Shown: in pieces, positions 1 to 64,000 of the stretch
Layout: each line of letters starts with the position of its first letter
Position numbering within the stretch: the first letter of the stretch is position 1
DNA from: Natronococcus sp. A-GB7
GTDB taxonomy: Archaea > Halobacteriota > Halobacteria > Halobacteriales > Natrialbaceae
NCBI RefSeq assembly: GCF_029688865.1
Contig: NZ_JARUKV010000001.1
Location: forward strand, 62,001-126,000
Reading direction: 5' to 3'
Length of the DNA: 64,000 nucleotides
The notes under the pieces: model-generated
Told to the model about the DNA's origin: nothing
Seen by the model: the letters and a program-made list of their open reading frames with translations, nothing else
Databases searched by the model: none
Made by a program: the position numbers and the translations under genes

Positions 1-616
1 CGACGAGGCTGTCGACCAGCGCGGCGAGCGCGCGGTAGAACTCGACGTCGGCTTCCTCCGCGAGCGTCTCGCGGAACCGTCCGGTCCAGCGACCGAGGTG
101 GTCCTCGAGGAAGCTACCCTGCGCGTCGGTCACGACCTCGACGCCGGTGTCGTCGTCCTCGTTCTCCAGGTAGGCCGTCTGTAGGGCCAGATGGGAGAGG
201 AACTCGAGCTGGATGCAGAGGTGATCGGCACGCTCGCGGTTGCCGTCCTCCATCGACAGCCCGAACGCCTTGTAGAACCCCGACAGGTCCGCCAGCGTGT
301 CAGTACTGGTCACGATCGTGCCCGGGCTGTACTCGATCTGGTACTGCTGGATGTTACCGCCGGCCTCGAAACCGAACAGCGCGGACCAGTTCGAGTAGTA
401 CTCGTCGAACTCGTCCGCGTCGGTCGGCGACGCCTCGGCGACCGCCGCCGCATGTTCTTCGAGCGCCTCGTTGTCGAGGGCCCCTGCGGACTCGAGGAGC
501 TGCTTCTCGAACGTACCCGAGAGTAACGCGTCCTCGAGTTCGTCGTCGGGGCGGTCGAACGCGAGTGAGGCGAGCTTGTACAGTCGTGCGCGGTGAACGT
601 GTCGAAGTTTAGTCAT
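1..616 (-). CDS. TorD/DmsD-like molybdoenzyme chaperone, 3' end outside window
   Basis: About 205 residues are visible and the C-terminus lies beyond the left edge. The protein opens MTKLRHVHRARLYKLASLAF and is acidic and all-helical in character. It contains the segment QLEFLSHLALQTAYLENE followed by FLEDHLGRWTGRF. This matches the TorD/DmsD/NarJ chaperone pattern, in which an E/D-x2-H helix is followed by a 'fl..Hl..W...f' segment. These cytoplasmic chaperones bind the twin-arginine leader and apo-form of molybdenum reductases and hold them until cofactor insertion. It starts 2 nt downstream of the stop of the iron-sulfur subunit gene, so it is the third gene of the same operon, as expected for a dedicated chaperone. 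The ATG at 614-616 is the only sensible start. A heme-b membrane (gamma) subunit is not seen and could lie further left. Confidence 0.85.
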   Translation of the reverse strand, partial: MTKLRHVHRARLYKLASLAFDRPDDELEDALLSGTFEKQLLESAGALDNEALEEHAAAVAEASPTDADEFDEYYSNWSALFGFEAGGNIQQYQIEYSPGTIVTSTDTLADLSGFYKAFGLSMEDGNRERADHLCIQLEFLSHLALQTAYLENEDDDTGVEVVTDAQGSFLEDHLGRWTGRFRETLAEEADVEFYRALAALVDSLV

Positions 617-618
617 TG

Positions 619-1827
619 TTACGTGATGTCGAGCCGGTAGGCGTCGTTCTCCTCGTCGTAGAGGTCGCGTTCGTACTGCGGTTCCTCCATCGGGACGCGA
701 GCGACCGTCGAGCCGTCCTCGTCGTAGCCGATCGCCTCCTCGTCGGTGACCTCGAACTCCTCGACGCGCCACTCGGTCGACCCCATCAGGTGGAGCAGAC
801 CGCGGAGCTTGCGGTACTCCTCGTCGCCGCGACGGGCGGCCTGGTAGGTCTCCTTGGCCTCCTCGACGCGGGGGCCGAACATCTGGACGAGGTAATCCGT
901 CGGCACGTTGATCGGCGGGATGTAGTAGACGTTGGGCTCGAGGCCGAGCTGGGGGTACAGCGGCAGCGCAACCTCGGCGTCGTGGACCAGGTAATCGATC
1001 GGGTTCGAGGAGTCGGCCTCCTCGGGTGGATTGATCCAGCCGTGCTGGCGGATCTTGCCCAGACAGTTCTCGAAACACTGCGGAACGAGCCCTTCCTCGA
1101 CTTTCGGATAGCAGCCGACGCACTTCTGGGAGACGCCCTCCTGGGGGTTGTAGACGGACTTCCCGTACGGGCAGGCCCGCACGCACTCCTGGAACGCCTC
1201 GCAGTTCTCCTCGTCGATCAGGACGATTCCGTCCTCCTCGCGCTTGTAGACGGCCTGGATCGGACAGCCACCGGCACAGCCGGCGAACGTACAGTGGTTG
1301 CACAGCCGCGGGAGGTAGAAGAACCACATCGGGTGGGTTTCCTGGTCCTCCGAGATGTGCGTATCCGCCTGGAACTCCTCGCCGGCCGGCTCGTCCTCGC
1401 CGAGGTTGGGGTGGGCCCAGTCCTCGCTGTCGGGGCGGTAGCCCTCGATCCCCTCGCCGTGCATGTTCTCTGGATCGTCGTCGGGCTCCATGTCTTCCCA
1501 GTCGATGTCGTTGGCCTCGAAGATGGTGTCGCCGTCGTAGACGTACTCGCCGTCCTCCTGGGTCCACTCGCCAACGCCGAGTTCCTCGAGGATCTCCTTG
1601 TCCCAGCCGATGGGATGGGAGCCGTACGGTTTGGTCTCGACGTTGTTCCAGAACATGTGCTCCTGGCCCTCGCCATGGGTCCAGGTCGTCTTACACGACA
1701 GCGTACATGTCTGGCACGCGATACACTTGTTGATATCGAACACTGCCCCCCACTGTTTTTCCGGTCGGGACTCGCCGTAGGGGTACTCCATCTCGCGTCC
1801 GATCTGCCAGTTGTATACTTCAGCCAT
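619..1827 (-). CDS. Type II DMSO-reductase family iron-sulfur (beta) subunit, NarH/EbdB-like
   Basis: A 402-residue electron-transfer subunit. The first cysteine set, C35-x2-C38-x2-C41-x3-C45, is followed around residues 175-260 by CNHCTFAGCAGGCP, then CEAFQECVRACP, then KCVGCYPKVEEG and CFENC. This is the four-cluster layout of the NarH/EbdB/SerB/DdhB group. The residue between the first two cysteines of the CEAFQEC segment is Phe, where E. coli NarH has Trp. In NarH that substitution makes the cluster [3Fe-4S], so three [4Fe-4S] plus one [3Fe-4S] are expected. It has no signal peptide and would be carried across the membrane by the Tat leader of its partner. It lies 15 nt downstream of the catalytic subunit gene. 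The electron donor subunit and the physiological substrate are not visible. Confidence 0.92.
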   Translation of the reverse strand: MAEVYNWQIGREMEYPYGESRPEKQWGAVFDINKCIACQTCTLSCKTTWTHGEGQEHMFWNNVETKPYGSHPIGWDKEILEELGVGEWTQEDGEYVYDGDTIFEANDIDWEDMEPDDDPENMHGEGIEGYRPDSEDWAHPNLGEDEPAGEEFQADTHISEDQETHPMWFFYLPRLCNHCTFAGCAGGCPIQAVYKREEDGIVLIDEENCEAFQECVRACPYGKSVYNPQEGVSQKCVGCYPKVEEGLVPQCFENCLGKIRQHGWINPPEEADSSNPIDYLVHDAEVALPLYPQLGLEPNVYYIPPINVPTDYLVQMFGPRVEEAKETYQAARRGDEEYRKLRGLLHLMGSTEWRVEEFEVTDEEAIGYDEDGSTVARVPMEEPQYERDLYDEENDAYRLDIT

Positions 1828-1842
1828 TGGTAATCACCTGTG

Positions 1843-4800
1843 TTAGTCGTCGGAGGTCGTCACGAAGTTGCCGCTGAGGTACTCCTCCATCGATTCGTCT
1901 TCGGCGGACGGGCGGATGCCTTTCTCGACGGGCTCCCACTCGCCCTCGCCGTCCATGCCGCCATCTTCGGCCTTGTCGATCTTGACGAACGCCTCCTTGG
2001 GTGCGCCGTTCGCACAGTGAACGTCCGGTGCGAACCCTTCGCCGATGTTCTGACCAGCCATGTCCTTGCGGGGCATGCTGTCCGTCAGTCGGGTCGGCCG
2101 GAAGAACGACGTCGTGGCACTCTGGTGGCCACCCTGTCGGTAGAGGGAGACGTAGTCCGTGTCCTCGGACTTGGCCATGCCGTCGTCGCGCTCTTCCTGT
2201 GCCTCGTAGGATTTGTGCGACGTCTGGTTGACGTTCATCCAGCTTCGGGTAACTCCCTCGGGCATCGCGGGCTGGTACCGGACTCGCATCATCGCGCGGG
2301 CGTAATCGTCTTCGCCCTCGTCGGGATCGTACCCGATGTACGGGCGGTCCTGCGGGTCCGCATCGACCCACACGTAGTCACCGTCGGAGAGCCCCTCTTC
2401 CCGGGCGTCAGTGGGGTTCATCTCGACGTAGCCCTCACCGTAGTACGGCATCCGCTCGTCCTCGCGGTGCATGTCGCCGTGGTTGCCCCACCATACCGCG
2501 ATGTTCGGCAGGGAGTTCGCGAAGGTGTGGGCTCCGTGGCGGTACTTCGGCGTCATGTAGATGTACTCGTACCCTTCGGCCAGCTCCGAGAGGGGGTGGC
2601 TGGAGTCGAGCAGCTCCGTCGGCGTCCTGATCACGTTTCGGACCTGCCGGGCCTTCGTGTCGCCGACGCCGTCGTCCTCCCAGCCGAGATCGTCCGGCGT
2701 TTCGGGGTCGATCACCGGGCTGTCGCTGTCGTCGACCAGGACGTTCGGTTCGTAGGGAGTCGCGTCGATCGGCTCGCGATGAACCGGGATGTTCTCACCC
2801 GATTGCGTGAACTCCGCTTCTTCACGGAAGAACTCCATCCGTCCGGTCTTGGTGTACCAGGGATCGTCGTCCTGGATCTGCCGGCTGCCGACGTACTTCG
2901 GGTAGGTCCGGGACATAATCAGCGCCGGCGTCCCGTCCTCGGCGTCGTCGAGCAGTTCCTCGACGTCGTACCCCTTAACCATGTTCGAGTTGTCGATGAT
3001 CCGCTGGAGGTACGGCTTGGCCTTGTACTCGTCCTCGTCGATGAACTCCCAGTAGTCATCGAAGCGCGGCTCGTCGAGGTTCTCGGCGAGCTTCTGGGCG
3101 ACGCCCTTGTAGTGTTGGGCGTCGTTGCGCGTGTTGTAGATCCGGTCGATTCCGGACTCGGGCATCGTGATGACGAACGGGTTCGTCACCGATGCCGTGA
3201 TGTCGTGGACGTTGTGCTCGGCCCACGAGTCGGCCGGGAAGACGATGTCCGAGTACTCACAGGTCATCGTCCACCACCACTCGCTACAGAAGAACGCCTC
3301 GATGCGACCCGTCCGGAGGGCGCTCTCGATGATCTTGTACGCGCCCTTCGCGTTGCCGAGGAACGAGTTCGACCCGGCGATCCACACCGACTTCGTCGGC
3401 GTGTGCATGTGCGAGTCGCCCTGGAAGTACTCGCCCTCGACTTCCAGTGGCTCGTCGAGGTTGGCGTACCAGTGGGCCGACTGCATGTCGAACCGGCCGT
3501 CGACCTCCGCGGGCTCGTCCGGATCGAGTTCGGGATCGAAGGGGGTTTCCTGGGTGTACTGCCAGACGCCGTTGAAGTACGCCGCGCGGTAGTTACCGGC
3601 GTAGCTGCCGATGTTCCCGCTGAAGCTGCCGACGTTCTGGGTCAGCGACGCGACCAGGAAGGCTGCGCGGTCTTTCAGGTCCTGGTTCGTGTAGTGGTTC
3701 GGACCCATTCCTGTCAGGATGAGCGTCTCCTCCTGGTTGTCGGCGAGGTCGTGGGCGAGGTTCTCGACCGCTTCCGGGGCGGTCCCGGTTACGTCGGCGG
3801 TCGAGTCCGTATCCCACGTTTCGACGAGATGCTCTCTGATGAGATCGAAGACCGGACGCACCTCGACCGTCTCGCCGTTGGCGAGTTCGACCTCGAAGGT
3901 GCCCTCGAGCGTCGCCGCGACGTCGAACTCGTCGCCGACCTCTTCGCGGGTAACCGCCTCCAGCTCACCGGTTTCGTCGTCGCGGACCACGAAGTCGCCC
4001 CACTCCTCGCGCATCTCGTCGGTGATGAACTGCTCGTCGACGTCGGTGATGTCGACGCCCGGACGCTCGCTCTCGTCGGCGACCGTCGCCGTCGTCTCGA
4101 GCTCGCCAAGTTCGTAGTCCTCCATGACGTCGCTCGCGCGCAGGAACTCGCCGTCGTCCAGTCGGACGAGCATCGGGAGGTCCGTGTACTTGCGGACGAA
4201 CTCCTCGTCGTAGAGTTCCTCCTCGATGAGGACCCGTGCCGCGCCGAGGAACAGCGCTGAGTCGGTCGCCGGCCGGACAGTGATCAGCTCGTCACACTTC
4301 GAGGCCGTCGCGTTGTAGTCGGTGAAGATGCCAGTGACCTTCGTGCCCTTCAGGCGGGCCTCGGTCAGCCAGTGGCAGTCGGCCATCTTCGTCGTCAGGA
4401 AGTTGATCCCACAGAGGACCACGTGGTCGGCGTACTCGACGTTCGCCAGGTCGAAGTCGACCGTCTGCTGGCCGGTGACCATCGGGTGGCCCGGCGGCAG
4501 GTCGGTGTGGAACGAGTAGTTGTCCAGGCCGACCGCGCCCAGAGCCTCGTCCTCGCCGACGTCCCGGACGTGGTGGTCGAGAAGCGCCATCGAGTTCGCC
4601 GTCCGATACTGGCCGAACAGCTTGATCGGACCGAGCAGCGGCATCCCGCCGCGGAACTTCATCGAACGGACGCCGGCGCCCTCGGTCTGCTCGACGACGC
4701 GCTCGTCGTAGTCTTGCTCGAGCAGGGCTTCCATACCGCTCTGTCCGCTGTACTGCTCGGCGATCTCGATGAACGTCTCGGCAGCGATCTCGTAGGCCTC

Positions 4801-5349
4801 CTCGTGGTCGACCTCGATGAAGTCGTCCTCGCCGCGGTTGGCGTACTCCTCGGGCATCGAGCCGTCGTCCTCGCGGGGGAAACCGTCCTCGTACCACTCG
4901 AGGAACCCCTCGCGGACCATCGGGGCCTTCACGCGGCGGTCGCTGTAGAACCGCTCGATCATCGCCAGACCCTTGTTACACACGCGGGGGTCCCAGCGCT
5001 GGGTCGCCTGGTTGCCGTGCAGGTCCGTCGCCTCGCCGTAGTTCATCGACGGGCCGAGGCGAGTGATTTCGCCGTTCTTGACCGACGCCTCGAGGTAGCA
5101 GTTGTGCGTGTCGTTCGGCTGGCACGTGAGCATGTAGGAGTCGTCGGGCTCCCACACGTCGCGGTAGTGCTCCTCCCACTCGCGATTCGGATACTCCTCG
5201 AGTGGGTTCATCGGTCCCTCGTCGGCGTCGCCCGAGAGTCGGCGGTAGCCCAGCAGCCCGAGTCCGGAGGCACCGGCGACCCCGGCCGCCGCGGCGCCGA
5301 GCTCGCGGCGGGTCATCTCGATGCCGGCGTCGTCCTCGGATTCAGACAT
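1843..5349 (-). CDS. Type II DMSO-reductase family molybdopterin catalytic (alpha) subunit, Tat-exported
   Basis: A 1168-residue molybdo-bis(pyranopterin guanine dinucleotide) oxidoreductase. A twin-arginine leader (TRREL at residues 13-17, then an Ala/Gly-rich hydrophobic stretch) indicates folded export. The probable molybdenum ligand is D283 in HTDLPPGHPM, which aligns with the E. coli NarG ligand Asp in CDLPPASP. Other NarG/EbdA-like blocks are LTEARLKGTKV and the YTDLPMLVRLDDG segment. These assign it to the Asp-ligated type II group (NarG, SerA, EbdA, DdhA, PcrA). The first iron-sulfur motif is unusual: C76-x3-D80-x3-C84 and C124, with H82 nearby, against His-x3-Cys-x3-Cys in NarG. The substrate (DMSO, nitrate, chlorate, selenate or other) cannot be decided from sequence. 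It is the first gene of the operon with the beta subunit and TorD-like chaperone. Confidence 0.9.
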   Translation of the reverse strand: MSESEDDAGIEMTRRELGAAAAGVAGASGLGLLGYRRLSGDADEGPMNPLEEYPNREWEEHYRDVWEPDDSYMLTCQPNDTHNCYLEASVKNGEITRLGPSMNYGEATDLHGNQATQRWDPRVCNKGLAMIERFYSDRRVKAPMVREGFLEWYEDGFPREDDGSMPEEYANRGEDDFIEVDHEEAYEIAAETFIEIAEQYSGQSGMEALLEQDYDERVVEQTEGAGVRSMKFRGGMPLLGPIKLFGQYRTANSMALLDHHVRDVGEDEALGAVGLDNYSFHTDLPPGHPMVTGQQTVDFDLANVEYADHVVLCGINFLTTKMADCHWLTEARLKGTKVTGIFTDYNATASKCDELITVRPATDSALFLGAARVLIEEELYDEEFVRKYTDLPMLVRLDDGEFLRASDVMEDYELGELETTATVADESERPGVDITDVDEQFITDEMREEWGDFVVRDDETGELEAVTREEVGDEFDVAATLEGTFEVELANGETVEVRPVFDLIREHLVETWDTDSTADVTGTAPEAVENLAHDLADNQEETLILTGMGPNHYTNQDLKDRAAFLVASLTQNVGSFSGNIGSYAGNYRAAYFNGVWQYTQETPFDPELDPDEPAEVDGRFDMQSAHWYANLDEPLEVEGEYFQGDSHMHTPTKSVWIAGSNSFLGNAKGAYKIIESALRTGRIEAFFCSEWWWTMTCEYSDIVFPADSWAEHNVHDITASVTNPFVITMPESGIDRIYNTRNDAQHYKGVAQKLAENLDEPRFDDYWEFIDEDEYKAKPYLQRIIDNSNMVKGYDVEELLDDAEDGTPALIMSRTYPKYVGSRQIQDDDPWYTKTGRMEFFREEAEFTQSGENIPVHREPIDATPYEPNVLVDDSDSPVIDPETPDDLGWEDDGVGDTKARQVRNVIRTPTELLDSSHPLSELAEGYEYIYMTPKYRHGAHTFANSLPNIAVWWGNHGDMHREDERMPYYGEGYVEMNPTDAREEGLSDGDYVWVDADPQDRPYIGYDPDEGEDDYARAMMRVRYQPAMPEGVTRSWMNVNQTSHKSYEAQEERDDGMAKSEDTDYVSLYRQGGHQSATTSFFRPTRLTDSMPRKDMAGQNIGEGFAPDVHCANGAPKEAFVKIDKAEDGGMDGEGEWEPVEKGIRPSAEDESMEEYLSGNFVTTSDD

Positions 5350-5717
5350 CGTCCCACCCCGCGGACGTCGCTCGAAGCGAGCCGACGGACGGTGCGGTCG
5401 TTACCCGGCACGGATGCCGTTCCGTGGGTTCCGATTGTCCGTGTTTCATACAGGATGTCGTTGGGAGTCCGTTCTTTAACCAGACGCGGCTGTTCCCAGC
5501 AAATGGGGACGAGCGGCCCAGAGACCACGGTATAGCGGGCCATTTATAACAGGGTTGGAAAAGGAACGAGACACCGGTTCGGATCGTTCGAAAGCCGTTC
5601 CGGACGACCGCCGAGCCGAGGACGCGAGCGTCGGGTCGAATCGACTCGAGGCGGATTGACGCTTCGAGTCAGGTTGACGGCCCGAGTCGGGTTGACGCCT
5701 CGAGCCGGATCGATGAC
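5350..5717. other. Upstream region of the molybdoenzyme operon
   Basis: A 368-nt non-coding gap between the reductase operon and the upstream Mrp-type gene, both on the minus strand. It holds a candidate TATA element at 5541-5550. Just 3' of the Mrp gene (5640-5715) there are three short repeats of a CGAGTC(G/A)GGTTGACG-like sequence. Nothing in it looks coding. If the TATA box is real, the reductase mRNA would carry a leader of roughly 170 nt, which is long for a haloarchaeon and could hold operator sites. Confidence 0.5.
5541..5550 (-). promoter_or_regulatory. Candidate TATA box for the molybdoenzyme operon
   Basis: Read on the minus strand the sequence is GTTATAAATG, a good archaeal TATA box in an otherwise G+C-rich gap. 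It lies about 190 nt upstream of the catalytic-subunit ATG, so the transcript would have a long leader. I see no other comparable A/T element closer to the gene. Confidence 0.4.
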
Positions 5718-7013
5718 TCAGGCCAGGAGTTCGGACCGCGCGAGCGGCTCGGTTTCGAACTCGACGAGCCAGCCCTCCTGTCCGAGATCCTCGACGTCGG
5801 CTCGCTCGAGGCGTTTGCCGTCGGACTCGAGGGTCTCCGCGACGGACTCGCGGAGCCGCTCGGGGTCGTGGCGACAGAGCAGCGATAGTCGGCCGTCCTC
5901 GGCGATACCGAGTTCGGTGATCGCCTGTCGCTTGCAGGCCTCTGGCGGGAGCCCACGCAGGTCGATGGCGTCCTCGGGCGCCCGCGTTCCGCCCTTCCCG
6001 GCGACGAACGATTCGACGGTCTCGGCGAGATCGGCGATCGCCCGCTCCCCCGCCGAGGTGCCGTCCACGAACGATCGCTCCGTCGGGTTCCGAAGCGCGG
6101 GGTCGAACGGAACGGGTTCGATCGAGGCGACCGCGTCCTCGTTGATCGCGTCCTCGAGGTTGCGCCCGTCGCCGTCGTATGGCGACTCGTTCGTTTCGGT
6201 CGCGGTCATGTTCGGGACGACGCCGATCGTCTCGACGTCGTTCGCGGTGAACAGGGCGCCGGTACGTTCGGTTGCCCTGACGCCGGCGTCGGTCGGCGTG
6301 CTCACGAGCAGGGCGCCGTCGAGCGGTGCCTGCTGAACGATCGTGTAGACTGCGTCGCCGATCCCCGGCGGAAGGTCGACCAGGAGCACGTCCCGGTCGT
6401 CCCAGGTCGCGTCCCCGAGGAGGTCCTTGAGGACGTCGTGGACCATTGCGCCGCGCCAGGCGACGGGGCCGTCCTCGGCGATCAGATCGAGGCTGACGAC
6501 CTCGATTCCGTCGGCATCGATCGGCTGGGGTCGACCCGAGGGGGTGTTCTGGATCGGTCCCTCGGCACCCAGCAAGTCGGGGATGTCGGGTGCGTAAACG
6601 TTTGCGTCGAAGACCGCCACGTCGAGCCCGGACTCGTCGAGCGCACGCGCGAGCGCGGCGGTGATCGTCGTCTTGCCGACGCCACCCTTCGCGCTGCCGA
6701 TCGCGATCAGCGAGTCGACGCCCGTGACGGGAAGGCCGCTCTCGGGCGCCTCGGCGTCGGTCGCCTCGATCCGGACGTGGTCGATCCCCTCCGTGGCGAG
6801 CCCGGCGCCTCGAAGCTGGTCCGAGAGGCGTTCGCTCAGCCGTCGGTTGAGCCGATCGAAGACGACCGTGAACGTGACGACGCCGTCCTCGACGGAGACG
6901 TCCTCGAGCAACTGCTCGCTGACCGGGTCGCCGTCGGCTAACTGTACCTCCCGCGTTCGGTCGATAACTGCGCGTTTGGTCTCGTCGTCCGTCCGCGGTG
7001 TCTCGTCTTCCAT
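5718..7013 (-). CDS. Mrp/NBP35-type P-loop ATPase with C-terminal DUF2249-like domain
   Basis: A 431-residue protein. Residues 10-85 resemble the MIP18/DUF59 domain that precedes many archaeal Mrp ATPases. Residues 106-116 form the deviant Walker A loop GSAKGGVGKTT, followed by FDANVYAPDIP and the LLVDLPPGIGD Walker B/switch region, as in Mrp/ApbC iron-sulfur carriers. The usual Mrp CxxC after the 'gvVeNM' segment is missing: here it reads GVVPNMTATE. From about residue 345 an extra domain begins with DLRGLPPEACKRQ and GRLSLLCRHDPERL, which resembles DUF2249 and contains two cysteines. It lies directly upstream of the molybdoenzyme operon on the same strand, suggesting a role in cluster or cofactor assembly for that enzyme. 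This role is inferred from position only. Confidence 0.8.
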   Translation of the reverse strand: MEDETPRTDDETKRAVIDRTREVQLADGDPVSEQLLEDVSVEDGVVTFTVVFDRLNRRLSERLSDQLRGAGLATEGIDHVRIEATDAEAPESGLPVTGVDSLIAIGSAKGGVGKTTITAALARALDESGLDVAVFDANVYAPDIPDLLGAEGPIQNTPSGRPQPIDADGIEVVSLDLIAEDGPVAWRGAMVHDVLKDLLGDATWDDRDVLLVDLPPGIGDAVYTIVQQAPLDGALLVSTPTDAGVRATERTGALFTANDVETIGVVPNMTATETNESPYDGDGRNLEDAINEDAVASIEPVPFDPALRNPTERSFVDGTSAGERAIADLAETVESFVAGKGGTRAPEDAIDLRGLPPEACKRQAITELGIAEDGRLSLLCRHDPERLRESVAETLESDGKRLERADVEDLGQEGWLVEFETEPLARSELLA

Positions 7014-7114
7014 AGTCGCGTGTTCGGAACGGACGGTATTTCACCCAGCGTCTCTTCCCAGGGGCTGGGAAGACGACGTCGGACGGGGAAACTACTCTCG
7101 GACCCGTCCCCCGG

Positions 7115-7135
7115 TCCCCTCGTTCAGAGTGTAAC
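7115..7135 (-). repeat. Origin recognition box 1 (GAACGAGGGG subclass)
   Basis: On the minus strand it reads GTTACACTCTGAACGAGGGG plus one A. It differs from the boxes at 7671 and 9346 by an A for T in the TTTCAC part and lacks the downstream TGGG. The G-run faces away from the unwinding region. Confidence 0.8.
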
Positions 7136-7179
7136 GGCTCGAGCGGGAACCGGGAGGACTGGCGAGGTGTAGTCGCGGC

Positions 7180-7203
7180 GTTTCACTCTGAATTGGGTGT
7201 GTG
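7180..7203 (+). repeat. Origin recognition box 2 (GAATTGGG subclass)
   Basis: It begins GTTTCACTCTGAATTGGG and continues TGTGTG. It is convergent with box 3, only 6 nt away, so the two form an imperfect inverted repeat whose G-runs point at each other. Confidence 0.85.
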
Positions 7204-7209
7204 TCCACC

Positions 7210-7233
7210 CCCACCCCCAATTCAGAGTGAAAA
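7210..7233 (-). repeat. Origin recognition box 3 (GAATTGGG subclass)
   Basis: On the minus strand it reads TTTTCACTCTGAATTGGGGG and ends TGGG. It is the partner of box 2. The shared core TTTCACTCTGAATTGGG is identical in both. Confidence 0.85.
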
Positions 7234-7399
7234 GGCCTTCGAAGGTGTCCGCCCCCGCGAGGGCGGATGGCGTGAAGCGGCTACTACTCGAGAGTCGGCG
7301 TATCGGACGAGAAGGCCACGTACAAGCCGCTTCGAGACGACTCCGGACGGCCGCTCGATCGAAAGGGAAGAGCGGAGTTGGTACTCCGCCCCAGGAGTT

Positions 7400-7600
7400 G
7401 TTCCCACTATCCTATCTTATACCTAGGTAGGATTCTAGATAGATACAGTAACTAGCTAGATCTATTCTAGGTGTCGTCCGAGAACAAGTGATAATAACCT
7501 ATACCATAAAATATAATACTAACTAGTAGACCTCGTTTGAGGAAGTAGTAGTAGTAGCAGTAGCAGTAGTATACCTACACTTTCGTGTTAGTCGTTACCT
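7400..7600. other. A/T-rich DNA-unwinding element
   Basis: About 200 nt of A/T-rich sequence in an otherwise G+C-rich chromosome, including ATACCATAAAATATAATACT at 7501-7520. Several CTAG tetramers (7430-7475) are present, a word that is generally rare in such genomes. A run of GTA/GCA triplets lies at 7544-7571. It sits between boxes 3 and 4, where strand opening would be expected. Confidence 0.75.
7544..7571 (+). repeat. (GTA/GCA)n trinucleotide tract in the unwinding element
   Basis: About nine consecutive AGT/AGC triplets, with two T-to-C interruptions, at the right side of the A/T-rich region. The purine/pyrimidine regularity fits a melting or spacer element. No coding meaning is seen. 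Confidence 0.8.
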
Positions 7601-7670
7601 CTGTTCCCGATCCTTCTCCCCCCAGTTCACTCCATCCACCTCACCCCACCCCCACCCGCTCTCTCGACTC

Positions 7671-7695
7671 GTTTCACTCTGAACGAGGGGTGGGG
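7671..7695 (+). repeat. Origin recognition box 4 (GAACGAGGGG subclass)
   Basis: It begins GTTTCACTCTGAACGAGGGG and continues TGGGGG. It is the strongest copy, with a long G-run, and lies right of the unwinding element, oriented opposite to box 1. Confidence 0.88.
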
Positions 7696-7842
7696 GAGGG
7701 GTCGGGGCGAAGCGGGGATTCGGAGGCGTCGTCCCAGAGTTCAGTCTGCATGCGGCCTTCGGGCCTCCCTTACGGCTTCTCTCGAAATGCGCCGGTTCAA
7801 CGCCGCTCGGGATCCGTTATCAGTCTGAGCTACCTTCCATAG

Positions 7843-7852
7843 TTTTATTATA
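7843..7852 (+). promoter_or_regulatory. TATA box of orc1/cdc6
   Basis: TTTTATTATA centred about 26 nt upstream of the ATG at 7874. Transcription would start at or within a few nucleotides of the start codon, so the mRNA is probably leaderless. Confidence 0.6.
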
Positions 7853-7873
7853 CGACTCTCCAAGGACAGCAAC

Positions 7874-9157
7874 ATGACCGAACAGGCCGGTGGGGATCCC
7901 CTCTTCCAGTCGCAGGATCCGATCTTCGATCGGAAGGAACTCCTGCACGTCGGCCACGTCCCCGAGGAGGACCGGATCGTCGGTCGGGACGACGAGATCC
8001 AGTCCGTCGCCGCCGAGGTCGGGGCGATCACGCGGGGCGACCCACCGAACAACGTGATGATCTACGGCAAGACCGGGACCGGAAAGAGTCTCATCTCCCG
8101 CCACGTCGCGACGCGGGCCCGTGACGCCGCCGAGGACAACGATATCGACTGCGGCGTGCTCTACGTCGACTGCTCCGAAGCCAACACCGAGACGCGCGCG
8201 ACCCGCCAGCTCGCACTCAACCTCGCCGACCAGACCGGCTACGACCAGCACATCCCGGTTCGAGGCGTCGGTACGATGGAGTACTACCAGCACATCTGGT
8301 CGGTCCTCGAGGAGTTCTTCGACTCGGTAGTCGTGATCCTCGACGAGATCGACAAGCTCGACAACAGCAACATCCTGATGCAGCTCTCGCGGGCCCGCGA
8401 GGCCCGAAAGACCGACGCCTACATCGGCGTCATCGGCATCTCGAACAAGGTCCAGTACCGCGAGACGTTAGACGAGCGCATCGACAGCAGCTTCGGCCAC
8501 CGGGAGCTGTTCTTCCACCCCTACGACGCCGCACAGCTCCGGGAGATCATGCGCAATCGTCAGGACGCCTTCCAGCCGGACGTGCTCGAGGACGGGACGA
8601 TCGAGCTCTGTGCGGCGCTGGCGGCGAAGAAACACGGCGACGCGCGCAAGGCGATCGAGATCCTCAAGGAGGCCGGCGAGCTCGCGCGCCGAACGGCCTC
8701 GGAAAGCGTCTCCGAACGCCACATCAAGCAGGCCCAGGAGGTCGCCGAGATCAACCGGATCGAGGAGCTCACCAGTGGAGCGACCGCCCACGCGAAGCTG
8801 GCGCTGTACGCCCTGGCGAGCTGTATCGTCACCGGCGACCGCGAGACGTACAAGACCCGCGAGATCTACGAGCGCTACGCCGATATCTGCGAGCTGGTCG
8901 CGACCGATCCGATCACCGAGAACGGACTCTACCGTCAGCTCAAGGAGCAGGCGTTTCTGGGCGTCATCGAGTCCGAGAAGACCGGCGGCGGCCGCTCCCA
9001 GGGGAGTTACCTCCTCCACCGGCTGGTCACCGATCCGAAACACATCGTCAAGGCCGTTCGCCGCGACGACTCGCTCGAGGAGCTGCCGCCCTACGACAAA
9101 CTCGCGGACAGTACCGATTCGACGCGCGGACGCGTCGATCTCTCCTCGTTCTCGTAG
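7874..9157 (+). CDS. Orc1/Cdc6-family replication initiator
   Basis: A 427-residue AAA+ initiator. Residues 65-72 form the Walker A GKTGTGKS and residues 152-159 the Walker B VVILDEID. Sensor 1 is GISN near residue 190, followed by an arginine-finger segment DERIDSSF, and HGDARKA is the sensor-2 helix. The C-terminal third (from about residue 300) has the length and pattern of the winged-helix DNA-binding domain. It binds origin recognition boxes, opens the adjacent A/T-rich DNA and recruits MCM. The neighbouring boxes on both sides of the gene make it the likely initiator for this origin. The stop codon lies inside the first unit of a 28-bp tandem repeat, so the last few residues are repeat-encoded. 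Confidence 0.96.
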   Translation: MTEQAGGDPLFQSQDPIFDRKELLHVGHVPEEDRIVGRDDEIQSVAAEVGAITRGDPPNNVMIYGKTGTGKSLISRHVATRARDAAEDNDIDCGVLYVDCSEANTETRATRQLALNLADQTGYDQHIPVRGVGTMEYYQHIWSVLEEFFDSVVVILDEIDKLDNSNILMQLSRAREARKTDAYIGVIGISNKVQYRETLDERIDSSFGHRELFFHPYDAAQLREIMRNRQDAFQPDVLEDGTIELCAALAAKKHGDARKAIEILKEAGELARRTASESVSERHIKQAQEVAEINRIEELTSGATAHAKLALYALASCIVTGDRETYKTREIYERYADICELVATDPITENGLYRQLKEQAFLGVIESEKTGGGRSQGSYLLHRLVTDPKHIVKAVRRDDSLEELPPYDKLADSTDSTRGRVDLSSFS

Positions 9158-9254
9158 CTCTCGGCTCCGTTCCTCGTTCTCGTAGCTCTCGGCTCCGTTC
9201 CTCGTTCTCGTAGCTCTCGGCTCCGTTCCTCGTTCCCGCAACTCTCCGCTCCAC
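9143..9254 (+). repeat. 28-bp tandem repeat overlapping the orc1/cdc6 stop codon
   Basis: Three perfect 28-bp units beginning TCCTCGTTCTCG (9143-9170, 9171-9198, 9199-9226) and a degenerate fourth (9227-9254). More weakly related sequence follows to about 9330. The first unit contains the last codons and TAG of the initiator gene. The tract lies between the initiator gene and the fifth origin box. It is too short and too regular for a CRISPR, having no spacers. Confidence 0.9.
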
Positions 9255-9345
9255 TCCTCGTTCCTTGTTACTCGCTCGCGTCGCTTTCCGTTCCAGTAGC
9301 AGTCGGCTCCGCTCCTCGTTTCCGTAGCCCCACTACTCCCGAGCC

Positions 9346-9370
9346 GTTTCACTCTGAACGAGGGGTGGGA
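9346..9370 (+). repeat. Origin recognition box 5, downstream of orc1/cdc6
   Basis: It begins GTTTCACTCTGAACGAGGGG and continues TGGGA. It is identical to box 4 over 24 nt, although 1.65 kb away on the other side of the initiator gene and with no A/T-rich element beside it. Same orientation as box 4. Confidence 0.88.
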
Positions 9371-9415
9371 CCCCGACCCAACGGTCACGGCTGCCGACGG
9401 GGACGATACCCACGA

Positions 9416-10690
9416 CTACGGCCACAGGCCGCGGGCGTCGTGTGCGTCCGCGATCCGCGAGAGCGCGACGAGGTAGGTCGCGTCGCGCCAGGTGACGTCT
9501 CGTGCGTCGTACTCCTCCTGAACGGCGTTCCACGCCTGGAGCATCTCCGACTCGAGCTCCTTGTGGACCCGCTCTAAGCTCCAGGCACGGCGGTTGATGT
9601 CCTGGAGCCACTCGAAGTAGCTCACCGTCACCCCGCCGGCGTTGGCGAGGATGTCCGGGATCACGTGAACGCCCTGGTCCTCGAAGACCTGGTCTGCCGC
9701 CGACGTCGTCGGTCCGTTCGCCCCCTCGACGATCATGTCGGCTTGGACGTTACGGGCGTTCTCGACCGTCAGCACGTTCCCGATCGCCGCAGGGATCACG
9801 ACGTCGACGTCGAGCTCGAGCAGCTCCGCGTTCGAGAGTGTCTCGGGGGCGTCGTACGTCGAGACCATCCCCGGCGTCTCGTCGTGGTCCTCGACGTCGT
9901 TCGTGTCGAACCCGTCGGGATCGTAGATCGCGCCGTCGACGTCCGAGACCGCCACGATCGTCGCGCCACGTTCGTCGAGGTAGCGGGCCGCGTTCGCGCC
10001 GACGCTACCGAAGCCCTGAACCGCAACCGTGGTCTCCTCGAGCTCCCGGCCGTAGTACTCGATCGCCTCCCGCGTGACGATCCCGACGCTTCGGCCGGGG
10101 GCCTTCTCGCGACCCTCGGAACCGCCGATGACCGGTGGTTTCCCCGTGACGACGCCGGGCGTCGTCTCGCCGGCCTGCATCGAGTAGGCGTCCATGAACC
10201 ACGCCATCGTCTGGGGATCGGTTCCCATGTCAGGAGCCGGGATGTCCTTCATCGGCCCGATTACGGGACGGAGCTCCTCGGCAAACCGGCGGGTGAGCCG
10301 CTCTTTCTCCCCCCGGCTCAGCTCCTTCGGGTTGACGACGACCCCTCCTTTCGCGCCGCCGAAGGGGAGATCCATCACGGCACACTTCCAGGTCATCCAC
10401 ATCGAGAGCCCGACGCACTCGTCCTCGGTGACGCCGGGGTGGTAGCGTAGCCCACCCTTGTACGGGCCGCGGACGCTGTCGTGGTGGGCGCGGTAGCCGG
10501 TGAACATCTCGGTCGTCCCGTCGTCGCGCTCGAGCGGGATCGACACTCGGTAGACGCTGGTCGGATGACGGAGCCGTTCGACGACCCCCTCGTCGACCTC
10601 GAGGTGTGACGCGGCGCGCTCGAGCTGGCGGCGGGCGGTTTCGACGGCGCTCTCGGATTCGGGTTCCGCTGTGGATTCGGCTGTAGTCAT
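9416..10690 (-). CDS. gdhB: Glu/Leu/Phe/Val family glutamate dehydrogenase (first of two)
   Basis: A 424-residue hexameric-type glutamate dehydrogenase that interconverts glutamate with 2-oxoglutarate and ammonium. The substrate site blocks [11 protein letters not shown] and [12 protein letters not shown] (catalytic lysine) and the Rossmann loop VQGFGSVG are intact, and the C-terminus has [16 protein letters not shown]. The ATG at 10688-10690 is chosen because it gives MTTAES with the usual family length. The open frame extends 35 codons further upstream with un-haloarchaeal Arg/Cys-rich composition. It is divergent from the MaoC gene and close to the replication origin. A paralogue lies at 62161-63417. 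The NAD versus NADP preference cannot be read with confidence. Confidence 0.93.
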
Positions 10691-10941
10691 AGTGAGACGG
10701 TGGCTGCACCGACCGGAGCAGTGTTCGACTCGGCCGACGACCTCCCGCCGGACCGGCCTCCGGGTGCAGGTGTAACTGGTATTCACACCGGACAATAATC
10801 CTTGTCACTGCGAGCGAGTGTCGACAATATTTGCGACCCCGAGAGGAGCGGGACGACCGCTCGCACCCCGCATCATCGAGCGGACGAACGACCCCTCGAG
10901 ATCCCGACGCGTTTTTGTGCGGTCTCGTGGAGGTAGAACGC

Positions 10942-11403
10942 ATGACGGGACTGTACTACGAGGAGTTCGAGGTCGGCGAGACGATCGAGCACGAGCGCCG
11001 ACGGACGATCTCCGAGGGCGACAACCAGCGCTTCTGTGACATGACGATGAACCAGCAGCCTCTCCACCTCGACGAGGAGTTCGCTGGCGGCACCCAGTTC
11101 GGAGAGCGGCTGGTCAACGGCCTCTACACGATGTCACTGGCGGTCGGGGTCTCGATCCCGGAGACGACCGACGGGACGATCGTCGCGAACCTCTCGTACG
11201 ACGACGTCGAACACCCCCAGCCGGTGTTCCACGGCGACACGATCCGAGTACAGTCGACGGTGACCGACAAGCGCGAGACCAGCGACGGCGAGCGCGGGAT
11301 CGTCACCATGCGCGTCGAGGCGTTCAACCAGAGCGACGAGCTCGTCTGTGAGTTCGAGCGCACGGTTCTCTCGCTGAAACGCGAGCACGCGGAGGCGGAG
11401 TGA
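10942..11403 (+). CDS. MaoC-family (hot-dog fold) acyl-CoA hydratase
   Basis: A 153-residue single hot-dog domain of the MaoC/R-hydratase type. It has the entry motif YYEEFEVGETIEHERRRTI and the substrate segment DMTMNQQPLHLDEEFA, where the family has D-x4-NP-x-H. Here QQP replaces the NP, with the His retained. Such enzymes hydrate enoyl-CoA or dehydrate hydroxyacyl- or methylmalyl-CoA. The ATG at 10942 follows GGAGGTAG (10930-10937), a convincing Shine-Dalgarno sequence. The stop is just upstream of the start of the PH-domain gene. The exact substrate is unknown. A link to the CitE-like lyase at 61210 (methylaspartate-type pathways) is possible but not shown. Confidence 0.85.
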   Translation: MTGLYYEEFEVGETIEHERRRTISEGDNQRFCDMTMNQQPLHLDEEFAGGTQFGERLVNGLYTMSLAVGVSIPETTDGTIVANLSYDDVEHPQPVFHGDTIRVQSTVTDKRETSDGERGIVTMRVEAFNQSDELVCEFERTVLSLKREHAEAE

Positions 11404-11405
11404 CG

Positions 11406-12233
11406 ATGTCGACCTCCGGTGACGCTGCCCTCGAGCGCGACCTCGAGTGGCTCTCGCTGGAGGACGACGAGGAGATCGTCTGGGCTGGCGGCCCCGACCG
11501 TCGGACGCTGCTGCCGACGCTGGCGATCGGGATTCCGCTCTCGATCGTGCTGATCGGGATCCTGATCATCGTCGGCGAGTACCTTCGGATCCGCAACACG
11601 GTCTACGTTATCACCGACAGCGCCGTCTACCGGAAGACCGGCGTGCTCTCTCGGGACGTCAAACGGATCGATCACGAGAAGGTCCAGGACATCTCCTACA
11701 GCCAGTCCGCGCTCGGCTCCACCTTCGGCTACGGCACCGTCCAGCTCACGACCGCTGGCGGCGCAGGCGTCGAGATGGCGTTCCGATCCGTTCCGGACCC
11801 CCGAACGGTCCAACAGCGGATCAGCGAGCAGGTCGGTCGTCACCGCGATCCGGGTCAGGGAGAGGGCGACGTCCTCGAGGAGATCCTCGCCGAACTACGG
11901 GCGATCCGTTCGGCCGTCGAGGGGTCGGACGACGGCGGCGAGATGCCGGATATCGACGGTGAGATGCCAGATGTCGACGGCGAACGGTTGCTCGAGCCCG
12001 ACTCGGAAGCCGAAGCCGAGTCGAGGACCGAATCCGAACCGGATCGTCGGGAGCCCGTTCGCAGACGACAGCCGCCGACGGACGACGCAAACCCGGCGGA
12101 TGAGGGCCCGTCCGACGGCGATCCGTCCGACGACCGACTCCTCGAGGGCGACGATCCGTCGCTCGATGACCGTCCGCTTGAGGACGACTCCTCGACGGCG
12201 CGCTCGTCGGACGACGATCGGAACCGAGGATGA
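11406..12233 (+). CDS. Membrane protein with bacterial PH domain and acidic C-terminal tail
   Basis: A 275-residue protein. It opens with an acidic cytoplasmic segment and WAGGPDR. Next come one or two membrane helices (LLPTLAIGIPLSIVLIGILII), then a YdbS/YdbT-type bPH2 domain recognisable from YVITDSAVYRKTGVLSRDVKRI and IPYAYG-like FGYGTVQLTTAGG. From about residue 155 the protein is a low-complexity Asp/Glu/Arg/Ser tail of some 110 residues with a repeated E-MPD-(I/V)-DGE element. It begins 2 nt after the MaoC stop (a GTG two codons earlier is also possible) and overlaps the next PH gene. Function unknown; the pair probably forms one membrane complex. Confidence 0.8.
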   Translation: MSTSGDAALERDLEWLSLEDDEEIVWAGGPDRRTLLPTLAIGIPLSIVLIGILIIVGEYLRIRNTVYVITDSAVYRKTGVLSRDVKRIDHEKVQDISYSQSALGSTFGYGTVQLTTAGGAGVEMAFRSVPDPRTVQQRISEQVGRHRDPGQGEGDVLEEILAELRAIRSAVEGSDDGGEMPDIDGEMPDVDGERLLEPDSEAEAESRTESEPDRREPVRRRQPPTDDANPADEGPSDGDPSDDRLLEGDDPSLDDRPLEDDSSTARSSDDDRNRG

Positions 12234-12850
12234 CGGCCGTGACGAGTCGTGCCTCGAGCGAGCCCACTGATCCGACCGATCGGGACGGGGTCGCATCCTG
12301 GCTGGCACTCGAGTCGGACGAACAGCTCCGCTGGCGGGGTCGGCCTCGGATCCAGACCGTCTACCCGTGGCTGGCCGGCGCAACCCTCGCCATGATCGCG
12401 GTCGCCGCCGGCGTCGCGCTCGAGTTCCTCACGATCCTGGCGCTCGGCTGGATTCCAGTGCTCGCGGCGGTGCCGCTGTGGCCCTACGTCCGACTCGCGA
12501 GGACGGAGTTCGTGATCACAGACCGTCGGCTAGCGATCAGACGCGGCGTGGTCGGCGTCTCGGTGCGAACGGTCGGCCTCGAGCGAGTCCAGAACACGAC
12601 CGTCACGCAGGGTGCCCTCGAGACGGTGATCGACGCCGGAACGGTCTCGATCGAGACCGCGAGCGGGTCGACGCTTGCGTTTCGCTCCATCGACGCTCCG
12701 CTCGCGGTTCGTGCCGAACTCGAGCGCGCGGCGGACGGATCCGAACGGGCAGGGATTCCCGGCACGCGGGCACAGTGGACCGCGATCAGGGACGCGGTTC
12801 GGGGCTGGCGGGTCGCACTCGAGGACGGGAACGACGACGAGCGACCGTAG
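12230..12850 (+). CDS. Second bacterial-PH-domain membrane protein
   Basis: A 206-residue protein with the same architecture as its upstream neighbour: an acidic N-terminus with RWRGRPRIQT, two hydrophobic helices (residues 45-90), then a bPH2 domain (FVITDRRLAIRRGVVGVSVRTVGLERVQNT, GTVSIETASGSTLAFRSID). Its ATG overlaps the upstream stop (ATGA at 12230-12233), so the two are translationally coupled. Homologous tandem pairs (YdbS/YdbT) occur in bacteria, where the function is also poorly known. Confidence 0.82.
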   Translation: MTAVTSRASSEPTDPTDRDGVASWLALESDEQLRWRGRPRIQTVYPWLAGATLAMIAVAAGVALEFLTILALGWIPVLAAVPLWPYVRLARTEFVITDRRLAIRRGVVGVSVRTVGLERVQNTTVTQGALETVIDAGTVSIETASGSTLAFRSIDAPLAVRAELERAADGSERAGIPGTRAQWTAIRDAVRGWRVALEDGNDDERP

Positions 12851-12881
12851 AGGCGTTCCCCGTTACCCGGCTCGAGCGGAC

Positions 12882-13232
12882 TCAGACGACCCGCGAAATC
12901 ATGTAGAGGTTGATCCCGACCGCGACGGTCCAGGGGATCGCGAGCCCGGCGGGGACGATCACCCGATACACCTGGGGAAGGAGGGGACGACAGGCCAGGC
13001 CGATGCCGACGGCAGCCCCCTTCATCGCGAGCATTCCCGCGAGCCCGTAGCTGTAGATCACGTTCCTGGCGATCGGGTTCGATTCGGCCAGCCCGAGCTG
13101 GAGGCCGACGAACGTCGTGACGACGTCGCCGACGAGCGAGAGCGCGACGAGGAGCCAGAGCGCGCGCTCGAGCGTCTGCGGCGTCAGCTCGCCGGGAAGC
13201 CGTCTCGAGGCGTATCCCTCGTCGAGGCTCAT
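12882..13232 (-). CDS. DUF5658-type small membrane protein
   Basis: A 116-residue protein with three to four predicted membrane helices. The first carries D-x2-TT, followed by GLAESNPIARNVI, which is the 'D..TT...l..g..E.NP..r' signature of the DUF5658 family. GGGGAG lies about 5 nt before the ATG and serves as ribosome-binding site. Convergent with the PH-domain pair. Function unknown. Confidence 0.75.
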   Translation of the reverse strand: MSLDEGYASRRLPGELTPQTLERALWLLVALSLVGDVVTTFVGLQLGLAESNPIARNVIYSYGLAGMLAMKGAAVGIGLACRPLLPQVYRVIVPAGLAIPWTVAVGINLYMISRVV

Positions 13233-13360
13233 GAGTCTCCCCGCCGGAGTCGAACCGGCGACCGCCCTCGGGAGCGTATGGCTCGCTCGACGAGAAGCGG
13301 TTTTGTTATGGGAGCGATAGCGATCGGATAGGCGGCTGCTAAACGGTTCCCGATACCGAA

Positions 13361-15139
13361 CTACAGGATCGTGCCGTGTTTCTTGTCCGGCAGCTCCTTC
13401 TCGAGACCCTCGTAGAACCCGAAGCGGGCCGACAGCTCCTCGCGGAGCGTGCTCGGCGGGACGATCTCGTCGATGACGACCTCGCTGGCCATCCGGTGGA
13501 CGTCGATGTCCTCGCGGTACTCCTCGCGCAGTTCCTGCTCGCGGCGTTCGCGCTCTTCGGAGTCGTCGATCTCGGAGAGCTTGCGCGCGTAGACGGCGTT
13601 GATCGCGGCCTCGGGGCCCATGATGGCGATCTCGCCCGACGGCAGGCCGATGACGCTCTCGGGGTCGTAGGCGGGGCCGCCCATCGCATAGATGCCCGCG
13701 CCGTAGGCCTTGCGGACGACGACGGTCTGTTTCGGAACCGTCGCCGACGACGTCGCGTAGATCATCTTCTTGCCCTGCTCGAGGATGCCATCCTTCTCGA
13801 CCTGCGAGCCGGCCATGAAGCCGGGCGTGTCACAGAGGTAGAGCAGGGGGATGTCGAACGCGTCGGACTTCCAGATGAACTCCGCGGCCTTCTCGGCGGC
13901 GTCGGGGAAGATCGCGCCCGCGCGGTGGGCCGGCTGGTTCGCGACGATGCCGACGGGCCGGCCGTCGATCCGGGCGTAGGCCGTGATAATCTCCTCGCCG
14001 TAGTCGGGCCGTAACTCGAAGTAGGAGCCGTCGTCGACGATTCGATCGATGACGTCGGTCATGTCGTACCCCTTGTTGGGCTCCTGGGGAACGATCGCGT
14101 CGATCCCCTCGGGAGAGGCAGCCGGCGGCTTCGGCTCCTGTTTCGGCGGTTTCTCGTCGGCGCTGTCGGGCAGGTACGTGATCAGCTGGGCGACGAGTTC
14201 GCGGGCGTGTTCCTCGTCGCGCGCAACGAGGTCCGCGGAGCCGGATTCGGCGGCGTGGACCTGTGGGCCGCCGAGGTCCTGCATGCTGATGTCCTCGCCG
14301 GTGACCATCTGGACCATCCGCGGGGAGGCGATCGCCATCGCGGACATTTCCTCGACCATGACGGTGAAGTCAGCGAAGACGGGGGTGTAGGCGGCCCCGG
14401 CGATACAGGGGCCGTAGAGCACGCAGATCTGGGGCACCCGTCCCGAGAGCATCGAGTGGTTGTAGTAGTACTTCCCGATCCCCTCGCGGTTGGCGAAAAA
14501 GCCCGTCTGCTGGTCGATCCGGCCCCCGGAGGAGTCCATCAGGTAGAGCACGGGTTGCCCGGTCTTCAGCGCCCGCTGTTGCATCCGAAGGAACTTCTCG
14601 ACGCCCTTGGCTGCCATGCTGCCGCGCTTGACGGTGTAGTCGTTGGCCATGAAGTGGACGTCCCGGCCCTCGAACTCCGCGGCGCCGGTGATGAGCCCGT
14701 CGGCCGGAAGTCGGTCGTCGGTCTCCTCGTCCGCGTCGGCCCCGCGGGGGTGCCAGTCGTCGAACGCCGCGAACTTCCCGTCCTCGAACAGCAGGTCGCC
14801 GCCCTCCCCGCCGAACCACAGGTCGAGGCGATCCCGGACGAACAGCTTCTCGCCGTCCTCGAGTTGCTCGCGGTACTTCTTCGGACCCCCCTCGAGGATG
14901 TCCTCGATCTCCGCCCACAGCAGTTCCTCGCGATCGGTCGGGCCGAGCGACTCCGCGGAGCGGTCGTCCACTGATCGATCCGCCGTTGGCTCCGGTTCGG
15001 ATGGCTCCTCGTGGGTCGCCGCCGGCTCGTCTCCGTCACCGACGTACACCTCGACGTCGCTTCCGACGTGTTCGGCCAGCGCAGCCGCGATCGCGGCCGC
15101 CTCGTCGTCGGACGCGGTCGCAGCGATACGAACTTTCAT
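13361..15139 (-). CDS. Acyl-CoA (propionyl/methylmalonyl-CoA) carboxylase carboxyltransferase with extra N-terminal domain
   Basis: A 592-residue protein, longer than the roughly 515 residues usual for PccB/MmdA. Residues 75-592 are the biotin-dependent carboxyltransferase with both crotonase-like lobes. The N lobe has DSSGGRIDQQTGFFANREGIG and YGPCIAGAAYTP; the C lobe has CDTPGFMAGSQVE and KAYGAGIYAMGGPAYDP. It transfers carboxyl groups between biotin and acyl-CoA. Residues 1-40 (MKVRIAATASDDEAAAIAAA) look like the small epsilon/PccX-type subunit of acyl-CoA carboxylases, joined by a low-complexity acidic linker. No biotin carboxylase gene is nearby, so that subunit must be encoded elsewhere. 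The ATG at 15137-15139 is chosen; further upstream the frame is not haloarchaeal in composition. Confidence 0.88.
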   Translation of the reverse strand: MKVRIAATASDDEAAAIAAALAEHVGSDVEVYVGDGDEPAATHEEPSEPEPTADRSVDDRSAESLGPTDREELLWAEIEDILEGGPKKYREQLEDGEKLFVRDRLDLWFGGEGGDLLFEDGKFAAFDDWHPRGADADEETDDRLPADGLITGAAEFEGRDVHFMANDYTVKRGSMAAKGVEKFLRMQQRALKTGQPVLYLMDSSGGRIDQQTGFFANREGIGKYYYNHSMLSGRVPQICVLYGPCIAGAAYTPVFADFTVMVEEMSAMAIASPRMVQMVTGEDISMQDLGGPQVHAAESGSADLVARDEEHARELVAQLITYLPDSADEKPPKQEPKPPAASPEGIDAIVPQEPNKGYDMTDVIDRIVDDGSYFELRPDYGEEIITAYARIDGRPVGIVANQPAHRAGAIFPDAAEKAAEFIWKSDAFDIPLLYLCDTPGFMAGSQVEKDGILEQGKKMIYATSSATVPKQTVVVRKAYGAGIYAMGGPAYDPESVIGLPSGEIAIMGPEAAINAVYARKLSEIDDSEERERREQELREEYREDIDVHRMASEVVIDEIVPPSTLREELSARFGFYEGLEKELPDKKHGTIL

Positions 15140-15389
15140 GACAAAAATTGCGACGGGGGGTCCCAAAACCGTTTTCACTCGCCGACGTCGGGATCCAACC
15201 GACGATTTCGCCGAAACGGCGGTTTCGGTGACTGTCCCGGTTCGAAACCAGAACAGCACCTGCAGGCAGAATCGGTAACCTCTAATTTGCCCAACCACGT
15301 AGTAGCTTCCGATCCAACGGGTGTACGTGACGATTAGCTATGCACACCCGGGGGGTACGCCGTAGAGCCACACTCGAGAGATCCGTAGT

Positions 15390-16562
15390 ATGTCCGATGC
15401 GACAGCTTCCCGTTCCGCAGGTCGGCTCGCGAGGATTCGCGACCACGTAGAGAAGGGGATGAGCCGCCGCGAGTTCTTCCGGACCCTCGCCACCGGCGGG
15501 TACGCCCTCGGTATGGCCCACTTTCTCGGCGTCGAGGACTTCCTCGCGGCCGACGACGGCGAGGTCCCGGTCGTCACCGCGCTCGTCCGGAGCGATCCCG
15601 ACGACCCCTGGTCGCTCGAGGAGCGCACGGAGTACGTTCCCGCGGACTGGTACGCTGCCGTCGAGAAGGCTATCGAGCTGAACGACCGCCTCTCCCGGGC
15701 CGCGTTCACCGGCTATCTCGGCAGCGCGGTCGTCCCCGAACGGTACGACGACGGCGGTGCGGCGGTCTCGGTCGGCGTCTCCGGCGACCTCGATTCGATC
15801 CGGGACGCGGTCGGCGACCTCTCCGAGGGCGTCTCCCTGAACGTCCGGGAGATCGTCGACGTCGAGGCGGTCGAGGACGGTTCCGACCGCTACGAGCCGC
15901 GGATGGCCGAATCACTCACCTCGAGCCAGGTCCCCGCTGGAATCGCCTGCGAGACGCCCTCGAGCCTTGCGACGCTCGGGCCGGCCATGTTCGATCCCGA
16001 AAGTCAGCAACGGTACTTCGTCACGGCCGAGCACGCCTTCGAGAAGCAAGACGAGGTCGATGGGGCGTTGCTCTCGCTCCCGCTCTCGGCCGAGGAGCCC
16101 GTCGAACTCGGCCCGGTCAGACACGCGTATCCCGTCGAGGACGTCGCCGCCATCGAACCGAACGGCACCCTCGAACCGTCGACGTGGATCGACGCCCCGG
16201 AGCCGGTCCGCGTGCGCGGCCAACTGACACGCTGGGGCCTCGCCGATCTCATCGCCCGGGACGAACGCCTCGAGAAGGTGGGCGCACTGACGGGCCACAC
16301 GACCGGTCGGGTCCAGGGGTTCGACGCGGTGACCTGTTTCACCGACGACTTCTGTCGCCGGGGTCAGATCCGCTGGGGCGGCGAGATGGATCTGACCGAC
16401 GGCGACAGCGGCTCGGTCAGCTACTACGACGATCCAGGGGGTGAGGAGGAAGACGTCCTCGTCGCCGGTTTCAACAACGCCCGCACCTGGTGGCCCGGCC
16501 AGAGCTACGTCTGGGGGGTCGCCGCCTACCGCGTCACCGAACGGTACGGTTATCACTTCTAA
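15390..16562 (+). CDS. Tat-exported trypsin-like (chymotrypsin-fold) serine protease homologue
   Basis: A 390-residue protein. A twin-arginine motif (SRREFF, R26-R27) and a hydrophobic stretch to residue 47 predict Tat export. The second half has the order of a chymotrypsin-fold triad: H215 in YFVTAEHAF, D251 in VEDVAAIEP (compare trypsin 'nDIAli'), and S340 in DLTDGDSGSVS. The middle region is otherwise unique to this protein. No disulfide-forming pattern is seen except C316 and C322. Calling it an active protease rests on the three short motifs. A 36-nt segment around the GDSGS codons is duplicated at 16925-16960. It precedes a small membrane protein gene by 1 nt. Confidence 0.72.
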   Translation: MSDATASRSAGRLARIRDHVEKGMSRREFFRTLATGGYALGMAHFLGVEDFLAADDGEVPVVTALVRSDPDDPWSLEERTEYVPADWYAAVEKAIELNDRLSRAAFTGYLGSAVVPERYDDGGAAVSVGVSGDLDSIRDAVGDLSEGVSLNVREIVDVEAVEDGSDRYEPRMAESLTSSQVPAGIACETPSSLATLGPAMFDPESQQRYFVTAEHAFEKQDEVDGALLSLPLSAEEPVELGPVRHAYPVEDVAAIEPNGTLEPSTWIDAPEPVRVRGQLTRWGLADLIARDERLEKVGALTGHTTGRVQGFDAVTCFTDDFCRRGQIRWGGEMDLTDGDSGSVSYYDDPGGEEEDVLVAGFNNARTWWPGQSYVWGVAAYRVTERYGYHF

Positions 16563-16563
16563 C

Positions 16564-16833
16564 ATGGAACGCGATACCACGCACGGATCCCGGATGTCCG
16601 ACGATCACCCCTCCCGGCTGCGCCGCGCCGTCGCCAGCCTCGCGGCAGCCATCGGCGTCGGGACCCGCATCCTCGTCGACGCGCTCGTCGTCGGGCTCTG
16701 GGTCCTGTTTCTGACGCTGCTGTTTCTCTCGACGAACTGGCCGCGGTGGCTGTTCTATGTCCTCCTACTGGGTGGGGTCGGCGTCTACGTTCAGTTCACC
16801 GCCTGGTGGGGCGGGTCGACGTCGGGGTCCTGA
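16564..16833 (+). CDS. Small membrane protein, unknown
   Basis: An 89-residue protein with a short polar N-terminus and two hydrophobic helices (about residues 37-57 and 62-78) ending WWGGSTSGS. It starts 1 nt after the protease stop, so the two are probably cotranscribed. An in-frame ATG at 16594 is an alternative start. No family recognised. Confidence 0.65.
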   Translation: MERDTTHGSRMSDDHPSRLRRAVASLAAAIGVGTRILVDALVVGLWVLFLTLLFLSTNWPRWLFYVLLLGGVGVYVQFTAWWGGSTSGS

Positions 16834-16855
16834 CCGCGACGCGAGGCGGGTTGCC

Positions 16856-16930
16856 TCAGTTATTCTCGTCCTCGGCGACGGCGAGTTCGAGGACGAAACT
16901 CGAGGACGAGACGATGTCGCCGAGTGGATC
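16856..16930 (-). pseudogene. Remnant of the 3' end of an ADP-dependent phosphofructokinase gene
   Basis: Read on the minus strand, 16859-16921 translates to GDIVSSSSFVLELAVAEDENN then stop. This matches GDIVSASSFVLELAVASGR at the C-terminus of the kinase encoded at 22698-24071. About 44 of 48 nucleotides agree. Upstream (16931 on) the similarity ends and sequence from the protease gene begins. Only about 20 codons remain, so it is not functional. Confidence 0.7.
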
Positions 16931-16960
16931 TGACCGACGGCGACAGCGGTTCGGTGAGCT
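16925..16960 (+). repeat. 36-nt copy of the protease active-site segment
   Basis: It matches 16387-16422 at 34 of 36 positions, covering codons for DLTDGDSGSVS. Here it is joined to the kinase remnant and followed by unrelated sequence, outside any intact gene. Confidence 0.85.
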
Positions 16961-16986
16961 CCCACCACCAGGAAGCTGGCCTCGTC

Positions 16987-17967
16987 TCACCGGTCGTCCG
17001 GGATCCGGGTGTGGGCACCGATCAGGGCGCGCTCGAGGTCGAACCCGCTGATTCTGGCTCCCTCGTCGACGATCGAGCCGCGAACGGTCGTCGACCCGAG
17101 GTACGCTTCCGGGAAGATAACCGAGCGTTCGACGTCGGCGTCGACGAGGGTCGCGTCCGCCATCACGTGGACGTCGTCGCCGACGCTGCTCTCCCGAACG
17201 GTCGCCGACTCGGCGACGTGGGAGTCGCCGTCGAGGTGCCAGGAGACGGCGTCGAGGTAACTTCCCCTGGTGCCGATGTCGTACCACGCACCGTCGAACG
17301 TGTAGGCGTAGGTGGGTTCGCGGTCCTGGAGCCACTGGACGAACCAGCCCGGCTCGTCCGGGTCGTTTCCCGCTTCGAGATAGGGGTCGAACAGGGACAG
17401 CGTCTCACCGGGGAACGCGTAGCAGCCGATCGAGACGAGCGAACTCTCCGGTTCGTCCGGTTTCGCCTGGAAGCCGACGACGCGTTCGCCGTCCAGTTCG
17501 AGCACACCGTACGACGTAGCCCGCTCCCGCGAGCAGACGTCGTAGGCGGCGATCGCCGGGCCCTCGCATCGGTCGAAGTACTCGAGGAACTCCTCGAGCG
17601 CGAAGTCGAAGAGATTGTCGCCCGCGATCACCAGCAGGTCGTCGTCGAGTCCTTCGCGGTCGATCAGCTGGGCGAGCGCGCCGACGACGCCGAGTTTCTC
17701 GTCTTCGCGTTCGGTCTCCTCGACGGACAGGCGCGGTTTGTCGTACGGTCCGTCCTCGAGGTGAGCCTCGAAGTCGGGGGCGAACCGTTCGTTCGTGCTC
17801 ACGTAGATCTCGTCGATCCGATCGAGGGTCTCGAGTTCGGCGTAGATGCGATCGATGACCGTCGTCTCGCCGAGCGGGAGCAACATCTTGGGGCGGTGTC
17901 TCGTGATCGGCCACAGGCGAGTTGCGTAGCCACCGGCCAGAACGACAGCGGTGGTTGGGCCCGTCAT
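16987..17967 (-). CDS. Sugar nucleotidyltransferase (glucose-1-phosphate NTP transferase type)
   Basis: A 326-residue enzyme. Its N-terminus, VVLAGGYATRLWPITRHRPK, is the nucleotide-binding signature of sugar-phosphate nucleotidyltransferases, and VIAGDNLFDF holds the metal-binding Asp. From about residue 245 there are left-handed beta-helix repeats (VAESATVRESSVGDDVHV). It would activate glucose-1-phosphate or a similar sugar phosphate to an NDP-sugar. It starts 1 nt after the pgk stop, in the order gap-pgk-transferase. The product may supply the trehalose synthase encoded just upstream on the other strand. Confidence 0.88.
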   Translation of the reverse strand: MTGPTTAVVLAGGYATRLWPITRHRPKMLLPLGETTVIDRIYAELETLDRIDEIYVSTNERFAPDFEAHLEDGPYDKPRLSVEETEREDEKLGVVGALAQLIDREGLDDDLLVIAGDNLFDFALEEFLEYFDRCEGPAIAAYDVCSRERATSYGVLELDGERVVGFQAKPDEPESSLVSIGCYAFPGETLSLFDPYLEAGNDPDEPGWFVQWLQDREPTYAYTFDGAWYDIGTRGSYLDAVSWHLDGDSHVAESATVRESSVGDDVHVMADATLVDADVERSVIFPEAYLGSTTVRGSIVDEGARISGFDLERALIGAHTRIPDDR

Positions 17968-17968
17968 T

Positions 17969-19177
17969 TCAGGCCTCTCCCTCGAGTACCTCGACGCCGA
18001 CGAGCGGCTCCCCGGTGAGCGCGCGAACGTACGCGCCGCCGGCGACCGTGACGCGCGAGAAACCGTCCTCGTCGAAGTCGTACAGTTCGACGACGCGGGC
18101 GGTGTCGCCGCCGCCGACGACCGAGAAACAGTCGGTCCCGGCGATCGCCGAGACGACCGTCACGGTCCCGTGGGCGAACCGCTCGTCCTCGAAGACGCCG
18201 AGTGCGCCTTTGACGAACACCGCGTCGGCGTCCTCGACGACGTCGGCGTAGCGATCGGCCGTCTCGGAACCGACGTCGAGGAACGGTCGGTCCTTCTCGA
18301 CTCTCTCGAGCGACGCTTCCGCGCGTTTGCCGTCGTCCTCGTAGGCCAAGTCGGTCGGGAGCGACAGTCGGTCGCGGTAGGCATCGAGGGTACGCTCGAG
18401 TCGATCACGATGGTCGTCCCACTGGTGGTCGAAAAGCGACGTCTCGGCGGCGTCGTAGCCCACGTCGTACCCGTCCGCCCGCAGGAAGAGTTCGCCGACG
18501 ACGCCGCCGAGACAGAACCGGTCGACGGTGTCGTCGAGTCGCTCGATGATCGGGATGACGTCCTCGGCTTTCGTCCCGCCCAGGACCATCGTGACCGGAC
18601 CGTCGAACTCCCGCTCCCGGACGGCCGTGATCGCCGTGTACTCCTGTTCCATCACGCGCCCCGCGTACGCGTCCATGACGCGCGGAAAGCCGACGATCGA
18701 GGCGTGGGAACGATGCGCGGCCGAGTACGCATCCCCGACGTAGGCGTCGAACTTCGGGGCGAGCGTCCGAACGAAGTCCGTCTCGGCTTTCACGTCCGGC
18801 TCTTCCTCGGGTAACTCCTCGTCGCACATCCGGGCGTTCTCGAGGAGGAGCACGTCGCCCGACTCGAGGTCGTCGATAGCTGCGAGCGCGTCCTCGCCGT
18901 ACGTGTCTGCGACGAACTCGACGGGGTGATCGAGGTGGTCGGCGAGGATCTCGGCGTGTTGCTCGAGCGAGACGAACGTGTCCCGGCCCGGCCGACCCTG
19001 GTGGGCAAGCAGGGCGACCGCGTGGTCGTCCGCGAGCAGTTCCCGGATGGTTTCGGCGTGGCTTGCGAACCGGCGACTGTCCTGTGCGATCCCGTCCTCG
19101 ACGGCGGCGTTGACGTCGATCCGGACGAGCAGGCGTCGCCCAGGTTCGAGGTCGTCGATAGTTCGAAACGTAGTCAT
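17969..19177 (-). CDS. pgk: Phosphoglycerate kinase
   Basis: A 402-residue kinase converting 1,3-bisphosphoglycerate and ADP to 3-phosphoglycerate and ATP. Family blocks present are LVRIDVNAAV, RRFASHAETI, LLAHQGRPG, LLLENARM, DAYVGDAYSAAHRSHAS, TMVLGGTKAEDVIPII and VVGGGDTA. The usual C-terminal 'GGGAsLE' is VAGGAYVRALTG here, as often in haloarchaea. The gene sits 29 nt after gap and 1 nt before the nucleotidyltransferase, forming a three-gene operon. Confidence 0.97.
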   Translation of the reverse strand: MTTFRTIDDLEPGRRLLVRIDVNAAVEDGIAQDSRRFASHAETIRELLADDHAVALLAHQGRPGRDTFVSLEQHAEILADHLDHPVEFVADTYGEDALAAIDDLESGDVLLLENARMCDEELPEEEPDVKAETDFVRTLAPKFDAYVGDAYSAAHRSHASIVGFPRVMDAYAGRVMEQEYTAITAVREREFDGPVTMVLGGTKAEDVIPIIERLDDTVDRFCLGGVVGELFLRADGYDVGYDAAETSLFDHQWDDHRDRLERTLDAYRDRLSLPTDLAYEDDGKRAEASLERVEKDRPFLDVGSETADRYADVVEDADAVFVKGALGVFEDERFAHGTVTVVSAIAGTDCFSVVGGGDTARVVELYDFDEDGFSRVTVAGGAYVRALTGEPLVGVEVLEGEA

Positions 19178-19206
19178 GGCTGGAAAGTACTGCTCGCGTG
19201 TCTCCG

Positions 19207-20277
19207 TCAGTGGACGACGGTTCGCCCGGCATCGATGCTCTCCGACTCGGCCGCGACGTGTTTCGCGAGTTTGATCATCTGGTTCGAGAAGCCGTACTCG
19301 TTGTCGTACCAGGCGAGCACTTTCACGGTGTCGTTGGCTGCGACCATCAGTGATTCGAGGTCGACGTACGAGGCAAAGGGCAACCCGACGATGTCCCGCG
19401 AGACGATCTCGTCGTCGGTGTAGCCGAGGACGCCGGCCAGGTCGTCGTCGGCCGCCGCCCGGATCGCGTCGATCACTTCGTCCCGCTCGACGTCTTCCTC
19501 GATGTTGACGGTGATGTCGGTGATCGAGCCGTTCGGGACCGGTACCCGCATCGCCATCCCCTCGAGTTTGCCCTCGAACTCAGGGAGCACCTCGCTGGTC
19601 GCACCGGCCGCCCCGGTCGTCGTCGGGACGATGTTCTCGGCAGCGGCGCGGCCGCGCCGTCGCTTGGCCATGGGGCCGTCCACGAGCCCCTGGCTTCCGG
19701 TGTAGGCGTGGACGGTCGTCAGGAGTCCGGAGACGACGTCGAACTCCTCGTCGAGGACCTTCAGGACCGGCGCGACCGAGTTCGTCGTACAGGAGGCGTT
19801 CGAGAGGACGTCGTCGCCGTCGTACTCCTCGTGGTTGACGCCGTAGACGAACATCGGTACCTCCTTCTCGCCCTTCGGCGGCGCCGAGATGATGACCTTG
19901 TCCGCGCCTGCCTCGAGGTGCTGTGCAGCCTCGTCACGGGTCCGGAACAACCCCGTCGCTTCGAAGGCGACGTCGACGTCCAGTTCGTCCCACGGGAGTT
20001 CCGACGGCTCGCGCTCGGAGAGCAACCGGAACTCCTGGTCGTCCACCAAGAGCGTGTCACTGCGGCGAGAGACGCCGTCGAGCCGGCCGTGGACCGAGTC
20101 GTAGGTGAGCAGATACTCCATGTCGTCGTCGTCCATCACGTCGTTAATCGCCACGATATCGACGTCGTCGTGGGTCAGCGACGCACGGAGGAGACAGCGT
20201 CCGACCCGTCCGAAGCCGTTGAGCCCGATTCGAAGCGTTTCGCCGGTTTCCGAGCCGCCGTTCGTCTTCGCACTCAT
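19207..20277 (-). CDS. gapI: Type I glyceraldehyde-3-phosphate dehydrogenase, phosphorylating
   Basis: A 356-residue enzyme of the bacterial/eukaryotic type. It has the Rossmann loop IGLNGFGRVGR, the catalytic Cys C163 in NASCTTNSVAP, and the C-terminal WYDNEYGFSNQM. Haloarchaea often carry this type I form for catabolism, in addition to an archaeal type II form for gluconeogenesis. Here it heads an operon with pgk. The ATG at 20275-20277 is chosen because upstream codons are atypical. An AAATTT element and the shared CGCAGGGGG motif lie 14-30 nt upstream. Confidence 0.96.
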   Translation of the reverse strand: MSAKTNGGSETGETLRIGLNGFGRVGRCLLRASLTHDDVDIVAINDVMDDDDMEYLLTYDSVHGRLDGVSRRSDTLLVDDQEFRLLSEREPSELPWDELDVDVAFEATGLFRTRDEAAQHLEAGADKVIISAPPKGEKEVPMFVYGVNHEEYDGDDVLSNASCTTNSVAPVLKVLDEEFDVVSGLLTTVHAYTGSQGLVDGPMAKRRRGRAAAENIVPTTTGAAGATSEVLPEFEGKLEGMAMRVPVPNGSITDITVNIEEDVERDEVIDAIRAAADDDLAGVLGYTDDEIVSRDIVGLPFASYVDLESLMVAANDTVKVLAWYDNEYGFSNQMIKLAKHVAAESESIDAGRTVVH

Positions 20278-20290
20278 GATCGAGGCTCCA

Positions 20291-20299
20291 CCCCCTGCG
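20291..20299 (+). promoter_or_regulatory. Shared CCCCCTGCG motif in the gapI promoter
   Basis: It lies directly between the A/T-rich element (20301-20310) and the gapI start codon, over the expected transcription start. The same 9-mer occurs twice in the pfkC/ppsA intergenic region. This may be an operator; no binding protein is known from this sequence. Confidence 0.45.
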
Positions 20300-20418
20300 G
20301 GTAAATTTGTTGGCCTCGATCCGTCGGATATCGGGAGATAAACGCCCTCTAACCCGTCGATCCGCGTTTCTGACCCCAACTGATACGAGCGTCGTCGTGG
20401 TGGTGACGTGCACCGACG

Positions 20419-21660
20419 ATGCATCCTCCCTCACTCCCGAACCGGTCGATCGAGGCCTACGCCACCGTGACGGGAGACGACCGCCTCGAGCGACTCCGCG
20501 AACTCGCCGAGACGCTGTCGGACGTCCGGATCCTGCACGTCAATTCGACTGCGACGGGCGGCGGCGTCGCGGAGTTGCTCCGCTCGATCGTGCCGGTCTG
20601 TAACGACCTCGGCATCGACACCGACTGGCTCGTCATGGACGCCGACGACGACTTCTTCGAGGTCACGAAGGCGGTCCACAACGGCCTCCAGGGGAGCGGC
20701 GAGCCGTTGACCGACGAGATGAAAGCGACCTATCGCGAGGTGACAGAGCGGAACGCGGCCGAGATCGAAGACGAGTACGACCTCGTGCTGGCTCACGATC
20801 CGCAGCCGCTGGGCATGCTCGAGCGACTCGAAGAACGGCTCCCGGACGCGCCCATCCTCTGGCGATGTCACGTCGATCTCACCGACTCGGTCGACGACTA
20901 TCTCGCGTTCGTCTCGGAGTACACCGATCCGATCGATCACGCGATTTTCAGTCGCTCGGAGTACGTGGCGATCGACACGCCGGCGACGAGCATCGTCTAC
21001 CCGTCGATCGACCCGGTGACGGAGAAGAACCGCTCGCTCGAGGACGAAGAGCTGGCGGCCGAACGCGACCGGCTGGACCCGCTCTCGTTCGACGCGCCGG
21101 TGGTGACGCAGGTGTCCCGTTTCGACCCGTGGAAGGATCAGTTCGGGACGCTCGAGGCGTACCGAACCGCCACGGAGGAGGTGCCGGAGCTCCAGCTGGC
21201 GCTGGCCGGCGGGATGGCTGGGGACGATCCGGAGGGACTGGAGCTGTACGAGCAGGTCGCCGAGAAAGCGGTCGGTGATCCGGACGTTCACGTCCTGACT
21301 GACCTCCCAGACACGACGATAAACGCCCTCCAGCGGCTGTCGGACGTCGTCGTCCAGAAGTCACTGCGCGAGGGGTTTGGCCTCGTCGTCTCGGAGGCGC
21401 TCTGGAAGCGCACGCCGGTCGTCGGCTCGACGGTCGGCGGGATCCCGCTCCAGGTCGAGGACGGCCGGAACGGCTACCTCGTCGATCCCGATGACGCGAC
21501 GGGTGCTGGCGATCGGATCGTCGCTCTTCTCGAGAACGACGAGCGCCGTCGATCGTTCGGCGACAGTGCCCGGGAACACGTCCGGGAACGGTTCCTGCTG
21601 CCCAGACAGCTGGTGGATCTCCTCGAGATTTTCGTCGACGCTGTAGAACCCGATTCCTGA
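20419..21660 (+). CDS. treT: TreT-like trehalose synthase (GT4 family)
   Basis: A 413-residue GT-B glycosyltransferase. N-terminal blocks ILHVNSTATGGGVAELLRSIVP and LAHDPQPLGML, WRCHVDL, and C-terminal SLREGFGLVVSEALWKRTPVVGSTVGGIPLQ match trehalose glycosyltransferring synthases, which join NDP-glucose and glucose to trehalose. EGFGLVVSEA is the E-x7-E donor site. Divergent from gapI with 141 nt between them. The NDP-sugar enzyme across the divergent operon could supply the donor. Trehalose fits an osmolyte or storage role in a halophile. Confidence 0.88.
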   Translation: MHPPSLPNRSIEAYATVTGDDRLERLRELAETLSDVRILHVNSTATGGGVAELLRSIVPVCNDLGIDTDWLVMDADDDFFEVTKAVHNGLQGSGEPLTDEMKATYREVTERNAAEIEDEYDLVLAHDPQPLGMLERLEERLPDAPILWRCHVDLTDSVDDYLAFVSEYTDPIDHAIFSRSEYVAIDTPATSIVYPSIDPVTEKNRSLEDEELAAERDRLDPLSFDAPVVTQVSRFDPWKDQFGTLEAYRTATEEVPELQLALAGGMAGDDPEGLELYEQVAEKAVGDPDVHVLTDLPDTTINALQRLSDVVVQKSLREGFGLVVSEALWKRTPVVGSTVGGIPLQVEDGRNGYLVDPDDATGAGDRIVALLENDERRRSFGDSAREHVRERFLLPRQLVDLLEIFVDAVEPDS

Positions 21661-21763
21661 GACGGTCAGGAATCGGTACGAGAAGCCGCGACGGCACCGA
21701 CGCCACCTATCTGACCCCCACACAGTTATGCGCGGAGACGGTGAAGCAACGCAGGACGATCCC

Positions 21764-22657
21764 ATGAGCCGGTTCATCGAATCGATACTGATACCGACCG
21801 ACGGCAGCGACGGGGCACTCGCAGGAGCCAAACGCGGGATCGCGCTCGCGTCGCAAATCGACGCGGACGTCCACGTACTGTCGATCGTCGAATCCCGATT
21901 CCAGGCGTCGGATCTCGACGAACTGGATCTCCTGTCGTTCGAAGAGAACGCCGAGGAGGCAGTCGAGGCAGTCGCGCAACTGGCCACGGACCACGACGAC
22001 GAAATAGCCGTCACGACCACGATCAGGGAGGGGACTCCGTTCCAGTCGATCAGAGAGTACGCCAGTCGACGCGAGATCGACGTCATCGCCATGGGGACGA
22101 AAGGCCGAACGGGTCTCGACAGAGTGCTCCTCGGCAGCGTGACCGAGAACGTCCTCCGAACGGCCCGGACCCCCGTACTCGCGGTTCCACCGAACCCCGA
22201 CGAACCCGCAATCGCCGACGTCCCGTTCGATCGATTTCTCTTGCCCACGGACGGCAGCGACGGTGCGGCGATCGCAACCGATTGGGGGATCGAACTCGCG
22301 AGCCGACTCGAGTCGTCGATACACGCGCTCTACTCGATCGACACGAGTCCGCTCGGTGACGAGCGAGAGAGCGACGAACTCCTCGAGGCTCTCGAGAGCA
22401 GGGGCGAAGCGGCACTCGACGCGGTCCGGGAGCGCGGCGAGGACGTCGGGGTGACCGTCTCGGGATCGACCGTGACCGGCGCTCCGGTGAGGGTGATCCC
22501 CTCCTACGCGACCGAGAACGACGTCGACCTGATCGTCATGGGGACCCACGGCCGGACGGGGATCGGCCAGTGGTTCCTCGGGAGCGTGACCGAAAACGTC
22601 GTCCGCCAGGCAGACGTGCCGGTGTTTTGCGTGCCGGTCAGCGCCCAGGAGCCGTGA
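21764..22657 (+). CDS. Universal stress protein, two UspA domains
   Basis: A 297-residue protein with two tandem UspA domains, each ending in the ATP-binding signature G-x2-G-x9-G-S-(V/T) (GTKGRTGLDRVLLGSV and GTHGRTGIGQWFLGSV). Each domain starts with a '(L)IPTDGSDGA' strand. Residues 1-140 and 145-297 are the two copies. The ATG at 21764 is preferred; a further ATG lies 36 nt upstream. Its position between trehalose synthase and phosphofructokinase suggests a stress or energy sensor role, which is inference only. Confidence 0.88.
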   Translation: MSRFIESILIPTDGSDGALAGAKRGIALASQIDADVHVLSIVESRFQASDLDELDLLSFEENAEEAVEAVAQLATDHDDEIAVTTTIREGTPFQSIREYASRREIDVIAMGTKGRTGLDRVLLGSVTENVLRTARTPVLAVPPNPDEPAIADVPFDRFLLPTDGSDGAAIATDWGIELASRLESSIHALYSIDTSPLGDERESDELLEALESRGEAALDAVRERGEDVGVTVSGSTVTGAPVRVIPSYATENDVDLIVMGTHGRTGIGQWFLGSVTENVVRQADVPVFCVPVSAQEP

Positions 22658-22697
22658 CGTCCTCCGGCGACTACCGCTTGCCGCCGTCCCGGAGCCG

Positions 22698-24071
22698 CTA
22701 TCGGCCGCTGGCCACGGCGAGTTCCAGGACGAAACTCGAGGCGGAGACGATGTCGCCGATGCCGACCGTTCCTGCCGGTTCGTCGACGACGCGATTGGGG
22801 CAAGCGGCGACCGTGGGAGTCTCGAGGACGCCGTCCTCGGCCGTCTTGCCGACGTGATCGGCCAGCAGTTCGATCGCTTCCCGGCCCAACTCCGAGCGCT
22901 CGTACTCCAGCCCGGTTTCGAGGTCCTCGGGTTCGGAGATGTGTCCCAGCGCCGCCTTCGTCGCGGCGTTGACGGCGGAAAACTCGAGCCCCCGTCGAAG
23001 CGCCTCCGGCGAGTGGTACGACTCCATCACGGCCAGATGGTACTCCATCGCGTGTAACTGCAGACAGTCGACGCCGAGTTCCTCGCGGACCGCCTCGAGC
23101 ATCCGGTAGTGGTCGAGGATCTCCTCGGGTTCGAACGGGGTCGCCTCCGACGGCGGCTCGTCGACGGCGTCGATACCCGCGTCGTCGTGCAGCATCGTCA
23201 GTTCGTGCGTATCGGCGCCGACGACGTTCGCCTCCGGCAGGATCCACTCGTACATGCTCTCCCTGAGGTCGTCGTCGTGGGTGACCGCGTACTCGACGTG
23301 GACGTCGACGTCGCTCCCGGACCGGAGCCGATGGATGACGTCTCTCGCGTGACGGTGGGTCTCCTCGTACCCCTCTTCGACGTGGTCGGGCGTGAGGTTG
23401 TGATACCCCGCCAGCAAGGCGCCGTCGACGTCCTCGCCGACCTGATCGATTTCCTCGTCGAGATCCCCCGCAGAGAGGTCGAACTCCGGCGGCCTCGAGG
23501 CGGCGATGAACCGGGTGTCTTCCGGCGCGGTCACGCCGAAAAACTCGTCTCCCTCTCTGAACTCGAACACCCAGTTGATCTTCGTCCGATCCGTGTTGAC
23601 GGCCTCGGAGAGAGGGACGTGGCGCACCTGCCCGTCCTCGACGGTCGGATACCGCACCTCGTCGGGGTGGTCGAACATCGAGAGCTGTCGCTCCGAAATC
23701 AGGTAGGTGTACGTGATCGGCGCCGTTCCCAGCGCGGTGAGCAAGTTCGTCATGATCCCCGCCTGACCGCCCATCTGCTGGCTGTCGGGCTCGAGTTCCG
23801 CCTCGAGCGTCGTCGCGAACTCGTCGGCCATCGCGATCTCGTCTCCTCGGCCGGCGGCCATCGTGTGTGCGATCGCCGCCGCGAGTTCCCGTTTCGACGT
23901 CAGCGGACTCGGCGGGACGTCCGCACCGGGATCGGTCGGTCGCTCGAGGAACGACTCGAGTTCCTCGTCGACCCGAACGATCGCGTCGACGTTCGCGTTG
24001 TAAGCGACGAATACGGGTAACTCCTCGAGTGCGGCGACGTCCGCCTCCAGTTGGGCGTGGGCGTCCTGCAT
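22698..24071 (-). CDS. pfkC: ADP-dependent phosphofructokinase/glucokinase
   Basis: A 457-residue ribokinase-fold kinase of the ADP-dependent family. It has NANVDAIVR at the sugar site, GGQAGIMTNLL, YHNLTPDH, and the C-terminal catalytic motif GIGD with D440. It phosphorylates fructose-6-phosphate (and possibly glucose) with ADP as donor. Most halophilic archaea are thought to use a modified Entner-Doudoroff route, so its presence with GapI, Pgk and aldolase points to a working EMP-type glycolysis. Divergent from ppsA with 105 nt between them. A fragment of a second copy lies at 16856-16930. Confidence 0.9.
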   Translation of the reverse strand: MQDAHAQLEADVAALEELPVFVAYNANVDAIVRVDEELESFLERPTDPGADVPPSPLTSKRELAAAIAHTMAAGRGDEIAMADEFATTLEAELEPDSQQMGGQAGIMTNLLTALGTAPITYTYLISERQLSMFDHPDEVRYPTVEDGQVRHVPLSEAVNTDRTKINWVFEFREGDEFFGVTAPEDTRFIAASRPPEFDLSAGDLDEEIDQVGEDVDGALLAGYHNLTPDHVEEGYEETHRHARDVIHRLRSGSDVDVHVEYAVTHDDDLRESMYEWILPEANVVGADTHELTMLHDDAGIDAVDEPPSEATPFEPEEILDHYRMLEAVREELGVDCLQLHAMEYHLAVMESYHSPEALRRGLEFSAVNAATKAALGHISEPEDLETGLEYERSELGREAIELLADHVGKTAEDGVLETPTVAACPNRVVDEPAGTVGIGDIVSASSFVLELAVASGR

Positions 24072-24090
24072 AGCAGGGCTCCCTCCCAGA

Positions 24091-24099
24091 CGCAGGGGG
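24091..24099 (-). promoter_or_regulatory. Shared CCCCCTGCG motif near pfkC
   Basis: On the minus strand CCCCCTGCG lies immediately downstream of a GGATTAA element and 20 nt upstream of the pfkC start. Same 9-mer as at 20291 and 24131. Together with the 24131 copy it forms an inverted pair 31 nt apart in the divergent promoter. Confidence 0.45.
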
Positions 24100-24130
24100 T
24101 TAATCCTGGGGTGCTCGTGCCGTCCGTCGC

Positions 24131-24139
24131 CCCCCTGCG
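24131..24139 (+). promoter_or_regulatory. Shared CCCCCTGCG motif near ppsA
   Basis: It lies directly upstream of an ACTTATTG A/T element and 38 nt before the ppsA start codon. It is placed like an activator site relative to ppsA, whereas the other two copies overlap the start regions of pfkC and gapI. Confidence 0.45.
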
Positions 24140-24176
24140 AACTTATTGTCGTCCGCGTGGTCCGAGTGACAGGCCG

Positions 24177-26456
24177 ATGTCACGAGACTCGTTCGTCCGA
24201 TCGCTAGAAGGGTTGAGCGGCGACGACACCGACGCCGTCGGCGGCAAGAGCGCGAACCTCGGCGAACTCGCCGACCTCGACGTCCCCGTCCTGCCGGGAT
24301 TCACGACGACCGCGTCGGCCTACGACTACTACGTCGAGGAGACCGGCATCCACGCCGAGATCGAGTCGCAACTCGAGGGGCTGGACGTCGACGACGTCGC
24401 GGACCTCCAGCGACGCGGCGAGCGGATCAGGCGCACGATTTCGGAGGCGTCGATGCCGCCGGCACTCGAGTCGGTGATCCGCGAGCGGTACGTCGAACTG
24501 GGCGACGAACTCGGGATCGACGATCCGGAGGTCGCGGTCAGGAGTTCCGCGACCGCGGAGGACCTCCCGGAGGCCTCCTTCGCCGGCCAGCAGGAGACGT
24601 TTCTCAACGTCGCCGGCGAGACGGAACTGCTCGAGTCGATCAAACACTGTTTCGCCTCGCTGTTTACCGACCGCGCGATCGTCTACCGCGAGAACAACGA
24701 CTTCGACCACTTCGACGTCAAACTCGCCTGCGCGGTTCAGAAGATGGGCCGGGCGGACCTGGCCTCGTCGGGCGTCCTGTTCACGCTCGACCCCGATACG
24801 GGGTTCGACGAGGTCGTCACGATCGAGGCCGCCTACGGCTTCGGCGAACCGATCGTCCAGGGCGTCGTCGACCCCGACCGGTACGTCGTCTTCAAGCCGA
24901 CGACGGGTATCGTCGAGAAGGAGTGCGGCGGCAAGGCCCAGCGGATGGTCCGCCGAAACGGGGGCACCAAACTCGAGTCGGTGCCGGAGGAAAAACGAGC
25001 GGAGTTCGCGCTCTCGGACGATCGAATCCGCGAACTGGCACAGTACGCGACCCGGATCGAGGACCACTTCGGGACGCCACAGGACATCGAGTGGCTCGTC
25101 GACGGGGACCTCGACGAACTGTTCGTCGTTCAGGCCAGGCCCGAGACGGTCCACGGGGCAGCCGAGGGGAACGTCCTCCGCACGTACAGCCTCGAGGAGA
25201 CCGACGAGCCACTGCTCGAGGGGGTTGCGATCGGGAACGCGATCGGAAGCGGCACCGTTCGCGTGCTCTCGGACCACCGGGAGATGGATCAGGTCGAGGA
25301 GGGCGACGTCCTCGTCACCGAGATGACCGACCCCGACTGGGTGCCGGTGATGAAGCGCGCGAGCGCCATCGTCACCGATAGAGGGGGCAAGACCTCTCAC
25401 GCCGCGATCGTCTCCCGCGAACTGGGCATCCCCGCGATCGTTCGGACCGGAGCGGCGACGGAGTCGCTGTCGAACGGCGATACCGTCACCGTCGACTGCG
25501 CGGCCGACACCGGTCGCGTCTACGAGGGCGAACTCGAGTACGACGTCACCGAGGAGGTCGTCGACGACCTCCCCACAACCGACACCGACGTCAAGTTGAT
25601 CCTCGGCGATCCCGGGCGGGCGTTCGCGCTCGCGAACCTCCCCGTCGACGGCGTCGGCCTGGCCCGTGAGGAGTTCATCGTCACCTCCCACGTCGGCTCC
25701 CACCCGCTCGAGTTGCTCGAGCGCGGCGAGGAGGAGCAGTTCGTCGATGCCCTCCGGACGGGGATCGCGAAGATCGGCGCCGCGTTCTACCCCGACGAGG
25801 TCATCTTCCGGCTCAGCGACTTCAAGACCGACGAGTACCGCAACCTCGAGGGCGGCTGGAAGTACGAACCCGAGGAGGCGAACCCGATGCTCGGCTGGCG
25901 CGGCGCCTCCCGGTACTACGACGAGGCGTTCCGGGACGCGTTCCGCCTCGAGTGCGAGGCGCTCCGACAGGTTCGCGAGGAGGTTGGACTCGACAACGTC
26001 ATCGTGATGGTCCCGTTCTGCCGAACGCCCGAGGAGGGCGGGCGCGTGCTCGAGATCATGGACGAGTACGGCCTCTCGAGCGACGAGATGGACGTCTACG
26101 TGATGGCTGAACTCCCCGCGAACATCGTGCTCGCGGATCGGTTCGCGGATCTGTTCGACGGGTTCTCGATCGGCTCGAACGATCTCACACAGCTGACGCT
26201 GGGCGTCGATCGCAACTCGGAGAAACTCGCGCCGCTGTTCGACGAGACCGACGACTCGGTGACGCGGTCGATCAGTTCGCTCATCGAGGAGGCCCACCGT
26301 CACGACCGACCGGTCGGCATCTGCGGCGACGCGCCCTCGACGATTCCGGAGTACACCGAATTCCTGCTCGAGGAAGGCATCGACTCGATTTCGGTCTCGC
26401 CGGACGTCGCGGTGGAGACGATGCTGACGGTCTCGGAGTTCGAATCCTCGGAGTAG
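24177..26456 (+). CDS. ppsA: Phosphoenolpyruvate synthase
   Basis: A 759-residue enzyme converting pyruvate, ATP and water to PEP, AMP and phosphate. In order: the N-terminal ATP-grasp domain (VGGKSANLGEL, VRSSATAEDLPEASFAGQQ), the phosphohistidine domain with H408 in GGKTSHAAIV, and the C-terminal PEP/TIM-barrel domain with DGVGLAREEFI, FRLSDFKTDEYRNLEGG, NPMLGWRG, SIGSNDLTQL and GICGDAPS. The ATG at 24177 fits the MSRDSFVRSL start and lies 105 nt from divergent pfkC. Gluconeogenic counterpart to the kinase next door. Confidence 0.96.
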   Translation: MSRDSFVRSLEGLSGDDTDAVGGKSANLGELADLDVPVLPGFTTTASAYDYYVEETGIHAEIESQLEGLDVDDVADLQRRGERIRRTISEASMPPALESVIRERYVELGDELGIDDPEVAVRSSATAEDLPEASFAGQQETFLNVAGETELLESIKHCFASLFTDRAIVYRENNDFDHFDVKLACAVQKMGRADLASSGVLFTLDPDTGFDEVVTIEAAYGFGEPIVQGVVDPDRYVVFKPTTGIVEKECGGKAQRMVRRNGGTKLESVPEEKRAEFALSDDRIRELAQYATRIEDHFGTPQDIEWLVDGDLDELFVVQARPETVHGAAEGNVLRTYSLEETDEPLLEGVAIGNAIGSGTVRVLSDHREMDQVEEGDVLVTEMTDPDWVPVMKRASAIVTDRGGKTSHAAIVSRELGIPAIVRTGAATESLSNGDTVTVDCAADTGRVYEGELEYDVTEEVVDDLPTTDTDVKLILGDPGRAFALANLPVDGVGLAREEFIVTSHVGSHPLELLERGEEEQFVDALRTGIAKIGAAFYPDEVIFRLSDFKTDEYRNLEGGWKYEPEEANPMLGWRGASRYYDEAFRDAFRLECEALRQVREEVGLDNVIVMVPFCRTPEEGGRVLEIMDEYGLSSDEMDVYVMAELPANIVLADRFADLFDGFSIGSNDLTQLTLGVDRNSEKLAPLFDETDDSVTRSISSLIEEAHRHDRPVGICGDAPSTIPEYTEFLLEEGIDSISVSPDVAVETMLTVSEFESSE

Positions 26457-26621
26457 TTCCGTGGCTCCGTTTCGGCCGGATGGGTGCGAGGGACTGGAGT
26501 GACGAATCCGCCTCGAAAGCGAACTGCCGGTACGGCCTATCTGCACCGGAATTCGAGCAGGGGCCGTGAGAACCGGAGCATCAGACAATGCGACGCCAAC
26601 AACCGCGGATACCGTCGTTGG

Positions 26622-26912
26622 CTACGCGACGAGCCCAGTGTCGATTGCGAGGGCGGCGAGAAGAACGAGACCGACGCCGCCGATTCGAACGGCTCCTGCG
26701 AGGACCGCTCGTTCCGCCGGAACCGATTCGGCGACGGCAAGTACGCTGAAAAACCAGCCCGCGGTCATCCAGCCGGAGTAACCGCGAACGAACGACAGCG
26801 TGAAGCAGGTAGCTGCCAGCAAAAAGAGGAGCCCGTTGGCCGGCCATCCGGCCGGCTCCTCGAATATCCACGCGAACCAGCGCGACCGTGACTCCGTTTT
26901 CGAACTCGCCAT
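26622..26912 (-). CDS. Small membrane protein, unknown
   Basis: A 96-residue protein with a polar N-terminus (MASSKTESRSRWFAWIFEEP) and three hydrophobic helices covering residues 25-95. A TATA-like TATAAAA (26938-26944, read as TTTTATA on the minus strand) lies about 28 nt upstream of the ATG, so the mRNA is probably leaderless. This also supports the start. The 165 nt between ppsA and this gene hold nothing recognisable. Confidence 0.65.
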   Translation of the reverse strand: MASSKTESRSRWFAWIFEEPAGWPANGLLFLLAATCFTLSFVRGYSGWMTAGWFFSVLAVAESVPAERAVLAGAVRIGGVGLVLLAALAIDTGLVA

Positions 26913-27131
26913 TGGTGGACAATTTGTGTCAGCAAGGTATAAAACCGGTTCGTCGAAGATCGACTCCCGGTTCAGTGAGTCGTGTTCCGACGATTGAACC
27001 ACTCGGACCGGCTCGTACACGACGCAGCCTCGAGCCGATCGTACTCGAGACAGCCCCGGTAGACGTCGCTGGTCCTCGATTCACCGAACGCGATCCGTCG
27101 ACCGCGAGCGATGCGCAAAACAGGGCTCGTC

Positions 27132-28001
27132 CTAGGCGAGCGCGTCCTCGAGGCGGTCGATCAGTTCGTCGTTGCCGACGTGTAGCGGCACGCGGTCGTG
27201 GAGGTCGTCGGGCTCGACCTCGAGGATCGACTGGCTCCCGTCCGAGGAGCTGCCGCCCGCGGTTTCGACGAGGTGCGCGATGGGGTTCCCCTCGAACTGC
27301 AGGCGGAGCTTGCCGCGGGGATTACCCTCGAGGGCGGGGTAGGCGAAGATCCCGCCGTAGGTGAGCACCTGGTTGACGTCGCCGATCATCGCGCCGCCGT
27401 AGCGGAGCTTGTGGTCCGGATCGGACTCGATCTCGCGGACGTAGGCCTCGAACTCGTCCGACCAGTGAGGGACGCGACCACCGAAACCGTAGACGAGGGG
27501 GTCCTCGGGGAGGCTGACGTCCTCGTCGACGACGCTGCGGTCGTCGTCCGTCAGCTCGTACTTCTCGACGACTCCGTCCCGGGCGAGGGCCATCGTCGTG
27601 ATCGGCCCGTAGAGCACCCAGCCCGAGGCGACGAGCGAGGTTCCCGGCGCGGGGAGGGGCTCGTCGTAGATCCCGAACACCGTCCCCATCGTGTTGTTCG
27701 ACTTGAGGTTCGAGGAGCCGTCGAGGGGATCGACGCCGACCGAGAGGCCGCCCTCGTCCCCGCAGTCGATCGTCTCGAGGCGCTCCTCGCTCGCGTACTG
27801 GCAGACCCCGTCGATCGACGAGATGCGGTCGGCGAGCAGGTCGTCGGCCCAGACGTCGGCCTCGGCCTGGGTCTCACCGCTGGGGTTCTCCGCGTCGGCG
27901 TCCTCTCGTCGGCCGACGAGGCCGTCCCTGATCTCGGGCGCCGACCCCGCGATCGTCTCGACCACCTCGTCGACCGCGCGACCGTCGTCGCGTCCGGTCA
28001 T
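27132..28001 (-). CDS. fbp: Class I fructose-1,6-bisphosphatase
   Basis: A 289-residue phosphatase. VGVDPLDGSSNLKSNNTMGTVFGIY is the metal-binding D-P-(L/I)-D-G-S-S signature (first part). LRYGGAMIGDVNQVL and GGIFAYPALEGNPRGKLRL are the substrate and C-terminal metal sites of the FBPase I family. It makes fructose-6-phosphate in gluconeogenesis. Its ATG overlaps the aldolase stop (27998-28001), so the two are translationally coupled. Paired with PfkC, the cell could run both directions of this step and would need regulation. Confidence 0.95.
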   Translation of the reverse strand: MTGRDDGRAVDEVVETIAGSAPEIRDGLVGRREDADAENPSGETQAEADVWADDLLADRISSIDGVCQYASEERLETIDCGDEGGLSVGVDPLDGSSNLKSNNTMGTVFGIYDEPLPAPGTSLVASGWVLYGPITTMALARDGVVEKYELTDDDRSVVDEDVSLPEDPLVYGFGGRVPHWSDEFEAYVREIESDPDHKLRYGGAMIGDVNQVLTYGGIFAYPALEGNPRGKLRLQFEGNPIAHLVETAGGSSSDGSQSILEVEPDDLHDRVPLHVGNDELIDRLEDALA

Positions 28002-28786
28002 TCCTCGAGGGCTGCGTCGGCGGTCTCCTCCTCGAAGATCACCCTCTCGAGGGCGTCGAGGATCCGCGTGGGGTTCTCGCGCTGCCAGACGTTGCGGCCG
28101 ACGGCCAGCCCCTTCGCGCCGGCGCTGACGGCGGACTCGACCGTCGAGAGGAACTCGTAGTCCGACGTCTTCGAGCCGCCGCTCATGACGACGTTCATAT
28201 CGCCTGCGGCCTTGCAGGCGTGTTCCATCGCCTCGGAGCTACCGGGGTACTTGACCTTCGCGATGTCGGCGCCCAGCTCGAGGCCGAGGCGGGTCGCGTA
28301 GGAGATGGTGCTCGGCTTGGTATCGTTTTTCAGCCCCTGGCCGCGGGGGTACGACCACATGACGACCGGGAGGTCGTGCTCGCGGGCGTCCTCCTGGACG
28401 TCGCGGAACTCCTCGGCCATCTCGACCTCGTGGTTCGAGCCGCCGTAGAGCGTGAAACCGATAGCGTCGGCGCCGAGTTCGGCCGCGTAGTCGACCGAAC
28501 AGTTTACGGCGGAGTCGTACTCGCCCATCCAGAGGTTCGAGGTGCCGTTTACCTTCAACAGGAGGTTGACGTCGTCCTCGTAGCTGGGGTAGTACCCCTC
28601 CGCGATCCCCTTCTGGACGGCCATGCAGGTGACGGCGTCGTGGGTCGCCGTCTCGAACACCGTCGACGGGTCGAGCTTCTCCGGGACGTCCTCGAAGTCG
28701 ACGGGACCGTGCTCGAGGCCGTGGTCCATCGCGAGAATCAGTGACTTGCCGTCGCGAACGATCGGAGAGTCGTCGATCGGAATCAT
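27998..28786 (-). CDS. fba: Class I (DhnA-type, archaeal) fructose-bisphosphate aldolase
   Basis: A 262-residue TIM-barrel aldolase. AMDHGLEHGP is the archaeal aldolase N-terminal signature, and ADIAKVKYPGS carries the Schiff-base lysine (K177 or K179). MSGGSKTSDYEFL and GLAVGRNVWQ form the phosphate-binding end. It splits or forms fructose-1,6-bisphosphate. A haloarchaeal TATATAT (28811-28817) sits 25-31 nt upstream of the ATG, predicting a nearly leaderless transcript with fbp. Confidence 0.95.
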   Translation of the reverse strand: MIPIDDSPIVRDGKSLILAMDHGLEHGPVDFEDVPEKLDPSTVFETATHDAVTCMAVQKGIAEGYYPSYEDDVNLLLKVNGTSNLWMGEYDSAVNCSVDYAAELGADAIGFTLYGGSNHEVEMAEEFRDVQEDAREHDLPVVMWSYPRGQGLKNDTKPSTISYATRLGLELGADIAKVKYPGSSEAMEHACKAAGDMNVVMSGGSKTSDYEFLSTVESAVSAGAKGLAVGRNVWQRENPTRILDALERVIFEEETADAALEE

Positions 28787-28810
28787 CTGTTAGACGGTCC
28801 ACCGTGTCGG

Positions 28811-28817
28811 TATATAT
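28811..28817 (-). promoter_or_regulatory. TATA box of fba-fbp
   Basis: TATATAT centred about 28 nt upstream of the fba start codon, on the minus strand side of the divergent region shared with the hydroxyacyl-CoA dehydrogenase gene. Confidence 0.55.
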
Positions 28818-28994
28818 CTCTGGTGGTCTACCTGATAAAAATTACTTACAGCCGTAGTAAGACTCACTCTCGGTCGACGATCGTTGGATACTATCCCCCT
28901 TCGAAGCCACAATAAATAATACGACGTCCCGGCTCCGGCGACGTCCCACACGATCGATCGGCACGTTTACGGCACCGATAAGCAAAGTCCGCCT

Positions 28995-29849
28995 ATGGTA
29001 CGCGATCAGATCGACCGGATCGGCGTCGTCGGCGCGGGAACGATGGGCAGCGGGATCGCACAGGTCGCCGCGACGACCGGGTACGACGTCGTGCTCCGAG
29101 ACATCGAACGGGAGTTCGTCGAGAGCGGGTTCGAGACGATCGAGGACAGCCTCGGTCGCCTCGAGCACCGCGACGCCCTCGAGGAGGATCCCGAGACGAT
29201 TCGCGGTCGGATCGAGGGGACGACCGCCATCGACGAACTCGGCGACTGCGACCTCGTCGTCGAGGCCGCCCTCGAGGAGATGGACGTCAAACAGGAGATC
29301 TTCGCGGAGCTGGAGCGAGTCTGCGACGAGGACGTGTTGCTCGCGACGAACACGAGCACCCTCTCGATCACGACGATCGCCTCCGAACTCGACCGCCCGG
29401 AGCGGGTGATCGGCCTGCACTTCATGAACCCCGTCCCGATCATGGAGGGCGTCGAGGTCGTCGTCGGCGAGAAGACGACCGACGACGCGACCGAACTGGC
29501 CCACGACCTCGCCGAGGAGCTGGGCAAGACGACCTGGGAGTCCGACGACAAGCCCGGTTTCGTCACGAATCGGATCCTGATGCCCTGGATCAACGAGGGG
29601 ATCCGGGCCTACGACGAGGGCGTCGCGACGAAAGAAGACATCGACGCGGGGATGGAACTCGGCACGAACGTCCCGATGGGGCCGCTGACGCTGGCCGATC
29701 ACATCGGCCTCGACATCTGTCTCCACGCCTCCGAGACCCTCCACGAGGAGCTCGGCGATCGGTACAAGCCGGCCTACCTGCTCAAGCGGAAGGTCGAGGC
29801 CGGCGACCTCGGGAAGAAGACGGGCGAGGGGTTCTACGAGTACGAGTGA
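28995..29849 (+). CDS. 3-hydroxyacyl-CoA dehydrogenase
   Basis: A 284-residue short-form 3-hydroxybutyryl-CoA dehydrogenase-like enzyme. It has the NAD site IGVVGAGTMGSGIAQVAA, the catalytic H in GLHFMNPVPIMEGVEVV, and the C-terminal domain GFVTNRILMPWINEG. It oxidises L-3-hydroxyacyl-CoA with NAD+. No hydratase domain is fused. Divergent from fba; other fatty-acid genes (acyl-CoA dehydrogenase at 31595) are nearby. Confidence 0.93.
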   Translation: MVRDQIDRIGVVGAGTMGSGIAQVAATTGYDVVLRDIEREFVESGFETIEDSLGRLEHRDALEEDPETIRGRIEGTTAIDELGDCDLVVEAALEEMDVKQEIFAELERVCDEDVLLATNTSTLSITTIASELDRPERVIGLHFMNPVPIMEGVEVVVGEKTTDDATELAHDLAEELGKTTWESDDKPGFVTNRILMPWINEGIRAYDEGVATKEDIDAGMELGTNVPMGPLTLADHIGLDICLHASETLHEELGDRYKPAYLLKRKVEAGDLGKKTGEGFYEYE

Positions 29850-29916
29850 CGGCCCCGCCGTCGATCCGACGGCATGCGCGGCAAGCTTTTTACAGGACGG
29901 CGAGAACGGTCGACCG

Positions 29917-30348
29917 ATGCCCGGCTACAGCCGTCGGCAGCTCCTCGGTGTGGGTGCGGCCGGCGCCGGGACGGTCCTCGCGGGCGGGTACGGATGGAAC
30001 CAGTACGCGACGCGCCACCATCTCCGCTTTCGTCCGCTCGAGGCCGTCAACGAGACGGCCGACCCCCTCACGCTCGAGTTCGCCGTCGAGGGGAACGGAA
30101 TCGAAGCCCAGCGGACGGTCCGGCTGGCGCCGGCCGGCGAGGAGGGGGCGACGCATCTTCCGGGTCGATGGATAAAGAGCGCAGCCGAGTGGACCGTCAG
30201 CGCCGAGTACGAGGGTGAGACGCTCGAGATCCGGGCCAGCGAGATCACCGAGCGACTCGAGGGGGCGGGTTGGGGGCCGGACTGTGCGCGCGTCGCGCTG
30301 GTCGTGACGGCGACCGGCGAGCTGGAGGCGCGGGTCGGGCCCTGTTAG
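29917..30348 (+). CDS. Tat-exported protein, unknown
   Basis: A 143-residue protein opening MPGYSRRQLLGVGAAGAGTV, a twin-arginine signal with a hydrophobic Ala/Gly stretch and no lipobox cysteine. The mature part is a beta-rich domain with ADPLTLEFAVEGNG and a C-terminal GPC. Its stop overlaps the convergent squalene/phytoene synthase stop (30345-30348). No family recognised. Confidence 0.65.
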   Translation: MPGYSRRQLLGVGAAGAGTVLAGGYGWNQYATRHHLRFRPLEAVNETADPLTLEFAVEGNGIEAQRTVRLAPAGEEGATHLPGRWIKSAAEWTVSAEYEGETLEIRASEITERLEGAGWGPDCARVALVVTATGELEARVGPC

Positions 30349-31391
30349 CGGTGCAGCGGTTTCTCGGCCATTTCCTGGCGGAGATCGCGGAGCTGAGAGC
30401 GGGAGACGCCGTCCTCGAACTGTTGGATGACGGCGAACACCTCGGCGCGGGAGATCTTCACGTCGCCCTCGCGGACGACGTCTTCGGGTCGTTCCTGGAG
30501 TTCCCGCAGGGTGCCGACCGCGAGCAGGTAGGGGATCGCCCACGCCGAGAGCCGGTTGCCGTGGCGCTCGGGGACGACCTCGAGGTAGCGGTGGGCATCG
30601 TCGAGGTAGTTCTCCGCGCGGCCGGTCACTCGCTGGATGACGTTGGTGACGCCGCGCTGGTTGTCGGGTGCGGTGACGGCGTCGGCGTCGACGTTCTCCT
30701 CGGCGAGCCACTCCTCGGGGAGGTAGACGTTGTTCTCCTCGTGGTAGTCGCTCTCGACGTCCTTGGCGATGTTGACGAGCTGCAGGAGGAGGGCGAACGA
30801 ACGGGCGTTCTTGCGCATCTCCTCGGCCCGGTCGGGCGAGGCGCTGCGGGCGACCAGCCCCGTGATCAGGGTACCGACGGTGCCGGCGGCGTACCAGCAG
30901 TACTCCTCGAGCTCCTCTAAGGTCTGCAGGCGCAGGCCGCCCTCGTCGGCGTACCGATCCGTGAACATCGCCATCCCGTCGACGAGCTCCCGGACCGGGT
31001 CGCGCATGATCTCCCGGGGCTCCTCGTCGAGCGCCTCGAAGGTTCGCAAGACGCGTGGCGTCTCCGCGACGACCTCCCAGTCGGCGTTTGGCTCCTCCGG
31101 GATCCAGGGTTCGACGTCGGCCATGAACTGCTCGACCTCGAGGGGGTCGGCCGGATCGAGCAGTCGGTCGTACGCGTTCAACAGCTCGGTCTGGGTCTCG
31201 GCCGGAACGTGACCCGCGTCCTCGATCGTGTCGGCGACGCGACAGAGGAGATAGCCGAGGCAGATGTGTCTCGCCATCGGTTCGTCGAGGCGATCGATCG
31301 TGATCGAGAAGGTCCGAGAGACCCCGTGTACCGCCTCGTAGCACCACTCGAGGTCGGTATCGAGGTTTGTTTCAGGCTGGCCCGTTGTCAT
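30345..31391 (-). CDS. Squalene/phytoene synthase
   Basis: A 348-residue trans-isoprenyl diphosphate head-to-head condensing enzyme. It has the two Asp-rich motifs DTIED (D54-D58) and DVESD (D211-D215) that bind the diphosphate metals, and YCWYAAGTVGTLIT between them. It makes squalene from farnesyl diphosphate or phytoene from geranylgeranyl diphosphate; both occur in haloarchaea (menaquinone/carotenoid context). The first motif region, LLCRVADTIED, looks slightly more like squalene synthases, but I cannot decide. It is divergent from acyl-CoA dehydrogenase. Confidence 0.9.
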   Translation of the reverse strand: MTTGQPETNLDTDLEWCYEAVHGVSRTFSITIDRLDEPMARHICLGYLLCRVADTIEDAGHVPAETQTELLNAYDRLLDPADPLEVEQFMADVEPWIPEEPNADWEVVAETPRVLRTFEALDEEPREIMRDPVRELVDGMAMFTDRYADEGGLRLQTLEELEEYCWYAAGTVGTLITGLVARSASPDRAEEMRKNARSFALLLQLVNIAKDVESDYHEENNVYLPEEWLAEENVDADAVTAPDNQRGVTNVIQRVTGRAENYLDDAHRYLEVVPERHGNRLSAWAIPYLLAVGTLRELQERPEDVVREGDVKISRAEVFAVIQQFEDGVSRSQLRDLRQEMAEKPLHR

Positions 31392-31563
31392 CTACTCGAT
31401 ACGGTTTGGTTCCCATCCCGGAAAAACGCCGCGGTCGCGGCGCGTCGTTCCGTTACGGATTCTCGCGGAGCCGACCGGTCACCGAATCCGACCGGAGCGA
31501 TCGACCCGTCGCCCGAAAACGCCGAACGACGCGCTCGGAGTCGACGTCCTCGCGGAGAGACAA

Positions 31564-31573
31564 TAATAAATAA
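31564..31573 (+). promoter_or_regulatory. TATA box of acyl-CoA dehydrogenase
   Basis: AATAAATAAT centred about 26 nt upstream of the ATG at 31595, predicting a leaderless mRNA. Confidence 0.55.
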
Positions 31574-31594
31574 TCAACCTCGCAATATCTGCGT

Positions 31595-32740
31595 ATGGAG
31601 TTTGCACTCTCGGCCGAGCAGCGCCAGATTCGGGAGATGGTCTCGGAGTTCGTCGACGAGGAGATCGTCCCCGTCGCGAGCGAGATCGATCACGACGACG
31701 AGTTCCCCGCCGACCTCGTCGACGAGATGGCCGAACTCGGGCTGATGGGGATGCCGTTCCCCGAGGAGTACGGCGGTGCCGGACTGGATTATCACTCCTA
31801 TGCGATCGGCCTCGAGGAGATCTCGCGGGGCTCGGGCGGCCTGGGAACGGTCGTCGCCGCCCACATCTCGCTCGCCGGAAACATGCTCTACGAGTTCGGC
31901 GACGAGGCCCAAAAAGAGGAGTACCTGACGCCGCTGGCCGAAGGAAGCGACGTCGGCGCGTTCGCGCTCTCGGAGGCCGGCGCGGGTAGCGACGTCCCGG
32001 CGATGGAGACCACCGCCGAGAAAGAGGGCGACGAGTACGTTATCGACGGCGGCAAGCTCTGGATCTCGAACGGTTCGGTCGCAGATACCGTTACCGTCTT
32101 CGCCAAGACCGATCCCGACGCGGGCAACAAGGGGATCTCGTCGTTCGTCGTCCGCCCCGGCGAGGACGACGGCTTCCACGTCGAGGGCACCGAGGAGAAA
32201 CTCGGCGACAAGGGCTGTCCGACCGCGGAACTGCGCTTCGACGGTCTCCGGATTCCCGAGGACCGCCTACTCGGCGAAGAGGGAGAGGGGTTCGTCCAGG
32301 CCCTGAAGACCCTAAACGGCGGACGGATTACCATCGCGGCTCGCGGCGTCGGCATCGCCCGCGCGGCCTTAGACGAGGCCCGCGACTACGCCAACGAGCG
32401 CGAGCAGTTCGACCAGCCGATCGGCGAGTTCCAGGCGATCAAGCACAAGCTCGCGGATATGGACACGAAGATCCAGGCCGCCAAGCTGCTGATGCACAAG
32501 GCCGCGGACAAGAAGATCCGCGGCGAGGACTACATCAAGGCCTCGGCGCAGGCCAAGCTGTACGCCTCCGAGGTGAGCCGCGAGGTCGCAAACGAGGGAA
32601 TTCAGATCCACGGCGGCTACGGCTACACGAAGGACTTCCCCGCCGAGCGGTTCTACCGCGACGCCAAACTCAACGAGATCTACGAGGGGACGAGCGAGGT
32701 GCTGCGGAACACGATCGGCGATCAGGTCCTCGAGGAGTGA
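31595..32740 (+). CDS. Acyl-CoA dehydrogenase
   Basis: A 381-residue FAD-dependent acyl-CoA dehydrogenase. It has AFALSEAGAGSD (FAD/substrate signature 1), the loop LWISNGSVADTVTVFAKT, QFDQPIGEFQAIKHKLADM (signature 2), and QIHGGYGYTKDFPAERFYRDAKLNEIYEGTSEV near the C-terminus. The catalytic base is in YEGTSEV, as in short-chain enzymes. It introduces a 2,3-double bond into acyl-CoA. Chain-length preference is not readable. Confidence 0.95.
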   Translation: MEFALSAEQRQIREMVSEFVDEEIVPVASEIDHDDEFPADLVDEMAELGLMGMPFPEEYGGAGLDYHSYAIGLEEISRGSGGLGTVVAAHISLAGNMLYEFGDEAQKEEYLTPLAEGSDVGAFALSEAGAGSDVPAMETTAEKEGDEYVIDGGKLWISNGSVADTVTVFAKTDPDAGNKGISSFVVRPGEDDGFHVEGTEEKLGDKGCPTAELRFDGLRIPEDRLLGEEGEGFVQALKTLNGGRITIAARGVGIARAALDEARDYANEREQFDQPIGEFQAIKHKLADMDTKIQAAKLLMHKAADKKIRGEDYIKASAQAKLYASEVSREVANEGIQIHGGYGYTKDFPAERFYRDAKLNEIYEGTSEVLRNTIGDQVLEE

Positions 32741-32744
32741 TCGA

Positions 32745-32960
32745 CTACTCCGCGTTCGGTTCAGCGTTCTCGTCCGTGTCCGCCGTCGACGACGTCATCG
32801 CGTAGGGAATCGTGACGGCGGCCAGGATCGCCGCTCCGAACACCGATCCGAAGATCGCGTCCGAACCGAGCGCGGTCGCGAGGCCCAGCGCGGCGCCCAC
32901 GAGTATCACGAGCAGCAGGATGATCGCGTTCAACTGTCGCTTCAGCTGAGTGTCAACCAT
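32745..32960 (-). CDS. Small membrane protein, unknown
   Basis: A 71-residue protein, MVDTQLKRQLNAIILLLVIL start, with two hydrophobic helices (residues 11-31 and 36-55) and a polar Thr/Asp/Glu tail. It is convergent with the acyl-CoA dehydrogenase, only 4 nt away. The ATG at 32958-32960 is chosen because upstream codons are Arg-rich and out of character. Similar two-helix proteins with this start are common in haloarchaea, but function is unknown. Confidence 0.65.
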   Translation of the reverse strand: MVDTQLKRQLNAIILLLVILVGAALGLATALGSDAIFGSVFGAAILAAVTIPYAMTSSTADTDENAEPNAE

Positions 32961-32989
32961 ACCTACTTCTATACGATCGAACACATATG

Positions 32990-33277
32990 CTATTCGGCCG
33001 TCTCCTCGAGACACGTCCGAACCCACTCGCCGTGGTCGTGAACCCGCCGCTCGCCCGCCTCGGTCAGCGCGTAGACGTCGTGGAGCCCCTCCGTTCGCTT
33101 CTCGACGAACCCCGTCTCGACCAGCGCCGACAGCGAGCCGTAGAACGACTTCGGATCGAGACGGTCGTCGTAGTGGGACTCGAGGCGGGACTTGAGTTGC
33201 TGGCCGCGCAGTTCGCCCTCGGCCGCGAGCAGGAAACAGAGATCCCGGCGGCGGCCGCTCTGAAGCCACTTGCTCAT
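32990..33277 (-). CDS. PadR-like winged-helix transcriptional regulator
   Basis: A 95-residue protein fitting the minimal PadR/helix-turn-helix length. LCFLLAAEGELRGQQLKSRL and LDPKSFYGSLSALVETGFVEKRTEGLHDVYALTEAGERRV form the winged helix, with the typical 'FYGSLsaLve.GfV' recognition part and 'YaLTeaGe'. It lies 30 nt upstream of the small membrane protein gene and could be cotranscribed with it. Confidence 0.8.
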   Translation of the reverse strand: MSKWLQSGRRRDLCFLLAAEGELRGQQLKSRLESHYDDRLDPKSFYGSLSALVETGFVEKRTEGLHDVYALTEAGERRVHDHGEWVRTCLEETAE

Positions 33278-33308
33278 ACCGGGCGATCGATCCGCGCTCG
33301 CTCGAGGG

Positions 33309-34232
33309 TTACGGTTTCGCGAGGGTTCCGACTATCGCCCAGGCGAGGCCGCCGCCGAGGGCGATCGCGGCGAGATACCGGGCGCCGATCTCGAGGACGA
33401 CGATCCCCGTATGGAGCTCGTGGCGAAGCAGCGTCCACCCGCCGAGGTCGACGACGACGGTTCCCGTGTCGACCGCGAGCGATCGAAAGACCAGTCCGAC
33501 GAGGACCGCCGCGAGCGCGACCGCCGTTGCCGCGGCGCCGACGGCGGTCCGCGAGAGGAACTCGCGTCCGGGGAGCCGTTCGGTGCGGTCCCGTTCGGAC
33601 CCGTTCGGGCCCGCCGGGGCGTAGATCCCGAACCCTCGAGCGTCCGCTCGCGGGTGGTCGCCGACGCGCACCTCGGCCGGATACCGCCAGAGCGCGAGCG
33701 CCATCCAAAGGTCGCCGACCGAACCCGCCGCGTTGACCGCCAGCGGGACGAGCCAGATCGGGGACGGACGGATCGCCATCGCGACCAGCCCCGCCGTGGT
33801 ACCGATCACGAGCGGTGCAAGGAGGACGACGAGTAGCTGGTTCCGGCCGTAGCTGGCGGCGCCACCCCGAGCGTAGGCGTAGGGAAAGACGACCGAGACG
33901 CCGATCCCGTAGGACGGCGAGTCGCCGTATCGGGCCATGAACAGTCCGTGGACGAGTTCGTGGGCGACGACCGAGAGCACGCCGAGTCCGATCGCGACGA
34001 GCAGGGCCGGACCGCCGTGGGACAACATCCCGGTCGAGAGGACGATCGGCTCGAGGGAAGCCCCGTGGATCGCGGCGAGGGCGGCGCCGAACGCGTACGC
34101 CGACGCGAAGAAGCCGACGACCGAGACGAGAACCAGTCCGACGGCGCTCGACCGGGTGAGCCGAACCGTCTCGATCGGCTCTTCGGTCGCGGCGTCGTCG
34201 ATCGCGGTTCCGTTCGGCGTCGCGACTGACAC
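33309..34232 (-). CDS. Membrane metalloprotease-like protein (DUF3267 type, HELVH)
   Basis: About 307 residues from a GTG start at 34232 (an upstream ATG at 34340 would overlap the divergent gene). It has six or so hydrophobic helices. VLSVVAHELVHGLFMARYG has the HExxH zinc-binding motif inside a hydrophobic helix, as in intramembrane site-2-type proteases and DUF3267 proteins. A second metal ligand (Asp in a later helix) may be in AAGSVGDLWMALAL. The Asn-rich start matches the GTG choice. Substrate unknown. Confidence 0.7.
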   Translation of the reverse strand: MSVATPNGTAIDDAATEEPIETVRLTRSSAVGLVLVSVVGFFASAYAFGAALAAIHGASLEPIVLSTGMLSHGGPALLVAIGLGVLSVVAHELVHGLFMARYGDSPSYGIGVSVVFPYAYARGGAASYGRNQLLVVLLAPLVIGTTAGLVAMAIRPSPIWLVPLAVNAAGSVGDLWMALALWRYPAEVRVGDHPRADARGFGIYAPAGPNGSERDRTERLPGREFLSRTAVGAAATAVALAAVLVGLVFRSLAVDTGTVVVDLGGWTLLRHELHTGIVVLEIGARYLAAIALGGGLAWAIVGTLAKP

Positions 34233-34320
34233 GTTCGTCCCTCTCGCGAGCGAAACGAAAGCGGTGTCGGTCGCCGACGAAACCGACAGGTTCCCGGTTG
34301 TCGACTCCACAGGATACGGT

Positions 34321-34626
34321 ATGACCGACGACGACCGCACCGCCGAGTCGAACGGGATCAGGGCCAGCTACGAGGAGACCGGAGACGAGCGTCGACTCTC
34401 CTTCGAGACGACCGACGCGACCGAAGAGGCTCGAGCCGGCTCGACCGCGGCGATCGCCCAGAACCTCGAGGGGTACGCCATGCTGAAGGTGCGGCCGACG
34501 GCGGACGGCGACGAGCTCGAGCGCTACTACGGGTTCGACATGGCGCTCGATCACGTCGGGGAGTTACTCGGCGTTTCGCCCCGCGAGCTACCGGTGCCGG
34601 AGGCCGCTGCGGACATGGGGATGTAA
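34321..34626 (+). CDS. Small acidic conserved-looking protein, unknown
   Basis: A 101-residue very acidic soluble protein. It has a predicted disordered N-terminal half and a compact C-terminal part (MLKVRPTADGDELERYYGFDMALDHVGELLG, ending with MGM). The ATG at 34321 opens immediately downstream of the divergent metalloprotease promoter region. No family recognised. Confidence 0.65.
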   Translation: MTDDDRTAESNGIRASYEETGDERRLSFETTDATEEARAGSTAAIAQNLEGYAMLKVRPTADGDELERYYGFDMALDHVGELLGVSPRELPVPEAAADMGM

Positions 34627-34740
34627 CCGACGCCGTAGTTGTTCGGTCGGCGACCGAACTGACTCGGGCGAGCGGGTTCGCCGGCGAAAAAAGCGGGAAC
34701 CATAAATACGCAGAGTCGAACGGTGTAGACGAGAATAGCC

Positions 34741-36180
34741 GTGGCAACCGACCCGTTCCCCCGTCCGATTCGGACGCGTCGTCGTTTCTCCGCACTGCTC
34801 GCAGCGACCGCGCTCGGCGTCTACCTGCTGTTGATTATCGGTGCTACGACGTCGATCACGAACGCGGCCACTGCCTGTTCGACGTGGCCGACCTGTCACA
34901 CCCCGGTCGATCCGCTGAGTCAGACCGACCTGGCGATCGCCTGGGGTCACCGGCTCGCCGCCGTCCTCGTCGGACTCCTCGTCGCCGCGTCCGCGATCAC
35001 CGCGATGCTCGGTGCGGTCTCGAGTCGCGTCGTCGCCGCCCTGCTCGTCGGCGCCGTCCTCTACGTCGTGCAGGTCGGCGTCGGCGCCGCGACCGCCACG
35101 CTCGGTCCCGCCGCGATCGTTCCCGGGCTCCACCTCACGCTGGGCGTCGTGATCTTCACGGCCATCGTCCTGGCGCTCGCCTGGGATCTCGAGCTCGCGA
35201 CCGGGAGCGAGGACGAGGTCATGGATACGCCGGAGCCGATCGACTCCGAAACGACCGCGGCAGCCGGAGGAGGCCGAACGCTTCCCTCGAGCCGACTCGC
35301 CCGCGCCCGGCTGACCGCCTTCGCCTACTTCAAGATGATGAAGCCCCGCCTGATGTGGCTACTCTGTCTCGTCGCCGCCGCGGGGATGGCCCTGGCCGCG
35401 GGACCGGCGCTCGACGCCGCGACGATCGTCGCCACGCTCGGCGGCGGCGTGCTCGCGATCGGCGCCTCGGGGACGTTCAACCACGTCTTGGAGCGCGACG
35501 TCGACCAGCGGATGTCCCGCACGGCCGATCGACCGCTGGCGACCGACCTGATCCCGGTTCGGAACGCCCTGCTGTTCGGGCTGTTCCTGACCGCGGCCTC
35601 GCTGACGGTCTTCCTGACGATCAACGCGCTGGCGGCCGCGCTCGGCCTCACTGCGATCATCTTCTACAGCGTCGTCTACACGCTGTTGCTCAAACCCAAC
35701 ACCGTCCAGAACACGGTTATCGGCGGCGCCGCGGGCGCGCTCCCGGCGCTGATCGGCTGGGCTGCGGTCACCAACGAGATCGGGCTTCCCGGACTCGCGC
35801 TCGCTGGCGTCATCTTCCTCTGGACGCCGGCGCACTTCTACAACCTCGCGCTGGCGTACAAGGACGACTACGCCCGGGGCGGGTTCCCGATGATGCCCGT
35901 GGTTCGGGGCGAGACCGAGACCCGAAAACACATCGTCTACTACATCGCCGCGACGCTCGCGGGAACGGTCGGGCTGGCCTGGATCACCGAACTGGGCGCG
36001 CTGTACGCGGCGACGGTGCTCGTCTTCGGCGGGATCTTCCTCTGGAGCGCCGTCGGCCTCCACTTCGAGCAGACCGAGGCCGCAGCGTTCCGATCGTTCC
36101 ACGCCTCGAACGCGTTCCTCGGCGCGGTGCTGGTCGCGATCCTCGTCGACGCGCTCGTCCTCACGACGCCGATCTTCTGA
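34741..36180 (+). CDS. ctaB: Heme O synthase (CtaB) with N-terminal CtaA-like membrane domain
   Basis: A 479-residue membrane protein. The first 150 residues hold about four helices with GHRLAAVLVGLLVAASA and HLTLGVVIFTAIVLALAW, resembling half of a heme A synthase (CtaA). Residues 200-479 are the UbiA-type prenyltransferase with NHVLERDVDQRMSRTADRPL (first Asp motif) and YKDDYARGGFPMMPVVRG (second). It attaches farnesyl to protoheme for heme-copper oxidases. Translation starts with GTG at 34741. The DsbA-like lipoprotein gene follows and could serve oxidase assembly. This fused layout is known in haloarchaea. Confidence 0.93.
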   Translation: MATDPFPRPIRTRRRFSALLAATALGVYLLLIIGATTSITNAATACSTWPTCHTPVDPLSQTDLAIAWGHRLAAVLVGLLVAASAITAMLGAVSSRVVAALLVGAVLYVVQVGVGAATATLGPAAIVPGLHLTLGVVIFTAIVLALAWDLELATGSEDEVMDTPEPIDSETTAAAGGGRTLPSSRLARARLTAFAYFKMMKPRLMWLLCLVAAAGMALAAGPALDAATIVATLGGGVLAIGASGTFNHVLERDVDQRMSRTADRPLATDLIPVRNALLFGLFLTAASLTVFLTINALAAALGLTAIIFYSVVYTLLLKPNTVQNTVIGGAAGALPALIGWAAVTNEIGLPGLALAGVIFLWTPAHFYNLALAYKDDYARGGFPMMPVVRGETETRKHIVYYIAATLAGTVGLAWITELGALYAATVLVFGGIFLWSAVGLHFEQTEAAAFRSFHASNAFLGAVLVAILVDALVLTTPIF

Positions 36181-36236
36181 GAGGCGCCTGCGGGAAACGG
36201 TATCGATAACAGGCCCGACTCCATACGCTCGAGCGA

Positions 36237-36881
36237 ATGCACCGTCGTTCCTTCCTCACGCTCACTGCCACGGCCGGGTCGGCTGCGCTGGCCGGCTGTA
36301 CGGCGCTGTTCGGCGCGTCGCTCCCCGACGAACTCGACGGCGTCGACCCCGACCCCGACCAGCTTCCGACGCCGACGGTCGGCTCGGGCACCGTTTCGAT
36401 CGACGTCTACGAGGACCTCGCCTGCCCGAGCTGTCAGGAGTTCCAGGCCGCCGTCTTCCCCGAACTCGAGGCTCGCCTCCTCGATGACGACGCGGCGACC
36501 TACCGTCACCACGACTTTCCGCTGCCGGCCGACGAGGATCGGTCGATTCCGATGGCCAACGCTGCACGAGCGGTCCAGTCGGCGACCGAGAGCGGCGACG
36601 ACCCGGGGGAGTTCTTCGAGTTCAAGCGGTTCGCGATGCACGCGGGAACGCCGAGCGACGAGGAGCTGGTCGAGATCGCGGCTGCGGAGACCGACGTCGA
36701 TCCCTCGGTCGTCGAGGACGCCCTCGAGGAGGGCGCGTACTACCCGACGCTGGCCGCCGAGTGGGAGGACGCCGACGGGAGAGGGGTCGACCGCACGCCG
36801 ACGGTGTTCGTCGACGACGAGGAGGTCGAGGATCCGCTCGATGCCGACGAGATCATCGCGATGGTCGAGGACGCCGTGTAG
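36237..36881 (+). CDS. DsbA-family thioredoxin-fold lipoprotein
   Basis: A 214-residue protein. The N-terminus MHRRSFLTLTATAGSAALAGC has a twin-arginine-like pair and a lipobox (LAGC), so it is likely lipid-anchored outside the cell. VSIDVYEDLACPSCQEFQ contains a CPSC redox site at the start of a thioredoxin fold, and DRTPTVFVDDEEV is the cis-Pro strand. The DsbA/thiol oxidoreductase family fits. The gene follows ctaB by 56 nt, consistent with a role in cytochrome oxidase maturation, which is inferred. Confidence 0.88.
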   Translation: MHRRSFLTLTATAGSAALAGCTALFGASLPDELDGVDPDPDQLPTPTVGSGTVSIDVYEDLACPSCQEFQAAVFPELEARLLDDDAATYRHHDFPLPADEDRSIPMANAARAVQSATESGDDPGEFFEFKRFAMHAGTPSDEELVEIAAAETDVDPSVVEDALEEGAYYPTLAAEWEDADGRGVDRTPTVFVDDEEVEDPLDADEIIAMVEDAV

Positions 36882-37060
36882 GCCGAGCTCGGGGTTCGAG
36901 TTCGAACCTGTGACTCGCGGCCGATCCGTGACACGTTCGTTCCGATCCGTTTCGCTCGTCCCCGTTTCTCCCCGGACGTCCCCGTTTCTCCTCCGTTCGG
37001 TCCGTTTCGCGAGGCGCGGTTAATACCGCGCCCCGTCTACGGTCGCTCGAGGGATCACTG

Positions 37061-37675
37061 ATGTCGACAGCACGACGAGACCGACGAGCCGGTGAGATCG
37101 AACACGGCGTCGACGCCGAGACACACCTCGAGTTCATCGACTGGGTCGAGGCCAACCCCGAGGACGCCATGCTCGAGTTTCGGGCCTCGGGCGTCACGGA
37201 GGAGGTCGCCAACCGGACGACCGCGACGATCGGCGACTGGGCGCTCGGCGGCGAGGAGATGGGCGCCGAACGCGAACACACCCTCGAGTTCGGACTGCCC
37301 CCCGAACTGGAGGAGGCGATGGGGTACGTCGAGGCGACCGACCGCCACGAGGCGATCGAGGGCGCCCTCGCGGGGCTGACCGCCTGCATCAACGGGACGA
37401 TCGTCTACAACGCGATCCGCGAGGGAATCGACCTCGAGGGCGTGACCACGGCGGTTCGCGCACCCGTGGACCTCCGGATGCTCTTTGGCATCCACGACGT
37501 CGACCGCGCCCACCAGATGTACGGCGAACTCGAGATCGACGTCGAGGTGACGGGCGAGCTCACGGCCGAGGAGAAGATGGCCGTCCGTGAGTACCCGAAA
37601 CGGTCGCCGGTGTACACGCTCGTGACGCTCGAGCAGCCGAACAGACCGACCATCGAGTTCGAACCGACGGTCTAG
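37061..37675 (+). CDS. OsmC-family protein
   Basis: A 204-residue protein with GALAGLTACINGTIVYNAI, the OsmC helix carrying the redox-type Cys, and an N-terminal beta region. The second Cys typical of Ohr/OsmC peroxidases is not obvious, so peroxidase activity is uncertain and a YhfA-like role is possible. The gene is monocistronic; downstream lies the MITE-like palindrome. Confidence 0.85.
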   Translation: MSTARRDRRAGEIEHGVDAETHLEFIDWVEANPEDAMLEFRASGVTEEVANRTTATIGDWALGGEEMGAEREHTLEFGLPPELEEAMGYVEATDRHEAIEGALAGLTACINGTIVYNAIREGIDLEGVTTAVRAPVDLRMLFGIHDVDRAHQMYGELEIDVEVTGELTAEEKMAVREYPKRSPVYTLVTLEQPNRPTIEFEPTV

Positions 37676-37719
37676 CGAGAGCGGATACTTTCCTCATTTC
37701 GTTGTTCGGATCCAGTGCT

Positions 37720-37927
37720 GAATCTGAATTGGTCTGTTCGTTACGTATAGCGTGCACACGTACCTTTTTCCGCGTCGGGATTCCGCGCTTCGCGCGGAAC
37801 CACTCGCGCAAAAATCTACGCTAAAAAGGCCGCTCGCTCCCGATGGTCGCTCGCGGGTGCTGTGCTTGAACAGTACCGCAGCGGTATCGGCTTCACCTGT
37901 ACGTAACGAATCAGGCGGTTCAGATTC
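37720..37927. mobile_element. MITE-like palindromic element
   Basis: Two 28-nt inverted ends, 37720-37747 and 37900-37927. Both begin with GAATCTGAA outermost and end with TTCGTTACGTA innermost, and the middle differs. The 150 nt between contain a G+C hairpin (37782-37797) and no protein. The structure looks like a miniature inverted-repeat element or the remnant of one, though target-site duplications were not found. It sits between the OsmC and aldo-keto reductase genes. Confidence 0.5.
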
Positions 37928-37966
37928 GACACGCCTGAACGAAGAAAATCACTCTCTACTGCTGAA

Positions 37967-38968
37967 CTACTGCTCGCTCGAGCGGGCCGCGTCGATCCGC
38001 TCGAACTGCTCGCCGCTGAGTTCGACGTCGACGGCGCCGACGTTCTCCTCGAGCTGCTCGGGCGAGCGCGCGCCGACGATCGGCACGCAAGTAAACCGAT
38101 CCTGGTCCATGAGCCAGCGCAGCGAAACCTGCGCGGGGGTGGCCTCGACCTCGTCGGCGACCGACTCGACGGTCTCGAGGACGTCCCACGCCCTGTCGGT
38201 CGCGTAGCGGTCCTCGAACACGTCGTCCAGGCTGCCCCGCGAGCCGTCGGGCGCCTCGACGCCGCCGTCTTCGGTACGCTCGTACTTGCCCGTCAGGAAC
38301 CCGCCCGCGAGGGGGGAGTACGGACAGACGGCGAGGTCCCGATCGGCACAGACGTCGAGGTAGTCGCCGACGGCGTCGTAGTGGGCGGCGTTGACCATCG
38401 GCTGGGTGACGTCGAAGCGCTCGAGTCCCTCGACGTCGCTGGTCCACAGCGCCTTCGTGAGCTGCCAGGCGGCCATCGTCGAGGCGCCGAGGTGGTTGAC
38501 CTTCCCCTCGCGGACGAGGTCGGTCAGCACCGACATCGTCTCCTCGATGGGGGTCTCGTCGTCCCAGCGGTGGATGTAGTACAGGTCGAGGTAGTCGGTG
38601 CCGAGTCGCTCGAGCGTGCCCTCGATCTGGGCGCGGATGTGTTTGCGCCCGAGCCCGGAGTCGTTCGGACCCGGCTCGCCCCAGCCGTCGAACTCGAAGT
38701 ACACCTTCGAGGCGATGACCAGATCCTCGCGGTCCTGGCCTTCGAGCCACTCGCCGATCCACTCCTCGCTGGTGCCGTCGGGGGTGCCGTAGACGTTGGC
38801 GGTATCGATGAAGTTGATCCCGTGGTCGACGCAGGCGTCGAGCAGTTCGTGGGCCTCCTCGCGGGTCGTCTCGTTCTCGAGGTCGCCCGTCGAGCGACCG
38901 AACCGCCAGGTGCCGAAACACAGCTGCGAGACGGTCGTGCCCGTGTTACCGAGCGTGGTGTACTCCAT
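37967..38968 (-). CDS. Aldo/keto reductase
   Basis: A 333-residue TIM-barrel NAD(P)H oxidoreductase. The catalytic tetrad is visible as D and Y in FIDTANVYG, K in VIASKVYF and H in LYYIHRWD. GVEAPDGSRG and VGARSPEQLEENV belong to the C-terminal cofactor-binding part. The ATG at 38966-38968 gives MEYTTLGNTGTTVSQ, the standard start; upstream codons are Arg-rich. Substrate unknown. Confidence 0.93.
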   Translation of the reverse strand: MEYTTLGNTGTTVSQLCFGTWRFGRSTGDLENETTREEAHELLDACVDHGINFIDTANVYGTPDGTSEEWIGEWLEGQDREDLVIASKVYFEFDGWGEPGPNDSGLGRKHIRAQIEGTLERLGTDYLDLYYIHRWDDETPIEETMSVLTDLVREGKVNHLGASTMAAWQLTKALWTSDVEGLERFDVTQPMVNAAHYDAVGDYLDVCADRDLAVCPYSPLAGGFLTGKYERTEDGGVEAPDGSRGSLDDVFEDRYATDRAWDVLETVESVADEVEATPAQVSLRWLMDQDRFTCVPIVGARSPEQLEENVGAVDVELSGEQFERIDAARSSEQ

Positions 38969-39152
38969 GCTCGAGCGTTTCGCTGCGAGCGATAAAACGG
39001 ATTGGGCTGCGGAAATCGACTTCGAGGGGCGCTCCGGCCGCCGTGGCCGACCCTGATTGCCACGAGGCTCGCCGCGTCGCTGACCGTCCTCTCCGTACAG
39101 CCGCAAGAGCAAGAGTTACGTCGCGCATTTCCTAACTCACGACCAGTACTCA

Positions 39153-40640
39153 ATGGTACGCAGCCAACACGACGTGCTCGTCGTCGGGGGTGGGATAGCG
39201 GGCTGTTTCGCCGCAGCGACGGCAGCGGTCGAGGGGGTAGACGTCGTCCAACTGGAGCGAAAACCCCGCGACGAGGGCGGCTTCATCGCCTGTGGCGACG
39301 CGATAAAGAGCCCCCGAGATCCGAGCAACTATCCGGGGCCGATCGATATGGACGCGATCGCGAACGACGAGGCGGTCCTCGTCGACAACAACATCGATCA
39401 GATCGAGTGGTGGGACGAGGAACTCGGCGTGCGGAAGGTGTTGCCCTACCAGAACGGCAGCAACGTCATCGACCGCTACGAGTTCGGTCAGCGCCTGCTC
39501 GAGCAGACGGCCGACCACGGCGTCGAACAGCACTACGACACGGTGGTCAACGAGGTCGTTCAGGACGGTCGCGTCACCGGCGTCAAGGCGATCCGCGACG
39601 GCGAACCGGTCACCTACGAGTGTGACGTGCTGATCGATACCGCGGGCGCACAGTCGATCCTGCAAGACATGGTCGACTTCGAGGCGCTCGACACGCCCGC
39701 CGAGCCGACGTTCGAGCTTCCCCACTACACCCACTTCGGGTCGGCCTACCGCGAGATCATCGAGACCGAGGAGCCGGTCGAGTACCACAACGCCATCGTC
39801 GGCAAACCGCTCGAGGAGATGGGCTACATTTGGTACTTCCCGCGCACGCCGACGCAGATCAACGTCGGCCTGGGGTTCCAGATGAACAAGGAGCCGATCC
39901 CGCTCGCGGATCGCCTGCGCCGCGACGTCGAGAACCGGCCCGAGTTCCAGGGGGCGAGGGTCGCCGAGCGGTTCGGTCGGACGAACAAACTCGGCTCGGC
40001 GATCGCTCTCCGGCGACCGCTGGACTCGATGGTCGCCCCTGGCTACCTGACCGCGGGCGGTGCAGCAGGAACCACGCACCCGATCACGGGCAAGGGGATC
40101 CGCGGAGCCGCCTACTCCGGCTACTCCGCCGGGCGTGCGGCGGCCGAGGCCATCGAGGACGGGGACGTCTCCGAGGACGGACTCTGGGAGCACAACCGCT
40201 GGCTGTACCGCGAGCACGGCGAGGCCGCGAAGCTCGCCTCGTGGGACGCGTACAACGTCGCCGCGAGCTCCATCGACGTGAACGTCCTCCGGGCCGTCAC
40301 CGCGTTGCTCCCCGAGAAGGAGCTTCGGGAGATCGTCGGCACGTCGACGGAGGTAGACGGACTCAAGAGCAAGCTGCTGGTCGGTGCCGGCGTCCTCAGG
40401 AACTTCGCGACGGAGTCCCGAAAGGGAACCTTCGACGCGCTCGGTGTGGACAGAAACGAACTGTACGAGGGCGTCCTCGGCCTCAAGCGGACGCGTGACT
40501 ACGTCTCCGAGTACGAACGGCGGTACGAGGCCTACCCGGCCGAGCGGTCGTCGTTCGAACGGTGGCGCTCCGAGCGCGACCGCATCGACCGGGAGTTCTA
40601 CGACGCCCTCGAGCTCTCCCCGAGCGACCGCAAGTACTGA
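39153..40640 (+). CDS. Geranylgeranyl reductase family FAD-dependent protein
   Basis: A 495-residue flavoprotein. It has the N-terminal FAD motif DVLVVGGGIAGCFAAATAA, the middle Asp/Gly block YLTAGGAAGTTHPITGKGIRGA (ribityl-FAD contact, as in geranylgeranyl reductases) and a long helical C-terminus. Family members saturate the isoprenoid chains of membrane lipids or menaquinone; the substrate here is undecided. No ferredoxin gene is next to it. Confidence 0.88.
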   Translation: MVRSQHDVLVVGGGIAGCFAAATAAVEGVDVVQLERKPRDEGGFIACGDAIKSPRDPSNYPGPIDMDAIANDEAVLVDNNIDQIEWWDEELGVRKVLPYQNGSNVIDRYEFGQRLLEQTADHGVEQHYDTVVNEVVQDGRVTGVKAIRDGEPVTYECDVLIDTAGAQSILQDMVDFEALDTPAEPTFELPHYTHFGSAYREIIETEEPVEYHNAIVGKPLEEMGYIWYFPRTPTQINVGLGFQMNKEPIPLADRLRRDVENRPEFQGARVAERFGRTNKLGSAIALRRPLDSMVAPGYLTAGGAAGTTHPITGKGIRGAAYSGYSAGRAAAEAIEDGDVSEDGLWEHNRWLYREHGEAAKLASWDAYNVAASSIDVNVLRAVTALLPEKELREIVGTSTEVDGLKSKLLVGAGVLRNFATESRKGTFDALGVDRNELYEGVLGLKRTRDYVSEYERRYEAYPAERSSFERWRSERDRIDREFYDALELSPSDRKY

Positions 40641-40781
40641 CCCCGTCGCCTCGAGGGGCGCGTGACCGATGGGGTCGCCGCCAACTGGTGCTCGACGGGC
40701 CGGTACGTCCCGTGTCTGACGACTCGGTACGTTCGGTGGCCAACGGCTCGACGCGTTGGCCGTCTCGAGCCCTCGAGCGTT

Positions 40782-41735
40782 TCAGAACGACGGCAACACC
40801 TCGTCCTCGTAGAACTCGATCGCGGACTCCTGATCGGGGCCGACCTGGTGGTAGTGGACGTGATCGTAGCCGGCGTCGACTGCCTGTTCGATGCTGTCGA
40901 TGTGATCCTGCGGGTCCGGACTGGTCGTCGTCCCCGACTCCGCGATGTCCTCCTTCTCGACCATCTGGGCGGCCTGCTCGAAGTGGGCCGGCATCGGCAG
41001 TTCCTGGCCGAGTTCGCCCGGAACCGAGCCGTTCGGCCAGTACTCGTAGATCGTCTCGACGGCCGCCTCCTCGCTGTCGGCGTAGCAGCCGTGCAGTTGG
41101 GTGTACGTCGGTCCGTCGCCGCCGGCGTCCTCGTAGGCCTCGATTGGCTTCTCCTTCGGCCCCGAACACCAGAGCCCGTCGGTGTTGTCGGCGACCCACT
41201 GGGCAGTCTGGGGCCCGAACGCACTCCCGATCGTCGTCGGCTGCTCGTCGGGGCAGGTGTACAGCCGGGCGTTCTCGACCGTGTAGTGTTCGCCGTGGTG
41301 GCTCGTCGTCTCGCCGGTCCAGAGCTGCTCCATCACGTCCATCGCTTCGTCGAGCTTCTCGAGGCGGACGTCGTGTTCGGGCCAGCGCTCGCCCGTAACG
41401 TGTTCGTTCAGGTTCTCGCCCGTGCCGACACCGAAGGTAAAGCGGTCGCCGAACATCTCGTCGACGGTCGCGACCGCGTGGGCGACGTTGAGCGGGTGGA
41501 TCCGGGTCGTCGGACAGGTGACGCCGACGCCGACCTCGATGTCGTCCGTCACGGTCGCGACCCCGCCCAGCGTCGACCAGACGAACGGGGACTCCCCCTG
41601 GGCCGGAACCCACGGGTGGAAGTGATCCGAGATCGAGAGAAAGTCGAATCCCGCTTCCTCGGCCCGCTGGGCGATAGAGATCAGCTCGTTGGGCTCGTGT
41701 TCCTCGCTCGAGAGCGTGTATCCGAGTTGTACCAT
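40782..41735 (-). CDS. LLM-class (F420-dependent type) oxidoreductase
   Basis: A 317-residue TIM barrel. VQLGYTLSSEEHEPNELISIAQRAEEAGFDFLSISDHFHPW is the typical N-terminus of luciferase-like monooxygenases that bind F420 (SDHFHPW; first part given). FTFGVGTGENLNEH and IGSAFGPQTAQW follow. Closest in flavour to F420-dependent glucose-6-phosphate dehydrogenase relatives, but the substrate cannot be assigned. The ATG at 41733-41735 gives MVQLGYTL. It is convergent with the geranylgeranyl reductase gene; the alpha-glucosidase gene stop lies upstream at 41794, with 58 nt between. Confidence 0.88.
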   Translation of the reverse strand: MVQLGYTLSSEEHEPNELISIAQRAEEAGFDFLSISDHFHPWVPAQGESPFVWSTLGGVATVTDDIEVGVGVTCPTTRIHPLNVAHAVATVDEMFGDRFTFGVGTGENLNEHVTGERWPEHDVRLEKLDEAMDVMEQLWTGETTSHHGEHYTVENARLYTCPDEQPTTIGSAFGPQTAQWVADNTDGLWCSGPKEKPIEAYEDAGGDGPTYTQLHGCYADSEEAAVETIYEYWPNGSVPGELGQELPMPAHFEQAAQMVEKEDIAESGTTTSPDPQDHIDSIEQAVDAGYDHVHYHQVGPDQESAIEFYEDEVLPSF

Positions 41736-41793
41736 CGACTCGGGATAACACGAACGCGCGTCTAACGGTTGGCCCTGCGAAAGCAACAGCGAA

Positions 41794-43530
41794 TTACTCG
41801 AGCCGGTAGACGACCGCCTCGTAGGGCCGCAACTCGGCGTCGGTCGGATCTGCAGGCGACTCGCCGTAGTTCCCGACCAGAACCTCGAATCCGGCGGCCT
41901 CGAGCGCCGCCGGCTCGAACGTCGCGGGCTCGCCCGACCAGTTGAGGACGACCAGCACCCGCTCGTCCTCGAGCGTCCGGGTGTAGGCGAACAGCTGCTC
42001 GTCGTCGGGACAGAGGAGCTCGTACTCGCCGTAGACGAGCACGTCCTCGGCGTCTCGAAGCTCGATCAGCCGGCGGTAGTAGTGCCAGACCGAGTCCTCG
42101 TCGGCGAGGGCGGCCTCGACGTTGATTCGCGAGCGGTTCTCGTTTACCTTGAGCCAGGGCTCGCCGTCGGTGAAGCCGGCTCCCAGCGAGTCGTCCCACT
42201 GCATCGGCGTCCGCGCGTGGTCCCGGCTCCGGTAGTTGACGAACTCCCGAACGTCCTCGTAGGCGTCGACGGCGCCCGTCTCGAGCAGGTCGTCGATCGT
42301 CCCCAGCGTCTGGGGGTCGTCGATCTCCTCGCGGCTCCGGAAGTCGGCGTTGGTCATCCCGATCTCGTCGCCCTGGTAGATATAGGGCGTCCCCCGCATC
42401 GTCAGCAGGAAGGTCGCGATCAGCGTCGCGCTCTCCGCCCGGTATCGGTCGTCGTCTCCGAACCGCGAGACGAGCCGCGGGACGTCGTGGTTGCTCAGGA
42501 ACAGCGCGTTCCACTCGAGGATCTCTTGCTTGCGGCTGACGATCTCCTTGAGCTCCGTCAACTCCCAGTCGCCGGGCTCGGCCCGGCCCCAGGGCCCGTT
42601 CTCGCCCGCGTCGACGTTCATGTGGTCGAACTGGAACACCATGTCGAGCCCGTCCCCGTCCTCGCCGAGCGAGGCAGCCGCCTCCTCGACGGAGGCCATC
42701 CCCATCTCGCCGACGGTCATCGCGTCGTAGTTCGCGAGCGTGTCGTCGTAGATCTCCCGCAGGTACTCGTGGAGACGCGGACCGTGACTGTAGTGTTCCG
42801 AGCCGACCAGCGCGTCGTCGGGATCGCCGTCGGGCAGCCCCTCGGCCTTCGAGAGCAGGTCGATCGCGTCCATGCGAAAGCCGTCGATCCCCTTCTCGAG
42901 CCACCACTCGATCTCCCCCTTGACGTCCTCGCGAACGTCGGGATTGCGCCAGTTCAGGTCGGGCTGGTGTGGATCGAAAATGTGGAGGTACCACTGGCCG
43001 CGCTCCTCGTCGTAGCTCCAGGCCGGTCCGCCGAAGATCGAGTCCCAGTTGTTCGGTGCGACTTCGTCGGCGGGGCCGTCGGCCGTCTCGTAGTCGGCTT
43101 CCGCGGTCGGTCGGCCCTCCTTCCAGTGGTAGTACTCCTCGTAGTTCCCGTCGCGTCGTCTGGAGCGCCGGAACCACTCGTGCTCGCTCGAGGTGTGGTT
43201 GACGACCAGATCCATGATCAGGCGCACGTCTCGAGCGTGTAGCTCCTCGAGCAGGCGCTCCCAGTCGGCCATCGTGCCGAACTCGTCCAGGATCGACCGG
43301 TAGTCGCGGATGTCGTACCCGTTGTCGTGGTTCGGCGAATCGTAGACCGGACAGAGCCAGATCACGTCGACGCCGAGCCGATCGAGGTAGTCGACGTTCT
43401 CGACGATTCCCGGAATGTCGCCGACGCCGTCGCCGTCGCTGTCGTTGAAACTTCGCGGATAGATCTGGTAGACGACCGCTTCTTTCCACCACGTCCTATC
43501 GGGTCGCTCGAGAGGGGCGCTCCGGCTCAT
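41794..43530 (-). CDS. Alpha-glucosidase/oligo-1,6-glucosidase (GH13)
   Basis: A 578-residue GH13 enzyme without a signal peptide, so cytoplasmic. DLVVNHTS is conserved region I. The nucleophile is D221 in GFRMDAIDLL, the acid/base E275 in VGEMG, and the third carboxylate D349 in FLSNHDVPR. The N-terminus MSRSAPLERPDRTWWKEAVVYQIYPRSF (ATG at 43528-43530; first part given) is typical. It releases glucose from malto- or isomalto-oligosaccharides. It lies downstream of the ABC importer permease genes on the same strand, with 235 nt between, and completes a sugar-uptake module. Confidence 0.93.
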   Translation of the reverse strand: MSRSAPLERPDRTWWKEAVVYQIYPRSFNDSDGDGVGDIPGIVENVDYLDRLGVDVIWLCPVYDSPNHDNGYDIRDYRSILDEFGTMADWERLLEELHARDVRLIMDLVVNHTSSEHEWFRRSRRRDGNYEEYYHWKEGRPTAEADYETADGPADEVAPNNWDSIFGGPAWSYDEERGQWYLHIFDPHQPDLNWRNPDVREDVKGEIEWWLEKGIDGFRMDAIDLLSKAEGLPDGDPDDALVGSEHYSHGPRLHEYLREIYDDTLANYDAMTVGEMGMASVEEAAASLGEDGDGLDMVFQFDHMNVDAGENGPWGRAEPGDWELTELKEIVSRKQEILEWNALFLSNHDVPRLVSRFGDDDRYRAESATLIATFLLTMRGTPYIYQGDEIGMTNADFRSREEIDDPQTLGTIDDLLETGAVDAYEDVREFVNYRSRDHARTPMQWDDSLGAGFTDGEPWLKVNENRSRINVEAALADEDSVWHYYRRLIELRDAEDVLVYGEYELLCPDDEQLFAYTRTLEDERVLVVLNWSGEPATFEPAALEAAGFEVLVGNYGESPADPTDAELRPYEAVVYRLE

Positions 43531-43765
43531 CGACTCGTAGATCCCTCGAGCGCTCCTACAGTGTTTCGACACCGACTCGAGTCGGACGGACGGTTTCGTC
43601 GACTCTCGGTCTCCGTTCGGTCCTCGAGGGAACGGCTCGAGGCCAGTAGCCGAAAACGTAAACGCAAACGCAAACAGGCCGTCGGCCCAGTCGTGAGAAG
43701 CAGTGAGACGAACGTGCCCGGAACGAGCGTACGACGTCGCGATCGCCGAACGGAGTCGAGGGGGG

Positions 43766-44845
43766 TTACCCCTTCGTGCCGCCGAAGGAGAACCCGTCCT
43801 CGATGTAGCGCTGGGCGAACATGTAGATGAAGACGACCGGGGACGCGTAGACGAGTGCGAACGCCGCGAACTGCCCCCACGGTACGTTGTGTTCGTCGAT
43901 GAGAGCGAACAGCCCGACCGGAAGCGTGTAGTGTTCCGGCGAGAGGATCAGCTGGGCGATGATGAACTCCATCCAGCCCACGAGGAAGATGAAGATGAAG
44001 ATCGTGGCGATACCGGGCTTTGCCAGCGGCAACACGACCTCCCAGGCGACCCGGAACGGCGACGCGCCGTCCATGATCGCCGCCTCCTCCAGCGAGGTGG
44101 GGATCGAGTCCATGTAGGTCTTGAGCAGCCACGTGTTGAACGGCACGGCCATCGCCGCGTAGTAAAACGAGAGCACGAGCCGATTGTTCGTCACGCCCAT
44201 ACTCGAGAAGATGGTGTACAGGGCGATCACCGAGGCGATTCCCAGTCCGGCGCCGACCTGGGTGAACAGGATGTAGCCGTACAGGAGTTTCATCCGGCCC
44301 GCGAACTCCCGCCGCGAGAACGCGTACGCGGCCGGGACGATCATCAGCATCGCGAACACGACCGTCCAGAAGCTGATGAACATGCTGTTGCGGAAGTACC
44401 GGGGGAAGTCAGACGTCGAATCGACGTAGTTGCTCGCGTCCAGGAAGACGATTCGCGGCCACGAGATGTAGAACTCGACGTCGGTAAACGGGATGGTGAT
44501 TCCGACGATCGCGCCGGGAATGGCGATATCGCCGATCACCCAGACGAACGCCGCGGGGTCGAACTGGCTGGGGATGAGCCCGGCGCTGTCGGTCGAGTAC
44601 AGGGTCGCACCTTCTCCCTGCAGTGCGATGATGAAGATCCAGTAGACCGGGATCAACAGCACGAACACGAACACGATCGTCGCCAGCGTGGCGAGGACCG
44701 TCTTCGCGACGTCCAGCGGATCGATCGTTCCCCGTCGCATCCCGTCGACGGTGTAGGCGACGTCCTCGCGCCACTCCGCGGGCTTCTGGACGACGGTCCG
44801 GACGTCGTTACGGATCTTGTTCGAGAACCATTCGCGTACCGTCAT
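43766..44845 (-). CDS. Sugar ABC transporter permease (MalG-like)
   Basis: A 359-residue membrane protein with six helices after a long cytoplasmic N-terminus. EEAAIMDGASPFRVAWEVVLPLAKPGI is the EAA loop that contacts the ATPase. It also has an about 70-residue insertion between the first two helices with FDPAAFVWVIGDIAIPG. Its start overlaps the stop of the MalF-like gene (44842-44845). C-terminal GFSFGGTKG is typical of MalG. Confidence 0.93.
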   Translation of the reverse strand: MTVREWFSNKIRNDVRTVVQKPAEWREDVAYTVDGMRRGTIDPLDVAKTVLATLATIVFVFVLLIPVYWIFIIALQGEGATLYSTDSAGLIPSQFDPAAFVWVIGDIAIPGAIVGITIPFTDVEFYISWPRIVFLDASNYVDSTSDFPRYFRNSMFISFWTVVFAMLMIVPAAYAFSRREFAGRMKLLYGYILFTQVGAGLGIASVIALYTIFSSMGVTNNRLVLSFYYAAMAVPFNTWLLKTYMDSIPTSLEEAAIMDGASPFRVAWEVVLPLAKPGIATIFIFIFLVGWMEFIIAQLILSPEHYTLPVGLFALIDEHNVPWGQFAAFALVYASPVVFIYMFAQRYIEDGFSFGGTKG

Positions 44846-45840
44846 GGACCGTCCACCCCTTCGGCGAGACGGCCTTTCCAGACTGCAACTATCATGAACG
44901 CTCCGATAAAGGCGACTGCCGACATCATGATCGCCGCACCGGCACCGTAGGCGTTGAAGTTAAACGCCTCCTGGTAGCCGTGAAGGACGATGAGCTCGTT
45001 CGCACGGTTCGGTCCGCCCCGATTGAACACGTACGGGATGAGAAACTGGGTGAACGAGGCCGCGGCAGTGAGGATCGCTGCGAACATCACCGGTCGCTTG
45101 ATCGACGGCACGGTGACGTGCCAGAACCGGTGGAAGTAGCCCGCTCCGTCGACCTTTGCCGCGTCCATCAGTTCGTCCGAGACCGCCTGCAGCGCACTCA
45201 CGGTGATGATCACCATGAACGGGTACGCCAGCCACATCTCCGTAAGCAGGTAACTCGCGAAGGCCATCCACCGGTCGTTGAGCCAGGCCTGCTCGCTGAA
45301 CCCGAGGAAGATGACGGCCTGATTGGCCAGCCCGAACCGCGCGGAGCTGAAGATGCCGCTCCAGATCGTAATCGTGAAAATCGGCGGCAGCGCCCACGGG
45401 ATGATGATGATCGAGCGCATGTACCGCTTCCCCTTCACCCGGTCACTTGTCAGGATCATCGCGATACCGACGCCGAAGGCGACCTTCAGCGCCACGCTAC
45501 AGATCACGAACAGCCAGGTAACACCCAGTGAATTCCAGAACGTCGGATCGGAGAACACCGCGACGTAGTTCTCGAGGCCGACGAACGACTCCTCACCTCG
45601 AAGTCCGAAGAACCCGGTCAGACCGCCCGGTCCGTCCTGAAAGACGGTCGCCGGTTCCGCGTCCGTAAACGAGAGGTAGATCGTGTACGCGAGCGGGAAG
45701 AACATGAACAGGGAGAACGCGATCAGCCCGGGGAGGACGAGCAACAGTGGTCGGTGCTCCTCGAGGCGATCCCTGATGTGTTCCGGGACGGTCGCCTGAT
45801 AGCGCTCGCGCGTCCGATCTCCGACTGAAGAAAGACTCAT
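44842..45840 (-). CDS. Sugar ABC transporter permease (MalF-like)
   Basis: A 332-residue protein with six helices and the EAA loop SDELMDAAKVDGAGYFHRFWHVTVPSIKRPV. It is typical of MalF/UgpA-type permeases of carbohydrate importers. It starts 10 nt after the substrate-binding protein stop, in the order binding protein, MalF, MalG. Confidence 0.93.
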   Translation of the reverse strand: MSLSSVGDRTRERYQATVPEHIRDRLEEHRPLLLVLPGLIAFSLFMFFPLAYTIYLSFTDAEPATVFQDGPGGLTGFFGLRGEESFVGLENYVAVFSDPTFWNSLGVTWLFVICSVALKVAFGVGIAMILTSDRVKGKRYMRSIIIIPWALPPIFTITIWSGIFSSARFGLANQAVIFLGFSEQAWLNDRWMAFASYLLTEMWLAYPFMVIITVSALQAVSDELMDAAKVDGAGYFHRFWHVTVPSIKRPVMFAAILTAAASFTQFLIPYVFNRGGPNRANELIVLHGYQEAFNFNAYGAGAAIMMSAVAFIGAFMIVAVWKGRLAEGVDGP

Positions 45841-45849
45841 CTGTCGAGT

Positions 45850-47154
45850 TCAGTCCCAGGCGTCTTCGATTCGGCTCTCGGCGTCGGCCATCGCGTCCGC
45901 GACCGATTTGTTCCCGTTCAGCGCCTCCCACCACTCGTCCTCGAGCGGTTCCCAGACCGTCTGGAAGTCCGGATCGGTCGGCATCGGCTCGCCCTGGTCG
46001 ACCGCTGCCGCAAAGCCCTGGAGGTCGTCGGTGAGCTCGTCCTCCTGTTCGCCGTCGTCGGCGAACGCGTTGTGAACCGGAATGAAGCCGTGTGCGTCGG
46101 CCATCTGGGCGATAGCCGCGGTGTTGGTCGTGTACCACTCGGCGAACGCGCGAGCGACCTCCGCGCGTTCGTCGTCCTCCTCCATTGCGGCCGCGAAGTA
46201 GATGAGCTGCACGCCGGTAAACGGACTCGGCGTGTGGCCCTCGACCTCGGGCCACGGGGCGACGCCCCACTCGAACTGGTCCTCGTCGAGCTGTCCGAGC
46301 TGCCAGGGGCCGCTGAAGAGGAACGGGGCGTTCCCTTCGAGGAAGATCGCTTCCTGTGCCTCGCCGTCGGGGTCGCCGGGCATATACTCCCAGACCTCCT
46401 CGAGGACGTACTCGAACCCCTCGACCGTCTCGTCGTTCGTGAGACCGAGTTCGCCGGAGTCGTCGTCGTAGTAGTAGCCGCCGAAGGCGTGTGGGAGTGC
46501 GCTCACGTGGTAAGCGTCCATCGGCCAGCCCAGGCCGTAGGTTCCGCCGTCCGGGTCGTGGTGTTCCTCGGCGATCTCGAGCAGTTCGTCGAACGTCTCC
46601 GGCGGCTCCTCGACGTACTCCGTGTTGTACAGCAGCCCAACAGTCTCAGCGGCGTGTGGGAGGCCGTGGAGTTCGTCGTTGAACATCCCCGACTCGGCGT
46701 TCTCGCCGAAGTACTCCTCGAGGTCGAAACTCACCTCGTCGGACTGATCGCTCAGGAATCCGTTCTGATGGTAGTCGCCGATCCAGTCGTGGGCCCAGAC
46801 GAACAGTTCGGGCCCGTCTCCTGCCGGAATCGCGGCCATCGTCTGCTCCTCGAGGTCCGAGATGTGATCGGGCGCGACGTCGGCGTCGAACTGGTCGTTG
46901 AACGACTCGAGGTGCGACTCGAAGTCGTCCTGTTCGCCGCCGGAGAGCGAGTGCCAGAGCGATGCTTCGCCCGAGATGTCGTCCGGTTCGACCGTCTCCC
47001 AGTCCTCGTGTTCCTCGTAGTCGCCGGCGTCGTCGCCGCCGTTGCCGTCGTCGTCGTCGGACTCGGGCTCTTCGGTGCTGATACATCCCGCGAGGACGCC
47101 GACGGCGGAAACGCCTGCGAGATACTTCATCGTTGTTCTCCGATCCATGGTCAT
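45850..47154 (-). CDS. Sugar ABC transporter substrate-binding lipoprotein
   Basis: A 434-residue extracellular solute-binding protein (family 1, MalE-like). It starts MTMDRRTTMKYLAGVSAVGV, with twin arginine and a lipobox VLAGC. A run of Asp/Glu/Gly follows the Cys as a spacer. The mature part has EASLWHSLSGGEQDDFESH, YFGENAESGMFNDELHGLPHA and the usual hinge. A TATA box lies at 47181-47190. An in-frame ATG two codons downstream is also possible. Specificity for malto-oligosaccharides is inferred from the GH13 neighbours. Confidence 0.93.
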   Translation of the reverse strand: MTMDRRTTMKYLAGVSAVGVLAGCISTEEPESDDDDGNGGDDAGDYEEHEDWETVEPDDISGEASLWHSLSGGEQDDFESHLESFNDQFDADVAPDHISDLEEQTMAAIPAGDGPELFVWAHDWIGDYHQNGFLSDQSDEVSFDLEEYFGENAESGMFNDELHGLPHAAETVGLLYNTEYVEEPPETFDELLEIAEEHHDPDGGTYGLGWPMDAYHVSALPHAFGGYYYDDDSGELGLTNDETVEGFEYVLEEVWEYMPGDPDGEAQEAIFLEGNAPFLFSGPWQLGQLDEDQFEWGVAPWPEVEGHTPSPFTGVQLIYFAAAMEEDDERAEVARAFAEWYTTNTAAIAQMADAHGFIPVHNAFADDGEQEDELTDDLQGFAAAVDQGEPMPTDPDFQTVWEPLEDEWWEALNGNKSVADAMADAESRIEDAWD

Positions 47155-47180
47155 ATCGATACCTGATGAATTATAACTTC

Positions 47181-47190
47181 ATATATTTAG
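47181..47190 (-). promoter_or_regulatory. TATA box of the binding-protein operon
   Basis: On the minus strand CTAAATATAT, about 30 nt upstream of the ATG at 47154, giving an almost leaderless transcript. The opposite strand carries another A/T element near 47335-47348 about 25 nt upstream of the ATPase start, so the 200-nt gap is a divergent promoter pair. Confidence 0.6.
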
Positions 47191-47366
47191 TAGTTGTGGG
47201 TGTCGCTGTCATATCGGGGAATTACACCGGCCGGAACACGCTCTCTGGAGGAAATTCGCGGACTCCACTACCTGAAAGGTGATCTCGACGAGCTAGGATG
47301 AAATAGTGCATCAAGCGTTACAAAATAGGAAAAGAATTATGTATGTTATCACCAGACAGTACGCAA

Positions 47367-48491
47367 ATGGCGCGTTTGCACGTGGAGGATCTCCGAAAGG
47401 AGTTCGACAGAGGGTCGATCGTAGCCGTCGACGACCTCGATCTCGAGGTCGAGGACGGCGAGTTCGTTACCGTCGTCGGCCCGTCGGGCTGTGGAAAGAC
47501 GACGACGCTACGGATGATCGCGGGACTCGAGGAGCCGACCTCCGGGTCGATTACCCTCGGGGGCGAGGACGTCACGGATCAGGGTGCGCGGACGCGTGAT
47601 ATCGCGATGGTGTTCCAGAACTACGCGCTGTACCCGCACAAGACGGTGTTCAAAAATATGGAGTTCGGACTCCGGATGAGCACCGACCTCTCGAAGGCGG
47701 AACGCCGGGAGAAAGTCGAGTGGGCGGCTCGGATGATGGACATCGAGGAGTTGCTGGACGACAAACCCGACGAGCTCTCGGGGGGGCAACAACAGCGGGT
47801 CGCGCTCGGTCGAGCGATCGTTCGCGAGCCCAAGCTCTTCCTGTTCGACGAACCGCTCTCGAACCTCGACGCCAAACTCCGGACGACGATGCGTGCGGAG
47901 ATCCAGCGCCTGCAGGACGAGCTCGGAATCACCTCGGTGTACGTCACACACGATCAGGAGGAGGCGATGACGATGGGCGACAAGATAGTTATTCTCAACG
48001 ACGGCGAACTCCAGCAGGTCGGTCCACCGAAGGACGTCTACGACGAACCGGCAAACCGGTTCGTCGGCGGGTTCATCGGCTCGCCGTCGATGAACTTCGT
48101 CGACGTCGTCGCCCGGCAGTCGGGCGATCGGATCGTTCTCGACGGTGGCGAGGCGTTTCAGTACTCGCTTTCGCCCGCTTACTCCCAGGAGGTGGCGATC
48201 GACGACGGCGAGGAGGCGGTTCTCGGCATCCGACCGGAGGACGTCCATCCGGCGGAGGGGTCAGACGGGATTCGAACGACCGTCGACGTCGTCGAACCGA
48301 TCGGCAGCGACAACTACCTCTATCTCGATATCGGCGAGCAGTTCATGGCGCGAGTCAGCGCCGACTTCGAACCGGCGGTCGGCGAGACCGTCGAGGTCAC
48401 GTTCGACGAGTCGAAGATCCGACTCTTCGACGATTCGACCGGTGAATCGCTACTACACTCGAGCAAGGCAGTGCCGATGCCCGAGCCCTGA
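47367..48491 (+). CDS. Sugar ABC transporter ATP-binding protein (MalK/UgpC type)
   Basis: A 374-residue ATPase. Walker A is GPSGCGKTT, the ABC signature LSGGQQQRVALGRA, Walker B LFLFDEP. Residues 240-374 form the regulatory OB-type domain typical of MalK/UgpC (ILGIRPEDVHP-like VLGIRPEDVH, then DVVEPIGSDNYLYL). The start at 47367 (MARLHVEDLRKEF) is preferred over 47343 because a TATA-like element at 47335-47348 would overlap the latter. Divergent from the binding-protein operon. Confidence 0.93.
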   Translation: MARLHVEDLRKEFDRGSIVAVDDLDLEVEDGEFVTVVGPSGCGKTTTLRMIAGLEEPTSGSITLGGEDVTDQGARTRDIAMVFQNYALYPHKTVFKNMEFGLRMSTDLSKAERREKVEWAARMMDIEELLDDKPDELSGGQQQRVALGRAIVREPKLFLFDEPLSNLDAKLRTTMRAEIQRLQDELGITSVYVTHDQEEAMTMGDKIVILNDGELQQVGPPKDVYDEPANRFVGGFIGSPSMNFVDVVARQSGDRIVLDGGEAFQYSLSPAYSQEVAIDDGEEAVLGIRPEDVHPAEGSDGIRTTVDVVEPIGSDNYLYLDIGEQFMARVSADFEPAVGETVEVTFDESKIRLFDDSTGESLLHSSKAVPMPEP

Positions 48492-48633
48492 ACGACCTCC
48501 CTCCCTTCCCGATAGCAGCCCTCGAGTTCGTCCTCGCCGGCGGCTTTCGCCGGGCTCTCGGTGCGTCGGAAAGACATGTTGTAATAGTCGTTCGTTACTA
48601 ACAGTGAAGTGGCCTGGTGTTCTCTGAGATCGC

Positions 48634-50733
48634 ATGCACCATCCAGGGCCGCCGCGGTTCTGTGCCGTCGGCGAAACCGTCGAACTCGCGCCCCGAGCAC
48701 CGGATCCGAACGTCGACTACGAGTGGAGGCTCGCGGAGAAACCGGCCGAGAGCGAACTGTCGGCTCCCGAGACGGCGGTCGCGGAGATCGAGCCCGATTC
48801 GCCCGGCACCTACCGATTCGAACTCGAGTCGCCTGCCGGCACGCACGAACAACGCGTTCGCGTTTTCCCCGACGTCCGTCGGAAGGCGAGTTTCGATCTC
48901 GACCGAACGGAACTCCCCGACCACGAGCCCGAAGACGTCTCGATCATGGGGCCGTTCAACGAACACCGGTTCGCGCGGGAGTGGCCGATCCTCGAGGACG
49001 ACACCTACCGCTACGAGATCGAGGTCCAGCCGGGAACCCACCGCTACGGCTACGTTCCGGGCGAGGACTTCGAGAACGCCGTCTGGACGAACGTCGAGAT
49101 CCCCGGGCCGGGTCGACCGCGAGTTCGTCTCGAGGAGGGGACCGACGAAGACGACGAGGCGGTTACCGTTACGGCCGGGGCGACACCCGGCACGGACAGC
49201 GAGTACGCCGCGGCGGACCTCGAGGTCGAGTTCTACGCCGACGACCGGGATCCGCTCTCGGACGACGACCTCGAGATCGACGGCCGCGAGGTCCGGGTCG
49301 ACCTCGCGGATCTCGAGGAGGCCACTCGCGTTCACGCCGTCGCCGTCGGTGAGCGTCACAGCGTCGCCGACAGCGTCGTCGTCCATCCCGACGGGCGGGT
49401 CGACCGGACGAACGACCCGCCGGAGTGGGCCGAGGACGCGGTCGTCTACGAGATCTTCGTCCGCTCGTTCACCGACCCCGCGAGCTTCGAGGCGCTCGAA
49501 CGGCGGGTGCCCTATCTCGAGTCGCTGGGGATCGACTGTCTGTGGCTGACGCCGGTCCTCGAGAGCCCGACCGACCACGGCTACCACACGACCGACTACT
49601 TCGACACCGCCTCCGATCTCGGCACGCGCGAGGAGTTCGAGTCGTTCGTCGACCGCTGCCACGAGGCGGGGATCAGGGTCGTCTTCGACCTCGTGATCAA
49701 CCACACCGCTCGCGAGCACGCGGCCTTCGATATGAGCGCAGCCCAGGTGTCCGAGTACGACGACTGGTACGTCTGGGAACCGCTCGAGGACGTCGGGATC
49801 GAGGCGACGGATCTGGAGGGGGGACGGGAGGCCGACGCGCCGCCGTCACGGGTCACGATCGAGGGGCGGACCGAAGTCGCCGACTACTACTTCAACTGGC
49901 ACGGGATCCCGAACGTCAACTACGATTCGCTCGCGGTGCGGTCCTTTTTCCGTGCGGTCGTCGAGGAGTGGGTCGACGTCGTCGACGGCTTCCGCTGTGA
50001 CGTCGCCTGGGGCGTTCCCCACGGCTTCTGGAAGGAGGTGGCCGACCTTGCTCGCGATCGGGACGACGAGTTCCTGTTGCTCGACGAGACCATTCCCAGA
50101 GAGCCCGAGTACGCCGAGGGCGAGTTCGACGTCCACTACGATACGACGCTGTACTACGCGCTCCGGGAGATCGGTAACGGCCAGCGGGCCGCTGACGAAC
50201 TGCTCGAGGCCGCACGGGCCCCCGAGCGGGAGGGGTTTCCCAACTGGTCGCTGCACATGCGCTACGTCGAGAACCACGACGAAACGCGGTACCTGACCGA
50301 CTGTGGCGAGGCCGCACAGCGTGCGGCCGTCGCGGCTGTACTCACGCTTCCGGGGATGCCGATGATCTACTACGGCCAGGAGCGGGGTGCGACCGAGTAC
50401 CGCCAGCGGATGCCCTGGGAGGGCGACAGCCGCGCGACGACGTACCACCGACGGCTCGTCGCGGCCAGGCGCGACTCCGCGGCGCTCTCCCGGGGTGTCC
50501 TCGACGGTCTCGAGTACGAAGCCGACTCAGAGCGCGTCGTCGCGTTCGCCCGCGAGGCCGACGCCGAGCGCGTCGCCGTCGCGCTGAACTTCGGGAGCGA
50601 TCCCGTCGAGGTGACCCTCGATTCCCCTATCGAACCCGTCGACCTCGTCACCGGCGACGAACTCACCGTCGAGGACGGAACCGAGAGCCCGACCCTCGAG
50701 GTCGACGACGTCGTCGTCGCCCGCCTCGAGTAA
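48634..50733 (+). CDS. GH13 alpha-amylase family enzyme (neopullulanase/cyclomaltodextrinase-like)
   Basis: A 699-residue enzyme with no signal peptide. The first 80 residues and residues 95-160 are two beta-sandwich regions; the second (MGPFNEHRFAREWPI, HRYGYVPGEDF) resembles CBM48/E-set carbohydrate-binding modules. Catalytic domain from residue 265: nucleophile D456 in GFRCDVAWG, acid/base E485 in LLDETIP, and D549 in VENHDETRY. It would hydrolyse internalised maltodextrins or cyclodextrins together with the alpha-glucosidase on the other side of the importer. Confidence 0.92.
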   Translation: MHHPGPPRFCAVGETVELAPRAPDPNVDYEWRLAEKPAESELSAPETAVAEIEPDSPGTYRFELESPAGTHEQRVRVFPDVRRKASFDLDRTELPDHEPEDVSIMGPFNEHRFAREWPILEDDTYRYEIEVQPGTHRYGYVPGEDFENAVWTNVEIPGPGRPRVRLEEGTDEDDEAVTVTAGATPGTDSEYAAADLEVEFYADDRDPLSDDDLEIDGREVRVDLADLEEATRVHAVAVGERHSVADSVVVHPDGRVDRTNDPPEWAEDAVVYEIFVRSFTDPASFEALERRVPYLESLGIDCLWLTPVLESPTDHGYHTTDYFDTASDLGTREEFESFVDRCHEAGIRVVFDLVINHTAREHAAFDMSAAQVSEYDDWYVWEPLEDVGIEATDLEGGREADAPPSRVTIEGRTEVADYYFNWHGIPNVNYDSLAVRSFFRAVVEEWVDVVDGFRCDVAWGVPHGFWKEVADLARDRDDEFLLLDETIPREPEYAEGEFDVHYDTTLYYALREIGNGQRAADELLEAARAPEREGFPNWSLHMRYVENHDETRYLTDCGEAAQRAAVAAVLTLPGMPMIYYGQERGATEYRQRMPWEGDSRATTYHRRLVAARRDSAALSRGVLDGLEYEADSERVVAFAREADAERVAVALNFGSDPVEVTLDSPIEPVDLVTGDELTVEDGTESPTLEVDDVVVARLE

Positions 50734-50799
50734 CGCACCCCATCGATCCGAAAGCGGGGAATCGAACCCCTTACCCCGGCCGCGCCGATAGCGACCCGT

Positions 50800-51735
50800 A
50801 TGGATACCGCGGTCGTCGCCGAGGGACTCGAGAAGCGATACGACGGGACCACGGCGTTGGCGGGCGTGACGCTGTCGGTCGAGCGCGGTGAGGTGTTCGC
50901 GCTCATCGGCCCCAACGGCGCGGGCAAGACGACGCTCGTTCGCGCGCTCACCGGGACGACAGAGCCCGATTCGGGCAGCGCGCGCGTCCTCGGAGCGGTG
51001 CCGTCGGCCGTCGACCGCGACCGCCTGGGCGTGCTCCCGCAGTCGTTCTCGCCGCCGGATCGACTCACCGCCCGCGAGCTGGTGGCCTATTACGCGGGGC
51101 TGTACGACGACCACCGCGACCCCGAGGCCGTGCTGGCCGACGTCGGCCTGGCCGACGCCGACGACACCTGGTACGAGAACCTCTCGGGCGGTCAGCAGCG
51201 CCGGGTCTGTGTCGGCACCGCGCTGGTCAACGACCCCGACGTGCTCTTTCTGGACGAACCGACGACGGGCATCGACCCCGCGGGTCGGCGCACCGTCTGG
51301 CGGCTGGTCGAGGACCTCGCCGACTCGGGAACCACGGTCTTCCTGACGACCCACGACATGGCCGAGGCCGAACGCCTCGCCGACCGCGTCGGGCTGCTCG
51401 CCGACGGCGAACTCGTCGCCCGAGGGACCCCCGCGGGGCTGATCGCAGACCACGCCGGCTCGAGCCGGCTGATCGTCGAAACGCCGGCCGGTGCAGCGGC
51501 GTTCGACGACCTCCCGTTCGCGACCGCTGCGCGAGGAAAGGAGGTCGTCGTCCGCGAGGTCTCGCCCGCCGAGATCGGACGCGTCGTCGACTACCTCGAG
51601 CAGCGGGGGATCGACTACTCCGGGCTCTCCTGGGCCGAGCCCGATCTGGAGGACGTCTACCTCGAGCTGGCCGACGAAACCGAACTCGAGCGAACCAACA
51701 GTGCCGACCTCGCCCGCGCGGGTGAGACGGCGTGA
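50800..51735 (+). CDS. ABC transporter ATP-binding protein (ABC-2 type exporter)
   Basis: A 311-residue ATPase: Walker A GPNGAGKTT, signature LSGGQQRRVCVG, Walker B VLFLDEP, switch His THDMAEAERL. The C-terminal 90 residues (SSRLIVETPAGAAAF, YLELADETELERTNSADLARAGETA) are the domain seen in drug/antibiotic or lipid exporter ATPases (CcmA-like). Its stop overlaps the permease GTG start, so they are coupled. Confidence 0.92.
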   Translation: MDTAVVAEGLEKRYDGTTALAGVTLSVERGEVFALIGPNGAGKTTLVRALTGTTEPDSGSARVLGAVPSAVDRDRLGVLPQSFSPPDRLTARELVAYYAGLYDDHRDPEAVLADVGLADADDTWYENLSGGQQRRVCVGTALVNDPDVLFLDEPTTGIDPAGRRTVWRLVEDLADSGTTVFLTTHDMAEAERLADRVGLLADGELVARGTPAGLIADHAGSSRLIVETPAGAAAFDDLPFATAARGKEVVVREVSPAEIGRVVDYLEQRGIDYSGLSWAEPDLEDVYLELADETELERTNSADLARAGETA

Positions 51736-52505
51736 GCCGGCTCGGTCGCGTTCGGGCCGAGACCGGTGCCGGCTGGCGGGCGTTCGTCCGCCGTCGGACC
51801 GCGGTCTTTTTCACGTTCTTCTTCCCGGTGATCCTGATCGTCATCTTCGGTGCGCTGGTGCGGACCGATCCGGGCGGGGGCGGACTGTTCGCGGAGCCCC
51901 CGGCGTACTACGTCCCGGGCTACCTGGCCGTCGTCGTCCTCTTTACCCCGCTGTCGCGGCTGGGCAGCGAGGTCGCGCGCCACCGCGAGGGGAGCCGCTT
52001 CGAGAAGCTGGCGACGACCCCCCAGACCAGAGCCGAGTGGCTGCTGGCTCAGACGGTCGTCAACGCCGTCATCATCGGGCTAGCGAGCCTGCTGATCCTC
52101 GCGCTCGTGATCGTCCTGACGGGCGCCGAGATCGTCTTTTCGGCGCTGCTGGTCCCCTACATCCTCGTCGGCGTCGTCTGCTTCTGTGGCGTCGGCGCGA
52201 TGCTGGGGAGCTACACCGACTCCCAGGACGGCGCCGTCGCCGCCAGCAACGCCGTCGGCCTGCCGCTGCTCTTTCTCTCCGAGACGTTCGTCTCGCTCGA
52301 GCAGCTGCCCGGCTGGTTCGAACCGCTGGTGAACCTTTCGCCGCTGACGTACTTCGCCCGCGGGGTGCGGGCGGCGACCGATCCGACCGCTGGGACATCT
52401 ACAGTCGCGGGGGTCGACCCCGCGCTGGCGAACCTTGGGATCCTCGCGGCGCTCGCGGTCGTCTTCTTCGCGCTCGGCGCCCGATCGATCCCGACGACCG
52501 ACTGA
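51732..52505 (+). CDS. ABC-2 type transporter permease
   Basis: A 257-residue membrane protein with six predicted helices starting with GTG at 51732 (overlapping the ATPase stop). TAVFFTFFFPVILIVIFGALV and FEKLATTPQTRAEWLLAQ form the ABC-2 permease signature (first helix and first loop). Substrate unknown; a cytochrome P450 gene follows 43 nt downstream. Confidence 0.9.
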   Translation: MSRLGRVRAETGAGWRAFVRRRTAVFFTFFFPVILIVIFGALVRTDPGGGGLFAEPPAYYVPGYLAVVVLFTPLSRLGSEVARHREGSRFEKLATTPQTRAEWLLAQTVVNAVIIGLASLLILALVIVLTGAEIVFSALLVPYILVGVVCFCGVGAMLGSYTDSQDGAVAASNAVGLPLLFLSETFVSLEQLPGWFEPLVNLSPLTYFARGVRAATDPTAGTSTVAGVDPALANLGILAALAVVFFALGARSIPTTD

Positions 52506-52547
52506 CACCACCCCGAACGTTTTGTGGATTCCCGCCGTTTACGGCCC

Positions 52548-53789
52548 ATGAGTAGCGCAGATCCACAGGGATTGCAGGCGTTTCCCGACGAGCTCGCCTC
52601 CCGGGAGGCCTGGCTCGAGCCGTTCGACTGGTACCGGGAGATGCGCGAGAGCGCCCCCGTTCGGTACGACCCGTCCCGGGGGTGCTGGGACGTCTTCCGG
52701 TACGCGGACGTCAAGCGAGTCCTCGACGACGACGGGACGTTCTCGGTGAACCCGCGGCTGGCCGACGACTTTCAGGAACCCGATCGGCCCGAAGAGGGGC
52801 TGCTCTTCGAGACGATGCTCTTCCAGGATCCGCCCCGACACGACGAACTCCGCGGCGTCGTCGACGACGCGTTCGAACCGCGAGCGATCCGGGCGCTCGA
52901 GCCGGAGATCCGCGAGCTGGCGACCGACCTCCTCTCGGACGCGCTGGACGACCATCGGGGCGAGCTGGACGTCGTCGACGACTTCGCGTACCCACTTCCA
53001 GTCGTCGTCATCGCCGAGCTGCTCGGCGTTCCCGCCGAGGACCGCGACCGGTTCAAGCGGTGGTCGGACACGCTCGTCGAGTCCTCGAGCGCGGACGACG
53101 AGACCGAGGCGTTCCTCGAGCGCCAGCAGCAGGCCCAGATGGAGATGGCGAGCTACTTCTTCGAGATGATCGCGGACCGACGCGAGTCCCCGCAGGACGA
53201 CCTCATGAGCCAGATCGTCACGCGAGAGCTCGAGGACGGGTCGCGGCTCTCGGAGGAGGAGGCGCTCGGCACCTGTATCCTGTTGCTCATCGCCGGCAAC
53301 ATCACGACGACGAACCTCGTCACGAACGCCGTCCGGTGTTTCGACGCCCACGACCTGTTCGAGGATCTCCGCGCGGAGCCCGACGCGATCGGCCGGGCGA
53401 TCGAGGAGGTGTTGCGCTACCGCTCCCCGGTTCAGGCGATGTCCCGGGTCGCGACGGAAGACGTGACGCTTCGAGGCGCCGAGATCGAATCGGGTGACCG
53501 TGTCATCGCCTGGCTCGGCTCCGCGAACCGGGACGAACGGCAGTTCGAGGACGCCGACGCGTTCGTTCCCGACCGATCGCCCAACCAGCACCTCGGCTTT
53601 GGCCACGGAACCCACTACTGTCTCGGCGCCCCGCTGGCCCGGCTCGAGGCGTCGGTCGCCCTCGAGGAGCTGTGTGCCCGGACGGCGACGATCGAGACGG
53701 TCGACACCGACCTGCAGCCGGTTCGCAGTTCGCTGATCTACGGCGTCGAGTCGTTGCCGATCCGGTACGAGCGATCGTCCGAAAACTGA
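52548..53789 (+). CDS. Cytochrome P450
   Basis: A 413-residue soluble bacterial-type P450. The heme-thiolate motif is FGHGTHYCLGAPLAR with C358 as ligand. The K-helix ExxR is E287-V-L-R290. The I-helix AGNITTT (249-255) has the Thr pair near the oxygen site, with Asn-Ile where AG(D/E)(D/E)TT is usual. It oxidises an unknown organic substrate using ferredoxin electrons. The ATG at 52548 (MSSADPQG) is chosen; a GTG 24 nt upstream is possible. Downstream of the ABC-2 exporter, so the product might be exported. Confidence 0.92.
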   Translation: MSSADPQGLQAFPDELASREAWLEPFDWYREMRESAPVRYDPSRGCWDVFRYADVKRVLDDDGTFSVNPRLADDFQEPDRPEEGLLFETMLFQDPPRHDELRGVVDDAFEPRAIRALEPEIRELATDLLSDALDDHRGELDVVDDFAYPLPVVVIAELLGVPAEDRDRFKRWSDTLVESSSADDETEAFLERQQQAQMEMASYFFEMIADRRESPQDDLMSQIVTRELEDGSRLSEEEALGTCILLLIAGNITTTNLVTNAVRCFDAHDLFEDLRAEPDAIGRAIEEVLRYRSPVQAMSRVATEDVTLRGAEIESGDRVIAWLGSANRDERQFEDADAFVPDRSPNQHLGFGHGTHYCLGAPLARLEASVALEELCARTATIETVDTDLQPVRSSLIYGVESLPIRYERSSEN

Positions 53790-53878
53790 TCCGTCCTCTC
53801 GATCGCGTCGAACCCGTAGTCTCCCGAATCGACAGACGGATTCGCTCGAGCTATCTGTAAATACAGGATAATTGTACC

Positions 53879-53888
53879 TAATATATAT
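53879..53888 (+). promoter_or_regulatory. TATA box of the LVIVD-repeat gene
   Basis: TAATATATAT, the clearest TATA box in the right half. It lies 72 nt upstream of the ATG at 53960, so the mRNA would carry a leader of around 45 nt. Confidence 0.6.
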
Positions 53889-53959
53889 CTTCCGCTCTCC
53901 CTCACTAACACGAACGACTGACTATTGTTTTGTAGAATTGGTCGTAAGATTCGTCCGAA

Positions 53960-55183
53960 ATGCCTCGAGAACTCGATCCAGCAACTCGACGAACCGTACT
54001 GCAAGGGTGTGCGGCGACAGCGGTCGGACTCGGCGCGCTGAGCGGCACCGGTGCGGCCCGAGGACGGGGAAGCGAGAACCGCAACCCGCGCTTGGAACTC
54101 GTTGGTCACTCTACGCTTGACGTCCCCGAGGGAAACATCACGAACATGGACGTCCGCGAGGACCTGGGGCTCGCGGCAGCAGGATCGTTCGTCAACGCCG
54201 ATACCGACGTCCACGTCGTCGACCTCTCAGAGCTCGAGAACCCGGAGCGAACCGCAACGGTCTCGGCCGGCGTCGGCTACGTGAACGACGTGTTCTTCCA
54301 CCCCGAGGAGCCGTGGGTGTTCACAGCGAACGAGGGCGGCGAGGACGCGGGCTGGGCGATCGTCGACGTCTCGGACCCGCACGATCCAGAGCCGCTCGGT
54401 CCGTTCACCGTCGAGGACGCGGGCGGCGTCCACACGATCATCGCGTTCGACGAGGAGTACGTCATCACGTCCGGCTCGGGCCGTGGGATGGTGGTGTACG
54501 ACGTAGAGGATCCCACCGATCCCGAGGAGGTGTCGTCGTTCCAGGTCGACGGCGCGTTCGTCCACGACACCCAGGTTCGCGGCGACTACGCCTACCTCTC
54601 CCACTGGAGTCGGGGGCTCTACATCGTCGACATGAGCGACCCGGAGGATCCCAAAGAGGTCGCCTCCTTCGACTACCAGGAGGAGGAGGCGGACGTCCCG
54701 CTGCGGAACGCCCACCACGCGTTCCCTCACCCCGAGGACGACATCTGCCTGCTCGGCGAGGAGGTCGGTACGGGCGATCCGGGGTACAAGCACGTGATCG
54801 AGTTCGACCTCGAAACCGGCGAGACCGAGTTGCTCTCGTCGTTCCGCCCGCCACAGGGGAGTGCCCAACAACCCACTGGCCAGCAGGCGTTCTGGTGGAC
54901 GGGCCACTTCTCGGACTGGGGCGTCGGCGACCAGCAGGATATCCTGTTCAGCGGCGACTACAAGGCTGGCGTCCAGACGTTCGACCTCTCCGATCCCGCC
55001 GACCCCGAGCGGATCGACCAGTACATGACGACCGAGGGGACAAACGAGGTCCGCCGTGAGGATCCCGAACGAGACATCGATGCCATCCCTCAGGTCTGGG
55101 GCGCAAACACAAAAGACAGCGAATACGTGTACGTCTCGGATGCGAACACGGGCGTGTTCGTGTTCACGTTCGAGGGTTACTGA
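53960..55183 (+). CDS. Tat-exported LVIVD-repeat beta-propeller protein
   Basis: A 407-residue protein with a twin-arginine signal (ATRRTVLQGCAATAVGLGAL). The mature part has repeated strands of the type HVVDLSELENPERTATV, AIVDVSDPHDPEPLG, VVYDVEDPTDPEEVSSF, YIVDMSDPEDPKEVASF and QTFDLSDPADPERIDQY, which are LVIVD propeller repeats (about seven blades). Such secreted proteins are of unknown function. GHSTLDVPEGNITNMDVRED is the start of the mature domain. The gene stands alone with a strong TATA box. Confidence 0.88.
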   Translation: MPRELDPATRRTVLQGCAATAVGLGALSGTGAARGRGSENRNPRLELVGHSTLDVPEGNITNMDVREDLGLAAAGSFVNADTDVHVVDLSELENPERTATVSAGVGYVNDVFFHPEEPWVFTANEGGEDAGWAIVDVSDPHDPEPLGPFTVEDAGGVHTIIAFDEEYVITSGSGRGMVVYDVEDPTDPEEVSSFQVDGAFVHDTQVRGDYAYLSHWSRGLYIVDMSDPEDPKEVASFDYQEEEADVPLRNAHHAFPHPEDDICLLGEEVGTGDPGYKHVIEFDLETGETELLSSFRPPQGSAQQPTGQQAFWWTGHFSDWGVGDQQDILFSGDYKAGVQTFDLSDPADPERIDQYMTTEGTNEVRREDPERDIDAIPQVWGANTKDSEYVYVSDANTGVFVFTFEGY

Positions 55184-55244
55184 GTCCGTCGGGCGCCCCG
55201 ACGGACCAGCCTTCGAACCGACCGGATCGGACTCGAGGCGGGTC

Positions 55245-55757
55245 CTACATTCGACCGGAGAAGTCCCAGCCGTAGACGACCGCCGGCTCGATCGTGATCG
55301 TCACCTCCTCGCGGTCCTCGTCCAGCAACGTCCGCGCGAGCTCCGACTCCGTTCCACCGAGGTACCGCTCGAGCAGATCCCGAAGCACCTCCTTCTCGGG
55401 ATCGGGCTCGAGCGACGCCGTACCCCGTCCGCGGACTCCGGCGTAGGGTGGGTCGTTCGTCGAGACCTCGAACGATACCTCGGGGGTCTCACGGAGGTAG
55501 GTGACGACGTCCGCCGAGGCGGCGGTCGCACACTCGAGAATCCAGCGGTCGCTCTCGCCGGCGTCGTCGCCGCTCTCCCGCTCGCCCCCGTCGTCTCCGC
55601 CGTCCGTCGGTCTCGCCTCGAGGAGCCGTCGGCGATACCACAGCGACACCATCCAGGGGTGACCAGCGGGAGTCCGACAGCCGAGTCGGATCGGGATCCT
55701 CTCCGCCTCGAGAAACGCCGCGATCTCCTCGCGCGAGCGAGAGCCTCGAACCTTCAT
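55245..55757 (-). CDS. Pyridoxamine 5'-phosphate oxidase-fold protein
   Basis: About 170 residues. IPIRLGCRTPAGHPWMVSLWYRRR is the FMN-binding barrel start of the PNPOx-like family. An acidic insertion (GGDDGGERESGDD) follows, then a C-terminal VVTYLRETPEVSFEVSTNDPPYAGVRGRG. It may bind FMN or F420. The start is ambiguous (ATG at 55757 or 55781). Convergent with the LVIVD gene. Confidence 0.75.
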   Translation of the reverse strand: MKVRGSRSREEIAAFLEAERIPIRLGCRTPAGHPWMVSLWYRRRLLEARPTDGGDDGGERESGDDAGESDRWILECATAASADVVTYLRETPEVSFEVSTNDPPYAGVRGRGTASLEPDPEKEVLRDLLERYLGGTESELARTLLDEDREEVTITIEPAVVYGWDFSGRM

Positions 55758-55815
55758 ACCGGACGAACGGGGTCCTCCCATACCAATCCCAGGGGCCGGG
55801 GCTCCCGAGTCCGGC

Positions 55816-56838
55816 TCACCGCGTCTCCTCGAGCAGCGCTTCCACGTCGACTCGACACTCCCGCTGGTCGGCTCGGTAGGCCGCCTCCGTCAGCGCGGTC
55901 ACCCGGAGTCCGTCCGCTCCCGGGACGGCCGGGTCAGCGGTTCCCGCGATCGACTCGAGGAAGTTCTCGAGTTTCGCGGTCGTCAGCGTCGTAAAATCGG
56001 TGCGGGCGTCGATCGTGCTCTCGTAGACGGTCGCGCCGCGTTCGGCGAGGCGGATCCGCTCGCCGTCGAAGGTGACCCGGCCGTCCGTCCCCCAGATCGC
56101 GTACCCCTCCGCCGGCGTGAGTTCGACGCCGTCCCCGCAGATCGTGACGCCCGCGAGGATCGCCCGGTCGTCGCGTTCGAATTCGACCGACAGTGCGCTG
56201 TTGACGTCGATCTCGGCTCTCGCGTACGTTACGTCGGCGGAGACGTGGGTCGGCGTTCCGTCGACGATCCAGCAGAGTACGTCGAGCAGGTGTGATCCCG
56301 TATCGTACAGCTGCCCGCCGCCCGAGAGCGTCGGATCGACGCGCCAGGTCCCCTCGTGGAGCTCGAACCAGTTCTGGCCGAGAAACGCGTTCGCGGCGTG
56401 GATATCCCCGACCCGACCGTCGTCGACGAGCCGTTTGACCTCGGCGAACCCCGGGTGGAACCGGCGCTGGTACCCCACCTGCACGACGAGCCCCCGATCG
56501 TCGGCCAGCTCGAGCAACTCGACGGCGTCGGCGACGTCGGTCACCATCGGCTTCTCGAGGTAGACGTGGACGTCGGCCTCGAGACACGCCCGGGCCTGTT
56601 CGAAGTGGAGGGTATGAGGGGTGACGATCAGCGCGATGTCGATCCCGTCCCCGTGGGCGGCGAGCATCGCGTCGTGGTCGGCGTACGCCGGCGCGCCGAA
56701 CTCGCGCTCGAAAACTTCCCGTGCATCACCGGAGACGTCGGCCCCCGCGACCAGCTCGACACCCTCGAGCCCGACCAGCACCTCGAGCTCGAGCTGCCCG
56801 AGTCCCCCGAGTCCGATCGCCGCTGCGCGGAACTGCAT
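55816..56838 (-). CDS. Gfo/Idh/MocA family oxidoreductase
   Basis: A 340-residue NAD(P)-dependent sugar or inositol dehydrogenase-like enzyme. The N-terminal Rossmann fold begins FRAAAIGLGGLGQLELEVLV. The family EKP motif is VYLEKPMVTDVADAVEL. YDTGSHLLDVLCWIVDG is the His-containing catalytic segment. Substrate unknown. The ATG at 56838 is chosen; upstream codons are atypical. A 50-codon zinc-finger gene on the other strand starts 147 nt away. Confidence 0.9.
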   Translation of the reverse strand: MQFRAAAIGLGGLGQLELEVLVGLEGVELVAGADVSGDAREVFEREFGAPAYADHDAMLAAHGDGIDIALIVTPHTLHFEQARACLEADVHVYLEKPMVTDVADAVELLELADDRGLVVQVGYQRRFHPGFAEVKRLVDDGRVGDIHAANAFLGQNWFELHEGTWRVDPTLSGGGQLYDTGSHLLDVLCWIVDGTPTHVSADVTYARAEIDVNSALSVEFERDDRAILAGVTICGDGVELTPAEGYAIWGTDGRVTFDGERIRLAERGATVYESTIDARTDFTTLTTAKLENFLESIAGTADPAVPGADGLRVTALTEAAYRADQRECRVDVEALLEETR

Positions 56839-56985
56839 ACCGCTACCGCGCTCCCCACGACGAAAAACACTTGCTAACACACAGCACAACAGGACTCTCG
56901 GAGCGTCCCGGGAGTCTTTGTTGCCGACCGGTCGGGAACGAGGGTCACCGGAAGCTACTCTCCCTCCGGGCGCGTTTCGAGGGGT

Positions 56986-57138
56986 ATGCCTACCTGTCCC
57001 GGCTGCAAGAGCCAGCTCACTCACGAGGAGTGTCTCGCACACCTGCGGTACTGTAAGTGGCTCTGGAGTAGCGCTCCCGAACGAGAGTCGCGGTGGGGAG
57101 AGCAACTCCTTCGGGAACTCCGCGATCGAGAGCGATAA
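56986..57138 (+). CDS. Very small zinc-finger protein (50 aa)
   Basis: ATG at 56986, TAA at 57136-57138. The product begins MPTCPGCKSQLTHEECLAHL and continues RYCKWLW, then a basic-acidic tail. CPGC and later Cys/His pairs (C16, H19, C23) give four to five zinc ligands: C4-x2-C7, H13, C16, H19, C23. GAGGGG lies 1 nt before the T preceding the ATG as ribosome-binding site. Small CPxCG-type zinc-finger proteins are numerous in haloarchaea and affect diverse traits. Convergent with the DUF420 gene. Confidence 0.7.
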   Translation: MPTCPGCKSQLTHEECLAHLRYCKWLWSSAPERESRWGEQLLRELRDRER

Positions 57139-57168
57139 CCCGCGGCTGACGACGAGAAACGGTCCCGC

Positions 57169-57768
57169 TCAGAGGGAGGGGACGAGCATCGCGAACTCGT
57201 AGCCGTAGATGTGGTTGAGCATGAGGTAGGTGACGATTCCGAGGACGAGACTCAGGATCCACGAGCCGGCGGCGATGCGGCCGACGCGAGCGTGGATGGT
57301 CTCCCGAAGTTCGGAGGGAGAGTGGGTAAGACCCAGGATCAGTGCGTACAGCACGACCGGGACCGCGACGATCGAGAGCACGATGTGGATCGCCAGCATC
57401 GCGAGGTAGAGCTCGTACTCCGGGGAGGGGCCGACGAACTCCTTCGTCCCGCCGCCGCCGACCCGGATCAGGTAGACGACCAGAAACAGGAGGATCGTCG
57501 CGAACGCGCCGGTCATCGCCGCGCGGTGTTTGTCGACGTCGCCGGCCCGGATCCAGTACCAGCCCGCGACGAGCAACACGGTCGTCACGGCGTTGATCAC
57601 CGCGATCGCGTGGGTGAACAGGTTGACCTGTGCGTTCGTCAGATCCGGATAGATCGGGACGTCCGCGACGAACGTTCCGATGACGAGCGTGTAGCCGACG
57701 ATCGTCAACAGGATCGTTGCGCCGATCGGCCGCTCCCGGAGTCGTTCTCTCGCGTCGGCGGTTGCCAT
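57169..57768 (-). CDS. DUF420 (CtaM-like) membrane protein
   Basis: A 199-residue protein with five membrane helices and conserved His/Lys-Arg pairs: THAIAVINAVTTVLLVAGWY, GDVDKHRAAMTGAFATILLFL and YLAMLAIHIVLSIVAVP. The order H...K-H-R...H is the DUF420 signature. Family members (YozB/CtaM) assist assembly of heme-copper oxidase. No oxidase genes are adjacent, but CtaB and a DsbA-like protein are 21 kb away. Confidence 0.88.
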   Translation of the reverse strand: MATADARERLRERPIGATILLTIVGYTLVIGTFVADVPIYPDLTNAQVNLFTHAIAVINAVTTVLLVAGWYWIRAGDVDKHRAAMTGAFATILLFLVVYLIRVGGGGTKEFVGPSPEYELYLAMLAIHIVLSIVAVPVVLYALILGLTHSPSELRETIHARVGRIAAGSWILSLVLGIVTYLMLNHIYGYEFAMLVPSL

Positions 57769-57826
57769 CGGTCGAGGTTAGGAGGGATCGCCTATCTGTC
57801 TTGCCGTTTCGGAAGGCGCGCCCCGT

Positions 57827-58096
57827 TCACTCGAGCGAGACCGTCCCGCGGTGATCGACGGTGACGTCGTACCCGCAGTAAGAAAACGAGACGGAACCGG
57901 TACGCGGCCGTCCGTCCCGCAGCGGGGCGAACAGCTCGTCGAGAGCGGTCGGATCGACGACGGAGTGTAGTGGGTCGTACGCCGGCATCGTGAGCTGGTC
58001 GTACTTGATCCCTTCCGCGTCGGCGACGGCCTCGACGACCGCCAGGCTCGGCGGTTTCCGCTTCGTCTCGTCGGTCCCGTCGTAACTGCGACTCAC
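57827..58096 (-). CDS. HalOD1-domain protein
   Basis: An 89-residue protein consisting of a single HalOD1 output domain (SLAVVEAVADAEGIKYDQL, YDPLHSVVDPTALDELF, GSVSFSYCGYDVTV). The domain is common at the ends of haloarchaeal response regulators and also as stand-alone small proteins. Function unknown. Precedes a winged-helix gene in the same direction by 63 nt in reverse order (it is downstream of it). Confidence 0.8.
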   Translation of the reverse strand: MSRSYDGTDETKRKPPSLAVVEAVADAEGIKYDQLTMPAYDPLHSVVDPTALDELFAPLRDGRPRTGSVSFSYCGYDVTVDHRGTVSLE

Positions 58097-58159
58097 GATA
58101 GAACTACTGTCCGAGAGCCGATAACGGTATCCCTCGTCGTGACCGATCGAACCGAGCGC

Positions 58160-58528
58160 TCACGAGAGCTCGAGCGCGATTCCGCCGTCGTCGACCGAGA
58201 TCGTGACGTCGTCGACGCGCTGGTCGTACTCGCTCGCGTGGCGGCCCGACTGGCGGATCCGTAGCTTCTCCTCGAGCAGGTCGGCCTCCTCGAGGAGCTC
58301 GAGCTTTCGGTAGGTCGTCGAGAGGGGCACCCCACAGCGCTCGGAGAGCTCCGCCGCCGAGAGGTAGGGCTCGCTGTCGCCGAGCTCCTCGAGAATGCTG
58401 CGACAGTCGGCATCGTTGAGCGCGGTGAGAATCGCTTTGATGTCGTCCTCGCCGGACACGATCCGCGGTTCGTCGGTAAGTTGCTCTCGACCGTACGTCC
58501 GTGATGTCCCGGTCAGCGATTGGCTCAT
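58160..58528 (-). CDS. Winged-helix transcriptional regulator
   Basis: A 122-residue protein. DDIKAILTALNDADCRSILEEL and YLSAAELSERCGVPLSTTYRKLELLEEADLLEEKLRIR form an ArsR/GntR-like winged helix (recognition helix LSTTYRKLELL, first part). The C-terminal part RVDDVTISVDDGGIALELS may bind a ligand or dimerise. The ATG at 58528 gives MSQSLTG. Upstream of the HalOD1 gene and probably cotranscribed. Confidence 0.82.
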   Translation of the reverse strand: MSQSLTGTSRTYGREQLTDEPRIVSGEDDIKAILTALNDADCRSILEELGDSEPYLSAAELSERCGVPLSTTYRKLELLEEADLLEEKLRIRQSGRHASEYDQRVDDVTISVDDGGIALELS

Positions 58529-58641
58529 ACTACACCGTGGTCGCCGGAGTGCCACCAGTGTTGACCACCGATATCGGGGATCCTTTATAACCCGATGTTA
58601 CACATGGTCACGCAGGGCGGAGGCTCGAGGCTCGCCGTTCG

Positions 58642-58797
58642 TCACGCGGTCTCCGCGACGTCGAAGGCGTCGAGATCCACGTCGGCGCCACAGATGGCGC
58701 ATCCGTTCTCGACGAGCGCGTCGCGCAGGGTGTCGGTGACGGCGATCGATCGGGTGCAGGCCGGACAGACGAACCGCGCGTTCTCGCGGGTACTCAT
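58642..58797 (-). CDS. Small zinc-ribbon protein (51 aa), copy A
   Basis: ATG at 58795-58797, TGA at 58642-58644. The product reads MSTRENARFVCPACTRSIAV and later GCAICGADVDLDAFD. CPxC and CxxC form a zinc ribbon. It is homologous to the 45-residue protein at 60164-60301 (FVCPACTRSI against FTCPDCGQQI; GCAICGADV against GCPVCGASV). Divergent from a Bat/NarO-like regulator gene 118 nt away. Confidence 0.78.
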   Translation of the reverse strand: MSTRENARFVCPACTRSIAVTDTLRDALVENGCAICGADVDLDAFDVAETA

Positions 58798-58914
58798 ACG
58801 TCGGACTACGCTCCCCACGCATAAGGTACCGATTCTCGTTCCGAGGGCGTGGGAAGATCGGTGTTCGGTAGCTCACTTTAAATACGACGCAGTCCGAACC
58901 CGCCTGTAGTACCT

Positions 58915-59562
58915 ATGTCGTCGGGAATTCGTGCCACGGTAAAAGTAGACTCCCCGGAAGCCTGCCCGATCGCGCGGTTTTCGCGGGAGACCGGAACGAC
59001 CATCGATCAGGTATCGACGAGCGTCTCCTGTGGGTCGGACGGATCGACGACCGAGTTCCTGGCCGACGCCGACGTCGAGTTCGACGAGTCGATTTCGGGC
59101 CCGGTGTTCTCCTACGGAACGACGAACCTCTACCGCTGTTCTCACGACGGCGAGGCGACGTGCCCCTGCGAGTGTCTGGGGGCGTACGACTGTCCGGTCC
59201 ACCGTTATCGGGCGGTCGACGGGGAGGTAACGGTCGTCTTCCACGCCGCCGACTTCGATCAGCTCCAGGCGGTGATGAACGAGTTCCGGGAGCGGTACCC
59301 CGGCGTCGACGTCCAGAGCCTGCTCCAGCCACCCCTCAGCGGGACGCCGGAGGAACGGATCTTCGTCAACCGCGGGAAGCTGACGGACCGCCAGTACGAG
59401 GTGCTCGAGACGGCCTACGAGATGGGCTACTTCGAGCGGCCGAAGGAGGCCAACGCGACGGAGGTCGCGGAGTCCCTCGGAATCACCCAGTCGACGTTCA
59501 CCGAACACCTCGGCGCGGCACAGCGGAAACTCCTCGGCGACGTCTTAGAGACCGGGACGTAG
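58915..59562 (+). CDS. Bat/NarO/DmsR-like HTH_10 regulator with full Cys signature
   Basis: A 215-residue regulator. The C-terminal HTH_10 domain has LTDRQYEVLETAYEMGYFE, PKEANATEVAESLGI and STFTEHLGAAQRKLL. The N-terminal domain carries cysteines C17, C39, C75, C83, C85, C87 and C93. C75-x7-C83-x-C85-x7-C93 fits the C-xn-C-x-C-x7-C signature of NarO, the haloarchaeal Bat-like activator of denitrification and DMSO respiration, where the cysteines are required for anaerobic sensing. It would be expected to sense oxygen or redox state, probably through an Fe-S cluster. A related gene lies at 60466-61125. Confidence 0.85.
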   Translation: MSSGIRATVKVDSPEACPIARFSRETGTTIDQVSTSVSCGSDGSTTEFLADADVEFDESISGPVFSYGTTNLYRCSHDGEATCPCECLGAYDCPVHRYRAVDGEVTVVFHAADFDQLQAVMNEFRERYPGVDVQSLLQPPLSGTPEERIFVNRGKLTDRQYEVLETAYEMGYFERPKEANATEVAESLGITQSTFTEHLGAAQRKLLGDVLETGT

Positions 59563-59629
59563 CATCACGGCCCGCTCTCTCTGGAGACAACGGAAGTAGT
59601 TTAGTGCTACGCCCACTCGGGGTACGACA

Positions 59630-60097
59630 ATGGCACTTGCCGAGGAGACCGAGATGACCGACGGTGAGATCGACGCGTTTCTCAGCCGCCACGAGACGGG
59701 CGTACTGGCGCTCGCCGACGAGCGGACGCCGTACGCGATTCCGATCTCCTACGGGTACGATGCCGACGCCCGAAGCTTCTATCTGCGGCTGGTCTCGACG
59801 CCCGAAAGCGAGAAGCGGCAGTTCCTGGCCTCCTCGCCGGAGTCCCGACTCGTGGTCTACGAGGAGACCGATTCGGGCGAGACCTACCGAAGCGTCGTCG
59901 CCGTCGGTTCGCTCGAGGAGATCGATCCGTCGGAGCTGACCGCCTCCCACATCGAACAGTACGGCGAGGCGAAGCGGCCGCTGTTCGAGATCTGGGGCGA
60001 TTCGAAGCAGAACCTCGACATCCAGCTCTACGAGTTCGAACCGACCGAGCTGAGCGGTCGGCGGACCGAGATCGATCGTACCGCCGAGGGCGAGTAA
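59630..60097 (+). CDS. Pyridoxamine 5'-phosphate oxidase-fold flavoprotein
   Basis: A 155-residue PNPOx-like split-barrel protein: FLSRHETGVLALADERTPYAIPISYGY, then FYLRLVSTPESEKRQFL and VVYEETDSGETYRSVVAVGSLEEI. Similar stand-alone proteins bind FMN, F420 or heme. It sits between the two regulator modules. Confidence 0.85.
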   Translation: MALAEETEMTDGEIDAFLSRHETGVLALADERTPYAIPISYGYDADARSFYLRLVSTPESEKRQFLASSPESRLVVYEETDSGETYRSVVAVGSLEEIDPSELTASHIEQYGEAKRPLFEIWGDSKQNLDIQLYEFEPTELSGRRTEIDRTAEGE

Positions 60098-60163
60098 CCG
60101 AACTCACAGTCGAGAAACGGCGGCGACACGTCTGGGTCTCGCTCGACCGGGGTGGAGAGCCAC

Positions 60164-60301
60164 CTACTGTTTCGCGAAGTGTTCCTGTGAGACCGACGCG
60201 CCACAGACGGGACAGCCGTGTGATAGCGTCGCCTCGCGAACCGGCGTGTTGACGTCGATCTGTTGCCCGCAGTCCGGGCAGGTAAACTCGTATTCGGACA
60301 T
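60164..60301 (-). CDS. Small zinc-ribbon protein (45 aa), copy B
   Basis: ATG at 60299-60301 (a longer frame extends 19 codons upstream, but the composition changes). The product begins MSEYEFTCPDCGQQIDVNTP and continues REATLSHGCPVCGASVSQ. Two CPxC(G) knuckles form a zinc ribbon. Paralogous to 58642-58797. Divergent from the second regulator gene at 60466, with about 160 nt between. Confidence 0.78.
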   Translation of the reverse strand: MSEYEFTCPDCGQQIDVNTPVREATLSHGCPVCGASVSQEHFAKQ

Positions 60302-60465
60302 CCCTCGTGTGTTGTTGTAGAGAGTAGCTCGCGGTACGGAAGTCGTCGTCTCCACCATATCCGGGTAGGTTTAAGAGAATATCGGGATCGGCTCGCCCTC
60401 GCCTTTTTTCCACGCGCTGGGAACTGGCGGCCGATGTAATCGTGGTCGACCTCGAAGGGGAGCGT

Positions 60466-61125
60466 ATGAGTGGATTGTCAGCGACGGTCGTGCTTCGCGA
60501 CCCGGAGAGCTGCCCGGTCGCCCGCGCCACGAGCGCGACCGGCGAACCGGTCGAGACGGTCTCCCGGTCGTCGCTCTCGAGCCCGGAGGCGCCGGCTGTC
60601 GAGGAGTTCTCGATCGAGAGCGGGGATGAGTCCGAACCCCTCGAGTCGGCCGACGTCGGGGTCGAGCTGTCGACGGTCTCCGCGAACGAACACGGCGAGG
60701 TGTACCGGTTCACGCGGGATCTCGACGGTGTCTGTGCCTGCGAGGTCGTCGAGACCGAGGGGACGCCGGTGTCGTCGATCCGGGCCGAGGAGGGGGCGCT
60801 GTATCTGACCGTTCGGGCGTCCGACGTCGAGGCGCTGTCAGAGATCGTCGGCGCGCTTCGCGAACGGTTCGACGGCGTCGAACTCCAGCAGCTGCTCCGG
60901 ACCGGCGAGGAGGAGTCGGCCGATCTCGCCTTCGTCGACCGGAACCGACTGACCGACCGCCAGCGGGAGGTCCTCGAGACCGCCCACGAGATGGGGTACT
61001 TCGAGTACCCGAAGCGGGCGAACGCGGGCGACGTCGCCGCGGCAATCGGTATCTCGCGGTCGACGTTCTCCGAGCACCTCGGCGCCGCACAGACGAAGCT
61101 CCTCGATTCGCTCCTCGAGGCCTGA
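60466..61125 (+). CDS. Bat/NarO-like HTH_10 regulator with degenerate Cys signature
   Basis: A 219-residue homologue of the regulator at 58915. The HTH_10 block is strongly conserved (LTDRQREVLETAHEMGYFEYP, then SRSTFSEHLGAAQTKLLDSL). C16 corresponds to C17, and C90-x-C92 to the inner C83-x-C85. The outer Cys positions are replaced: F82 where copy A has C75, and T100 where it has C93. The spacing is otherwise identical. It therefore cannot form the same four-Cys site and may act independently of oxygen or as a modulator. The ATG at 60466 is chosen over a GTG at 60442. Confidence 0.85.
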   Translation: MSGLSATVVLRDPESCPVARATSATGEPVETVSRSSLSSPEAPAVEEFSIESGDESEPLESADVGVELSTVSANEHGEVYRFTRDLDGVCACEVVETEGTPVSSIRAEEGALYLTVRASDVEALSEIVGALRERFDGVELQQLLRTGEEESADLAFVDRNRLTDRQREVLETAHEMGYFEYPKRANAGDVAAAIGISRSTFSEHLGAAQTKLLDSLLEA

Positions 61126-61209
61126 GTCCGACCGGAACCCGTCGGCGTCGGCGGACCGACGAGTCGCCGGATCCGTACATTCACGGTGGCGGTCCGCACA
61201 CACGGTGGT

Positions 61210-62064
61210 ATGGTACGTCGAAGCCTGCTGTTCACGCCGGGGGACCGACCGGAGATGATCCGGAAGGCGGCCAGTTCCGGCGCCGACGCGATCGTGTTCG
61301 ACCTCGAGGACGCCGTCTCCCCGGGGCGCAAGGACGAGGCCCGCGAGACCGTCCGGGAGGTCCTCGCCGATCCGGAGTTCGACCCCGACCCCGAGGTCTG
61401 CGTTCGGGTCAACGCGGCGGGTGCCGAGATCGAACGCGACCTCGATGCGCTCGCGGGCGTCGACGTTGACGCGCTCCGTCTCGACAGCGTCATGCTTCCG
61501 AAGGCGACGGCGGCCGCGGACGTCCGCGAACTGGCCGATGCACTCGAGAAACGTGGGTTTGCCTGTCCCGTTCTTGCGCTGATCGAGAACGCGGCGGGCG
61601 TCCTCGCGGCCCCGGAGATCGCCGACGCCGATGCGACCGACGCGCTCGTCTTCGGCGCCGAGGATCTCTCGGCGGATCTCGGCGCGACCCGAACGAAGGA
61701 GGGCACGGAGGTGCTCTACGCACGCGAGCGGGTCGTCCTCGCGGCGGCAGCCCGGGACTGCGAGGCGATCGACACGCTGGTCACCGACTTTGGTGACGGG
61801 GAGCGCCTGCGCGAGGACGCCGCGTTCTCGGTGCAGCTGGGCTACGACGGAAAGCTGGCGATCCACCCCGCCCAGGTCGACCCGATCAACGAGGCGTTCT
61901 CTCCCGACCCCGACGAGGTCGAGTGGGCCGAGCGCGTCCTCGAGGCCGAGCGGGAAGCCGAGGAGGCGAACCGAGGGGTGTTCGAGGTCGACGGCGAGAT
62001 GATCGACGCGCCGCTGATCGCACAGGCCGAACGAATCCTCGAGCGGGCCGGTGGGGCGGACTAA
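61210..62064 (+). CDS. CitE/HpcH-type (malyl-CoA-like) lyase
   Basis: A 284-residue TIM-barrel lyase of the citrate-lyase-beta family. RSLLFTPGDRPEMI, DAIVFDLEDAV, VMLPKATAA and LALIENAAG are the metal/CoA site, with E and D ligands in FGAEDLSADLGATR. Stand-alone CitE-like proteins act on malyl-CoA or beta-methylmalyl-CoA, which fits the haloarchaeal methylaspartate or ethylmalonyl-type pathways. It lies just upstream of the second glutamate dehydrogenase, whose glutamate is the entry substrate of the methylaspartate cycle. The ATG at 61210 gives MVRRSLLF. Confidence 0.88.
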   Translation: MVRRSLLFTPGDRPEMIRKAASSGADAIVFDLEDAVSPGRKDEARETVREVLADPEFDPDPEVCVRVNAAGAEIERDLDALAGVDVDALRLDSVMLPKATAAADVRELADALEKRGFACPVLALIENAAGVLAAPEIADADATDALVFGAEDLSADLGATRTKEGTEVLYARERVVLAAAARDCEAIDTLVTDFGDGERLREDAAFSVQLGYDGKLAIHPAQVDPINEAFSPDPDEVEWAERVLEAEREAEEANRGVFEVDGEMIDAPLIAQAERILERAGGAD

Positions 62065-62160
62065 CAGAAAGGTCCCTATGATACCCTAGTATATTCGCTG
62101 TTTATCGGGTTGGCACCGATATTCGCTACGCTTATCCACCAGTCCGATAAACGCCTCCGT

Positions 62161-63417
62161 ATGACCGGGCAGGCGAACCCATTCGAGAGTCTCCAGTCCC
62201 AGATCGACGAGGCCGCCGCCTATCTCGACGTCGAGGACGACGTCCTCGAGCGGCTCAAACACCCCGAGCGCGTTCTCGAGACGAACCTCACGATCGAACG
62301 CGACGACGGCTCCCTCGAGCGGTTCAAGGCGTTTCGCTCGCAGTTCAACGGCGATCGCGGTCCCTACAAGGGCGGCATCCGCTACCACCCCGACGTCAAC
62401 CGCGACGAAGTGAAGGCGCTGTCGGGCTGGATGGTCTACAAGTGTGCGACCGCCGACATCCCCTACGGCGGCGGGAAGGGCGGGATCGTCATCGACCCGA
62501 AGGAGTACTCGGAAGCCGAACTCGAGCGCGTCACCCGCGCGTTCGCCAAGGAGCTCCGGCCGATGGTCGGCGAGGACCGGGACATCCCCGCTCCCGACGT
62601 GAACACGGGCCAGCGGGAGATGAACTGGATCAAAGACACTTACGAGACCCTGGAGAACACCACCGAGCCGGGAGTCGTCACGGGCAAGAACCTCGCCAGC
62701 GGCGGCAGCGAGGGTCGGGTCGAGGCCACCGGCCGCTCGACGGTGCTCGCCGCCCGTGAGGCCTTCGACTACCTCGGGAAGGACCTCGAGGGTGCGACCG
62801 TCGCGGTCCAGGGGTACGGCAACGCCGGCTGGATCGCCGCCAAGCTGATCGACGAGATGGGCGCGACCGTCGTCGCCGCCAGCGACTCCAGCGGCGGGAT
62901 CTACAACGCCGACGGCTTCGATCCCGTCGCCGCGAAGGAACACAAGAACGAAACCGGCAGCATCGTCGGCTACGAGGAAAGCGAGGAGGAACTCACCAAC
63001 GAGGACGTTCTGACACTCGACGTCGACCTGCTGATCCCCGCCGCCCTCGAGAACGCGATCGACGCCGACCTCGCCGAAGACGTCTCGGCCGACGTCATCT
63101 CGGAGGCCGCCAACGGCCCGCTCACCCCGGAGGCCGACGCCACCCTCGCCGAGGCGGACGTGTTCGTCATTCCGGACATCCTCGCCAATGCCGGCGGTGT
63201 CACCGTCTCGTACTTCGAGTGGGTCCAGAACCGCCAGCGCTTCTACTGGGACGAGGAGAAGGTCAACGAGGAACTCGAGGACCACATCGTCGACGCCTTC
63301 GACGCCCTCGTCGAGACGATCGAGGACAACGACCTCGAGAACCCCCGCACCGCGGCCTACGTGGTCGCGATCGAACGCGTCGCGAACGCCTTCGAGGAAG
63401 CCGGTAGCTTCCCGTAG
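62161..63417 (+). CDS. gdhB: Glu/Leu/Phe/Val family glutamate dehydrogenase (second of two)
   Basis: A 418-residue glutamate dehydrogenase. [28 protein letters not shown] (active-site Lys), the Rossmann loop [16 protein letters not shown] and the C-terminal [16 protein letters not shown] are intact. Its N-terminus and coenzyme loop differ from the copy at 9416-10690 (GYGNAG versus GFGSVG), so the two may differ in coenzyme or direction of use. The ATG at 62161 is chosen. A TATA-like TAGTATATTC (62088-62097) lies about 70 nt upstream. Confidence 0.95.
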
Positions 63418-63501
63418 CCCGCCTCGAGCTGTCGACCAGGCAACACGACCGCGAGCACGTCGACATGTTTTTCCCGACCCGGACGGACCGATCGACAGAG
63501 C

Positions 63502-64000
63502 GTGATCCGAGAACGGCTCTCCCGGTACCGCGAGCGCGTCCGCCGGGAGCTGACGACCGCCCTCCAGGAGGAGCATACTCCCCACGAGGTGGGGTTGAGT
63601 TTCGCGGTCGGGATCTTCGTGACGGCCATGCCGACCGGGGGGCTCGGAATCGGCCTGCTCGCCGGGCTCGCGGCGTGGCGATCCTGGGTCAGCAAGCCGG
63701 CGATCGTCGCCGCGATCGCCGTGCTCAATCCCCTCGTCAAGCCCGCCGTCTACGTCGGCAGCTACCAGGTCGGCGGCCTCATCTTCGGTGAGCGGCCGCT
63801 TCGCTCGAGCACCACCGACGCCTCGCTGCTCGAGACCGCGGGGATCGTCGTCAGGCAGCTCCTGGTCGGCAACCTTCTGATCGCCGCGGTGCTATCGGTC
63901 TCGAGTTACGTCGTCGTCGCCCGTTTGACCCGGCTTCACCGCGAACGGGCGGACGACCCTGCCGACCGGTCGTCCGCGTCGGCCGTCCTGGGACTGTTCC
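63502..64000 (+). CDS. DUF2062 membrane protein, 3' end outside window
   Basis: GTG start at 63502; 166 residues are seen before the right edge. HTPHEVGLSFAVGIFVTAMPTGGLGIGL, NPLVKPAVYVGSYQVGGLIFGE and later hydrophobic helices match DUF2062, a family of small membrane proteins often next to lipid or polysaccharide genes. Only the N-terminal part is visible. Confidence 0.78.
   Translation, partial: MIRERLSRYRERVRRELTTALQEEHTPHEVGLSFAVGIFVTAMPTGGLGIGLLAGLAAWRSWVSKPAIVAAIAVLNPLVKPAVYVGSYQVGGLIFGERPLRSSTTDASLLETAGIVVRQLLVGNLLIAAVLSVSSYVVVARLTRLHRERADDPADRSSASAVLGLF

Follow-up and report, generated by a model that had tools for sequence, protein, structure and literature searches.

A relict phosphofructokinase end in Natronococcus sp. 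A-GB7 as the probable left edge of a gene replacement that brought in a multi-gene cassette

In the genome of Natronococcus sp. A-GB7, a 105-base scrap without evident function joins the last codons of a phosphofructokinase gene (pfkC) to a short segment of a protease gene, which raises the question of how two such pieces came to lie side by side. The first-pass annotation had read the scrap as the scar of a duplication and deletion or of a gene conversion. The locus was analyzed in a stretch of 64,000 nucleotides (the window; contig NZ_JARUKV010000001.1, positions 62,001 to 126,000) belonging to a 4.88 Mb draft genome of 77 contigs, labeled G000. Nine Natronococcus genomes including G000 were compared, the other eight being aligned to the window with blastn; under the names that we assigned by inference, they include N. 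pandeyae (G001), N. amylolyticus DSM 10524 (G002), Natronococcus sp. A-GB1 (G004), the MAG CSSed10_265 (G005), and N. jeotgali (G006). We use "slot" for the interval from the protease and orf89 to the fructose-bisphosphatase gene FBP, and "cassette" for the gene series NT-PGK-GAPDH-TreT-Usp-PfkC-PpsA (Table 1). The slot is flanked on the left by a carboxyltransferase-like gene (PCC), the putative protease, and the small ORF, and on the right by FBP and then the class I aldolase-like gene FBA. A tRNA scan of the window returned 0 tRNA.

Table 1. Coordinates of features around the scrap, in window positions.
Feature	Position	Strand	Basis or remark
Putative trypsin-like protease, left flank; the 36-nt piece belongs to its family	15390-16562	+	Named from its GDSGS motif alone
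Breakpoint interval, change from species-tree to slot-tree site patterns	16466-16543		Four-species informative sites
orf89, small membrane-like ORF, within the proposed exchanged haplotype	16564-16833	+	96% to G004, 77% to G005, 78% to G002
Relict 3' end of the resident pfkC	16856-16923	-	Stop codon 16856-16858; ADP-PFK end
Junction TCGCCGA (TCGCCGATC in G004)	16917-16923		Common to pfkC and many proteases
Protease piece, a shortened form of the 155-bp piece of G004	16924-16960	+	Resembles the GDSGS segment of the protease
NT, sugar-1-phosphate nucleotidyltransferase, first cassette gene	16987-17967	-	Pfam NTP_transferase, 3e-37; 87% amino acid identity to G020
PGK, phosphoglycerate kinase, cassette copy	17969-19177	-	Pfam search
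GAPDH, glyceraldehyde-3-phosphate dehydrogenase, cassette	19207-20277	-	Pfam search
TreT-like trehalose synthase (GT4), cassette	20419-21660	+	Pfam TreT_GT1, 1.3e-49; NF041139 below cut-off
Usp, universal stress protein, cassette	21728-22657	+	Pfam search
Intact pfkC, ADP-dependent phosphofructokinase/glucokinase family, probable incoming copy	22698-24071	-	Pfam ADP_PFK_GK, 1.5e-97; trees; TIGR02045 below cut-off (223 vs. 408 bits)
PpsA, phosphoenolpyruvate synthase, cassette	24177-26456	+	TIGR01418, 1032 bits, above cut-off; 96% amino acid identity to G020
Approximate right edge of the probable incoming DNA	26915-27131		Identity shifts vs. G020 and G002
FBP, class 1 fructose-bisphosphatase, right flank	27132-28001	-	NF006786, 479 bits, above cut-off
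FBA, DhnA-type class I aldolase-like, right flank	27998-28786	-	NCBIfam matches examined below cut-offs

The scrap and its position in related genomes

When the whole G000 genome was searched for the 105 bases, 43 matches reached E ≤ 10. Leaving aside the match to itself, the best was the 3' end of the sole pfkC (92% over 50 bases, 46/50, E 4.1e-14), the second was the upstream protease (91% over 43-44 bases, E 8.9e-10), and the third reached an E of only 6.7e-5. Because both the pfkC end and the protease outrank this next match, the similarity lies above the genome background, against which the first-pass annotation had asked for it to be measured, and the composition given there for the scrap holds. 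The distances given there hold as well, with the intact pfkC 5.8 kb to the right and the matching protease stretch 0.5 kb to the left. The protein of the intact gene has no further match in the G000 genome. Chance similarity or a faulty assembly hardly deserves credence: the genome is in draft, which speaks for an artefact, but each half finds its counterpart as a top genome-wide match and the join recurs in G004, where the protease piece is longer.

The minus strand of the first half reads ...GDIVSSSSFVLELAVAEDENN followed by the stop codon, which corresponds to about the 20 last codons of an ADP-dependent phosphofructokinase. Outside G000, its best score was with the pfkC of G002 (93% over 60 bases); the match to the window's own pfkC is shorter (92% over 50 bases). 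As the scores of G021 (95% over 56 bases) and G121 (96% over 51) come close to that of G002, we argue for an origin from a resident pfkC by colinearity and not by score. The only slot gene of G002 and G005 is pfkC, intact and at the position of the scar, and the blastn alignments of both genomes to the window are unbroken up to 16923. The pfk part is therefore the 3' end of a gene formerly located here. The slot of G001 holds pfkC and PpsA, and those of G000 and G004 the full cassette. G003, G006, G007, and G008 have no slot genes, and in these genomes the left flank (to 16809-16845) and the right flank (from 27128-27142) enclose 7-85 bases. Comparing the junction in related genomes had been proposed in the first-pass annotation, and the intact pfkC at the locus, with the colinearity through 16923, indicates loss, which supports its suggestion that a second pfk once existed here and disappeared. 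Synteny shows that the ancestral order was protease-orf89-pfkC-FBP-FBA, as it still is in G002 and G005.

In xenologous replacement, a gene is expected to have a resident homologue at the same chromosomal place, and such a homologue is found in G002 and G005, and with PpsA in G001. A trace of the replaced gene is optional for such an event and decisive when present; here it takes the form of positions 16856-16923, colinear with the pfkC of G002 and G005. On this and the following evidence, we consider it likely that one pfkC replaced another here, that a multi-gene cassette came in with it, and that the scar is the left edge of this replacement.

Origin of the cassette

The copies of PfkC from G000 and G004 group in trees with those of G020, G116, G120, G125, and G123 (97/96 with protein, 100/98 with DNA), and those of G001, G002, and G005 form a separate group (100/99 with protein, 97/93 with DNA). 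A vertical history, in which the ancestor of the genus had the cassette and, apart from it, another pfkC, and its lineages lost different parts, appears quite improbable in light of these trees. It would agree with the wide occurrence in the family of cassettes beside the protease, which may make the arrangement old, and with an AU test at the protein level, where a single clade of the five Natronococcus slot PfkC was compatible with the data (p=0.154; the clade was chosen after inspection of the first tree). The same clade was rejected with DNA, however (p=0.001), as was a single clade of the PpsA of G000, G004, and G001 (p=0.018). The conflict between gene trees and species or flank trees that is typical of xenologous replacement is thus found with pfkC DNA and with PpsA, the protein test of PfkC being compatible with a single clade. 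Also against a vertical history, PpsA is 96% identical to that of G020 vs. 91% to that of the congener G001, whereas the PCC of the left flank shows the reverse, with 82% and 91%, respectively. The FBP+FBA tree of the right flank unites G000, G001, G002, and G004-G007 (100/99) and places G003 and G008 elsewhere; the rpoB tree unites six of the nine Natronococcus (98/94), not all nine.

Identity to G020 is 86% at 26457-26600, 94% at 26600-26915, 84.5% at 26915-27131, and 81% in FBP, and G002, 93.6% identical in FBP, is without a match over 24172-27131. The right edge is approximate, because 26457-26600 is likewise just 86% identical to G020. Within the spacer between PpsA and FBP, positions 26600-26915, which by eye seem to hold a short minus-strand frame at 26600-26913, seem to be part of the incoming block. 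By these trees and identities, the sugar cluster, intact pfkC included, is probably incoming DNA, a point that the first-pass annotation had missed. DNA of another genus would have brought all seven cassette genes, with a PfkC nearest to those of G020, G116, and G120.

The two pfkC 3' ends of the window, at 16874-16923 and 22710-22759, have the same orientation, as they would if the cassette were an element inserted site-specifically at the 3' end of pfkC and these ends its attachment repeats. We regard this as very improbable: all seven cassette proteins (7/7) match families other than recombinases, and the protease piece would be left unexplained. The right pfk copy, moreover, is internal to the cassette, since PpsA lies beyond it.

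Several further features of the cassette genes were noted. The genome contains a second PGK of the same type (G000:C7:94224-95420), 73% identical to the cassette copy and less than 7 kb from rpoB; seven other Natronococcus genomes have one PGK match each. In G004 (L034 8874-10086 and 11325-12440), the cassette TreT occupies two overlapping frames and PGK is short by about 28 codons, which may reflect decay of part of the cassette in that genome. G123 carries a cassette with an intact pfkC on its contig C2, outside the slot.

The protease piece and the junction

The putative protease gave no Pfam, NCBIfam, or PDB sequence match, and its GDSGS motif is invariant in 12/12 aligned proteases. The first-pass annotation had taken the second half of the scrap as copied from this neighbouring gene, and window positions 16925-16960 are indeed identical to 16387-16422 at 34/36 bases. 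When the 36 nt were compared with 33 aligned proteases, the window's own and seven others matched at 34/36, and those of G003 and G011 at 35/36; since these two match better, the neighbour does not stand out as the source of the 36 nt. G004 has the same order as the window, namely a pfk 3' end, a protease piece, and NT. Its piece is 155 bp long and homologous to window 16270-16424, with single-base gaps. G000 and G004 have in common the way in which the piece adjoins the NT end; both thus inherit one event, and the 36-37 bases of the window are an eroded form of the longer piece. A tandem second protease gene was considered and rejected, as no locus in the tblastn maps has more than one full protease.

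The G004 piece is 85% identical to the window protease, 84% to those of G001 and G003, and 81% to the protease of G004 itself. In a tree of 29 proteases, from which G018, G021, G023, G084, and the short piece of the window had been omitted, its best place was as sister to the nine Natronococcus proteases (63/0), which group without it at modest support (84/93). The piece encodes I at a residue that is V in all nine Natronococcus proteases and I in 22 of the 24 others; among the genomes nearest in the PfkC tree, G020 and G116 have V as in Natronococcus and G120 has I. A piece of 155 bp does not suffice to identify a donor. In other genera, the cassette adjoins the same protease, the protease and NT matches lying 281-371 bases apart in 11 loci and 666 bases apart in G020. 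For this reason, the protease piece probably came along with the cassette.

These comparisons bear on a purely local origin, in which duplication, gene conversion, or template switching would have placed part of the neighbouring protease gene beside a pfk remnant and no DNA came in. The orientation of the piece is that of the neighbouring protease, the window protease is among the few that carry the full 9-nt junction motif given below, and sisterhood of the G004 piece with the window protease was compatible with the data in an AU test (p=0.139), in keeping with the 34/36 identity and the best-tree place beside the Natronococcus proteases. Sisterhood of the G004 piece with the protease of G004 was nevertheless rejected (p=0.0045), at an identity of only 81% to that neighbour. 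The better match of G003 and G011 and the I in place of the Natronococcus V also speak against copying, and the adjacency of protease and NT in other genera explains the piece without a copying step. A recent local copy is accordingly an unlikely reading that keeps some residual weight, and fresh copying from the neighbouring gene is probably not what produced the 36 nt. Of the duplication and deletion or gene conversion first suggested, the loss of a pfk stands, and the derivation of the 36 nt from the neighbour is poorly supported.

At the junction, the motif TCGCCGA occurs in the corresponding column of 18/33 proteases; TCGCCGATC, in which the pfk part and the protease part of G004 overlap, occurs in 4/33, the window protease among them. 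The proteases of G020, G116, and G120 are without the 7-nt motif, and neither this motif nor the I/V residue links the piece to G020 or G116. Flush identity of at least 7 nt was found at 0.16% and of at least 9 nt at 0.02% of 200,000 random junctions in this window; these chance estimates (0.0016 and 0.0002) followed a microhomology that had been spotted post hoc. Homology-facilitated illegitimate recombination (HFIR) is characterized by 3-10 bp of microhomology where the illegitimate end is joined, a range that includes TCGCCGA(TC), although this motif was spotted post hoc and is present in only 18/33 proteases. At the other end a homologous crossover would be expected, and there identity places the edge only roughly, at 26915-27131.

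The replacement of the resident pfkC may thus have proceeded by recombination on the right side near FBP and, on the left, by an illegitimate joining of the resident pfkC 3' end to the protease piece across 7-9 nt of microhomology, at a cost of about 1.3 kb of the resident gene. A single step is proposed for this course; no uneroded junction was found among the genomes compared, and single-step and multi-step events both fit. Comparison with G004 shows that the protease piece, which probably arrived with the cassette, then eroded to 155 bp in G004 and to about 37 bp in the window.

Exchange of the slot and comparison with known systems

The two scar-bearing species, G000 and G004, are not sisters in the rpoB tree, where G002 and G004 are sisters (100/99), G000 groups with G005 (94/69), and the four form a clade (99/97). 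The FBP+FBA tree recovers the same four-species clade (100/98). In alignment segments of 400 columns, G004 is nearest G002 in 11/14 to the left, the exceptions (12000, 16356, and 16756) being nearest G000, and in 23/24 to the right, with one tie. Informative sites in the protease-orf89 stretch show where the pattern switches: up to 16466, 22 of 31 sites pair G000 with G005 and G002 with G004, four have the slot pattern, and five the third pattern; from 16543 on, 29/30 pair G000 with G004 and G002 with G005. By this switch, a block of about 10.6 kb that contains the scar and the cassette was transferred, or sorted, among these species. The scar haplotype may thus have been exchanged or sorted among Natronococcus lineages with a left breakpoint at the protease 3' end. 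G000 and G004 are 92-95% identical in the block and about 91% in the flanks, and since the two divergences are similar, the exchange was not recent.

Across the family, pfkC is present in 48/125 genomes, in a few of them in pieces. Among 47 named protease-anchored loci, the slot holds pfkC in 14 (one cut by a contig end), pieces in 2, and none in 31. The two loci with pfkC pieces alone are both of Natronorubrum bangense, with two pieces each, and among the 31 slots without pfkC, L214 and L225 contain other DNA. Where the slot holds pfkC, the adjacent fructose-bisphosphatase shares 81-95% identity with that of the window in 9/9 loci in view (one a fragment), five more such loci being out of range and the two N. 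bangense loci (78%) left out. In comparison, an identity of at least 75% was found in 6/31 slots without pfkC (Fisher p=1.8e-5, with kinship ignored and the 75% cut set post hoc); these six are perhaps slots that have lost pfkC. With more doubt than belief, we put forward that the protease-FBP interval is a family-wide slot that toggles ADP-PFK glycolysis, where cassettes arrive, swap as haplotypes, and decay, and where the FBPase allele co-travels, so that the enzyme and its gluconeogenic opponent would be one unit of exchange.

Other observations were made at these loci. Compared with the window's (27132-28001), the fructose-bisphosphatases of L199-L245 fall into two classes, of 77-95% and 60-70% identity. 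Natronorubrum bangense JCM 10635 carries the locus on both chromosome and plasmid (L204 and L205), identical over all 21170 bases (1-21170). PpsA pieces alone occupy the slot in L099, L098/L223, and L105/L231 (G053, G091, and G088), and likewise in G114, so that PpsA seems to have been lost repeatedly. In G113, the two PpsA pieces are on separate contigs, and the assembly may have split one gene.

Replacement by foreign homologues is usually argued from trees alone. Here, the relict, the protease piece, and a join shared by two species make the event readable from sequence and provide a marker of later exchange between species. The locus further suggests the movement of a metabolic block of several genes, instead of one gene, between haloarchaeal genera. 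Titles and abstract beginnings of the literature on Natronococcus phosphofructokinase transfer or haloarchaeal ADP-dependent phosphofructokinase did not describe this locus. A patchy occurrence of ADP-phosphofructokinase is noted in a part of one report, where it is present in some cellulose-using strains (AArcel1, AArcel7) and absent in others, with no treatment there of the gene's genomic position or of transfer (PMC10267330).

Known systems share parts of this arrangement. HFIR, for which the introduction of one paper gives a microhomology of 3-10 bp in most cases, resembles the course proposed here, with one homologous end, one illegitimate end, and a loss of resident DNA (PMC3240628). Excerpts of that paper also report junctions without homology in three of its own four E. 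coli clones, and concern bacteria with about 1 kb gained and 1 kb lost, whereas here an archaeon would have gained about 10 kb and lost 1.3 kb (PMC3240628). Ku-independent joining with deletions at short microhomology, called MMEJ, is described for a haloarchaeon, Haloferax volcanii, in sections of a further study, with 3-5 bp on laboratory plasmids as against the 7-9 nt on a chromosome here (PMC2700283). Additive HGT with replacement and displacement components, as outlined in part of a recent paper, likewise combines added genes, a replaced homologue, and a conserved neighbourhood, although in Aeromonas and not in a haloarchaeon, and a junction relict does not come up there (PMC11375855). 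Closest in kind is the replacement in haloarchaea of a resident gene, at its own site, by a homologue that stems from a different genus, which passages of a review describe for single genes or parts of genes and not for adjacent genes (PMC4500145); at this locus, a seven-gene block would have come in and a relict was left behind. The process is most likely one already known, homologous replacement across haloarchaeal genera, in an unusually legible case that apparently involves a block of genes.

Follow-up and report, generated by a model that had tools for sequence, protein, structure and literature searches.

A DmsR-type regulator, DUF7560 zinc ribbons, a flavoprotein and a winged-HTH protein form one conserved haloarchaeal gene unit

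Introduction

In a stretch of 64,000 nucleotides from Natronococcus sp. A-GB7 (G000:C1:62001–126000), here called the window, two minus-strand genes for small zinc-ribbon proteins each stand opposite a plus-strand gene for a Bat/NarO-like regulator, and a flavoprotein gene lies between the two pairs. The question that this locus raises is whether it holds two copies of one module, as a sequence-only reading had proposed, or a single unit, and what such a unit might do. To our knowledge low-oxygen sensing in haloarchaea is poorly understood and the few activators that have been studied are NarO, DmsR and Bat. NarO and DmsR activate the genes of anaerobic respiration at low oxygen, and the gene for NarO is found upstream of the nar operon. 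In Halobacterium the small zinc-finger protein Brz is needed beside Bat for transcription of bop, the level of bat mRNA being unchanged, and two homologues of Bat, boa2 and boa4, likewise have genes for small zinc-finger proteins next to them or close by (PMC2253796). The concept of pairing a zinc microprotein with an HTH_10 regulator dates from 2008.

Results

All five genes, the two ribbons, the two regulators and the flavoprotein, are present at the positions and on the strands given by the sequence-only reading. Regulator 1 (215 residues, positions 58915–59562, plus strand) and regulator 2 (219 residues, 60466–61125, plus strand) each combine a DmsR_N domain (PF24277, 160 and 150 bits) with an HTH_10 domain (PF04967, 76 and 78 bits), both above the gathering scores, and they are 86–97% identical to their nearest named relatives, which are from Natronococcus. 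The BAT domain is seen in the two regulators only below its Pfam cut-off (16.8 and 21.1 against 25.8 bits) and no PAS or GAF domain was reported by Pfam, so that they do not have the architecture of Bat. The ribbons, which we call alpha (51 residues, 58642–58797, minus strand, CPAC...CAIC) and beta (45 residues, 60164–60301, minus strand, CPDCG...CPVCG), are DUF7560 zinc-ribbon microproteins (PF24441, 62 and 85.5 bits against a cut-off of 27) with two C-x2-C pairs, the four cysteines of which are invariant across 25 relatives. Neither is an orthologue of Brz: ribbon beta scores 17.7 bits against the equivalog cut-off of 100 for NF041795 and ribbon alpha gives no match. Between ribbon alpha and regulator 1 is a divergent intergenic region (58798–58914) with a box, TTTAAATA, upstream of regulator 1 that is conserved in Natronococcus.

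The flavoprotein gene (59630–60097, plus strand), with which the gene for ribbon beta is convergent, encodes a PNPOx-type flavin split-barrel protein (Pyridox_ox_2, PF12900, 65 bits against a cut-off of 27). Its predicted structure (pLDDT 77) matches FAD/FMN-binding split barrels, such as PDB 2hq9 (Foldseek E 2e-8), and Nim proteins are present among the structural matches; by sequence it falls far under the cut-offs of the NCBIfam Nim families. To the left is a gene for a winged-HTH protein (58160–58528, minus strand, HTH_20, 38 bits), the open reading frame of which reaches 58555 with a GTG start. A paralogue of this gene lies just left of the window (G000:C1:61311–61619). A HalOD1 protein (57827–58096) adjoins these genes and scores 74.2 bits against the NCBIfam cut-off of 70 for DdfA, a disk-determining factor.

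The pairing of ribbon and regulator in other haloarchaea was surveyed in 79 Halobacteria genomes, each at least 90% complete. These contain 95 DUF7560 genes, spread over 56 genomes, and 110 strong matches to DmsR_N. Sixty-five of the 95 DUF7560 genes have a strong DmsR_N gene no more than 2.5 kb away, where 0.29 would be expected by random placement; the other 30 have no DmsR_N gene within this distance. Viewed from the other side, 53 of the 110 DmsR_N regulators have a ribbon. The suggestion that the ribbon and a DmsR/NarO-type regulator make up a functional pair is therefore well supported by gene linkage across the class. The ribbon lies downstream of the regulator on the same strand in 29 cases and upstream on the same strand in 13, is convergent in 15 and divergent in 8. 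Since only eight of these varied arrangements are divergent, it is the co-location of the two genes that is conserved and not the divergent layout.

The flavoprotein had been regarded as no more than a separator, which is contradicted by its distribution. One close orthologue apiece is found in 47 of the 79 genomes; of the 47, 46 have a DmsR_N gene and 45 a DUF7560 gene no further than 2.5 kb away, and every genome with the flavoprotein also has DUF7560 (47/47, Fisher 6e-13). The flavoprotein is thus a core member and not a spacer. Clustering of the neighbouring genes exposed the winged-HTH gene (58160–58555) as a fourth member, with relatives beside the regulator in most genera that have the unit. 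Counted by genus label, the ribbon recurs 32 times, the flavoprotein 28 and the winged HTH 24, with any other neighbour recurring at most 7 times, these counts being approximate as the labels mix coded and named genomes; the counts of linkage and gene order are from the coded genomes only. Writing H for the winged HTH, z for the ribbon, R for the regulator, F for the flavoprotein and the arrowheads for the strand, the arrangements that recur are H< R> z> F< (11), z> F> R> H> (7), H< R> z> F> (5), H< R> z> F> z< (4) and H< z< R> F> z< (4, this genome included). In Haloferax (L076–L079) a regulator, a flavoprotein and two ribbons are encoded together. As gene order and strand vary this widely, the linkage outlives any shared promoter. 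The true unit at the locus runs from the winged HTH through ribbon alpha, regulator 1 and the flavoprotein to ribbon beta, and both the unit and its conservation are seen directly in the genomes.

Both partners do occur twice in the same divergent arrangement, as the sequence-only reading had said, but there is only one module. The rival reading is tandem duplication of a whole ribbon–regulator module, with the copies then diverging in their cysteine motif. The regulators are 41% identical to each other and the ribbons 39%. Regulator 1 belongs, in the regulator tree, to a 38-row clade with a flavoprotein beside every member, and regulator 2 groups with regulators of the Natrialbaceae that have neither ribbon nor flavoprotein. 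A more careful tree of 46 rows places the two in separate clades with support of 100/99, and the AU test rejects joining them in one clade (107.6 log units, P = 7.3e-5). The ribbons also form two groups that follow position, the upstream, divergent ribbons such as alpha falling apart from the downstream, convergent ribbons such as beta, each with counterparts in the same place elsewhere; this tree, of 52 columns, is poorly resolved and was taken only in combination with gene position. In genera g5 and g6, whose genes run H< z< R> F> z< as they do here, there is no second regulator. There the counterpart of ribbon alpha is in the same place, divergent and upstream of regulator 1, and counterparts of ribbon beta elsewhere are convergent and downstream of the pair of regulator 1 and flavoprotein, again with no second regulator. 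Both positional groups of ribbon therefore co-occur in genera that lack regulator 2, which, together with the AU test and with a threonine at the fourth cysteine position that regulator 2 shares with its stand-alone relatives, makes tandem duplication most improbable despite the repeated arrangement.

Regulator 2 is instead a separate DmsR-type regulator from another clade and stands outside the conserved unit. Its relatives sit between sepF and citZ, the gene for citrate synthase. Here sepF and citZ are direct neighbours, the 154 bp that separate them holding no regulator, and a regulator 2 at the place described here is found only in Natronococcus. A grouping of regulator 2 with just the sepF–citZ regulators was not recovered, nor does the AU test reject it (P-AU 0.084). 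The simplest reading is that regulator 2 probably moved here from the sepF–citZ locus in Natronococcus, the route being judged from the trees and gene positions.

The sequence-only reading had also connected the locus to anaerobic respiration through an operon at the left end of the window. There is an operon there resembling type II DMSO reductases, with its beta (619–1827) and alpha (1843–5349) subunits and an Mrp/ApbC-like NTPase (5718–7013), all far below the NCBIfam cut-offs (alpha 287 against 985 bits; a second score of 240 against 481), but some 53 kb separate it from the unit, to which nothing connects it. An operon paralogous to it is found on C15 of this genome with a DUF7560 gene nearby. 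No nar operon is present at the locus, in contrast to NarO-like regulators elsewhere. None of the module's intergenic regions contains the denitrification palindrome CGAA-N4-TTCG, the count of which in the window is close to chance (65 against 55 ± 7). A scan of the unit promoters in the clade of regulator 1 for a common palindrome gave nothing clearly above shuffled sequences; TATA-like repeats were seen only in the Natrialbaceae promoters, and these are probably facing TATA boxes and inflated by relatedness.

Elsewhere the two families do have a real tie to anaerobic enzymes. A NarGH-type operon, with alpha and beta subunits above their cut-offs (DMSO_red_II alpha 1301 bits, beta 587 bits) and with genes for a cytochrome b and a Rieske protein, lies divergent from DmsR_N regulators at NarO-like loci, four of which (L084, L144, L158 and L164) have a DUF7560 gene; in several other genera such loci have none. 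On a plasmid of Natronococcus occultus and in genus g35 a DmsR_N gene and a ribbon, identified in N. occultus through its similarity to ribbon beta, are found around a DMSO-reductase-like operon, which in N. occultus is 63–69% identical to that at the left end of the window. By analogy with these contexts, and by family, an anaerobic role for the unit described here is plausible. In Haloferax a regulator beside genes for halocyanin and a pseudo-SAM protein has a DUF7560 gene. These loci (L142, L143 and L146), at which a NarO/DmsR-like regulator has the DUF7560 gene directly downstream, would correspond to that of E6P09_00735 of Haloferax mediterranei, a bacterioopsin-activator-like protein beside a halocyanin gene that is described as a likely regulator of denitrification (PMC11218638); the match is by the halocyanin neighbour and not by sequence identity. 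Unlike the unit, a locus of this type has no flavoprotein.

These contexts bear on whether ribbon and regulator are direct partners. Linkage proves shared selection, not contact, and the ribbon might be an independent zinc microprotein, related to RNA or the ribosome or handling metal, that is simply needed in the same circumstances as the regulator. The phenotypes of CPxCG microproteins in haloarchaea are diverse (PMC6562870), and several of these proteins reportedly bind no zinc (PMC11241148), both of which would sit well with a functional neighbourhood of this kind. The repeated association of the ribbon with different clades of DmsR_N regulator and with different operons, however, points to the regulator itself as the partner, and we think the neighbourhood explanation rather unlikely.

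Three further arrangements were observed in passing. On plasmid pNMAG01 of Natrialba magadii (L169, NC_013923, 302023–307110) the unit has as neighbours the genes for a full-length Bat-like activator and for phytoene synthase, an arrangement reminiscent of the bop cluster. At seven other loci of the Natrialbaceae (L125, L126, L128, L129, L130, L132 and L134) a Bat-like PAS-BAT-HTH_10 protein is encoded near the unit, in most with a gene of the aldehyde:ferredoxin oxidoreductase family between the two. On plasmid 2 of N. occultus (L248, 3731–4039) a precursor of an rSAM-modified RiPP of the CGCGG family is flanked by a cbb3-type oxidase gene on one side and by the ribbon and DMSO-reductase-like operon on the other.

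NarO reportedly has the cysteine motif C-Xn-C-X-C-X7-C, as described by Hattori in 2016. In an alignment of 138 regulators, numbered as in regulator 1, the conserved cysteines are C17 (126 of 138), C83 (126), C85 (123) and C93 (82). Regulator 1 has all four, in a pattern that we take to be the C-Xn-CXC-X7-C of NarO. Regulator 2, unlike NarO, has three of the four with a threonine in place of the last. The motif had earlier been read as C-x7-C-x-C-x7-C, with both outer cysteines lost in the second regulator. The loss at the fourth position stands, but the first outer cysteine (in R-C-S-H-D) was misread as part of the motif: it is no family position among the 138 relatives, being found essentially only in the Natronococcus group of regulator 1, and the true first site, C17, is kept in regulator 2. 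Decay of the motif in a duplicate copy was rejected, as the sepF–citZ relatives of regulator 2 generally have threonine in fourth place; the fourth cysteine is also missing from one subgroup of the unit clade.

In the AlphaFold model of regulator 1 (pLDDT 86) two ferredoxin-like alpha/beta repeats are followed by the HTH domain. C17 is just before the first helix (residues 18–26), and C83 and C85 are at the start of what appears to be the equivalent helix of the second repeat (residues 84–90). The best full-length match to the fold of the N-terminal domain is Ta1207 of Thermoplasma (VIA-align Z 8.7, 131 residues, rmsd 3.5, Foldseek E 6e-5), which is not informative as to function. About ten regulators of a single clade (g16, g34 and g42; L165–L177) have lost most or all of the conserved cysteines, yet keep the ribbon, the flavoprotein and, mostly, the winged HTH, so the partnership cannot depend on the cysteine site. 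In many of the loci L165–L177 the gene for the regulator overlaps or adjoins that for the ribbon.

That a clade poor in cysteines retains its partners would also be expected if the flavoprotein were the centre of a self-contained flavin switch, sensing redox state or detoxifying an electrophile or nitro compound, with the cysteine site secondary, the regulator mainly controlling the flavoprotein gene and the ribbon tuning the circuit. The flavoprotein, present in single copy, is hardly ever found outside the unit, and its modelled fold, which fits FAD/FMN-binding proteins and has Nim proteins among its matches, may be read in the same way. Against this, no flavoprotein is encoded at the four NarO-like loci that have a ribbon or at the halocyanin locus of Haloferax. 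Such a switch is possible, though we hold it to be somewhat unlikely.

Discussion

The closest precedent for the unit is the Bat/Brz pair of Halobacterium salinarum (PMC2253796), in which an HTH_10-type regulator likewise has the gene for a small zinc protein nearby, with a CPxCG motif and a place in low-oxygen physiology. The unit differs in that its ribbons belong to DUF7560 and not to Brz, its regulator has neither PAS nor GAF domains nor a BAT domain above the cut-off, and it adds the flavoprotein and the winged HTH. In combining DmsR_N with HTH_10 and, for regulator 1, in having all four cysteines, the regulators resemble NarO of Haloferax volcanii and DmsR of Halobacterium, but the locus, unlike those of NarO and DmsR, has no nar or dms operon beside it and no denitrification palindrome in its intergenic regions. 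The literature searched makes no mention of DUF7560, and as far as that literature shows the class-wide link between DUF7560 and DmsR_N and the four-component unit are apparently new.

We infer a physical partnership, a signal and targets for the unit as follows. Regulator 1 would bind DNA through its HTH_10 domain, its state being set by cellular redox or oxygen through the cysteine site in the ferredoxin-like N-terminal domain. One or two DUF7560 ribbons would act with it on promoters as a co-regulator, as Brz does alongside Bat, and the flavoprotein would be either the redox input to the switch or its main output. Because Brz is needed for transcription of bop alongside Bat, this precedent favours the ribbon as a partner, a positive co-regulator, rather than an antagonist, both of which the sequence-only reading had allowed. 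Taken as a whole, a single conserved haloarchaeal unit made up of a cysteine-redox-switched activator, a ribbon co-regulator and a flavoprotein input or output, with regulator 2 separate from it, is in our estimate evenly poised between right and wrong. The cysteine-poor clade is the main observation that this mechanism leaves unexplained, short of a shift of sensing to the flavoprotein. A bolder version, in which DUF7560 proteins are dedicated cofactor subunits of DmsR/NarO activators throughout the haloarchaea and the flavoprotein of the unit, not the cysteines, is the redox sensor, seems to us unlikely; if true, it would explain a clade that has lost its cysteines and retained its partners.

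With a family of zinc microproteins tied across the class to a family of activators, and with a flavoprotein partner, the single case of Bat and Brz becomes a general and testable scheme, and two uncharacterised families gain a hypothesis for their function.
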